Assembly: GCA_947631275.1 (NCBI GenBank)
Contig: CANRKR010000022.1
Location: 1 to 35,142, forward strand
Source of the DNA: an uncultured Akkermansia sp.
Lineage (GTDB): Bacteria; Verrucomicrobiota; Verrucomicrobiia; Verrucomicrobiales; Akkermansiaceae
Length of the DNA stretch: 35,142 bases
Direction of reading: 5' to 3'
Under the pieces are notes generated by a model, which was not told where the DNA came from, made no database searches, and saw only the letters and a program-made list of their open reading frames with translations. Position 1 is the stretch's first letter, and every line of letters starts with the position of its first letter. The position numbers and the translations under genes were made by a program. Positions 1 to 35,142 of this stretch are shown here, piece after piece.

Positions 1-323
1 TCGTAGGGCGTCAGCATATCCCCGCCGGACTGCATTTGCGGCGCGTCCATATCAACGCTGCTGCTCTTCTGCTCAATGAGCACCCGGGTATCCGGCAGGT
101 AAGCATCAATGAAGCGGGTAGAATTGCCTACCTTCACGCGCATTTCAAAGCTGATAGTCCGGCTGTCACTGCGCACGCCAAGAACCTCTTGCAAGAGTTC
201 AATCCAGAAGCTTTGCGTCTCCTGCTTCTCATCGCCCGGTGCCGCCGTCCATTTGTCTGCAAACGCCTTGGCGGCGGCTTTTCTTTTAGCCGCTTCTGCT
301 GACGGACTGGCGGTCGTCTCCAT
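1..323 (-). CDS. MmeI-like restriction-modification/DNA methyltransferase protein, N-terminal fragment (cut by window edge)
   Basis: This gene is not in the ORF track because it runs off the left edge; I read it directly from the minus strand. It starts at ATG 323-321 and gives 107 codons without a stop. The pattern SFWIELLQEVLGV, then FIDAYLPDTRVLIEQKS, then a QSGGDMLTPYE stretch matches the N-terminal domain of MmeI-type (type IIL/IIG) enzymes, which join a nuclease, an N6-adenine methyltransferase and a target-recognition domain in one chain. Asp73 with Glu84-x-Lys86 fits the D...EXK nuclease motif of that family. The methyltransferase part would lie to the left of the window, so I cannot tell whether the gene is intact. 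It could also be a methyltransferase-only relative. It lies 150 nt downstream of the efflux operon on the same strand and seems to have its own promoter. Confidence 0.75.
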   Translation of the reverse strand, partial: METTASPSAEAAKRKAAAKAFADKWTAAPGDEKQETQSFWIELLQEVLGVRSDSRTISFEMRVKVGNSTRFIDAYLPDTRVLIEQKSSSVDMDAPQMQSGGDMLTPY

Positions 324-332
324 ACGCACGCG

Positions 333-361
333 AGTGTAGCACACCCGCCCGCAAATGGAAA
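333..361 (-). promoter_or_regulatory. Candidate promoter of the MmeI-like gene
   Basis: On the minus strand TTTCCA (361-356) and TACACT (338-333) are 17 bp apart, and TGC just before the -10 makes an extended -10. Transcription would start about 3 nt before the ATG at 323. Both hexamers match consensus at 4 of 6 positions, so this is only moderately supported. Confidence 0.4.
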
Positions 362-368
362 GCCTAAA

Positions 369-399
369 CCGCCCGCAGGATTTGTCTCCTTGCAGGCGG
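369..399 (-). terminator. Candidate hairpin terminator of the efflux operon
   Basis: An imperfect inverted repeat pairs CCGCC(C)GCAGGA (369-380) with TCCTTGCAGGCGG (387-399), with one mismatch, one bulge and a 6-nt loop. It lies downstream of the last efflux gene (ends 474) and just before the MmeI-like gene promoter. The following T-tract on the minus strand is weak (GGTTTAGGC), so it is not a textbook intrinsic terminator. Confidence 0.35.
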
Positions 400-473
400 A
401 TCGAAACAGGGCGCCTCCGTCATTCAGACTCCTGAACCCATTCACCCCGGCGGGGGAGCCTCTTCTTGCGTGC

Positions 474-1877
474 TCAACGCTGCTGACGCCAGCCGCCGCC
501 CAGCTGGGTGTAGAGCGTGGGAATGCACGCGGCGTACTGGTAGCGATAGGAGGCGAGTTGCTGCTGCGCCGGGAAGAGAAGCAGCTGAGCCTGCAATACT
601 TCGTAGTACGCGGCGATACCTGTCTTGTAACGGTCGATGGACAGCTTCACGCTCTCCTGGTAGGCCTCCACGGCGGCCTCCTGCTTCGCAATGACTTCAG
701 CGAGTTTCTGGCGATTCGTGAGAGTCGTGGAAATCTCCGCCATGGCGTTCAGCACCGTCTGCTCGTAATTCGCCTTCGCCGCGAGGAACAGAGCCTTCTT
801 GGCGCGCGTGTTGGCGCGAAGTTGACCGGCCTGAAAGATGGGCCCCGTGAGCGAAGCGCCGATGCCCCAGCCGGTGCGGTGCGGAATAATGGCGTGCCGC
901 AGGTCAGCAGACGCATAGCCGGCAGCAGAAGTGAGACTGATGCTCGGGAAGTAGGAGGATATGGCCACGCCTATATCGGCATTGGCTGCCCGCAGATCCT
1001 GCTCCGCAGCGCGAATATCCGGGCGCCGCGCCAGCACATCGGCGGGAATGCCCGCCGCCACACGGCTGGCTTCAGCAAAATCCTGCAGGCTGCCGCCGCG
1101 GGAAATGTGCCCCGGCGTGCGACCGGCCAGCACACTGAGAGTGTTCTCCAGCTCAGCTATCTGCATTTGCAGCACCGGCACGGCGGCCTCGGCGGCAGCC
1201 AGAGCTGCCTCGGCGGAAGCCGTCTGAAGTTTATCGCCGACACCGCCCTCCAGCTGATTGCGGAAGAGGTTGAGGGATTCCTGATAGCTCGCCACGGAAG
1301 CGTGGGCAATGCGCAGTTGCTCATCGAGCATCAACAGCTGCAGATAACCGCAAGCCACCTGACGCAACAAAGAAACACGCAGGTTCGCCAGCTGTTCCTG
1401 AGCAGAGAGTGCGCTCGCCGAGGCGCTCTCCACTCCCTTGCGTGTCTTGCCCCACAGGTCGAGCTCCCACGAAGCGGAGAGCGAAGCCGATCCCGGGTTG
1501 GTGGTGATACCGCCCGTCTGAGCGATTCCTGCGCCGCCCTGCTGGTTCATACCCTTGCTGGTGGAAGCGCTGTAACCTGCCCACGGAAAAAGCGGGGCGC
1601 GGGCGATGGTGACGTACTGTCTGGCCGCTTCGACATTGTGTTGCAGGGCAGCAAGGCTGCGGTTGGCATTAAACACATCGTAGAGGAGAGCGGCGAGGCG
1701 GGAGTCCTTGAGCACTTGCTGCCAGGGCAGATCTGCCATATTTCCCCGACCGAAGGAAGCGCCGCGGAACTGCGCCGGCACGGGCATCTTCGGCTTTCTC
1801 CATCGCGGACCCAGGGAGCAGGAAGTCGCCCCAAGAGCGGCGATGCTCAACAGGGCCAGGACAGTGTACCGTTTCAT
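474..1877 (-). CDS. RND efflux outer-membrane lipoprotein (OprM/NodT-type, TolC superfamily)
   Basis: Outer-membrane channel of a tripartite RND drug exporter, 467 aa. The start at 1877 gives a classic lipoprotein signal peptide, MKRYTVLALLSIAALGATSC, with the lipid-attachment Cys at residue 20. The ORF track start at 1916 would add 13 residues before it and is less likely. The mature chain shows the two-repeat outer-membrane efflux layout: SWELDLWGKTRKGVESA in the first half, and RPDIRAAEQDLRAANADIGVA followed by FPSISLTSAAGYAS in the second. It is the last gene of the marR-adaptor-permease-channel operon, 46 nt after the permease stop. No strong Shine-Dalgarno sequence precedes the chosen ATG. 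The family is clear; the substrate range cannot be read from sequence. Confidence 0.93.
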   Translation of the reverse strand: MKRYTVLALLSIAALGATSCSLGPRWRKPKMPVPAQFRGASFGRGNMADLPWQQVLKDSRLAALLYDVFNANRSLAALQHNVEAARQYVTIARAPLFPWAGYSASTSKGMNQQGGAGIAQTGGITTNPGSASLSASWELDLWGKTRKGVESASASALSAQEQLANLRVSLLRQVACGYLQLLMLDEQLRIAHASVASYQESLNLFRNQLEGGVGDKLQTASAEAALAAAEAAVPVLQMQIAELENTLSVLAGRTPGHISRGGSLQDFAEASRVAAGIPADVLARRPDIRAAEQDLRAANADIGVAISSYFPSISLTSAAGYASADLRHAIIPHRTGWGIGASLTGPIFQAGQLRANTRAKKALFLAAKANYEQTVLNAMAEISTTLTNRQKLAEVIAKQEAAVEAYQESVKLSIDRYKTGIAAYYEVLQAQLLLFPAQQQLASYRYQYAACIPTLYTQLGGGWRQQR

Positions 1878-1923
1878 AGCTGGTTTTATCATACCTTTTC
1901 GTGCAAGCTGTTGCAAGTTGATT

Positions 1924-4900
1924 TTAGTTTTGATCCTGAGAATGAGCGGCGAGATACTCGCGAGCCTCCCGTTCGTCCGGGTCTTCCCCGAGTTCGCTGA
2001 GTTTGAATTTAATGCGGAAGAGGCGCATCACAAAGACGTACGAGCACGGGATGAGGAAAACGCCCACCAACGTCGCGACTGTCATGCCTATCACCACAAC
2101 CACACCGATGGAATTGCGCGCCAGAGCTCCCGATCCGCTGGAAAGAATCAGCGGAATACAGCCCAGAATGAATGCAAGCGAGGTCATGAGGATGGGGCGC
2201 AGACGCAGGCGCGCCGCAGCCAGAGTGGCCTCCATCAGACTCTTGCCGCGCTCCATCTCAAGATTGGCGAACTCCACGATCAGGATGGCATTCTTGGCTG
2301 CGAGTCCCACGAGCATCACGAGCCCCACTTGCGCGTACAGATTCAGCTCCAGATGCCACAGGGCCAGCCCGGCATACGCTCCCAGCACCGCAACGGGCAC
2401 CGTCATGAACACCGAAATGGGCAGTGGCCATTTCTCGTACAACGCCACCAGAATGAGGAAAGCGAAGAGACCGGACATGATAAAGATCGTACCGAGACCG
2501 GTGCTGTTGCGCACTTTATTTTCCTGGAAGCTCATATCCTGGTAGTCGAAACCGACTTTGGAGGGATCCATTGTCTGGGCATAGACCTCCTCCATGGCAT
2601 CCATGAGCTGCTGGGTGGAGTACCCCGGCTTAGGCATCACATTGATCTTGGCAGCGTTGTACCCCTGGTGATGCATCACGAATTCCGTTTCGGCGATATC
2701 CTTCACATTCACGAGCACCGAGAGAGGCACGCGCTGACCATCGGCGTTCGTGACGAAAAAGCCGTCCATCTGCTGCAGGTCGGTACGATCCGCGCCCTGG
2801 GCCTGGATGTAAACCTGCCACTGCTGCCCGAAGGCATTGAAGAAATTGACGAAAGAAGAACCGTAGTAGGCGGCGAGGATGCCGTTGGCCGCGCTGATGT
2901 CCACTTTGTAGTACTGGCATTTTTCGCGGTCCAGCTCGAGGTACTTCTGCGGCGTGTCAGCCATCATCATGTCCATGCACATGGCGACTTCCGGCCGCTG
3001 GCGGGCGGCGGCTTCAAAGGTCTTCACCCGCTCGTAAAGGAACGGCACTCCCTGACCTTCCAGATCCGTCAGCACCATGGCCACGCCGTTTGCCGTGCCC
3101 ACGCCGGGGATAGCGGGGGGCACCAGCACCATGGCGGTGCCGTCCAGTCCGGCCTTCTGCACGCGGGCGGAGAGCCTCTTCTGAATTTCCTGCGCTGTTT
3201 CCGGGCGCTCGCTCCAATCCTTGAGTTCGACGAAGGCGATGCACGCGCCGGGAGTCTGCACCATGTTGAGGATATTGATTCCCACGACGGAGGTGAGATT
3301 TTTTACAACGGTGGGGTCGTAGAGAGCCTCCTCGAGCTTTTTATCCTGCTCCATAGCCACCTGCAGGGAGGTTTCGGGTTTCATGACGAGCGCGGCCATG
3401 AGGAATCCCTGATCCTCATCCGGCAGGAACGCGCCCGGCACCCGGCCCGACACAGGCTTGATCGCCGCCCACAGGAGAAGCAGCAGAGGCATGGAAATAA
3501 TGAGCTTGCGGGCAAGTCCGCCGCAGATGCGCGTGTAGATGTTCGCCGTGGCGTTGTAACACTTGTTGAACAGCCAGTGGAAGGGGCGGAAGATGCTTCT
3601 GTTCTGCGAGCTCGGTTTGAGCAGGAGCGCGCAGAGAGCCGGAGAAAGCGTCAACGCGTTGAACGCCGAGATCAACATGGAAATGGCGATCGTAATGGCG
3701 AACTGCTTGAACAGGGTGCCGGTGATACCCTCAAGCATGAGCGCCGGCAGGAATACCGCCGCCAATACGAGAGCAATGGCCACGACCGGACCGCTCACTT
3801 CCTGCATGGCAGCGAAAGCCGCCACGCGCGGCTTGAGGCCCTCGTCGATGTGGTGCTGCACCGCTTCCACCACCACGATGGCGTCATCCACCACCAACCC
3901 GATGGCGAGCACCATCCCGAGCAGGGAAATCGTGTTGAGTGTGAACCCCAGCAGGGGGAAGACGCAGAAGGTTGAGACCAATGACACCGGGACGGCGATG
4001 AGCGGAATGAGCGTGGCGCGCCAGTTTTGCAGGAACATGTACACCACCAGAGCCACCAGAATGATAGCCTCGATGAACGTGTGTTTAATCTCCTCGATGG
4101 AGTAGCGCACCGACGTCGTTGTATCCAGCGCCACGGATCCCTGGATGCCCTGAGGCATGGTCGCCGTTTTCTTCTCCAGAAGTTTTGTCACGCGATCCAC
4201 CGTCTCGATGGCGTTCGACCCCGGGGACTGGAAAATCACGACGGAGGCGGCCACCTGACCGTTTCGACGGCCGGTTGCGGAGTAATTTTCCGAACCCAGC
4301 TCGATGGTGGAAATGTCCTTCAGATAGACGATTTGATCCGCCTCCTGCCGTACGATGATATTTTCGAATTCCTCAGGATTGGTGAGGCGTCCCTGCGTGC
4401 GCACGGTGATGGTCTTCTCCTGGCCGTTGGGCACGGGATCAGCGCCGATCTTGCCGCCGGGGTTGGTCATGTTCTGCTTGGAGATAGCCGCGCGCACCTC
4501 TGCCAGAGAGATATTGAAGTGACTCATCTTGACCGTATCCAGCCAGATGCGGATAGCATAGCGTCCGGCGCCGTAAACTGCCACCTCGCCGACGCCTTCC
4601 ACGCGCTTGATTTCATCCACAAGCTTCACCTGCGCATAGTTTGCGAGATCCACGGAGTTGTAGCTTCCATCCGGGGAGGTGAGGCCGTAGAGCATGAGCG
4701 GCAGACCCGGCTGCTGACGGATCGTGATACCGGAGTTCATCACCTCGCTCGGCATCTGCGATTGCGCCTGCCCGTAGCGCATGTTCACGAGCATCTGGTC
4801 CATATCCGTGTCGGACGAGGGCTCGAAGACCACCATGAGGTTATACACGCCGTTGTTGGAAGATACGGACGTCATGTAATCCATGTGCTGCACGCCGTTG

Positions 4901-5106
4901 ACCTGGCGTTCCAGCGGGGTGCCCACGGAATCCGCCACACTCTGCGCATCCGCTCCCGGGAACATTGTTTGCAACTGGATGATGCGCGGGGTGATTTCCG
5001 GGTACTGCGAGATCGGCAGGTTGAGCAGGCACACGATGCCCAGCAGCGTCGTCACCACCGCAATCACGGTGGCAATCACCGGGTGTTTGATGAAATAGGC
5101 GCTCAT
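1924..5106 (-). CDS. RND multidrug efflux permease, HAE1 (AcrB/MexB) family
   Basis: Inner-membrane proton-drug antiporter of 1060 aa, the usual AcrB length. The N-terminus MSAYFIKHPVIATVIAVVTT is the first membrane helix of HAE1 pumps. The proton-relay acids are present in LVVDDAIVVVEAV (equivalent to the AcrB TM4 Asp pair), and the matching TM10 lysine is in GLAAKNAILIVEFA. Large periplasmic porter loops follow TM1 and TM7. A good Shine-Dalgarno (AAAGGAG) lies 7 nt before the ATG and overlaps the stop codon of the upstream adaptor gene, so the two are probably translationally coupled. With the adaptor and the channel it forms a complete pump. Export of lipophilic compounds is expected from the family; the actual substrates are unknown. 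Confidence 0.96.
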   Translation of the reverse strand: MSAYFIKHPVIATVIAVVTTLLGIVCLLNLPISQYPEITPRIIQLQTMFPGADAQSVADSVGTPLERQVNGVQHMDYMTSVSSNNGVYNLMVVFEPSSDTDMDQMLVNMRYGQAQSQMPSEVMNSGITIRQQPGLPLMLYGLTSPDGSYNSVDLANYAQVKLVDEIKRVEGVGEVAVYGAGRYAIRIWLDTVKMSHFNISLAEVRAAISKQNMTNPGGKIGADPVPNGQEKTITVRTQGRLTNPEEFENIIVRQEADQIVYLKDISTIELGSENYSATGRRNGQVAASVVIFQSPGSNAIETVDRVTKLLEKKTATMPQGIQGSVALDTTTSVRYSIEEIKHTFIEAIILVALVVYMFLQNWRATLIPLIAVPVSLVSTFCVFPLLGFTLNTISLLGMVLAIGLVVDDAIVVVEAVQHHIDEGLKPRVAAFAAMQEVSGPVVAIALVLAAVFLPALMLEGITGTLFKQFAITIAISMLISAFNALTLSPALCALLLKPSSQNRSIFRPFHWLFNKCYNATANIYTRICGGLARKLIISMPLLLLLWAAIKPVSGRVPGAFLPDEDQGFLMAALVMKPETSLQVAMEQDKKLEEALYDPTVVKNLTSVVGINILNMVQTPGACIAFVELKDWSERPETAQEIQKRLSARVQKAGLDGTAMVLVPPAIPGVGTANGVAMVLTDLEGQGVPFLYERVKTFEAAARQRPEVAMCMDMMMADTPQKYLELDREKCQYYKVDISAANGILAAYYGSSFVNFFNAFGQQWQVYIQAQGADRTDLQQMDGFFVTNADGQRVPLSVLVNVKDIAETEFVMHHQGYNAAKINVMPKPGYSTQQLMDAMEEVYAQTMDPSKVGFDYQDMSFQENKVRNSTGLGTIFIMSGLFAFLILVALYEKWPLPISVFMTVPVAVLGAYAGLALWHLELNLYAQVGLVMLVGLAAKNAILIVEFANLEMERGKSLMEATLAAARLRLRPILMTSLAFILGCIPLILSSGSGALARNSIGVVVVIGMTVATLVGVFLIPCSYVFVMRLFRIKFKLSELGEDPDEREAREYLAAHSQDQN

Positions 5107-5113
5107 GATTCTG

Positions 5114-5120
5114 CTCCTTT
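5114..5120 (-). promoter_or_regulatory. Strong Shine-Dalgarno of the RND permease
   Basis: The minus strand reads AAAGGAG, 7 nt before the permease ATG, and overlaps the TAA of the adaptor gene. It stands out because most other starts in this window lack a clear Shine-Dalgarno. Confidence 0.8.
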
Positions 5121-6492
5121 ACTGCTTCTTCGCCGTGACAGACGGCGTTGTTGTGACCGGAAGAGCGTACACAAACGGAGAGGGATTCACCGTGCCGAAG
5201 CCGCCGGAGGCCCCTGCAGCGCGCATAGCTGTGTTTGCCTGGGCATAGATGGCTGCCATCTGCCCTCCCTCCACGATCACCTGCACCTGAGTGGGGTCAT
5301 CGAAACCGAGCTCTTTGAGCGTATCTTCCAGAGGCTTCACGCGTCCCCGGATGATCTGCATCGGCATCACCGCCTTCCTGCCGTCGCCATTCGGCATTTC
5401 CAAATTCACCTCCTGCGCCGGAATCACGTCGATGCCGTACGGTGTGCCATCCTTACCCACAACGTAGATGAAGCGGTGGTTCATGGCTGACACGAGAGCA
5501 CGACTCGGCACCAGCAGGGCGCCCTTCACCGTGCCGGTGTTTGCCACCACGCGCACCGCCGCGCCGGAGCGCAACTTGAGGTTCGGGTTCGGCAGGTGTC
5601 CGATGAAATTCACGGTGCCCGTCGAGCTGTTCACAAAACTGTCCACGGCCACGACTCGACCCTCGTGCTCATAGATGCTTCCGTCTTCCAGCACCACCCG
5701 GAAGTGCGTTACCGGTGTCACCATACCCTTTCCCGGGTCGTAAGAGGGAGCCAGCACTTCGCTGAGCACCTGTTTGCCCGGCACCACGAAATCCACGCGA
5801 ATGGGGTCGATGGATGACATCGTGGTAAGCGTCGGACCTCCGGCGGTGATGAGGTCGCCGGTGGAGACGTTGGATTTGGAAGCGACGCCGGTGAAGGGAG
5901 CGCGGATGGTGCAGCGCGCCAGATTGATGCGTGCGTTCTGCAGCTGAGCTTCGGCCTGATTGACAGAAGCCTGCGCCACAGCAAGCGCGGCCTGGGTGCG
6001 GCGGCGCGCATGCAGGGCATCCGTGTAGTTCTTTTCAGAGATGGAACCGGAATCGACCAACTTTTCGTAGCGCTCGACATCTTTGGCGGCCTGGTCATCC
6101 GCTGCCTGAGCCTGCTGCACCGTAGCGCGCGCCACACTCACCGCGGCTTCCGCCTGACCCAGGGCGGCCTGATAACTTTCCGGGTCAATCTCAAAGAGCA
6201 CCTCGCCTTTCTTGCAGAGAGTGCCGTCCCAGTACTCCTGGCGCAGAAGCTTCCCCGTCACTTCAGGTTTGATGGCGGCCTCTTCCACACCCCGCAGGTG
6301 CCCGAACCACGTGCTCTCCAGCGCAACGTCCTGTTTCTGCAGGTTCATCACGCTCACGGAGAGAGGGGACATTCCGGCTGCGGCCCGGGTCTGGGCAGCA
6401 GCCTGCTGTTCATTCTTCTGATCGCATCCTGCAAGTCCGATTATCACGAGTCCTGCCACGAGGACTCCGGTTGTTCTTCTATGGGTGTTCAT
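5119..6492 (-). CDS. RND efflux periplasmic adaptor (AcrA/MexA-type membrane fusion protein)
   Basis: Periplasmic adaptor linking permease and outer-membrane channel, 457 aa. The N-terminus MNTHRRTTGVLVAGLVIIGLAGC is a lipoprotein signal with lipobox LAGC (Cys23). The HlyD-family order is visible: a first biotinyl-lipoyl half-motif around TGKLLRQEYWDGTLCKKGEVLFEID, an alpha-helical hairpin rich in Ala and Gln (about residues 105-190), then ARCTIRAPFTGVASKSNVSTGDLI, which closes the lipoyl domain before the beta-barrel. The C-terminal tail is longer than usual and Ala/Gly/Pro-rich. It begins only 3 nt after the marR stop and ends 12 nt before the permease, so it is clearly in the same operon. 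Confidence 0.95.
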   Translation of the reverse strand: MNTHRRTTGVLVAGLVIIGLAGCDQKNEQQAAAQTRAAAGMSPLSVSVMNLQKQDVALESTWFGHLRGVEEAAIKPEVTGKLLRQEYWDGTLCKKGEVLFEIDPESYQAALGQAEAAVSVARATVQQAQAADDQAAKDVERYEKLVDSGSISEKNYTDALHARRRTQAALAVAQASVNQAEAQLQNARINLARCTIRAPFTGVASKSNVSTGDLITAGGPTLTTMSSIDPIRVDFVVPGKQVLSEVLAPSYDPGKGMVTPVTHFRVVLEDGSIYEHEGRVVAVDSFVNSSTGTVNFIGHLPNPNLKLRSGAAVRVVANTGTVKGALLVPSRALVSAMNHRFIYVVGKDGTPYGIDVIPAQEVNLEMPNGDGRKAVMPMQIIRGRVKPLEDTLKELGFDDPTQVQVIVEGGQMAAIYAQANTAMRAAGASGGFGTVNPSPFVYALPVTTTPSVTAKKQ

Positions 6493-6495
6493 ACG

Positions 6496-6918
6496 TTAAG
6501 AAATGTTTTCATACATCCGTTCCAGCATGCTGCGCATGCTTTTCTTTTCTTCTGAGGAAAATCCTTTCATCACCCGCCTCTCGATTCTCTGCAGCAGGGA
6601 GCGCACTTTTTCCTTGTCCCTCTGTACGGCGTCCGTCAGGTACACATTCTTCACCCTGCCGTCTTCTCCGTCGAATGCTGTGCGCACGTACCCCTTCTCC
6701 TCCAGCCGCGCCACCAGCCCCTTGACCGTCGCGTGACTCACCCCCATAAAGTTCTCCAGCTCGTACTGCGGAACACACCGCGGCGCCTGCTTTTCCAGGT
6801 ACATGATGAGTCGTCCCTGCGCCGACGTGACCGGGCAATCCGCCTGTGCCATGTACAGGGTCGCCGCCCTGTCCACGATCAGCTTCATCACAAACAATGA
6901 TGTGAGTCTTCGATCCAT
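6496..6918 (-). CDS. MarR-family transcriptional regulator of the efflux operon
   Basis: DNA-binding regulator of 140 aa from the ATG at 6918 (MDRRLTSLF). The track start at 6945 is a GTG that lies inside the operator palindrome, so the downstream ATG, preceded by GGTGAAGAAG, is preferred. The MarR winged helix is visible: VTSAQGRLIMYLEK, then VPQYELENFMGVSHATVKGLVARLEEKGYVRT as the helix-turn-helix, then the wing FDGEDGRVKNVYLTD with the typical D-x-R. It is the first gene of the pump operon, 3 nt before the adaptor gene, and almost certainly represses itself and the pump until a ligand releases it. The ligand is unknown. Confidence 0.92.
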   Translation of the reverse strand: MDRRLTSLFVMKLIVDRAATLYMAQADCPVTSAQGRLIMYLEKQAPRCVPQYELENFMGVSHATVKGLVARLEEKGYVRTAFDGEDGRVKNVYLTDAVQRDKEKVRSLLQRIERRVMKGFSSEEKKSMRSMLERMYENIS

Positions 6919-6934
6919 GACTTCTTCACCAAAA

Positions 6935-6954
6935 ATATGAAGCACGCTTCATAT
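6935..6954. promoter_or_regulatory. Primary MarR operator: perfect 9-2-9 palindrome
   Basis: The sequence ATATGAAGC-AC-GCTTCATAT is a perfect inverted repeat of 9 bp with a 2-bp spacer. It covers about +6 to +25 relative to the predicted transcription start of the marR operon, a classic position for autorepression. The size and symmetry are typical of MarR dimers. Confidence 0.8.
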
Positions 6955-6966
6955 CATCGCCGCCGT

Positions 6967-6994
6967 ATCATACACGATTGTCGCAAGGTGTCAA
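6967..6994 (-). promoter_or_regulatory. Sigma70-type promoter of the marR-efflux operon
   Basis: The minus strand has a perfect -35 TTGACA (6994-6989), a 16-bp spacer and -10 TATGAT (6972-6967, 5 of 6). The predicted start is near 6960, giving a leader of about 42 nt before the ATG at 6918 that contains the palindromic operator. Confidence 0.75.
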
Positions 6995-7010
6995 GAGGAA
7001 CAAAGAAAAA

Positions 7011-7030
7011 AAATGTAGCGCGCTTCATAT
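7011..7030. promoter_or_regulatory. Secondary, degenerate MarR operator
   Basis: AAATGTAGC-GC-GCTTCATAT keeps one half-site identical to the primary operator (GCTTCATAT) and matches the other half at 7 of 9 positions, with the same 2-bp spacer. Its centre is 76 bp from the primary one, on the far side of the -35 box. It could serve cooperative repression or reach the divergent side. Confidence 0.6.
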
Positions 7031-7137
7031 TTTTTTGCGGGTGCAGAAGGATAGGGGGTTCCCGGCGTACCGGATCGCTGCACGCTCCTCTCTCACGTCT
7101 TTCGCCTTTTTCTTCTGCGATTGTTCCGCGCGAGGTA

Positions 7138-7166
7138 TTGACAAGGACGGACCCGGGGAGTAAATT
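7138..7166 (+). promoter_or_regulatory. Candidate promoter of argD
   Basis: TTGACA (7138-7143), a 17-bp spacer and TAAATT (7161-7166, 4 of 6). The predicted transcript would begin about 3 nt before the ATG at 7176, making a near-leaderless mRNA. Confidence 0.55.
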
Positions 7167-7175
7167 GTTGGGGCT

Positions 7176-8420
7176 ATGCAAAGGGAACCACATGTACTCG
7201 GGACGTACGGGCGCGCACCGATTGATATTGTACGCGGCGAAGGATCTTATCTGTTTGATGCGGACGGACGACGTTACATTGATTTTTGCGCAGGCATAGC
7301 GACCTGTTGCCTGGGGCACGCATACCCCGGACTCGTGGCGACGATCAGCGAACAGGCCGGGCGATTGATGCATTGCTCCAACCTCTACGGCATTCCTCAG
7401 CAGGAGGAGCTCGCCCAACTCATCGTACGCGATGTGGTGGGACTGGATGGACAGGTCTTTTTCTGCAACTCCGGAGCGGAGGCGAATGACGGCATCATCA
7501 AGGTGGCGCGGCGTTTCGGGCATCGCCGCCCGGCGGCGGACGGTTCGCCGCGTTATGAGGTGATCACCTTCCTGAAAGGTTTTCACGGTCGTACGCTCGG
7601 TTCCATGTCCGCCACGGGGCAAACGAAGATTCAGGTGGAATTTGACCCGCTGCTCGTCGGCTTCAAATACGTGGAGTACAACAACACCGGGGCTCTGCGC
7701 GAAGCGGTGAATGAGCGTACCTGCGGCATTCTGCTGGAGGCGGTGCAGGGAGAGGGAGGCGTGAACCCTGCCACGCCGGAGTTTATGCGGGCTGTCGCTG
7801 AAATTTGCCGCGAGAAAGATCTCCTGTTCATGCTGGACGAGGTGCAGTGCGGCTTTGCCCGCTGCGGAAGGATGATGGGCTGGCAGGCGATTTGCCCGGA
7901 GCTCCGGCCTGATCTCATTTCCTGCGCCAAGGGGCTCGGTGGCGGTTTCCCGATGGGCTGTTTCTGGGTGAGCAGGCGCGCGATGGATGAGAAAGGAACG
8001 CCCCTCTGCAGCATCATGGACCCCGGCTCGCACGGCTCCACGTTTGGCGGCACACCGCTCGCCTGCGCAGCATCTCTCACGGTTGTGCATGAACTTGTGG
8101 AACAGAACCTTGCCGAACGTGCGGAGCGACTGGGAAGGGAAATCAAAGAGACTGTGACGAGCTGGAACATCCCCTGCGTGAACACCGTGCGCGGGCTCGG
8201 CCTTTTGCGCGGCGTGGCTCTGAACCCGGACGTCATGAAGACGCCGGAGGGCACTACGCCCGCCGCACACCTCAACAACCTCTGCCGCGAGAACGGTCTG
8301 CTGGCGTGTCCGGCGGGTCCGAACACCCTGCGCCTCATCCCTGCGCTGAATATCCCGGATGATGTGCTGGCTGAGGGATTGACCCGACTTCAGACCGCGC
8401 TGCAGGAAAGCCTGGCATGA
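7176..8420 (+). CDS. argD: Acetylornithine aminotransferase-like class III PLP aminotransferase
   Basis: PLP enzyme of 414 aa, the usual ArgD length (about 400). ArgD converts N-acetylglutamate semialdehyde to N-acetylornithine in arginine synthesis. Visible family features are GTYGRAPIDIVRGEGSYLFDADGRRYIDFCAGIA at the N-terminus, the cofactor-phosphate motif FFCNSGAEAND, FHGRTLGSMSATGQ, LDEVQCGFARCGRM, and the Schiff-base lysine in ISCAKGLGGGFPMG, followed by STFGGTPLACA. No other arginine gene is nearby, so function rests on sequence alone. A related omega-aminotransferase (ornithine or 4-aminobutyrate) is the main alternative. The start is supported by the promoter just upstream; there is no clear Shine-Dalgarno. 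It is divergent from the efflux operon. Confidence 0.85.
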   Translation: MQREPHVLGTYGRAPIDIVRGEGSYLFDADGRRYIDFCAGIATCCLGHAYPGLVATISEQAGRLMHCSNLYGIPQQEELAQLIVRDVVGLDGQVFFCNSGAEANDGIIKVARRFGHRRPAADGSPRYEVITFLKGFHGRTLGSMSATGQTKIQVEFDPLLVGFKYVEYNNTGALREAVNERTCGILLEAVQGEGGVNPATPEFMRAVAEICREKDLLFMLDEVQCGFARCGRMMGWQAICPELRPDLISCAKGLGGGFPMGCFWVSRRAMDEKGTPLCSIMDPGSHGSTFGGTPLACAASLTVVHELVEQNLAERAERLGREIKETVTSWNIPCVNTVRGLGLLRGVALNPDVMKTPEGTTPAAHLNNLCRENGLLACPAGPNTLRLIPALNIPDDVLAEGLTRLQTALQESLA

Positions 8421-8447
8421 CGGGACGTCGCCCGGACGTTCCTCCGC

Positions 8448-8768
8448 TCATTTTTTCCTTTCCTCGCGCCGGGAGCGTATGATGTGCACCCGTTCTTCCA
8501 TGAGCGGACGCAGCTCGGAGTCGATCCACGCATAAGCCCCTGTCATTCCTCCCTCGTAATAGGCCTTGCCGATCTGTGCCTCCACTTCGGTGGCATTGCC
8601 AACAAGTCTCAAAAATTGGTTGGAAGTGAGAGCGACAAAAATTTCACCGTCCATACGCCCGTTATTGAAGGAAAGAATCCACTCGCGCACATAGAGCGCC
8701 AGCACGGCGTCGCCGATCCACGCAACGGCACGGACAGAGGGGTCCAGGTCCGGCGGCAGGGAACTCAT
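8448..8768 (-). CDS. Small RNase III-fold protein (Mini-III-like)
   Basis: A 106-aa protein. Its AVAWIGDAVLALYVREWIL closely resembles the first catalytic helix of Mini-RNase III (MrnC), which processes 23S rRNA, with Asp in GDAV as the metal-binding residue. The segment VEAQIGKAYYEGG is in the place of the second conserved EA-x-x-G helix. At 106 aa it is shorter than typical MrnC (about 130-145) and lacks an obvious basic middle segment, so activity is uncertain. It starts 26 nt after nuoC on the same strand and is probably co-transcribed with nuoB-nuoC, an unusual partnership. It converges on argD with 27 nt between the stops. Confidence 0.6.
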   Translation of the reverse strand: MSSLPPDLDPSVRAVAWIGDAVLALYVREWILSFNNGRMDGEIFVALTSNQFLRLVGNATEVEAQIGKAYYEGGMTGAYAWIDSELRPLMEERVHIIRSRREERKK

Positions 8769-8794
8769 ATTCGGACGGTTGAGGAAGAATCAGG

Positions 8795-9388
8795 TCAACC
8801 GCGAGAACGCGGCTCACGCTCGGCCGCCGTGCGTCCGCTCGGGGTCGTGGTGAAGGGGGCGCCGTCGGTGGGAGCCTTCTCGGTAAAGACTCCGTTCTCG
8901 CTCTCCAGCGACACACCGGCTACCGGGAAATCCTTGCGCAGAGGGTGATAGGGGTATTCCTCCCACATCATGATGCGCCGCAGGTCCGGGTGCCCCTCAA
9001 AGCGGATGCCCATGAGATCGTACTGCTCGCGCTCCAACCAGTTGGCAGAGCGCCAGAGCCCTGTCATGGAGGGCACAACGGGATCGCTGTCGTTTTCCGC
9101 CACGCAGCGCACCAGCAGAATCGCACCGGTCTCCGCCTGAGTGATGGTGTAATGCACCTCAAAGCGCGGACTCTCCGGCAGATGATCCACAGCGCTCACG
9201 CACAGCAGCATGTCGAATCCACAGGCCTCTTTTGCATAGCGCATCACGGCCGTAAGCTGGTCTGCGGGCACGGTAAGCGTGGTGTCGCCGCGGAATTCTC
9301 GGAAACTGAGCGTCGGAAAGCGGTCGCGTATCTTGCGGAGAGCTTCGGCAGTGCCGGTCTGGGCTGCTGTGGTCGTTTCAGTAGGCAT
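8795..9388 (-). CDS. nuoC: NADH-quinone oxidoreductase subunit C
   Basis: Hydrophilic subunit of respiratory complex I (30-kDa family), 197 aa. The signature block is at about residues 110-155: LWRSANWLEREQYDLMGIRFEGHPDLRRIMM followed by WEEYPYHPLRKDFPV. The N-terminal half (DRFPTLSFREFRGDTTLTV, FDMLLCVSAVDHL) fits the family. A C-terminal tail of about 25 residues rich in Thr, Pro and Arg extends past the core. It follows nuoB by 23 nt, and no Shine-Dalgarno is visible. No nuoD follows, so this is a split nuo locus. Confidence 0.93.
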   Translation of the reverse strand: MPTETTTAAQTGTAEALRKIRDRFPTLSFREFRGDTTLTVPADQLTAVMRYAKEACGFDMLLCVSAVDHLPESPRFEVHYTITQAETGAILLVRCVAENDSDPVVPSMTGLWRSANWLEREQYDLMGIRFEGHPDLRRIMMWEEYPYHPLRKDFPVAGVSLESENGVFTEKAPTDGAPFTTTPSGRTAAEREPRSRG

Positions 9389-9411
9389 GGTGGAGGGGAA
9401 AGGAAAGAGGT

Positions 9412-9996
9412 TCAGTCGTCAAAAACCCCGGCGGGGATGGTGTCGCCGCGTTGCGCCTTGCGAAAGTCGTGCGTTCGGAAAAAATCCTTGAGAGGGTGAT
9501 CCGTTGCCATGATCTTGTCCTGCAGGGTGATGAGCCCCTGCAGCAGAGCCTCCGGACGCGGCGGGCAACCGGAAACGTACACATCCACCGGCACAATCTT
9601 ATCCACCCCCTGCAGCACGGAATAAGAGCGAAACATCCCGCCGGAACAGGCGCATGCCCCGCAGGCAATGCACCATTTCGGCTCCGGCATCTGGTCCCAG
9701 ATGCGGCGCACCAGCCCCGCCATCTTGTAGGTGATCGTGCCGCAGATGAACATAAAATCCGCCTGGCGCGGCGCGTAGCGGTTCACCTCCGACCCGAAAC
9801 GGGATATGTCGTAGCGAGAGCAGGATGCCGCCATGTACTCAATCGCACAGCAAGAGGTGCCCATCGGCATCGGCCAGAGCGAGTATTTGTGCATCCAGTT
9901 GATCGCCGCTTCCAGCGTGGTGTACACGAAACCACCGTCGGCATCCGGGTCGCACATGTAATTGTTCTCTATGAGCTGTTGATCTTGCGTAGCCAT
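9412..9996 (-). CDS. nuoB: NADH-quinone oxidoreductase subunit B
   Basis: Subunit of complex I that carries the terminal N2 [4Fe-4S] cluster next to the quinone site, 194 aa. The ligand cysteines are present: the tandem pair in GTSCCAIEYMAA, one in IACGACACSGGMF, and one in VSGCPPRPEALLQGL. FGSEVNRYAPRQADFMFICGTITYKMA is typical of the family. It is the first gene of a nuoB-nuoC-RNase III-like operon. nuoA is not upstream (ilvC lies there, divergent), so the rest of complex I must be elsewhere. The predicted promoter would start transcription about 3 nt before the ATG. Confidence 0.96.
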   Translation of the reverse strand: MATQDQQLIENNYMCDPDADGGFVYTTLEAAINWMHKYSLWPMPMGTSCCAIEYMAASCSRYDISRFGSEVNRYAPRQADFMFICGTITYKMAGLVRRIWDQMPEPKWCIACGACACSGGMFRSYSVLQGVDKIVPVDVYVSGCPPRPEALLQGLITLQDKIMATDHPLKDFFRTHDFRKAQRGDTIPAGVFDD

Positions 9997-10005
9997 CTGC
10001 GCCCC

Positions 10006-10034
10006 AGCATACCCTTGCCTGACCCGAAAGTCAA
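10006..10034 (-). promoter_or_regulatory. Candidate promoter of nuoB-nuoC
   Basis: On the minus strand TTGACT (10034-10029), a 17-bp spacer and TATGCT (10011-10006). Transcription would begin about 3 nt before the nuoB ATG. It lies back to back with the ilvC promoter. Confidence 0.55.
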
Positions 10035-10072
10035 GGAATGTTCCGCAACGAAGCGAGCCCTTTTTTCAGAGC

Positions 10073-10101
10073 TTGACAATACGAGAGGTCGGTGGTAGCC
10101 T
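10073..10101 (+). promoter_or_regulatory. Candidate promoter of ilvC
   Basis: A perfect -35 TTGACA (10073-10078), a 17-bp spacer and TAGCCT (10096-10101) with an extended TGG. The predicted start is near 10108. This rules out the GTG at 10092 used in the ORF track and supports the ATG at 10146. Confidence 0.55.
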
Positions 10102-10145
10102 CACTCCCGTACCCATCGAATGGATGCAACAACCTCTCTCATGTC

Positions 10146-11126
10146 ATGGATATTCTTCACGATAAAGACGCTGATGTGAGTGTGCTCAACGGTAAGACGG
10201 TGGCCGTCATCGGCTACGGTGCGCAGGGGCGCGCTCAGGCACTCTGCATGCGCGACAGCGGCGTGCAGGTTATCATCGGGCTTCGCCCCGGTAAGAGCTG
10301 GGATGCCGCGGTGCAGGACGGCTTTGAGGTAGTGTCGGTAGATGAAGCGGCGCGGCGCGGAGACGTCGTCCACCTGCTGCTGCCGGATGAAAAGCATGGC
10401 GAGGTGTACGCCAACCAGATTGCGCCGGCAATGAAGGCAGGCAAAACGCTCTGCTGCTCGCATGGCTTTGCGTACGTGTTCAAGACGATTGTGCCGCCGG
10501 CGGATGTGGACGTGATCATGGTGGCCCCGAAGGGACCGGGCACAGAGGTTCGGCGCGTGTTTGAAGAAGGTTTCGGCTGCCCCGGCCTGGTGGCGGTGTT
10601 CCAGAACCCGAGCGGCAAGGCGCGCGATGTGGCCCTGGCGATCGCCAAAGCAGAGGGACTGACCCGCGGCGGTGTGCTGGAATGCACCATGGCGCAGGAA
10701 ACGTACGAAGACCTCTTCGGTGAACAGAATGTGCTCTGCGGCGGGCTGGTGGACCTCATGAAATACGGTTTTGAGACGTTGATTGAGGCCGGTTATCCCC
10801 CGGAGATGGCCTACTTCGAGTGCGTGCACGAGGCTAAGCTCATCGTGGATCTCATCTATACCGGCGGCATCCAGCGCATGAACGCCGTCATCTCCAACAC
10901 CGCAGAGTTCGGCGAATACTACAATGGCCCGCAGATTCTCGGCCCGGAAGTGAAGGCGAAGATGAAGGAGTCGCTCAAGCGTATCGAATCCGGTGAGTTT
11001 GCCCGAGTCTGGCTCGCAGAGGCGGCTCAGGGCGCCCCGAATTTGAAGGCCAGACGAGCAGCTCTTGCCGATCACCCGGTGGAGATCGTGGGCAGGAAAA
11101 TCCGTGCTCTCTTCGAGCGCAGCTGA
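10146..11126 (+). CDS. ilvC: Ketol-acid reductoisomerase (class I)
   Basis: Converts acetolactate or acetohydroxybutyrate to the dihydroxy acid in valine, isoleucine and leucine synthesis, using NADPH and Mg2+. From the ATG at 10146 it is 326 aa, the short class I length. The Rossmann motif GYGAQGRAQA is near residue 24, and the cofactor-specificity loop reads IGLRPGKSWDAA. The magnesium and substrate region is seen in EDLFGEQNVLCGGL, YFECVHEAKLIVDLIY and ISNTAEFG. The track start adds 18 residues that lie upstream of the predicted transcription start. It is divergent from nuoB; no other branched-chain amino-acid gene is in the window. Confidence 0.95.
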   Translation: MDILHDKDADVSVLNGKTVAVIGYGAQGRAQALCMRDSGVQVIIGLRPGKSWDAAVQDGFEVVSVDEAARRGDVVHLLLPDEKHGEVYANQIAPAMKAGKTLCCSHGFAYVFKTIVPPADVDVIMVAPKGPGTEVRRVFEEGFGCPGLVAVFQNPSGKARDVALAIAKAEGLTRGGVLECTMAQETYEDLFGEQNVLCGGLVDLMKYGFETLIEAGYPPEMAYFECVHEAKLIVDLIYTGGIQRMNAVISNTAEFGEYYNGPQILGPEVKAKMKESLKRIESGEFARVWLAEAAQGAPNLKARRAALADHPVEIVGRKIRALFERS

Positions 11127-11160
11127 TTTTCTCAACCCTGAATATTTTCGAGCGCGCTTG

Positions 11161-11190
11161 GAGTGGTTGTGGCTGAACATCCCACCGCTC
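11161..11190 (+). other. Stem-loop between ilvC and the ABC ATPase gene
   Basis: GAGTGGT (11161-11167) pairs with ACCGCTC (11184-11190), including one G-T wobble, with a 16-nt loop. A T-rich run (CTTCTTTTTCCC) follows about 10 nt later. It could weakly terminate ilvC; the evidence is thin. Confidence 0.25.
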
Positions 11191-11220
11191 TCAGGCGCGC
11201 TTCTTTTTCCCTGAACGCTC

Positions 11221-12012
11221 ATGAGTGAGCAGACTGCCATCCGTGTAGAGGGCGCCCGCGTGTACCTGAGCGGGCGCGAGGTGCTGCACGACATCAACTG
11301 GACCGTGCGACGCGGCGAGCGCTGCTTCATTCTGGGCGCAAATGGAGCGGGAAAAACGACGCTCGTGCGCATGTTGCTGGGCTACGCCTGGCCCCTCTTC
11401 GGGGCAAAAGTGGAAGTGCTGGGGCATCGCTTTGGCAGCGTGAATCTTCAGCAGCTGCGTCGCCGCATCGCCTGGATCAGTCCTCTCATGCACCGTTGGC
11501 TCGGCGATCGGGAATGGACCGGACTGGAAATCACCCTCTCAGGCCCCGATGGCACGATCGGTCTCTTCCGCCAACCGCAGGAGCGGGAAGTGCAACGCGC
11601 CGGAGAGCTGCTCTCCGCCTTGCGCGCCGAATACCTCGCCGACCGAACCGTAGTCACCATGAGCTCCGGTGAACAAGTGAAGGTCCTCATCGCCCGCGCG
11701 CTCATGACAGACCCCGAATTGATGATTCTCGACGAACCGAGTGTGTTTCTCGATATTGCCGGACGCGAATTTTTGCTGCGCACCATCGAGGAACTCGCCA
11801 CCCAGCGTCCGGAACTCACTCTTCTCTTTATCACTCAGCGCATTGAGGATATCCTCCCCGTCTTCAACCGCGGCCTCATCTTGCGCGAGGGTCGCATTCT
11901 CGCGCATGGAGCCCGGGAGGAAGTGCTGACAGAGAGCAACTTGCGCCATGCCTTCGATATGCCGATTCGTCTGTTGCGCGGCGAAGGCGGTCGCCTCTGG
12001 GCGGTCATGTAG
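11221..12012 (+). CDS. Orphan ABC-type ATPase with altered signature and H-loop
   Basis: A 263-aa single ABC nucleotide-binding domain. Walker A is GANGAGKTT (about residues 40-48), the Q-loop region is ISPLMHRW, and Walker B is LMILDEPSVFLD. Two departures from the norm stand out: the signature reads VTMSSGEQVKV instead of LSGGQ, and the switch (H-loop) histidine is replaced by Gln in LLFITQRIEDILP. No membrane permease or binding-protein gene is adjacent, so it may pair with a remote permease or act as a soluble ABC protein, as in YlmA/ModF-like groups. It follows ilvC by 94 nt on the same strand. No Shine-Dalgarno or clear promoter was found, so co-transcription with ilvC is possible. Confidence 0.85.
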   Translation: MSEQTAIRVEGARVYLSGREVLHDINWTVRRGERCFILGANGAGKTTLVRMLLGYAWPLFGAKVEVLGHRFGSVNLQQLRRRIAWISPLMHRWLGDREWTGLEITLSGPDGTIGLFRQPQEREVQRAGELLSALRAEYLADRTVVTMSSGEQVKVLIARALMTDPELMILDEPSVFLDIAGREFLLRTIEELATQRPELTLLFITQRIEDILPVFNRGLILREGRILAHGAREEVLTESNLRHAFDMPIRLLRGEGGRLWAVM

Positions 12013-12085
12013 GAGTACAGAATCCTTCATCCTTTGTAACCAGATCATGACAAATGCATTTGCCGTGCCCGGGTCGATTACGTGC

Positions 12086-12115
12086 TTGCCATTGGGACGG
12101 GGTGTAGTGTAGAAT
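12086..12115 (+). promoter_or_regulatory. Candidate promoter of the transglutaminase-like/thioredoxin-like pair
   Basis: TTGCCA (12086-12091), an 18-bp spacer and TAGAAT (12110-12115, 5 of 6). The predicted start near 12122 leaves a leader of about 100 nt before the ATG at 12225, the longest of the promoters described here apart from that of the large ankyrin gene. Confidence 0.45.
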
Positions 12116-12212
12116 GGGAAAGAGTCGGAGTGCTGACATCTGACAGCTGCGGTCATCTCCCTGTCGGAGGCGGCGCGTGGTGTTGTTCATCATCCGGCGC
12201 AACTTATCAAAT

Positions 12213-12217
12213 GAGGA
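12213..12217 (+). promoter_or_regulatory. Shine-Dalgarno deciding the start at 12225
   Basis: GAGGA lies 7 nt before the ATG at 12225, while the GTG at 12177 used by the ORF track has no such element and would put 16 residues before the membrane segment. Confidence 0.7.
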
Positions 12218-12224
12218 AATCGGT

Positions 12225-14861
12225 ATGACTTCCAACCTCTTCAAGATGATGCTCGCAGTCGTCGCGGCTGTGGCGCTTGGCTTCGTCAGCTACCCGTTGG
12301 GCGAGGTGATCACGAATTTGCTGCGAAAGCATGATGCCGCAGCCATCGCACGAAGCAAAGCGGACAAGGAGCGCGATCATCGCCTCGTTTCTGACCATAC
12401 GCCACCGCAGGAAACCATCACGATCTCCGATAACTCCGTCGACGATTCCTCCGCGGATGATTGGCAGCAGGGATTTGACGATTCGGACGCCGCCGACACC
12501 GATAGCAGCTCTGAATCAGAGAGTTCGTCTTTCGCGTTCGAGGATGGAGACCCCGACCTGGTCGGCATCACCGAGGAAAAGGATGCCCCGGAAGTGACGG
12601 GGCAAACCAATGTCGTGCCGGAAGCCCCTTCTACTGTCCAGCGCAGCTCGATGGCAACATCCGGCTCAAAACTCGCCGCTCTTCTGGAGAAAGACAAGGA
12701 GACTGAGCCATACACAAACAACGAATTCTCCGCTCAGGCCTGGTCTTCCCCCACACAGGTGTACTCGGTCGTCTCCCAGCGCGTCCTGAACAAGCTGGGA
12801 GAAAAACCTACACTGGAAGATGTCCTCGCTTTTTTGTCCACCCCGGAAAACCGCCGCGATATCGCTATCATTTCTCTGTGCCGCAAGGCGGGCTTGAGCG
12901 AACTGGCTGAAGTGACCGCCGATCCGATGGGGGCGAATGTGGTTGCCGCCCTCTCGTCGAACCTTCAGTGGCTCACAGACACTCTTTATTCTGGTCCGAC
13001 CAATTCACTGGCCGGGGGACTGAAATATCTCTCCTCGATCTGTGCTAACAGGGGAGCCGACCTCAACGACCCCGTCACACGGCGCATCGCCATCACCACG
13101 GCCACAGAGTTCGCCCGGGAAGGATGGTCAGAGCAGGACATGCTCGAACGCTTTTCCTACTACGATTCCAGCTACCGCGAAGGCAAGTTGAACAAAATTT
13201 TTGATACCCTCGACTACTGGGAAACCCGTATCGTCACCGGCAACCGAGAGTGCGAAAGCTGGGGCAGCCCCCGCTCTCTCGCCTGGCAACGCGACAACGT
13301 GCGTCTCCCTGCCGATGGATACCTGAACGCGTGCACCCAACTTGTTTACCGGTTGCGCAACGTAGCCGGCGACTCCGTATTCACCTCGGACTATCTCGCT
13401 CCCATCCGTGCCGCGACCAATAATATCACCGCCCTGGCGTACCGCGAGATCGGCGGTGTGTGCGGCGCGTGCTCCCACTACGGAGCGTACGGCGCCCTGG
13501 CAGCAGGTATCCCGGCTATGACAATGGGTGAGCCGGGGCACTGCGCATATGCTGTGCGCGTGGGGAACGAGTGGAAGATGAGTTACTCAATTTACTGGCA
13601 GCACAACATGCATAAAACCTTCTGGGGGCTGCACGACTGGGAATTTCTCATCCTTACTCAGGATCTTTATTCGGATAAATACACCACGCAGGCTTCCGAT
13701 CTGCTCTCTGATGTCGCTTCTTTCCTGGCGGCACGCCGCTTGACCCGCACCGCTTTCAACTGCTTTGATGCGGCCGTGCAGCTGCAGCCGCGCAACTGGC
13801 CCGCCTGGCTGGCTTTTGCCGGATTCCTCAAGCAGAAAGCCCCAACGGACAAAAAACGCTGGGTGGATCTGATCAATCGTATCACCGACACCATCGGCGA
13901 CAAGTACCATAATGTCGCCGCCACGTTCGAAGCCCGCTACATTTACCCGCAGGTGCTCCCCCTCATCCCGAACCTTTCGGAGCGCAACAAGCTCTTCTCC
14001 GCCTTCTTCAGGAAGTGCGAGAATTTCGGCATAGTTCATTGGGACATCACCCCGCTTCTGGACGCGCAGTTTGAGGGTTGCAAAACGAATGAAGATCGTC
14101 TGAAGTTTATGAAATCAGTGCTCTCCACCCTCATATCGAAAAAGGATTACTGCGGCACCGCCCTGGCGTGGGGAATGAAGGCAGTCGGCAACGCGGACAG
14201 TGGCGACCAGGCGGCAACGGAGAAATTTCAGCAGGACTTCAGCCGACTCATTACTTCTCTCATGGGTCGCATGGGCTCCGGCAAAAAGGATAAGGAAGCT
14301 ACCTGGTCCGGTCTGGGAGAAGCCATTTTCGCTGCGGGCCAGAATGGCGATACAAGCACTTTCCAGGCCATCGGCAAAATAGCCCTCAATAAGTGCAAGG
14401 ACAAATTCCCCAAATACCGGTTCAAGTTCCGAGGCTTCCCCGGCAAGGTGGTCTCCGCCACCGGTCTCATCACCACAGCCGTTACCTTGGATGAAGGCGG
14501 CATAAAGAAATGCTGCCTCCACTGGGGAGTGCTGCAGAAGAATGGCGGAAGCATCCCCTTTAAGTTCGAAGGAAAAAACGGCATCAACGTGAAACTCGAC
14601 AAAAACAGCGATCTCACCGGTCTTGTCGCGCTGTTTGAGTGCCCCGTCGTAAAGGATCGTCCCTTCCATCTGGAAGTGTCCGACGATGGTCAGAACTGGA
14701 CCGACACGCAGGTGGACCCGGAGATCGCCGATAAAATCATGCGATTTGACCTGAAGGGATCGGATGCAAGTGGGCGCTTCGTGCGACTCACCCGCGAGGG
14801 AGACAAATGGGAAAACAGCAATATTCTCGGTTTCTATGTGTACGGCAAGCCAAAAAAATAA
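12225..14861 (+). CDS. Large membrane-anchored transglutaminase-like protein with C-terminal discoidin-like domain
   Basis: An 878-aa envelope protein of unrecognised specific function. An N-terminal hydrophobic segment (MLAVVAAVALGFVSYPLG) should anchor it. An Asp/Ser-rich low-complexity linker follows (about residues 70-120). In the middle, GGVCGACSHYGAYGALAAGIPA and EPGHCAYAV match a transglutaminase-like core: Cys413 is 15 residues before the G of GIPA, as in that fold, and His439 is the likely partner. The usual third-residue Asp is not obvious (WKMSYSIYW). After it come helical, TPR-like segments (FNCFDAAVQLQPRNWPAWLAFAGFL). The C-terminal 140 or so residues (HLEVSDDGQNWTDTQ, GRFVRLTREGDKWENSNI) look like an F5/8-type C beta-sandwich. 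It probably acts on peptides or glycans outside the cytoplasm. It is followed 15 nt later by the thioredoxin-like gene. Confidence 0.75.
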   Translation: MTSNLFKMMLAVVAAVALGFVSYPLGEVITNLLRKHDAAAIARSKADKERDHRLVSDHTPPQETITISDNSVDDSSADDWQQGFDDSDAADTDSSSESESSSFAFEDGDPDLVGITEEKDAPEVTGQTNVVPEAPSTVQRSSMATSGSKLAALLEKDKETEPYTNNEFSAQAWSSPTQVYSVVSQRVLNKLGEKPTLEDVLAFLSTPENRRDIAIISLCRKAGLSELAEVTADPMGANVVAALSSNLQWLTDTLYSGPTNSLAGGLKYLSSICANRGADLNDPVTRRIAITTATEFAREGWSEQDMLERFSYYDSSYREGKLNKIFDTLDYWETRIVTGNRECESWGSPRSLAWQRDNVRLPADGYLNACTQLVYRLRNVAGDSVFTSDYLAPIRAATNNITALAYREIGGVCGACSHYGAYGALAAGIPAMTMGEPGHCAYAVRVGNEWKMSYSIYWQHNMHKTFWGLHDWEFLILTQDLYSDKYTTQASDLLSDVASFLAARRLTRTAFNCFDAAVQLQPRNWPAWLAFAGFLKQKAPTDKKRWVDLINRITDTIGDKYHNVAATFEARYIYPQVLPLIPNLSERNKLFSAFFRKCENFGIVHWDITPLLDAQFEGCKTNEDRLKFMKSVLSTLISKKDYCGTALAWGMKAVGNADSGDQAATEKFQQDFSRLITSLMGRMGSGKKDKEATWSGLGEAIFAAGQNGDTSTFQAIGKIALNKCKDKFPKYRFKFRGFPGKVVSATGLITTAVTLDEGGIKKCCLHWGVLQKNGGSIPFKFEGKNGINVKLDKNSDLTGLVALFECPVVKDRPFHLEVSDDGQNWTDTQVDPEIADKIMRFDLKGSDASGRFVRLTREGDKWENSNILGFYVYGKPKK

Positions 14862-14876
14862 CCGTTCCAAATTCCT

Positions 14877-15722
14877 ATGATTCGACACCTTTTTCTTCTC
14901 TCGCTCTCTCTGCTGCTGGTCATCGGAACCCATGCACAGGCTGGACTCACGCGTTCCTACTCCGAAGCGCTGAAAAAAGCTGGTAATGATAAACCGATCA
15001 TTCTTTTTTGCTACGGCGCTAATTTCGACCAGGTGGGAAAAGCAGCCTATGACGCCATCATGCGTGATTCAGACAAGGAGCTCAAGCGCGTGCTCAACAA
15101 GGAAATCTATGTCGTGATTCCCATCTACCAATTCCCCAATGAGAAAGAACAGGCGGAGTTTAAGCGCATCATGGGAAAACATAAACTTCCCGGCGGTATA
15201 TGGAGCTATCCCTGCTTCGCTATTGTAGATGGAAAAGGAAATTTCCGAGGCGCCGTGCAAAGCGCCGCCCAGATGGAAAACCCAAAAATCGTCCAGGAGG
15301 CCCTTACCAAACTCCTGGGGGATTTCGACAAACAGCAAAAACTTCTCGCGCAAGCATCCCGTGCATCAGGAGCCAACAAGCGACGCCTCATGCGCGAGGC
15401 CCTCTCCATCACCAGCATCAAACCGCCTGATCATGAACCTTTTGACCCTGCCAACAACGGCATGGTTCAAAAGATCCAGCTCATGAGTATTGCTGAAGCG
15501 AACCGTTACATCCGCGGCACTCTCGCCGAAGGTATTTTCACTCCCGTTGAACGCCAGATGATCATGGCGACGTACGCCGGTCACCTCCGCCGCAACAACG
15601 CCCCGGTCGATTTGTTGCGCGCCGTTTACACAGAGATGCGCAACATCGACCCCACCTCCATCTACGGCGCGTACGCCGAAGGCGCGCTGGAAATATGGGT
15701 CGACTCCGTGGGAAAGAAATAA
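14877..15722 (+). CDS. Secreted thioredoxin-fold-like protein without CxxC
   Basis: A 281-aa exported protein. The signal peptide MIRHLFLLSLSLLLVIGTHAQA probably ends with AQA at residue 22. The first 130 or so residues resemble a thioredoxin-like fold: KPIILFCYGANFDQVGKAAYD, IYVVIPIYQFPN, LPGGIWSYPCFAIVDGKGNFRGA with the cis-Pro-type SYPCFAIVD. The CxxC redox motif is missing, so it is unlikely to be a standard disulfide oxidoreductase. The C-terminal half is helical and not recognised. It starts 15 nt after the transglutaminase-like gene with no Shine-Dalgarno, so the two probably form a functional pair. It converges on the Hsp33 gene. Confidence 0.75.
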   Translation: MIRHLFLLSLSLLLVIGTHAQAGLTRSYSEALKKAGNDKPIILFCYGANFDQVGKAAYDAIMRDSDKELKRVLNKEIYVVIPIYQFPNEKEQAEFKRIMGKHKLPGGIWSYPCFAIVDGKGNFRGAVQSAAQMENPKIVQEALTKLLGDFDKQQKLLAQASRASGANKRRLMREALSITSIKPPDHEPFDPANNGMVQKIQLMSIAEANRYIRGTLAEGIFTPVERQMIMATYAGHLRRNNAPVDLLRAVYTEMRNIDPTSIYGAYAEGALEIWVDSVGKK

Positions 15723-15756
15723 TTTTTCTCCATTCCCCGCCCGGCGCTGCTTCCGC

Positions 15757-16578
15757 TTAATGGCAGTGGTCGGGGTCGGCGTTGGGACCGGCGAGCATTT
15801 CGGTGGTGATATCGTATTGCGCTCCGCAGCGAGGACACGACACGCGCACACTCCCCTGCTCTGAGAGAAGGTCCGCAAAATCTTTCTGCATAGCGCGAAT
15901 GGTCGGCAGAATACGCTCTACGGAACATCCGCATCGGAAAGTGAAACGCCGCGTCTCCAACTGCCTGGTTTCTTCCGTATTATCGATACCGGCAACCTGT
16001 TCCGTCGTAAGCTCTGTAAGCCAATCAAAATCTGCCCCCGGCTCAGCCGTAACAAGGGCGTACTCGTCTCCGCGACACCAAAAAGCACGCGCCTGCCGCT
16101 GCTCGCTGCGTTGGAAAAATTCTTCAACCCATCTCGCCACGTCCGTCCCTGACAGGGGAATGACAGAAGTCTGTGTGTCACGATCAGCGCTGATGTTCTG
16201 CGCATACAGCATGCTCGTCTCTCCCTCCCGCACATTCTCGGTGAACACACGCCCCACTACATCCTCCGTCAGTGAAGAACCTGCCACAAAATAATTCGCC
16301 GGATGAGCGCCCGGCACATTGAAAGTCCAGGCATGGTGCTCCTTCCATGGACGCGACACGATATAGAGAGTGAAATAGGCAAGCAGTTGTTTGAGAAGAG
16401 TGTCTTCCCCCGCCGCATTGTGCAGTCCGTGCTGCATCAGGTGCAGATAATATCCCACAAAGAGCGGGGTAAAATCTCCGCGCAACAACAAACAATTGCG
16501 CCGACGTATAAAAATGGATTGCACTGTCGCGTATTCCGTCACAAATTGGCTATTGTCAGGCTGTGTTTGCTCGGACAT
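15757..16578 (-). CDS. hslO: Hsp33-family redox-regulated chaperone (diverged)
   Basis: Cytoplasmic holdase that is switched on by oxidation when a zinc-bound cysteine centre unfolds. From the ATG at 16578 it is 273 aa, close to the usual 290. The C-terminus has the diagnostic zinc centre CGC-X29-CPRC, inside the family range of CxC-X27-32-CxxC, preceded by TRRFTFRCGCS. The N-terminal substrate-binding domain is diverged (FIRRRNCLLLRGDFTPLFVGYYLHLM), and the chain ends in DPDHCH, adding a Cys and His. The track start (16623) lies upstream of a possible -10 (TAATAT), so the second Met is preferred. It is divergent from the lipoprotein gene at 16748. Confidence 0.85.
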   Translation of the reverse strand: MSEQTQPDNSQFVTEYATVQSIFIRRRNCLLLRGDFTPLFVGYYLHLMQHGLHNAAGEDTLLKQLLAYFTLYIVSRPWKEHHAWTFNVPGAHPANYFVAGSSLTEDVVGRVFTENVREGETSMLYAQNISADRDTQTSVIPLSGTDVARWVEEFFQRSEQRQARAFWCRGDEYALVTAEPGADFDWLTELTTEQVAGIDNTEETRQLETRRFTFRCGCSVERILPTIRAMQKDFADLLSEQGSVRVSCPRCGAQYDITTEMLAGPNADPDHCH

Positions 16579-16712
16579 TGTACCCGGTATATTAACATTC
16601 TCCCCCCTGTCGGCGCAAGTCAATTCAACGCCGGGACAAACTCATTTCTTAAATCCGTTTGACTACCCACGGCTTGTTGGAGAAACTTGCCGCTTCATCA
16701 GTGGGAAGCAGC

Positions 16713-16741
16713 TTGTCAGCCAGAAAGAACCATGGTAAGAT
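16713..16741 (+). promoter_or_regulatory. Candidate leaderless promoter of the transglutaminase-like lipoprotein
   Basis: TTGTCA (16713-16718), a 17-bp spacer and an extended -10 TGG-TAAGAT (16736-16741). The predicted +1 falls exactly on the A of the ATG at 16748. Confidence 0.5.
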
Positions 16742-16747
16742 AAAGAC

Positions 16748-17488
16748 ATGAAGCGCTTGGGAAGAATTTTCATCCTGGCTGTATTGTGTTGTCTGGCAGG
16801 ATGCTACCCACCGCCGGAGCAGTATCCGCACACGAAATTCATTCAAACGCGGCGTGAAATCCTGCAGGAGCATCTCCTGGAACTGTTGCCCACGGAGCAA
16901 AAAGATTTGACGGCCGCAAAAGAGGAAGCAAAGTGGCTTGCCGACACGGCCTACAAGGCGGCGGCCGGAATCTCGCGTGTCAACGGCAGCAGGTTTCCGG
17001 GCTGGGCGGGAAACGCCCTCATCAACACACGATTTCAGGATCGCGGGCTCTGCTGGCACTACCAGCACGACATGTACCGCGAGCTGCGGCGGCGTGCGCT
17101 GCGCTTTTTCCGCATCGGCTGCTGCGTGCGCGACAGAGCGCATCGATCGGAGCACAACTGCGTGTATGTGGCGGCAAAAAATGGCGCGTGGCCGCACGTA
17201 TGGGTGTTGGATGCCTGGCTCTGGAACGGACGCTTGAAAGTAAGCAGGGGTGAGGAGCTCGATCCTGACGATTGGGCTGATCTGCCCGAGGTCACCGACA
17301 CCCTCTCCCAATTCTACACCGAGGGACACGAATGGCCGATTGAGCACTGGTTTATGGTGCGCGGCGAAGACGGACGCTACGCCCGCTACAACACCCCCGG
17401 AATCGAAAATTCCCATCAGTACAGGAACATGCGCAACAATATCTCCCGCGGCTACAGGGAACATCCGGGCAAGCAGACCAATTATTGA
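16748..17488 (+). CDS. Transglutaminase-like lipoprotein
   Basis: A 246-aa lipoprotein. MKRLGRIFILAVLCCLAGC is a signal peptide with lipobox LAGC (Cys19). A papain/transglutaminase-like catalytic triad can be read: Cys102 in DRGLCWHYQ, His136 in RSEHNCVYV and Asp155 in VWVLDAWLW. The His-to-Asp spacing of 19 fits the transglutaminase core. The ending (GEDGRYARYNTPGIENSHQYRNM) is not recognised. It likely acts at the membrane surface, perhaps on peptides or the cell wall. It is not in an operon: Hsp33 is divergent and the kinase gene converges 19 nt away. It shares the fold idea, but not clear sequence similarity, with the larger protein at 12225. Confidence 0.7.
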   Translation: MKRLGRIFILAVLCCLAGCYPPPEQYPHTKFIQTRREILQEHLLELLPTEQKDLTAAKEEAKWLADTAYKAAAGISRVNGSRFPGWAGNALINTRFQDRGLCWHYQHDMYRELRRRALRFFRIGCCVRDRAHRSEHNCVYVAAKNGAWPHVWVLDAWLWNGRLKVSRGEELDPDDWADLPEVTDTLSQFYTEGHEWPIEHWFMVRGEDGRYARYNTPGIENSHQYRNMRNNISRGYREHPGKQTNY

Positions 17489-17507
17489 TCTTCCCCGGCT
17501 GACAGCT

Positions 17508-20099
17508 TCAAAACGCCCGTTGCGTCCGCTCCAAAATGAGACGGAATCCGACGGTGGGACTGCGGTAATCTGCCGGTCGGGGGGTGCGGATGCCGGTGGA
17601 GAGTTGTGCCGGACGGAAGGAGGTGTAATCCCCGCCGCGAGTGACGCCGTAGTGGCGGAAGGCGAACCCGGCAGGACCTCCGTATTCATCGCTCACCCAT
17701 TCCTGCACGTTGCCGATGAGATCATGAATCCCCTGCGCATTCGGAGCAAAGGAACCCACGGGAGCCAGAAAAGGAAATTGATCCGAATAATGCTCAATGG
17801 TATATTGCGGAGACACGTAAGGCAGAGCCGAAGTATCGGAAAAATTCCCGGTGCCGGGCGGCGGCGGCCATTGTGTCCCCCATGAAAAATGCGGCAAGAG
17901 GGAGGAACGCGCCCGCTGCCCTCGTTCGTAAGGGGTTGCCCCTTTTTCTTCCTTGATACCGGCGAGGAAGCTCCACTCTTCATCCGTGGGGAGACGGTAC
18001 TCATCCGTGGGGCCGATGATGCCCGACTCCCGCTCCTGAGCCGTCAGCCAGCGGGCAAAGTGCTCGGCATCCGCCCGGGAAACGCCGACCACGGGGTGAT
18101 GCGCCTCCTGGGCGAAATCCGTGGGAGCCGGCATGGGAGCGCCTGTGGTGGCGACGAAGGCATGGTAATCTGCCATGCGCACCTCCGTGACACCGGCGAG
18201 CAGAGTGGGAGAAAGAGGTCGGAAAGCAAGCCCGAGACTGTTCACCCATTCTGTACCGAAAGCCACAGAGTTATTGGCGCGAAGAGAGGCGCTGATGACG
18301 AGATTCTGAGGAGAGATGCCGCTGTAGCGCGCCGTTGCGTAACCGGGCTTCTTGAATTCGATAAAGTACGGAGCCAGGGGAACTCGCACACCCTGCAACG
18401 GCGTCACTCCGATGGGGCGTCCGTTCAGCCATACTGTCGCACCGGACGGTGTCGTATGCAAAGAAATCGGCGTTTTTTGCACCGGGCGTGTCACGAGACG
18501 GTAAGCGCATGTTCCGTCGCGCGCAGTACCTGGTTCCGGCAGTGCGACGAGGGTGTGGTCGTATCCCAGCAGCCCCTGCGCTTCGCACATGCGTGCCAGC
18601 CACAGGATGTAGGCATTGATGCCGGCGGGCGTCGTGCGCACATATTCCCCGGCGGCAGAGTAAGGCAAATCGCTGACGGAGGGGGAATGGCGCAGAAACG
18701 TCTCAAACTGCTGCACGGTGACGGGACTCAGGGCCCGATGCTCCCCACTGCTGGCACGGTAGGTAGAACCCAGGGCATCCTGCCAATCCTTTCCCCGACG
18801 CGGGGGACGGTAGGGCTGCAAATCCCCCCCCAGCGCCAGAAGTCCGTGCTCCGGCGCCGTGGCAGAAATTTTCTTATCGGCATACCCTTCCTTGCGCAGG
18901 ATAAAAGAAAGTTCGGTCCTGGGGCGCACCTCAACCGGTCCGTATGGCGTCTCTTCCACATAGGTGCCATCGGAGGTGTAAATGGAAGCGCCGGCAGGCA
19001 CGGTAGAGATAAAAATAAGACTGTCGCGTTCCTCTTGATTGCGCGTAGCATCCGTGCCGGAGAACCTTGCACGAACCGCCTGAATGAGGCCTTCCCTGAG
19101 AGGAGAACTGATAGACAGCCCCCCCCCAACGCTGGCGGCAAACAGTAAAATCAACGCGAATATCACTATTTTCCGGCGCGAGTGCCGCCCCCCGAGCATC
19201 GTCTGGTGAGAAGGAGCGTACTGCCGCAGCGCATCAAGCTTCTCCGCCAGCACACGAGCGGAAATAATCGTGTCTTTTTGAATCCGGGGTTCGGCAGCAG
19301 CGCAGATGATTTCATTGAACTCCAGCCACCGCTTGCGCGAATCGCCCTCCACCACATCGTCCGGCAGGGATGGAAACTCCAGCCGGTCCTTCCCTGTGCT
19401 CATTTCGTAGAGCACCTTCGCCAGCGCATAGACATCCGCCCGCGGCGTGCCCGGTCCCTCCGGAGGCATATACCCCTCCGTCCCCACAAAAGATGTGTTG
19501 TCGCTCAACGCCACAGACCCCGCATCCGCCAGCTTGGCGCGTCCGTTCACAAAGACGATGTTGGAAGGTTTCACGTCGCGGTGAACCAGCTGTTCACAGC
19601 GCATGCCGTCAAGGGTGTGCGCCAGTTGGCTTCCTACTTCCAATACGTAATCCAATGGCATCGGATTGTGCCCGTAAAGTTCCATATCGCTCTGCAGCGT
19701 GCGTGGCACATAGTTCTCCGGTTCGATATGAATCCCTGTGTAGGCATCGTCCGCCAGCTCCATGACATAGTAGTAATACTCGCGATTCGCCACGACCCCC
19801 TGCCCCACGTGGAGAATGTGCACCACCCCCGGTATTTTTCGCGCCACCGGCTCATAATGCAGGATTCCTTCAAACTCCCGGACATACGTCACCTCATCCT
19901 CATAATCCTCACGCCATACCACCTTCACCGCCCGATACGCCGACGTGAGCGACCGCGCCAGCCACACCTCCCCATATGCCCCCGTCCCTATGAGCCGCAG
20001 TATCTCATGATCCGGCACAACGGGACACAAGCGCTCCTCCGTCCCCTCCGGGCGACGGTTGGCGTTCTTGCCGAAGCTGTCGGATGGTGGAGCTTCCAT
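17508..20099 (-). CDS. Membrane Ser/Thr protein kinase with PEGA repeats and FGE-sulfatase-like C-terminal domain
   Basis: An 863-aa signalling protein from the ATG at 20099. The kinase domain (about residues 30-295) has the P-loop GTGAYGEVW, the AVK lysine at 59, and the catalytic loop HRDVKPSN at 173. The DFG motif is changed to DAG (LADAGS), with the metal-binding Asp kept. A single membrane helix follows (KIVIFALILLFAASVGGGLS, about 310-329). Outside are two PEGA-type beta repeats (VPAGASIYTSDG, TPSGATVWLNGRPIGVTPLQG) and a C-terminal FGE-sulfatase/SUMF1-like domain (DEYRLPTDEEWSFLAG, IGNVQEWVSDEYGG, TVGFRLILE). The catalytic cysteines of true formylglycine-generating enzymes are absent, so the domain is more likely a binding module. 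The layout suggests an envelope sensor that phosphorylates cytoplasmic targets. Confidence 0.9.
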   Translation of the reverse strand: MEAPPSDSFGKNANRRPEGTEERLCPVVPDHEILRLIGTGAYGEVWLARSLTSAYRAVKVVWREDYEDEVTYVREFEGILHYEPVARKIPGVVHILHVGQGVVANREYYYYVMELADDAYTGIHIEPENYVPRTLQSDMELYGHNPMPLDYVLEVGSQLAHTLDGMRCEQLVHRDVKPSNIVFVNGRAKLADAGSVALSDNTSFVGTEGYMPPEGPGTPRADVYALAKVLYEMSTGKDRLEFPSLPDDVVEGDSRKRWLEFNEIICAAAEPRIQKDTIISARVLAEKLDALRQYAPSHQTMLGGRHSRRKIVIFALILLFAASVGGGLSISSPLREGLIQAVRARFSGTDATRNQEERDSLIFISTVPAGASIYTSDGTYVEETPYGPVEVRPRTELSFILRKEGYADKKISATAPEHGLLALGGDLQPYRPPRRGKDWQDALGSTYRASSGEHRALSPVTVQQFETFLRHSPSVSDLPYSAAGEYVRTTPAGINAYILWLARMCEAQGLLGYDHTLVALPEPGTARDGTCAYRLVTRPVQKTPISLHTTPSGATVWLNGRPIGVTPLQGVRVPLAPYFIEFKKPGYATARYSGISPQNLVISASLRANNSVAFGTEWVNSLGLAFRPLSPTLLAGVTEVRMADYHAFVATTGAPMPAPTDFAQEAHHPVVGVSRADAEHFARWLTAQERESGIIGPTDEYRLPTDEEWSFLAGIKEEKGATPYERGQRARSSLLPHFSWGTQWPPPPGTGNFSDTSALPYVSPQYTIEHYSDQFPFLAPVGSFAPNAQGIHDLIGNVQEWVSDEYGGPAGFAFRHYGVTRGGDYTSFRPAQLSTGIRTPRPADYRSPTVGFRLILERTQRAF

Positions 20100-20109
20100 A
20101 CACGCAGTG

Positions 20110-20137
20110 ATTATACGCCCTGCCCGCCGCAAAGCAA
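20110..20137 (-). promoter_or_regulatory. Promoter of the kinase gene
   Basis: On the minus strand TTGCTT (20137-20132), a 16-bp spacer and a perfect -10 TATAAT (20115-20110). Transcription would start about 4 nt before the ATG at 20099. This supports that ATG over the track start at 20150, which lies upstream of the promoter. Confidence 0.6.
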
Positions 20138-20225
20138 TGCGAAATTGCACCCGCCCCGGCTTATGCGGAGCAGATGCAGAAAGGGGCAGAGGTCGCGTAC
20201 CCCCATCATCGCCATGAATTTCGAC

Positions 20226-20254
20226 TTGACTTGGTATGATCTCACCGCTAGCAT
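20226..20254 (+). promoter_or_regulatory. Candidate promoter of rmuC
   Basis: TTGACT (20226-20231), a 17-bp spacer and TAGCAT (20249-20254). The predicted start near 20261 gives a 13-nt leader and supports the ATG at 20274. Confidence 0.5.
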
Positions 20255-20273
20255 GAGCCCCGGAACGACAGCG

Positions 20274-21563
20274 ATGACAACAAACGAGATATGGATCATC
20301 AGCGGAACCGCCCTCGCCGGTTTTGCACTTGCTTTTTTCATCGCGTGGGTTGTGATGCTCTATCGCGCAGCAAAGCTGCGGGCGGAAAATGCGAGATTGC
20401 AGTCAGAAGGAAAATTACTGAATAATCAGCTCACTCAGGTGAGAAATGAGCATGACGCTGAATTGCAACGACTCCGTAATCAATTTATCGAAAATCAAAA
20501 GGAACAACAGCACCGCTGGGAAGCCGACCGCAAAAGTCTGGTCAGCGAATTCAAAAACCTCGCCACAGAGACCCTGCAGGAGCGAAGCCGCCAGCTGAAG
20601 ACCGATAATACGGAAAGCATGGACGCCCTCCTCAAGCCCCTGCATCAGCAGCTCAATGGTCTCTCCATGGCCCTGCAGGAGGCGCAAAAAAATGGTCTGG
20701 AGGGACGCACGCGGCTGGAGGAACGCCTCGTCCAGATGACTCAGAAAACCGACCAGATTAGTAAGGGAGCAAATGAGCTTGCGAATGCTCTGCGCGGCAA
20801 CCACAAATTACAGGGACAATGGGGCGAGATGATTCTTGAAAAAATGCTGGAAAACAGCGGATTGCGCAGAAACGAACATTATCGCCTGCAGGAGGATTTC
20901 AAGGACGACGATACCGGCAAAAAATGGATACCGGACGCCGTCGTCATGTTCCCGCGCAACCGCAGTCTGATCATTGATGCTAAGGTCTCTCTGAATGATT
21001 ACATCGACTATGTGAACGCGCCGAATGAACAGACGCAACAGGAAAAGCTCAAACGACATCTCATCGCAGTGCGGGATCATATCGACCGTCTGGCATCTAA
21101 AAATTATGCAGCGTTGCGGAAGGAAAATGTCGTGGAGGACACCATCGACTACGTGCTCATGTTCATGCCGAACGAAGGGGGCTACATCGCCGCCCTCCAA
21201 GCTGATCCGAATCTGATAAACTACGCCCACAGCAGGAAAATTCTGTTGGTCGGTCCGACCAGCCTGAGCATGGCGCTCGCGCTCGCCCAGCATCTCTGGC
21301 TGAATGAAACTCAACTCAAAAACGCCTCTGATGTTTTTTCGCAGGCCAGAAAGCTATACGATGCTTTTGGCTCTTACTACAAAACATTTACAAAAATACA
21401 ATCCAAGATACTTGAGCTCCAGAATACCTACAATGAAGCCGAGAAAAAATGGAGCGCCCCACGCAGTGGAATTGAATACCACTACCGCAAACTCGGCAGC
21501 ATGGGCATCGATCTCAAAATGAGCCTGGGAGAGCCGAATGCCGAAGAACTCCGGGACGAATGA
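20274..21563 (+). CDS. rmuC: RmuC-family DNA recombination protein
   Basis: A 429-aa protein from the ATG at 20274; the first 364 codons of the track ORF are antisense to the kinase gene and not real. RmuC proteins are membrane-anchored and linked to limiting DNA rearrangements between inverted repeats, with a restriction-nuclease-like core. Visible are an N-terminal membrane helix (IWIISGTALAGFALAFFIAWVVMLY), a long coiled coil (about residues 35-170), then the RmuC core GQWGEMILEKMLENSGL, PDAVVMFPRNRSLIIDAKVSLNDYIDY and DYVLMFMPNEGGYIAAL. The IIDAKVS block carries the D-x-K-like nuclease residues. It is divergent from the kinase gene and followed by rnd on the same strand. Confidence 0.92.
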   Translation: MTTNEIWIISGTALAGFALAFFIAWVVMLYRAAKLRAENARLQSEGKLLNNQLTQVRNEHDAELQRLRNQFIENQKEQQHRWEADRKSLVSEFKNLATETLQERSRQLKTDNTESMDALLKPLHQQLNGLSMALQEAQKNGLEGRTRLEERLVQMTQKTDQISKGANELANALRGNHKLQGQWGEMILEKMLENSGLRRNEHYRLQEDFKDDDTGKKWIPDAVVMFPRNRSLIIDAKVSLNDYIDYVNAPNEQTQQEKLKRHLIAVRDHIDRLASKNYAALRKENVVEDTIDYVLMFMPNEGGYIAALQADPNLINYAHSRKILLVGPTSLSMALALAQHLWLNETQLKNASDVFSQARKLYDAFGSYYKTFTKIQSKILELQNTYNEAEKKWSAPRSGIEYHYRKLGSMGIDLKMSLGEPNAEELRDE

Positions 21564-21688
21564 GAAATCCTGAGGGCTGATCGTGGGGCGCATGCCTCCC
21601 GGAGAGATCGTTTCAAGTGCATGCAGATTTTTGCAGCCGCTCTGCCGTGCCGTTGCCGGGGCTTGTCCGCTCTATCCGTGCGTTTTGC

Positions 21689-21717
21689 TTGCCAAAGGGG
21701 AAGGTGTATGGTAGCAT
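21689..21717 (+). promoter_or_regulatory. Candidate promoter of rnd-MATE
   Basis: TTGCCA (21689-21694), a 17-bp spacer and an extended -10 TGG-TAGCAT (21712-21717). The predicted start is 4 nt before the ATG at 21728, which excludes the earlier starts in the ORF track. Confidence 0.5.
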
Positions 21718-21727
21718 GTGCGCCTGC

Positions 21728-22810
21728 ATGATTACGGACGGTGAAGCTCTGAAAGTGTGGGCTGTGCGTGCGAATGCACAGCCCCCCGGACGTGTCGTGC
21801 TGGATTTGGAAGCGGACAGCCTGCATTGCTACCGGGAGCGGTTGTGCCTGATTCAATATGCTGATGAGCAAGGCGATGAAATCATTGACCCTTTGCTGAT
21901 TGAGGAAATGACGCCCTTCAGAGACTGGCTGACCGGGGCGCAGGTGTGGATGCATGGAGCGGATTACGATATGTCCCTTCTGTTAAAAACCTTCGGCACT
22001 CTGCCGAATTTGATTTTGGACACGGAGGTAGCGGCACGGCTGCTGGGGTATGAGCGATTCGGACTGGCTGCGCTGATGGAGCAATTTTACGGCATCGTGC
22101 TGAGCAAGAAGAATCAGAAAGCCAACTGGGCAGTGCGTCCCATACCGGTTGAAATGCAGGAATATGCCCGGGGAGATGTGACCTGCATGCTGAAATTGGC
22201 AGACCGCCTTGTGAGGCAATTGCGTGAAAAAAAACGCTACGAGTGGTTCCTCGAAAGTTGTCGCTATAACATGAAGCACGCCCGACAGCGCCACAGCGAG
22301 CAACGCAAGGAGGACTGGCGCATCAAAGGCTGTGGAAAGCTGGAGCGCCGGGGTCTGGCAGCCCTGCGCGCCCTCTACAACTGGCGCTCTGCCGAGGCAA
22401 AGAGGTTGGACTGCCCGCCCTTCCACGTGTGCCACAACGAAGCCCTGCTGCGCTGGAGCGTGCAGTTGGAAGCGTTCGGAACAGCAATGCCCCTGTCGTA
22501 CTGGTCGGGTCCGCGTTGTACGCGCTTTCGCCTCGCCGTTCGCAATTTTCAACTGCTGGACGAGGAGGAGTACCCAATCATCAGAAAGAGCAGCTCCACT
22601 CACGATGCGAACTACAATGAAACTCAGCTTGAGCATTGGAAGCAGCGGAGGGATGCTCTCGCGCAGCATCTCGGGATTGAGCCGAGCTTGCTCGCCACGC
22701 GGGGGCAGTTGGAATGTCTCGCAGCCGGAGCGCGGAAAGCCGCGGATCTCATGAATTGGCAGCGGAATCTGCTGCTGGGTGAAACGCCCCTTCCCCGCCA
22801 TGCCAGATAA
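21728..22810 (+). CDS. rnd: Ribonuclease D-like 3'-5' exonuclease
   Basis: A DEDD-family exonuclease involved in tRNA and small-RNA 3' end processing, 360 aa from the ATG at 21728. The catalytic acids are visible: Asp26 and Glu28 in VVLDLEADS, the Exo II Asp in MHGADYDMSLL, and the DEDDy Tyr and Asp in YARGDVTCML. DTEVAARLLGYERFGLAALMEQFYGI is typical RNase D. A helical HRDC-like region follows (GLAALRALYNWRSAEAKRLDCPPFHVCHNEALL), and a second, weaker helical segment lies near the C-terminus. Its end overlaps the MATE exporter start by 11 nt, which suggests translational coupling. Confidence 0.9.
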   Translation: MITDGEALKVWAVRANAQPPGRVVLDLEADSLHCYRERLCLIQYADEQGDEIIDPLLIEEMTPFRDWLTGAQVWMHGADYDMSLLLKTFGTLPNLILDTEVAARLLGYERFGLAALMEQFYGIVLSKKNQKANWAVRPIPVEMQEYARGDVTCMLKLADRLVRQLREKKRYEWFLESCRYNMKHARQRHSEQRKEDWRIKGCGKLERRGLAALRALYNWRSAEAKRLDCPPFHVCHNEALLRWSVQLEAFGTAMPLSYWSGPRCTRFRLAVRNFQLLDEEEYPIIRKSSSTHDANYNETQLEHWKQRRDALAQHLGIEPSLLATRGQLECLAAGARKAADLMNWQRNLLLGETPLPRHAR

Positions 22811-24197
22811 ACGCCACACGCATCGTTTGCGGCTTGGTCGGGAAGAACTCGCTCGCATTCTCTCGCTGATGATTCCGCTCTATCTCGCCAACCTCATGAG
22901 CATGGGAATGGGGGTGATCGATACCGTCGTGGCGGGGCGCGCCGGCACGCAGGATCTCGCCGCGGTGGCTCTCGGCTGCTCGGTGACCGCCCCCATCATG
23001 GTCTCCGTCGGCGCCATCCTCAGCATCCTGGGGCCCATGGTATCCCGCCTGCTGGGGGAGGGACGTGAAAGCCGCGTGGGCTTGCTGCTGAACCGCGCCC
23101 TGTTTCTCAGCGTATTGCTGATGTTTGTCGAACTTGGTTTGCTCTACGGCGGCAGATGCATTTTCCCGCTCATTACCAACTCGCCGAAACTCGCCGCTGG
23201 GGCGGCCGAATACGTGTATTACCTCATGTACGCCGTACCGGCAAGCTTGGTTATGCGCGTGGTTCAGGGCTGCTGGGAGGGCTACTCGCGAACTCGCCCC
23301 GCGATGGTGGTATGCCTTCTGGGTCTGGTGCTGAATGTCCCCCTGAACTATGCCTGCGTGTTCGGTCAGTGGGGATTCCCGACGCTGGGAGGCCCCGGCT
23401 GCGGGCTGGCGACGACGATTGTGCATTGGCTCATGTGTATTGTGCTGTTAGGATTATTGATGCTCAGTCGGCAACACCGTCGTCCGGCGCAGCAGATGCT
23501 CGCCCTGCCGCGCCGCTGCACCCACCCGCTGATGCGGCGTATCCTGTGGCTCGGGTTGCCGCTGAGTGTGGCTTCTCTCTGCGAAATGAGCTATTTCTGT
23601 GTGGTGACGTTGGTCATAGCGCCACTCGGGGAGCAAATGGTGAGTGCCCAGCAGATCGCCATCAATATATCAGGGGTGGTCTTCATGTTCCCGCTCAGCT
23701 TGAGTGTGGCGGTCTCCATCCGCTCCTCCTTCCTTATCGGCGCGCGGCGTCGGCACGCCTTTCGCGCTATGGTGCGCAGCGTGTTGAAGTTCATGTACGC
23801 TACGGTGGCAATCTTCATGCTCGGCATGATTTCCTGCGCCCGCGCCATCACCTCTCTCTACACGACAGATCCCCTCGTGGCATCCACTGCATCCGGTCTC
23901 ATCATCCTCTGCGCACTCTATCAATTTTCAGATGCCACACAGGCGCTCATGGCCGGCCTGTTGCGCGGCTGCCACGACACATCCATCATCACCTGGGCCA
24001 ATATCTTTTGTTACTGGCTGCTCGGCTTCCCCCTCTCCGTCCTTCTCATCCGGACGGATTGGCTCTTACCCGCCATGGGTCCGGCCGGCGCCTGGTGGAG
24101 CTTCATCATTTCTCTCTCGGTTGTAGCGTTTATTCTCTACCGCCGCTTTTGCTCCACCTCACGCGCTGTATTTGCCGGGCGTCACAGCAGGGTCTGA
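22800..24197 (+). CDS. MATE-family efflux transporter
   Basis: A 465-aa inner-membrane cation-coupled exporter, the usual MATE length. About 12 hydrophobic helices are present. Characteristic segments are LMIPLYLANLMSMGMGVIDTVVAGRAGTQDLAAVALG at the N-terminus, PLNYACVFGQWGFPTLGGPGCGLATT after helix 5, and MVSAQQIAINISGVVFMFPLSLSVAVSIR in the second half. The track start (GTG 22779) adds seven residues; the ATG at 22800 overlaps the rnd stop by 11 nt and is preferred. No Shine-Dalgarno is visible. The substrate is unknown (drugs, dyes or metabolites by family). Confidence 0.92.
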   Translation: MPDKRHTHRLRLGREELARILSLMIPLYLANLMSMGMGVIDTVVAGRAGTQDLAAVALGCSVTAPIMVSVGAILSILGPMVSRLLGEGRESRVGLLLNRALFLSVLLMFVELGLLYGGRCIFPLITNSPKLAAGAAEYVYYLMYAVPASLVMRVVQGCWEGYSRTRPAMVVCLLGLVLNVPLNYACVFGQWGFPTLGGPGCGLATTIVHWLMCIVLLGLLMLSRQHRRPAQQMLALPRRCTHPLMRRILWLGLPLSVASLCEMSYFCVVTLVIAPLGEQMVSAQQIAINISGVVFMFPLSLSVAVSIRSSFLIGARRRHAFRAMVRSVLKFMYATVAIFMLGMISCARAITSLYTTDPLVASTASGLIILCALYQFSDATQALMAGLLRGCHDTSIITWANIFCYWLLGFPLSVLLIRTDWLLPAMGPAGAWWSFIISLSVVAFILYRRFCSTSRAVFAGRHSRV

Positions 24198-24207
24198 TCG
24201 TGCTCTT

Positions 24208-24229
24208 CCGGAGTCCTAGCGGACTCCGG
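24208..24229 (+). terminator. Perfect hairpin after the MATE gene
   Basis: CCGGAGTCC (24208-24216), loop TAGC and GGACTCCGG (24221-24229) form a perfect 9-bp stem 10 nt after the MATE stop. Only a weak T-tract follows (GCGTTGTTATC). It is the best formed terminator-like hairpin on the plus strand in this window. Confidence 0.6.
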
Positions 24230-24379
24230 GCGTTGTTATCGCCTTGGCATCCCGGTGGATGAGCGGAGGCAAGCGTGACGCTGGTTTCGGATGTTTTGAC
24301 CGAGTGTCCGCCACGTGAGCCTCATAATTTCACGGCGACTCAAATCTCCTTTTCTGATGCGTTTTGTCCTGCAATAGCC

Positions 24380-24408
24380 TTGCCCCGTTTGCGGCGGTGT
24401 GTTAGAGT
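24380..24408 (+). promoter_or_regulatory. Candidate promoter of recQ
   Basis: TTGCCC (24380-24385), a 17-bp spacer and an extended -10 TGT-TAGAGT (24403-24408). The predicted start is 7 nt before the ATG at 24422. Confidence 0.45.
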
Positions 24409-24421
24409 GAGGCTGAGCAAT

Positions 24422-26581
24422 ATGACGGAGGAAGAGCAGAAAAGAGTGGAGCAGGCGCTGCGCGAGCGCTTCGGATACAATGCGCTGCGCCCGGGACAGG
24501 ATACGGTGGTGGCGGCAGTGCTGGATGGAAAGGATACGCTGGCAATCATGCCGACGGGTGGGGGAAAATCCCTTTGCTACCAGCTGCCGGCTCTGTGTCT
24601 GGAAGGTCTTACGGTGGTTGTCTCTCCCCTCATTGCCCTGATGAAGGATCAGGTGGATGGTCTGCAGACGAAAGGAATTGAGGCAGGAGCCGTCAATTCA
24701 GCGCAAGGGGTGGAGGAGTATCGTCGTGTGATGCAGCAACTTCGCGACGGCTCATTGAAAATTCTCTACGTTGCTCCGGAACGCTTTGCCCAGGACGGCT
24801 TCATGCGGCAGCTTGCGGAAAGTCGTGTCGCCCTCCTCGCGGTGGATGAAGCCCACTGCCTCAGCCAGTGGGGACACGATTTCCGACCCGAGTATCTGCG
24901 GCTGGGTCGTGTACGCGAACGGCTGGGCAATCCTCCTGTCATCGCCCTCACTGCCACGGCCACCGAAATGGTGCGGGAAGACATCATCGCCGCCCTGCAG
25001 ATGAAGGATCCGGCGGTGATTGTGAGCGGCTTTGCCCGTCCGAATCTGCGTTTCCGTATCTTCCCCTGCGAGGGAAAACGCGAGAAGTTAACGCGCATCC
25101 GCCGCACCGTCGACGAATGGAAGAAGGGCATCATCTACTGCTCCACCCGCAAGAATGTCATGAACGTCTACACAGAACTCAAGGAGATGGGCGTCCATGC
25201 CGTGGCTTATCACGCGGGAATGACCGATGAGGAACGCGAGTTCTCGCAAAATGCTTTCATCTCCGGTCAGGTGGACATTGTCGTGGCAACCAATGCCTTC
25301 GGCATGGGTATCGACCGGCCGGATGTCCGCTTTGTCATTCATTATGAGATCCCCGGGAGCGTGGAGGCGTACTACCAGGAAGCCGGGCGAGCAGGGAGAG
25401 ATGGAGAGGAAGCATGCTGCGACCTTCTGTTCAACCACGCGGATCTCAAAACCCAGGAATTTTTCTATGAGGGAAGCAACCCTCCTCTTTCGCTCATTCG
25501 GTCGCTCTACAACCTGCTGGTGCTGCTCTGCGGGAGTTCGCCGAGTGGGGAAGTGCAGCTGAGCGTAGATGAAATGGCGGCTCACCTGGGGCGGGACGTC
25601 AACCCCATGGGGGTGGGGACGGGGCTCTCGATATTGATGCATGCCGGGGCAATCAGCCGCTTTGATGTGCCGGGAAATAGAACAAAAAGCACCAGGGTTT
25701 TAAACGCAAACTTACCTTTTGCTGCTCTCGAAATTGACACCGCTGTCCTGAACGAGAAAGCCGCGCGCGACCACCGAAAAATCGAATCCATCACGCGCTA
25801 TGCCTACAGCCATGGTTGCCGTCAAAAATGGATCCTCGACTACTTTGGCGAAACCGGCAGCAAACCCTGCGGACACTGCGATGCCTGCCTCGCGGCCCCG
25901 CCGGAAGATGCCCACGAACTCTCCGCCGCCGCTCTGAACACCCTGCGCAAGGCTCTTTCCGGCGTTGCTCGGGCGAGCGGACGCAATCCGGATGGCACAC
26001 GGCGACCAATTTACGGACGCAGTAAGATTATGGATATGCTGCGCGGTGCAAAGAAAGCCACACTGAACGACCATCTGCGGGGACTCTCCACCTACGGCAT
26101 TCTCGCAAGCCTGACGGAACAGAGAATGCGCGCACTCTTCCGTGCCATGCAGGATGTCGGTCTCGTGGAAAGCAGTGGCGGGGACATGCCCCTCCTCACC
26201 CTCACCGATCTCGGGGACCGCGTGATGAAAGGCAAGGAGGAAAAAATCCGCATGTCCACCCGCGGCTGGGCAGATGCTGAAAAGCCCACCGCTGCCCCAC
26301 GACTCAACGGGCTCTCCCACCCCCTCTCCGCCATCCTCTCCGCCAGACGAGAGCAAACCATTCTCTATCAGGAACTTGCCGCCACCCGCATGGAACTTTC
26401 TCGGCAATTCCATCTGCCCCCCTACCGTATCGCTTCCAATGCCTCCCTTCATGCCCTCGCCTCCCTGCGTCCCACCACTATTCAGGGCGGCATGCGCATC
26501 AAGGGCTTCGGTCCGTGGAGCTGTGAGCATGTCCTGCCCGCCTTCATTGCCGTCATTCAAGCGCACTGCGAAGACGAATGA
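24422..26581 (+). CDS. recQ: ATP-dependent DNA helicase RecQ
   Basis: A 3'-5' DNA helicase of recombination and replication-fork repair, 719 aa from the ATG at 24422. The 49 codons before it in the track ORF overlap the promoter. Motif 0 is RFGYNALRPGQ, Walker A is MPTGGGKSLCYQLPAL (about residues 43-58), the DEAH box is at 142-145, motif III is ALTATAT, motif V is ATNAFGMGIDRPDVRFVIHY, and motif VI is QEAGRAGRDG. The RecQ zinc-binding site is seen in CRQKWILDYFGE and CGHCDACL. A winged-helix (RQC) region and a C-terminal HRDC domain follow (LSAILSARREQTILYQELAATR, IKGFGPWSCEHV). It is longer than E. coli RecQ by about 110 residues, mainly between the zinc site and HRDC. Confidence 0.96.
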   Translation: MTEEEQKRVEQALRERFGYNALRPGQDTVVAAVLDGKDTLAIMPTGGGKSLCYQLPALCLEGLTVVVSPLIALMKDQVDGLQTKGIEAGAVNSAQGVEEYRRVMQQLRDGSLKILYVAPERFAQDGFMRQLAESRVALLAVDEAHCLSQWGHDFRPEYLRLGRVRERLGNPPVIALTATATEMVREDIIAALQMKDPAVIVSGFARPNLRFRIFPCEGKREKLTRIRRTVDEWKKGIIYCSTRKNVMNVYTELKEMGVHAVAYHAGMTDEEREFSQNAFISGQVDIVVATNAFGMGIDRPDVRFVIHYEIPGSVEAYYQEAGRAGRDGEEACCDLLFNHADLKTQEFFYEGSNPPLSLIRSLYNLLVLLCGSSPSGEVQLSVDEMAAHLGRDVNPMGVGTGLSILMHAGAISRFDVPGNRTKSTRVLNANLPFAALEIDTAVLNEKAARDHRKIESITRYAYSHGCRQKWILDYFGETGSKPCGHCDACLAAPPEDAHELSAAALNTLRKALSGVARASGRNPDGTRRPIYGRSKIMDMLRGAKKATLNDHLRGLSTYGILASLTEQRMRALFRAMQDVGLVESSGGDMPLLTLTDLGDRVMKGKEEKIRMSTRGWADAEKPTAAPRLNGLSHPLSAILSARREQTILYQELAATRMELSRQFHLPPYRIASNASLHALASLRPTTIQGGMRIKGFGPWSCEHVLPAFIAVIQAHCEDE

Positions 26582-26755
26582 CCTCGCCTCCTCCGCCCAC
26601 CACCTCGCGCGCCGCAGTCAAAGTATTCCCGATAGAGAATAGAATCATGATGGGCTGAGAGACAGGGGCAATCTGATAAGTTAAGGATCTGTCTCAAACA
26701 GTCTTCTTTTCCTTAGACGCAGATTTGTTCGTTTGAAATTGTTCCCGCCTCTTTT

Positions 26756-26803
26756 ACGCACCTCACTCGCATACCGACGCGGCTGAATCGGTGCAAAGTG
26801 CGT
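26756..26803. repeat. Nested inverted repeats upstream of the ADP-ribosylglycohydrolase
   Basis: An outer pair ACGCAC (26756-26761) and GTGCGT (26798-26803) encloses an inner pair ACCGA (26773-26777) and TCGGT (26788-26792). It sits about 30 bp before the -10 box of the next gene. It could be a regulator site or chance. Confidence 0.3.
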
Positions 26804-26833
26804 CATACCGCCTCTCAATCGGCAAAATGGGTA

Positions 26834-26839
26834 TATAAT
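26834..26839 (+). promoter_or_regulatory. Perfect -10 box 6 nt before the ADP-ribosylglycohydrolase ATG
   Basis: TATAAT at 26834-26839 would place +1 exactly on the A of the ATG at 26846. No good -35 is seen at 15-19 bp, so an activator or another sigma factor may be needed. Confidence 0.45.
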
Positions 26840-26845
26840 CCGTTT

Positions 26846-27757
26846 ATGGAGACATCTGTTTTTTCCTACTCAGCGCGGCTTTGGACCGCTTTTATGGCGG
26901 GGGACGCCCTGGGGGCGCCGGCTGAGTTTTGCTACCGCTACGACATCGTTGCTCATTTTCCGCATGGGCTGAGGAAGATGGTTCCCGGGTTCGGCATCGT
27001 AACCGATCGTGAGGCCGGTGTGGTGACGGATGACACGCAGATGGCCGCCTGCCTGCAACGAGCCTTGGTGCGGGCGGATGGCTATGACCCGAACATCACC
27101 CGTGAGGAATACCTTGCCTGGCTCGCCACAGATCCGCCGGATGTGGGGGAAACGGTGAAAGATTCACTGGAGGGACACTTTAACCTGGAATCGCAGGGCA
27201 ATGGCGCGCTCATGCGTATATTCCCCATCGCGTTGTGGGCGGCGGAGCATCCCCAATTTGATTGGGGAAATGCCGCCCTGCAGGATGCAGCTCTCACCCA
27301 TCCCCATCCCACCTGTCTCCTTGCGAATTACGTTTTCACCGGTTCTCTCCTCCACGCCCTCACTGCTGCAAGGAACGGACGCCCGGCTTCACCTCAGCAA
27401 GTTCTCCGCCACGCTCTTGCTCTTTGCAAGGAGAAGGATCATCCGTTCGGCCCAAGCCATCCTTCCATCGAAGCCGTGGAGGCAGCTCTTCGTGCTTCTC
27501 TTCACCATGTGCCGGACTACGATGGCGAGTCTATCGGTTGGGTTCTCGTGACCCTGCAGGGCGCCTTCTACCAGCTTCTCCATGCGCCCTCCCTGCGCGC
27601 CGCCATCACTCGTTCGGCCTCGGCCGGCGGCGATACCGACACCAATGCCGCCACCGCCGCCGTGCTTTACGCCGCCACCTTTCCCAATGCCTCCCTGCCC
27701 GCCACCTGGCTCACCACCCTCCGCCGCCGGAATCCGGAGTACGCTCACCTGATCTGA
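26846..27757 (+). CDS. ADP-ribosylglycohydrolase family protein
   Basis: A 303-aa all-helical hydrolase of the DraG/ARH family, which removes ADP-ribose from proteins, nucleic acids or small molecules using two Mg2+ ions. The metal-binding motifs are present: GDALGAPAEF near residue 18, VTDDTQMAACL, and SAGGDTDTNAATAAVLYAA near the C-terminus. GNGALMRIFPIALW and LTHPHPTCLLANYVFTGSLLHAL are also typical. The start at 26846 is supported by the TATAAT just before it. The 3' end overlaps the end of the convergent hypothetical gene by 13 nt. No ADP-ribosyltransferase gene was recognised in the window, so the target is unknown. Confidence 0.92.
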   Translation: METSVFSYSARLWTAFMAGDALGAPAEFCYRYDIVAHFPHGLRKMVPGFGIVTDREAGVVTDDTQMAACLQRALVRADGYDPNITREEYLAWLATDPPDVGETVKDSLEGHFNLESQGNGALMRIFPIALWAAEHPQFDWGNAALQDAALTHPHPTCLLANYVFTGSLLHALTAARNGRPASPQQVLRHALALCKEKDHPFGPSHPSIEAVEAALRASLHHVPDYDGESIGWVLVTLQGAFYQLLHAPSLRAAITRSASAGGDTDTNAATAAVLYAATFPNASLPATWLTTLRRRNPEYAHLI

Positions 27758-28494
27758 TCCGCTTTCAGCTTGGCGATGATTTCAGCCAAGCTGAGCGTTG
27801 GGGGAATCAGATAGTGCGGTTCGACCTCATCCACGCCTGGCATGTATTGTTGCGTCCGCCGTTCCCAGTCGGCAAACGACTCGCCACGGTGCACAGGGGC
27901 GTGAAGCGGGGGGATCTCCTTCCACGGACGTTTCTTGGCTCGTGGGATATCACAAAGAACCCAACGAGCCGTACTGAGCCTCGGACGGAACCACGATAGC
28001 GTGGTACCCAATTCCTTGGCAACAGGATCAAACAATTTGTACATATAGCACGAGCCGCTGAGAACGGAGCCATTGATGTGGAGCGCATACAGGGGATGCC
28101 CCTCGACAGAGCTCCTCTTCCAACCGGCTTTCCCCTTTTTCCACGCCCAAAGGAGATCGCCTAAATCAAGCGTTGTAAGCGCAGCTCCTCCCTCTACCTC
28201 CCGGCATTCCGCCATCTCGGGCACTTGGATAATTCTCTCCGTATTCTCCAGCAACAGGTCGATGTTATCCGACAACAGCTCCAGCACGTGTCCCGGTGGC
28301 ACAGGTCGGCGGTTGCAAAGCTCTACCGGCTGTGCCAAGAATTCTTCACACTCCTGTGACGTTTCAGGCCAGTGATTCTGCCATTTGTTTTCAAACTTCT
28401 GCTCTGCGCTCTGGGGTGCCCTGCTTGAGGGTACGGATGCATTGGATCGGAAGGAATCGCCAGTCGGCGAGGGTAATCTATCGAGTCTTGACAT
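27745..28494 (-). CDS. Hypothetical protein, 249 aa
   Basis: Not recognised. The ORF is long, and its natural-looking composition, with many Trp residues (WENKW-like region, LLWAWKKGKAGW, LSWFRPRLSTARWVLCDIP, FADWERRTQQY), argues for a real gene. There is no signal peptide or membrane helix. The N-terminal 35 residues are Ser/Pro-rich and look disordered; a central mixed alpha/beta part includes HPLYALHINGSVLSGSCYMYKLFDPVAKELG. The start at 28494 has an AAAGA just before it. It converges with and overlaps the ADP-ribosylglycohydrolase by 13 nt, and lies downstream of the ankyrin locus on the same strand. No function is assigned. Confidence 0.6.
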   Translation of the reverse strand: MSRLDRLPSPTGDSFRSNASVPSSRAPQSAEQKFENKWQNHWPETSQECEEFLAQPVELCNRRPVPPGHVLELLSDNIDLLLENTERIIQVPEMAECREVEGGAALTTLDLGDLLWAWKKGKAGWKRSSVEGHPLYALHINGSVLSGSCYMYKLFDPVAKELGTTLSWFRPRLSTARWVLCDIPRAKKRPWKEIPPLHAPVHRGESFADWERRTQQYMPGVDEVEPHYLIPPTLSLAEIIAKLKADQIR

Positions 28495-28951
28495 ATCTTT
28501 GAGTTGTGCTTGATTGGTTGAACGATCGACAGCACAGCCCTCAGATACAGAAAACCGCAGCTTCCACCCGCTTTCAGGGTGAATGCCACGGCATCTCGTT
28601 CACTACAATCAGCGTTCCCGCCGAAGGATTGACCTGTGCCGTCACATTATTTGCCCATCCGCCGCACGCGCGGCTTCCGGAGTGACCTTACGGCGTCACC
28701 TGACCCATGCGCGAAGTTTCTCACTCCGCTCTGTGCCCCTCTTTTACCACCGCCCTCCTGCCTTAGCAAGCACTATTTTGAAAAAGAAACAGTTTAATTT
28801 TCCCAAGAACCAGATCTCTCAACCTAAAGGTCCTGTCCTACCATGGTGTCGCTTTTTGAGGAATCTTTCATAGAACCAGCCTTCTCACGGAATCTCTCCC
28901 TCCAACCAATTAGATTGAGGTTTGGTCTTGATTTTTGAATGATTCATCTCG
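28495..28951. other. Intergenic region of 457 nt without a convincing gene
   Basis: Between the ankyrin gene (ends 28952) and the 249-aa gene. It holds small inverted repeats, such as GCCGC-ACGC-GCGGC (28661-28674) and GTGAC...GTCAC (28682-28699). A minus-strand reading near 28570-28680 (NNVTAQVNPSAGTLIVVNE) looks protein-like but ends in a stop and has no start, so it may be a gene remnant. The plus-strand ORF 28583-28873 looks random. Confidence 0.4.
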
Positions 28952-30394
28952 TTAAGACGCGGAGGAGCCGTGAGAAGCTCCGGCACCTCGCAGGAGATCG
29001 ACAACGTTGGCATGCTTGTTCTTCATGGCAAAGTCCAGAGCTGTTCTTTCTTCAATCGAGACATTCACGTCCGCGCCGGCTTCCAGTAAAATGTGGACGA
29101 TTTCTGCCGAACCACTTTCAGCAGCGACCATCAGAGGGGTGCGAATATCCAAAAAACCGACATTTGACTTGGCATTGACATCTGCCCCAGCAGCAAGCAA
29201 GAGCTTGACCAGATTTGTCTGCCCTGATCCGGCAGCCGCCGTGAGCGGGGTGAGTTCCTCTCCTTCGCAAGAACGATTATTGACGTCCAACCCATGATCC
29301 AATAAGCATTTCAAGATTTTTTCGTCCACACGCTTGTGTTGAACACCTCGCGCTAAGGTCCGATAAACGTGGGTGCCATTGGGATCCGCACCCAACTCCA
29401 ACATACGAGTGATGATTTCTCTACTCCATCTGTTTTTGATGGCACTCAACAGGGCTCCTCCCTTTGCGTTCGCTCCTGCCTCCAGGAGCAATTCCACAGT
29501 GGAAAAATGTCCACGGTAGGCGGCGATTTCCAACGCTGTCTTTTCGCGTTGGGAGCAACCACATATCCACCGGGGACGTATGTTAACCCATGCTCCCTGG
29601 TCTATCAGAAACTTCACGGCATCCGTGTGCCCGAAACACGCTGCATGCCACAGAGCGTCGCTCAATTCTTTTTGGGTGGGCTTTTCTGCGACAGAGGCGA
29701 GGATGAACTTGATCATGCGCAGATTTCCTCCCGCTGCGGCGGCCTCCAAAATCGTGTAGAATGGACCCGGGTCGTTCATATCCGCCCCCGCGTCCAGAAT
29801 CATCTTGAAAGAGGGCATGTCCCCACTCCAGGCCGCCTTTGTGAGAGGAGCAGAATGTCCCTTAGGAGCGCTCAGATTTGCGCCCGAATCCAGCAGCATA
29901 CGTATAATCTTCACGTTCTTTTGGCTTGCGGCCTTGCACAACGCTGTGCCGCTGGACGTCACAGTGTTCACATCCGCCCCGGCATCCAAAAGCGTCCGCA
30001 CGATGTCCATGCGGCCTCCATCCACGGCTCGCATCAGCGGAGTCAGATACCCTTTTGCATTCACATTAGCACCGGCTTTCAGCAAAAACTTGATCATGGA
30101 CAGCTTCTTTGCCTCAATCGCCGCGTCGAGTGGCGTCCGGTCGTTTCTCATGCGATTCACATCTGCCCCGTACTGCAGCAGGAGCTTGACCATGGGGATG
30201 TGACCGGATGCTGCCGCATCATGGAGAGGCATTTCGCTGTCCTCATCTTCCGGTTCATCATTCGGATCCGCTCCTGCCTCCAACAATTTCCTCGCTTTCT
30301 CGATGCCATTTTTCCCCTCGCGAGCGGCGCGGAGAAGATCCTTGAAGGCCTTCTTCTTCCCTTTTGTTTTCTGTGTCTCCTTTTGCTTTTTCAT
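28952..30394 (-). CDS. Ankyrin-repeat protein, 480 aa
   Basis: A cytoplasmic-looking protein with no signal peptide, built of about 13 ankyrin repeats after a lysine-rich start (MKKQKETQKTKGKKKAF). Repeats follow the consensus TPLxxAAxxGxxxxVxxLLxAGADVN, for example TPLMRAVDGGRMDIVRTLLDAGADVN and TPLMVAAESGSAEIVHILLEAGADVN. Two repeats are imperfect (around SVAEKPTQKELSDALWHAACFGH and NIRPRWICGCSQREKTALE). Ankyrin stacks bind protein partners; no catalytic domain is attached. It is the last gene of a same-strand locus of ankyrin genes, 66 nt after the 175-aa gene. The repeats are much more varied than those of the 1007-aa paralogue, so it is probably an older copy. Confidence 0.92.
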   Translation of the reverse strand: MKKQKETQKTKGKKKAFKDLLRAAREGKNGIEKARKLLEAGADPNDEPEDEDSEMPLHDAAASGHIPMVKLLLQYGADVNRMRNDRTPLDAAIEAKKLSMIKFLLKAGANVNAKGYLTPLMRAVDGGRMDIVRTLLDAGADVNTVTSSGTALCKAASQKNVKIIRMLLDSGANLSAPKGHSAPLTKAAWSGDMPSFKMILDAGADMNDPGPFYTILEAAAAGGNLRMIKFILASVAEKPTQKELSDALWHAACFGHTDAVKFLIDQGAWVNIRPRWICGCSQREKTALEIAAYRGHFSTVELLLEAGANAKGGALLSAIKNRWSREIITRMLELGADPNGTHVYRTLARGVQHKRVDEKILKCLLDHGLDVNNRSCEGEELTPLTAAAGSGQTNLVKLLLAAGADVNAKSNVGFLDIRTPLMVAAESGSAEIVHILLEAGADVNVSIEERTALDFAMKNKHANVVDLLRGAGASHGSSAS

Positions 30395-30460
30395 TTTTGG
30401 TTTACTGTTGATTTAATATAAAGATAGGTTCTGCACTACCACAGCGCGGATTTTTCGTCT

Positions 30461-30988
30461 TCAATCACTTTGTTGGCTTTTTTTTGTATCATAATGAAGC
30501 TTTGTATAATCAGGCATAGGAAGGTCGAACGGAAGATGTTTAGGAAACATGAGATTGCCGACAAGGTTTCTTCTGGTCTCCCATTCCGGTAAATCTCCTT
30601 CCCTATTGAAAATAATGATGATTTCCTGCCACAATGTGTTTCCGGTTGGTAATTCCCTACTTAAAAGATCAACCAGCATAGACTTTTCTTCAGAATTTAA
30701 TATCCAATCTCCCTTTCCATCTCCGTTAAAATGATAGACGTATGCTGGGGACTTCATATCGATTCGAGCCACCTTGCTCGCCCCGGCATAGTTCTTGTTG
30801 TTATAGAGTTTAAAATAACAACTATTTCGTCTTTCACTTCTATTGACCTGAATTGAGATGTTGTTTTTCCGGTCAGAATAGACCTTTGCCATCTCACACA
30901 ACATAGGATACTTCATCTCAAACTGGGTCGTTAAAGCCTCAAAAAGCGAAGCAGTTACCGATTCTTTCCTGTTTTGATTCCTCCTCAT
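30461..30988 (-). CDS. Hypothetical protein, 175 aa, AT-rich
   Basis: Not recognised. Its DNA is visibly AT-richer than the surrounding genes. The protein is polar and mixed alpha/beta, with a central stretch SIQVNRSERRNSCYFKLYNNKNYAGASKVARIDMKS that looks like beta strands. It has no signal peptide, membrane helix or known motif. It starts 9 nt after the 101-aa gene and is probably co-transcribed with it and the large ankyrin gene. The position between two ankyrin genes and the odd base composition suggest a horizontally acquired module. An effector, immunity or partner protein is possible, but there is no direct evidence. Confidence 0.7.
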   Translation of the reverse strand: MRRNQNRKESVTASLFEALTTQFEMKYPMLCEMAKVYSDRKNNISIQVNRSERRNSCYFKLYNNKNYAGASKVARIDMKSPAYVYHFNGDGKGDWILNSEEKSMLVDLLSRELPTGNTLWQEIIIIFNREGDLPEWETRRNLVGNLMFPKHLPFDLPMPDYTKLHYDTKKSQQSD

Positions 30989-30997
30989 GTTTTTGGA

Positions 30998-31303
30998 TTA
31001 TGCTTCATACCTGTTGATAAAAGCGTCAAGTATGCGCTTGTCTTTATCGTTTCCTGACTCGTCGTGAAAGAAAGGTCCTCGGTGGATGAAATCACCCCAG
31101 TAACTCTTGAGACCGGAAAACGTGACAACTTTCTGATGCCTCTTATTGTCCGGGTCTGCGCCGTTGTGGACAACTACACAGTATGATTCTTCCGGTAGTT
31201 TTCGGTCGTCAAGAAACGCCTTAACAACCTCAATATCCGAATCCGAACCCCATCCTCTGTAGAATGTGTAGCGATGTCCCTTATATTCAAGTGTATTGCT
31301 CAT
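30998..31303 (-). CDS. Hypothetical protein, 101 aa
   Basis: Not recognised. A small soluble protein (MSNTLEYKGHRYTFYRGWGS...) with many aromatic and charged residues and no membrane segment. Its start codon lies inside the last codons of the 1007-aa ankyrin gene, a 17-nt overlap (31287-31303), so translation is probably coupled. It is followed 9 nt later by the 175-aa gene. The track ORF 30985-31173 in another frame is a shadow. Tight coupling to an ankyrin protein suggests the products may act together; this is inference. Confidence 0.7.
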   Translation of the reverse strand: MSNTLEYKGHRYTFYRGWGSDSDIEVVKAFLDDRKLPEESYCVVVHNGADPDNKRHQKVVTFSGLKSYWGDFIHRGPFFHDESGNDKDKRILDAFINRYEA

Positions 31304-34300
31304 TCTCGGAAATAGGTAAGAAAGTTAATGTTGACATATGCTTTACAAAAGTTCTGTGAAATTGGGAGGTTCCATTTTTCCCCCGCCCGTCAGAGGCCCC
31401 GGCTCGACGCAAGAAATGCGCGAGGGGGGGATCGACCCGCGCCACAGCAATCGTAAGCGCCGTTTTGCCGTCCGCTTCGGCATTCACATCCGCGCCGGCT
31501 TCTACGAGCAGTTTCGCAGTCTGTATGTTCCTATTGTTGGAGGCAGCGGCGATGAGAGGTGTAGCGTCTTCAGATGCTCTATTCACATCTGCGCCGGCTT
31601 CCAGCAAGAGACGGACAAGCTCCGTATTTCGTGCTCTCGCCGCGGCGATAAGAGGGGTGTAGGAAAAAGTTGAGAGATTGACATCGGCTCCGGCAGCGAG
31701 AAGCAGACGCACCCCTTCGGTGAACCCGACCTTTGCTGCGGCGATGAGTGGGGTGTTCCCATCCGCTTCATCGCTCAGGTCCGCCCCTGCTGCCAACAGA
31801 ATGCGGAGGACGTCTGTATGAGAACCTTCTGCTGCGGCGATGAGTGGAGTGGTAAAACGGGACGGGAGGTTCACATCGGCCCCGGCTTCCAACAGGAGAC
31901 GGACAAGCTCCGTATTTCCTGTTTTCGCCGCCGCTATGAGCGGTGTGTATTTCCATGTCGCTTTGTTGACATCTGCCCCGGCTTCCAGCAGGAGGCGCAC
32001 GCCATCTCCATTCGCGGCTTTCGCCGCCGCTATGAGCGGTGTGTATTTCCATGTCGCCTTGTTGACGTCTGCCCCGGCGTCCAGCAAGATACGCGCGATC
32101 GGAACGAATTGTTCATTTGCGTACCTGGCTCCAGCGGAGAGCGGGGTGTAATAATCTCTTGCTTCGGCGTTTACATCCGCCCCATGGTCGAGGAGGAAAC
32201 GGACGCTCTCCACGCAGCCTTCCCACGCTGCCGCTATGAGCGGTGTACGGGCAGCCTTCGCTCCATGGACGTCCGCTCCTCTGTCGATGAGGTGTTGCAT
32301 GAGTTCCGTATCCCCGATACGAGCCGCAAGCCCAAGAGGAGTGTCATATTCGTTAGCGGCAAGGTTAATCTCTGCCCCGGCGTCGAGCAGAAGGTCGATG
32401 ATGTCCCATCGCTCGGTTTTGATGGCCAAGGATAGTGGAGTCTCTTCGTCATGGTCGTATATGCGAGACCATCGCAAAAAGTTGATTCTGTCTTGTCTCT
32501 CGGCTTTGATGAACAAAGATATGAAAGTCTCATCCCTTTTTAGCCGTAGAAACCTATGCCACCTACTCCAACGACACATTTGGGGACAATCGATCTCTGC
32601 TCCGGCTTCCAGCAACTGCCGGATGATATCGACATTCCCTGCATAGACAGCGGAGCGCAGTGCTCCCTCGAGATCCAGGCGTTTCTCGTCCGCCTCGGCA
32701 ACCTTGATGAGCGTCTGCACAACATCTGTATGCCCCCGCAATGCCGCGACACTCAGGGCTGTGCGCGGACCGTAGCCGTACCATCCATCGCGCGGACCGC
32801 CGTTGCACCCATCGTACCATCCATCGCCCACAAAGTCCACCACATCCGCCCCGGCATCCAGGAGCAGCTTCACGACGTCAGCACGACCTGCCTGAGCGGC
32901 GATATAGAGAGGGGATCGAAAGAAAGACTTCTCCTCTTTATTCGTCAATTTTCTCAGAGCACCTGCGTCTATCAGCTGCCTGATTTGCTCCGGTGTGCTG
33001 TTCTCGTTTTCAATGGCTTCGTAAAGCCTCACGCGGAGTTTATCAAGTGAGTTGCTCTCCTCCCATGTATTGTACGTATATTTGGGGAGTTGGTCGATGG
33101 CTCCGGCGCGCCGAAGACGGTGAGCAAGGGAGAGATTATTACGTCCTAACGCAGCCATGAGTGCGGTTCTACCGCTTCCGCATGCTACGGCGGTGACGTC
33201 TGCGCCAGCTGCGAAAAGCATACTGATGATCTTCGTTTTTCCTCCCTCAACAGCAGCGGCAAACGGAGTTCTATGGAAGGACGAGAGGTTTACATTCGCA
33301 CCGGCATTCAGGAGCAGTCGCACCCCTTCCGTAAATCCTGCCTGAGCGGCAGCGGTGAGCGGGGTATCCTCGGCGTCGGCTCCTACGTTCACGTCCGCAC
33401 CTGCTGCCAACAGAATGCGGAGGACGTCTGTATGAGAACGTTCCGCGGCAGCGGTGAGCGGGGTGTCCTCGGCATCGGCTCCTACGTTCACATCCGCACC
33501 TGCTGCCAACAGAATGCGGAGGACGTCTGTATGAGAACCTTCTGCTGCGGCGATGAGTGGGGTGGTAAAACGGGACGGGAGGTTCACATCGGCCCCGGCA
33601 TCAAGGAGCAGACGCACCCCTTCCGTGAATCCTGCCCGCGCGGCAGCGGTGAGCGGGGTGTCCTCGGCATCGGCTCCGGCATTCACATTCGCCCCACGGT
33701 CAAGGAGAAAACGGAGGCTCTCTACGCAGCCTTCCTTCGCTGCCACGATGAGCGGTGTGGTGTAGTACGTCGCACCATTGACGTCCGCCCCTCTGTCGAT
33801 GAGGTGTTGCATGAGTTCCAAGTCTCCCGTAAGCGCCGCAAGGCTCAGAGGAGTAAACCCCTCCGTTTTGCAGTTGATGTCCGCCCCGGTGTCCAGCAAC
33901 AGGTCGATGATGTCCCCCCGTTCCATCATCACGGCCAGCGACAACAGAGAGAGTGTTCTATACTCCTCGCTGTTTGGACGTATGTAGACCCGTATTAGAA
34001 TATCTGTATTGACGTTGGCTCCGGCAGCCAGTAGCGTACGGACGATATGGGCATGCCCCCCATAAATGGCGTATGCCAGTGCCACTTCCGGCCGCATGCG
34101 TTTCTCGCCTTCGCCGGACTCCAGCAGCACCTCCACGATATCGGCACGACCTCCCTCTGCAGCAAAATAGAGTGGAGGAACTCGATCATCCCGGTCGTCC
34201 AATAGAGCGCCTTCGGCGATCAGCTGCTTGATTTGCTCCGGCGTGCTGTTCTTGTCCCAAATGGCTTTGTAAAGCCTCATTCGGAGTTCTTCTGTGTTTT

Positions 34301-34310
34301 TCTTTTTCAT
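31287..34310 (-). CDS. Large ankyrin-repeat protein, 1007 aa, apparent fusion of two ankyrin proteins
   Basis: Over 25 ankyrin repeats with no signal peptide or catalytic domain. The chain is two homologous halves. Each begins with the same cap (LRMRLYKAIWDKNSTPEQIKQ near residue 9 and LRVRLYEAIENENSTPEQIRQ near 425) and each ends with the same kind of cap (ALMAALGRNNLSLAHRLRRAGA at about 383-404; ALTIAVARVDPPLAHFLRRAGA near 970). Middle parts also align (ELMQHLIDRGADVNGA and ELMQHLIDRGADVHGA). So two genes like its neighbours were probably joined. A 31-residue non-repeat tail follows the last cap. Repeats 7-10 are nearly identical in DNA, which points to recent expansion. It heads a three-gene operon with the 101-aa and 175-aa genes. 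Confidence 0.93.
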   Translation of the reverse strand: MKKKNTEELRMRLYKAIWDKNSTPEQIKQLIAEGALLDDRDDRVPPLYFAAEGGRADIVEVLLESGEGEKRMRPEVALAYAIYGGHAHIVRTLLAAGANVNTDILIRVYIRPNSEEYRTLSLLSLAVMMERGDIIDLLLDTGADINCKTEGFTPLSLAALTGDLELMQHLIDRGADVNGATYYTTPLIVAAKEGCVESLRFLLDRGANVNAGADAEDTPLTAAARAGFTEGVRLLLDAGADVNLPSRFTTPLIAAAEGSHTDVLRILLAAGADVNVGADAEDTPLTAAAERSHTDVLRILLAAGADVNVGADAEDTPLTAAAQAGFTEGVRLLLNAGANVNLSSFHRTPFAAAVEGGKTKIISMLFAAGADVTAVACGSGRTALMAALGRNNLSLAHRLRRAGAIDQLPKYTYNTWEESNSLDKLRVRLYEAIENENSTPEQIRQLIDAGALRKLTNKEEKSFFRSPLYIAAQAGRADVVKLLLDAGADVVDFVGDGWYDGCNGGPRDGWYGYGPRTALSVAALRGHTDVVQTLIKVAEADEKRLDLEGALRSAVYAGNVDIIRQLLEAGAEIDCPQMCRWSRWHRFLRLKRDETFISLFIKAERQDRINFLRWSRIYDHDEETPLSLAIKTERWDIIDLLLDAGAEINLAANEYDTPLGLAARIGDTELMQHLIDRGADVHGAKAARTPLIAAAWEGCVESVRFLLDHGADVNAEARDYYTPLSAGARYANEQFVPIARILLDAGADVNKATWKYTPLIAAAKAANGDGVRLLLEAGADVNKATWKYTPLIAAAKTGNTELVRLLLEAGADVNLPSRFTTPLIAAAEGSHTDVLRILLAAGADLSDEADGNTPLIAAAKVGFTEGVRLLLAAGADVNLSTFSYTPLIAAARARNTELVRLLLEAGADVNRASEDATPLIAAASNNRNIQTAKLLVEAGADVNAEADGKTALTIAVARVDPPLAHFLRRAGASDGRGKNGTSQFHRTFVKHMSTLTFLPISENEQYT
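31786..31886. repeat. 101-nt near-identical block, copy 1 (second half of the ankyrin fusion)
   Basis: This 101-nt block matches 33499-33599 with a single mismatch (A versus G in GAGTGGAGTGG). Both copies encode the repeat NLPSRFTTPLIAAAEGSHTD and what follows it. The rest of the two halves is far more diverged. Confidence 0.85.
33041..33098. other. Junction between the two ankyrin halves
   Basis: About 19 codons (residues 405-424, IDQLPKYTYNTWEESNSLDK) with no ankyrin pattern join the C-terminal cap of the first half to the N-terminal cap of the second. This is the likely fusion seam, where a stop codon and intergenic DNA were lost. Confidence 0.55.
33351..33538. repeat. Tandem 99-bp duplication of one ankyrin repeat
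   Basis: Positions 33351-33439 and 33450-33538 differ at only 3 of 89 positions and are exactly 99 bp (33 codons, one ankyrin repeat) apart. They encode GADAEDTPLTAAA...SHTDVLRILLAAGADVNV twice. The in-frame unit length keeps the reading frame after expansion or contraction. Confidence 0.85.
33499..33599. repeat. 101-nt near-identical block, copy 2 (first half of the ankyrin fusion)
   Basis: Partner of 31786-31886, same orientation, 1 mismatch. It overlaps the second unit of the 99-bp tandem duplication. Confidence 0.85.
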
Positions 34311-34518
34311 GGTAAAAAATAGTTGGTTGACTTATTTTGTCGTGTAGGAAACGAGAGGAAGGGGTACAGTGTATCTTCCGATTGGATGAGCGTACCGATT
34401 TCGTCCATCATCCCACCTGGTGCGTGATGAGGACCAGCATTACTCCTAGTCCTCAGAGGAAACGCATTTGAGAGAAGTTCATCAACGAAGAGAATGTTCT
34501 TATGGATTGATACCATCG

Positions 34519-34547
34519 TTTATACGTATCAAGAATCATGACAACAA
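34519..34547 (-). promoter_or_regulatory. Candidate promoter of the 1007-aa ankyrin operon
   Basis: On the minus strand TTGTTG (34547-34542), a 17-bp spacer and TATAAA (34524-34519, 5 of 6). This would give a leader of about 200 nt, in contrast with the near-leaderless promoters elsewhere in the window. The -35 is weak. Confidence 0.35.
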
Positions 34548-34650
34548 ACGGTCATTATGATGACGGATCTGGCGAACTCATCCGCACACGTTGATGATTC
34601 GGAAAATTTTCGTAACGCACACATTACTAATAAATCGTAATTCGTAAATA

Positions 34651-34678
34651 GGCAACCGCATTTTCTGATGCGGTTGCC
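34651..34678 (-). terminator. Hairpin terminator of the right-edge ankyrin gene
   Basis: GGCAACCGCAT (34651-34661) and ATGCGGTTGCC (34668-34678) form a perfect 11-bp stem with a 6-nt loop, 20 nt past the stop of the ankyrin gene. On the minus strand it is followed by TATTTACG, a modest T-rich tail. It is the strongest terminator-like hairpin in the window. Confidence 0.75.
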
Positions 34679-34698
34679 CTGTCCTAGTTCTCCTCCCC

Positions 34699-35142
34699 TC
34701 ATAGGATTTTCTTCTGTTTATGGGCGTCCCCGGCTTGGCGCAGGAAGAGCGCATGGGAAAGATCGCCCCGCGCCACAGCAATCGAGAGTGCCGTCTGACC
34801 GTCCATTTCGGCGTCTAGGTCCGCTCCGGCTTCCAAGAGTAGCTCCACCATAATATGTGATAGGTACCCGTCGTTGGAAACTGCGGCGATGAGAGGGGTA
34901 AGGTTTCCACCCGCCTTGTTCACATCCGCGCCCGCTTCCAACAGGAGACGAACGGACTTCGGATTATCCGTCTTTGCGGCGGCAATAAGCGGCGTGTTCC
35001 CCCCTATCGCTTTGTTGACGTCCGCTCCGGCATTGAGCAGTAGCTTGATGATCTCCTCTCTCCAACTGCTCGCTGCTGCGATGAGGGCTGTGCCGTAATC
35101 TCCTGTCTGAGCTTGTGCATTGACATCCGCTCCGGCTTCCAG
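34699..35142 (-). CDS. Ankyrin-repeat protein, C-terminal part (gene continues past the right edge)
   Basis: The ORF track lists only 80 aa from an internal TTG, but the frame is open to the window edge and encodes at least 147 residues. Four more or less complete repeats can be read (LEAGADVNAQAQ..., LLLNAGADVNKAIGGNTPLIAAA, LLLEAGADVNKAGGNLTPLIAA, LLLEAGADLDAEMDGQTALSIA). The end, ALSIAVARGDLSHALFLRQAG, is the same cap as in both halves of the 1007-aa protein, so this is a close paralogue and a plausible model of an unfused ancestor. It is followed by the hairpin at 34651. The start lies outside the window. Confidence 0.9.
   Translation of the reverse strand: MEAGADVNAQAQTGDYGTALIAAASSWREEIIKLLLNAGADVNKAIGGNTPLIAAAKTDNPKSVRLLLEAGADVNKAGGNLTPLIAAVSNDGYLSHIMVELLLEAGADLDAEMDGQTALSIAVARGDLSHALFLRQAGDAHKQKKIL

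What the first reader, a model, noticed from the sequence alone, without database searches (positions are those of the whole stretch)
31287..34310. Ankyrin protein that is an end-to-end fusion of two complete paralogues
Both the start cap (LYKAIWDKNSTPEQIKQ / LYEAIENENSTPEQIRQ) and the end cap (LAHRLRRAGA / LAHFLRRAGA) occur twice, and the neighbouring gene at the right edge ends with the same cap. This indicates tandem gene duplication followed by loss of a stop, giving one 1007-aa protein. It is a clear snapshot of how giant repeat proteins arise.
Basis: seen in the sequence. Interest (0 to 1): 0.7.

Follow-up and report, generated by a model that had tools for sequence, protein, structure and literature searches.

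The report
Ankyrin protein fused from two neighbours
In a gut Akkermansia, two neighbouring ankyrin-repeat genes that are still separate in sister species have run together into one 1007-residue protein, and related loci preserve the steps before and after, so one can see how a long repeat protein was built.

Summary
ORF window:31287-34310(-) encodes 1007 aa with two complete capped ankyrin units (N-cap/C-cap, N-cap/C-cap). The caps occur only in this ankyrin family. In seven tandem pairs from six related Akkermansia genomes (one pair cut by a contig end) the two units are separate neighbouring genes. Half 1 groups with one of them and half 2 with the other; an AU test rejects the halves as sister copies (p=2.7e-7). 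So the duplication is old and the fusion is the later event.

Junctions show the steps. State A: gene 1 stop, 79-82-nt spacer, gene 2 out of frame. State B: the stop is bypassed by frameshift, gene 1 translates the spacer, and one TAA remains 21 nt before an in-frame gene 2. State C (window): the state-B tail is kept and a net 102-nt in-frame shortening removes the TAA, spacer and gene-2 start. The fused gene has also slipped past its own final stop into the next spacer.

At least two further fusions (L011, L015) arose in the same family, plus two older double-unit proteins. AlphaFold gives two solenoids joined by a disordered linker. Fission is excluded; assembly error is unlikely but reads are missing. 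Function is inferred only.

The parts
31287..34310 (-). fused two-unit ankyrin ORF, 1007 aa
33096..34310 (-). unit 1 (residues 1-405), class-1 ankyrin unit, orthologue of L014 8097-9479
   Evidence: 84.5% DNA identity to g1; class-1 clade 100/99
34194..34280 (-). N-cap 1 (residues 11-39)
   Evidence: HMM 66 bits
33096..33176 (-). C-cap 1 (residues 379-405)
   Evidence: HMM 48 bits
33033..33095 (-). linker between the units (residues 406-426)
   Evidence: residues 406-421 pLDDT <50; junction alignment
33042..33074 (-). 33-nt stretch of the linker (YNTWEESNSLD) with no match in any fetched locus; stands where unfused relatives have gene-1 tail, stop, spacer and gene-2 start
31395..33032 (-). unit 2 (residues 427-972), class-2 ankyrin unit, orthologue of L014 9501-10991
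   Evidence: 84.8% DNA identity to g2; class-2 clade 100/99
32946..33032 (-). N-cap 2 (residues 427-455)
   Evidence: HMM 66 bits
31641..31868 (-). about two ankyrin repeats inside unit 2 (residues 815-890) of class-1 origin
   Evidence: best DNA match is the class-1 gene L053 6180, 95-99% in the 3' part
31395..31472 (-). C-cap 2 (residues 947-972)
   Evidence: HMM 51 bits
31290..31394 (-). C-terminal tail (residues 973-1007) that is translated former spacer; overlaps the next gene by 17 nt
   Evidence: L052 has a stop in another frame followed by the homologous untranslated spacer
34699..35142 (-). upstream neighbour of the same family, cut by the contig end
   Evidence: C-cap 50 bits
30998..31303 (-). 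downstream 101-aa gene, syntenic in L052 (86% identity); possible next partner
28952..30394 (-). 480-aa ankyrin gene without the family N-cap; syntenic flank marker in L017 and L052

Best explanation
The gene is a lineage-specific fusion of two adjacent, long-diverged ankyrin genes (class 1 then class 2) of a clade-restricted Akkermansia family. Shown by comparison: the ancestral arrangement had a stop and a 79-82-nt spacer with gene 2 out of frame; a frameshift just after the C-cap bypassed the stop, so gene 1 translated the spacer up to a TAA 21 nt before an in-frame gene 2; a later net loss of 102 nt (34 codons) removed that TAA, the rest of the spacer and the gene-2 start. Inferred: the tail after the C-cap is structurally idle, so frameshifts there are tolerated and act as a ratchet towards fusion in tightly packed same-strand arrays. 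Inferred: the product is a cytosolic protein of two separately capped ankyrin solenoids on a flexible linker, which ties together in one chain the two binding surfaces that the separate proteins present in relatives (my estimate for this functional part alone is about 0.4).
For: Unfused pairs in relatives. Junction series A, B, C, with the state-B tail sequence (AACTCCCCAAATATACGT) shared by the window. Halves placed with different genes in the tree, AU p=2.7e-7 against sister halves. Synteny: the pair is followed by p101 and p480 homologues in L052 and by the p480 homologue further on in L017. Both halves diverge alike from their unfused orthologues, dN/dS 0.37-0.42. The 3' end shows the same stop bypass into the next spacer. 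Analogous fusions in L015 10204-13257, with the old ATG kept inside, and L011 1272-4196. AlphaFold: two helical-repeat regions, residues about 2-401 and 420-969, linker pLDDT <50, pTM 0.45.
Against: The fused form is seen in one metagenome-assembled genome only and no reads could be checked. The 33-nt linker has no identified source, so the last step may be several events rather than one deletion. dN/dS covers the time before fusion as well, so it does not show selection on the fused state. No expression, secretion or binding data exist.
Confidence: 0.9

Rival explanations
1. Fission: the long protein is ancestral and the two-gene form arose by gaining a stop and a start.
For: The fused ORF is a coherent frame and gene fission does occur.
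Against: Three state-A pairs and four state-B loci share a homologous spacer and gene-2 leader (TATTTCTTAC-ATG type), which the fused gene would have had to generate; state-A pairs lie outside both halves' nearest clades.
Confidence: 0.02
2. Assembly chimera: short-read assembly joined two paralogues.
For: Draft MAG, repeat-rich family, only one example of this exact fusion.
Against: The linker is unique DNA rather than a shared k-mer; both halves carry their own comparable divergence; the junction keeps frame; double-unit proteins of the same family occur in several independent MAGs (L012/L058/L059; L014/L017/L018).
Confidence: 0.06
3. Internal duplication: one gene doubled within itself, as usually proposed for long repeat proteins.
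For: Ankyrin repeats commonly expand by internal duplication of several domains (PMC1553488); the other double gene L011 does have halves 92.5% identical.
Against: For the window gene the halves group with different neighbouring genes.
Confidence: 0.02
4. Decay: the long frame is a by-product of a degenerating gene array, with no function of its own.
For: Stops are being lost at both ends of unit 2, arrays differ between species, and the family is patchy.
Against: No stop in 1007 codons, dN/dS about 0.4, and an older double-unit protein kept with dN/dS 0.3-0.4 in different species (L012 vs L058).
Confidence: 0.15

Closest known systems
Ankyrin-repeat proteins (Pfam PF00023/PF12796); ankyrin-1 and designed ankyrin proteins as nearest solved structures
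   Same: Canonical ankyrin repeats over both units; best PDB matches are ankyrin-1/2 and DARPin constructs
   Different: Two capped solenoids in one chain with a predicted disordered linker, from a family whose N-cap was found in 8 of 76 Akkermansia genomes and in 1 of 16 genera sampled in the taxonomic family
Repeat-protein growth by internal tandem duplication (Bjorklund et al. 2006, PMC1553488)
   Same: Long repeat proteins arise by adding several repeats at once
   Different: Here a whole neighbouring capped protein is appended by stop loss, rather than repeats duplicated in the middle
Rigid designed DARPin-DARPin fusions (DD_D12 series, PDB 5le2-5lem)
   Same: Two ankyrin units in one chain
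   Different: Those are engineered with stiff shared helices (own knowledge); here the linker is predicted disordered

Membership tests
Ankyrin-repeat proteins | Matches to ankyrin repeat profiles above the curated cut-off | tested here: met
   PF00023 431 bits, PF12796 437 bits
Fusion of adjacent paralogous genes | Each half orthologous to a separate neighbouring gene in relatives | tested here: met
Fusion of adjacent paralogous genes | Unfused state is ancestral (outgroups unfused) | tested here: met
   Seven unfused pairs, three of them with state-A spacers, one pair cut by a contig end
Fusion of adjacent paralogous genes | Fusion present in more than one individual or assembly | tested here: inconclusive
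   Only the window genome has this exact fusion; one genome per species is held; the linker was not found in viral contigs
Recent tandem duplication | The two halves are each other's closest relatives | tested here: not met
   AU p=2.7e-7 against sister halves
Secreted or injected ankyrin effectors of bacteria | Export signal and delivery to a host cell | not testable with these tools
   The N-terminus (MKKKNTEELRMRLYKAI) shows no evident signal peptide by eye; no assay available

The most novel reading that the evidence does not exclude
In this Akkermansia clade, concatenation of whole capped ankyrin proteins is a recurrent, ratchet-like process: frameshifts in the idle C-terminal tail erase stops, spacers become translated, and neighbouring units merge, giving at least three separate recent fusions, one or two older ones and visible intermediates, while the gene arrays also move between species.
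Probability: 0.5. Interest if true: 0.6.

Novelty: new member of a known kind. Interest (0 to 1): 0.5.

Why it matters
Fusion of neighbouring paralogues is an accepted route to long repeat proteins, but intermediates are seldom caught. Here one locus gives the before state, an in-frame state with a single stop left, and the fused state. Sister fusions show the old start codon kept, weakened or deleted, and older double proteins show a degraded internal cap. This makes the order of events, and the question whether fusion is selected or merely tolerated, testable in one small clade.

Tried and rejected
The first rpoB tree picked wrong frames for two genomes, one retry failed, and it was redone. 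The all-family protein alignment A2 stacked every single gene on half 2 and was not used for folding; A3, with state-B pairs translated end to end reading their TAA as a residue, was used instead. The junction linker was not found in viral contigs. Literature searches found no report of this family or of ankyrin gene fusion in Akkermansia; one Akkermansia paper mentions ankyrin genes in the genus ancestor (PMC10540074). Fission, recent duplication and internal doubling were considered and rejected for the window gene. The exact base of the state-A to state-B frameshift depends on the alignment; only the net frame change is firm.

Full report
Setting. The window is the whole of contig C22 of a 2.1-Mb draft genome. 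Its nearest relatives in GTDB species genomes are uncultured Akkermansia from 'Lapin' samples. The finding is ORF 31287-34310 on the minus strand, 1007 aa, made of ankyrin repeats.

The observation. Cap-specific HMMs find N-cap, C-cap, N-cap, C-cap at residues 11-39, 379-405, 427-455 and 947-972. Nearly all other family members have one of each and are 400-530 aa long, and ankyrin ORFs outside the family have no N-cap. Within the protein the N-caps match at 17 of 27 residues against at most 8 elsewhere, and the C-caps at 15 against at most 10. The two halves align end to end at 43% identity, E=3e-104. The cap similarity is therefore well above that of random ankyrin repeats, more clearly so for the N-cap.

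The unfused version exists. L014, L015 and L017 carry two neighbouring genes, 460-462 aa and 496-533 aa, where the window has one ORF; L016 carries gene 1 and then the contig ends. L052, L053 and an additional pair in L015 (3371-5521/5601-7073) carry a more divergent class-1/class-2 pair. In L052 the pair is followed by homologues of the window's 101-aa gene (86% identity) and 480-aa gene (82%), so the locus is the same.

Each half belongs to a different gene. At the DNA level unit 1 is nearest to gene 1 (84.5%) and unit 2 to gene 2 (84.8%). In a protein tree of 38 units, unit 1 lies in the class-1 clade next to gene 1 and unit 2 in the class-2 clade next to gene 2, both clades at 100/99 support. 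Forcing the two halves together costs 188 log units, AU p=2.7e-7. The duplication is therefore old and fusion is a later event in the window's lineage.

How the stop was lost. Aligned junctions form a series. State A (L052, L053, first pair of L015): gene 1 ends shortly after the C-cap at a TGA, then 80, 82 or 79 nt of spacer, with gene 2 in another frame. State B (L014, L015, L017, and L016 as far as it goes): the frame after the C-cap differs, the old TGA is no longer read, gene 1 continues through the homologous spacer for about 25 codons to a TAA, and 21 nt later comes gene 2 in the same frame. State C, the window: the tail sequence of state B (AACTCCCCAAATATACGT) is present, then 33 nt without a known source, then gene 2 from just after its start; the stretch is 102 nt shorter than in state B, exactly 34 codons. 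Fission would need the fused gene to recreate a spacer and leader homologous to those of state A, and is rejected. The single-base position of the A-to-B frameshift is alignment dependent.

A second erasure at the 3' end. In L052 gene 2 ends with ATEALFP and a stop, followed by an untranslated spacer. In the window an indel shifts the frame, the stop is bypassed and the homologous spacer is translated, ending in a stop that overlaps the next gene by 17 nt. The fused gene is thus in a state-B-like position towards its next neighbour.

The process recurs. L015 10204-13257 (1017 aa) joins an 11495-type unit to a unit sister to the single gene L014 6574-7962. Compared with the unfused boundary at the end of L053 11495-12988, two bases are inserted at the TGA and one is lost in the leader, and the old ATG remains as an internal methionine. 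L011 1272-4196 (974 aa, same genome as the window) joins two units that are sisters (99/92; 92.5% DNA identity); its leader is read through and the old ATG position reads GTG. Two older double proteins (L014 12619-15243 with L017 and L018; L012 7828-10434 with L058 and L059) keep the internal C-cap but have a degraded second N-cap. Different partners and linkers indicate at least three separate recent fusions; whether the two older ones share an origin is not settled.

Mosaic history. Residues 815-890 of unit 2 are of class-1 origin, nearest to L053 6180-7385 (95-99% over part), and the last 80 residues are nearest to the L015 5601 gene rather than to gene 2. Units recombine with each other as well as fuse. 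Some arrays are far more alike between species than rpoB: gene 1 is 100% identical over 1245 nt between L014 and L015, and 7.2 kb of L014 and L017 are 95% identical, whereas rpoB of the window species is only 74-83% identical to that of the other species in its part of the genus and the rpoB tree places these species on long separate branches. Horizontal transfer is the likely cause; mis-binning cannot be excluded for the short contigs.

What it probably does. AlphaFold2 with five sequences gives helical repeats over residues 2-401 and 420-969 with pLDDT mostly 70-90, and a linker (406-421) and tail (976-1007) below 50, with pTM 0.45: two solenoids whose mutual orientation is not fixed. The N-cap of unit 2 presumably stops it from stacking on unit 1. 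By eye there is no signal peptide. The most likely role is a cytosolic binding scaffold that now carries in one chain two binding surfaces which relatives make as two proteins from adjacent genes; this is inference from fold and gene order. dN/dS of 0.37-0.42 against the unfused orthologues shows the units are constrained but does not isolate the time after fusion.

Limits. The fusion is seen in one draft genome. Against a chimera: unique linker DNA, equal divergence of both halves, kept frame, and double-unit relatives in several independent assemblies. Reads were not available.

Verdict. A real gene fusion with unusually well-preserved intermediates, in a clade-restricted ankyrin family (8 of 76 Akkermansia genomes; 1 of 16 sampled genera). 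The kind of event is known; the value lies in the series and its recurrence.

Noticed in passing
L014 8097-15301, L015 7223-9886, L017 8001-15249: Ankyrin arrays 88-100% identical between Akkermansia species with much more divergent rpoB; suggests horizontal transfer of ankyrin clusters (mis-binning possible for short contigs).
   Followed up: partly
window 34311-34345 and upstream of most family genes: A conserved 35-nt leader (ACACGACAARATAAATCAGACAACTATTTYTTACC-ATG), without an evident Shine-Dalgarno sequence, directly precedes many family start codons; a second leader type (GACAACCAAACGAA-ATG) precedes others.
   Followed up: partly
L011 1272-4196: A second double-unit ankyrin gene in the same genome whose halves are 92.5% identical, a better case of fresh duplication plus fusion than the window gene.
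   Followed up: partly
window 30461-31303: Two small genes (175 aa, 101 aa) without Pfam or NCBIfam match, conserved beside ankyrin arrays in several relatives (175 aa: L014 79%, L053 49%; 101 aa: L052 86%).
   Followed up: partly
genus-wide: The capped family is absent from close sisters of carriers (G069/G073 next to G064, G066 next to G074), a patchy distribution.
   Followed up: no
window 474-6492: A complete RND efflux operon (outer membrane channel, permease, periplasmic adaptor), ordinary.
   Followed up: no
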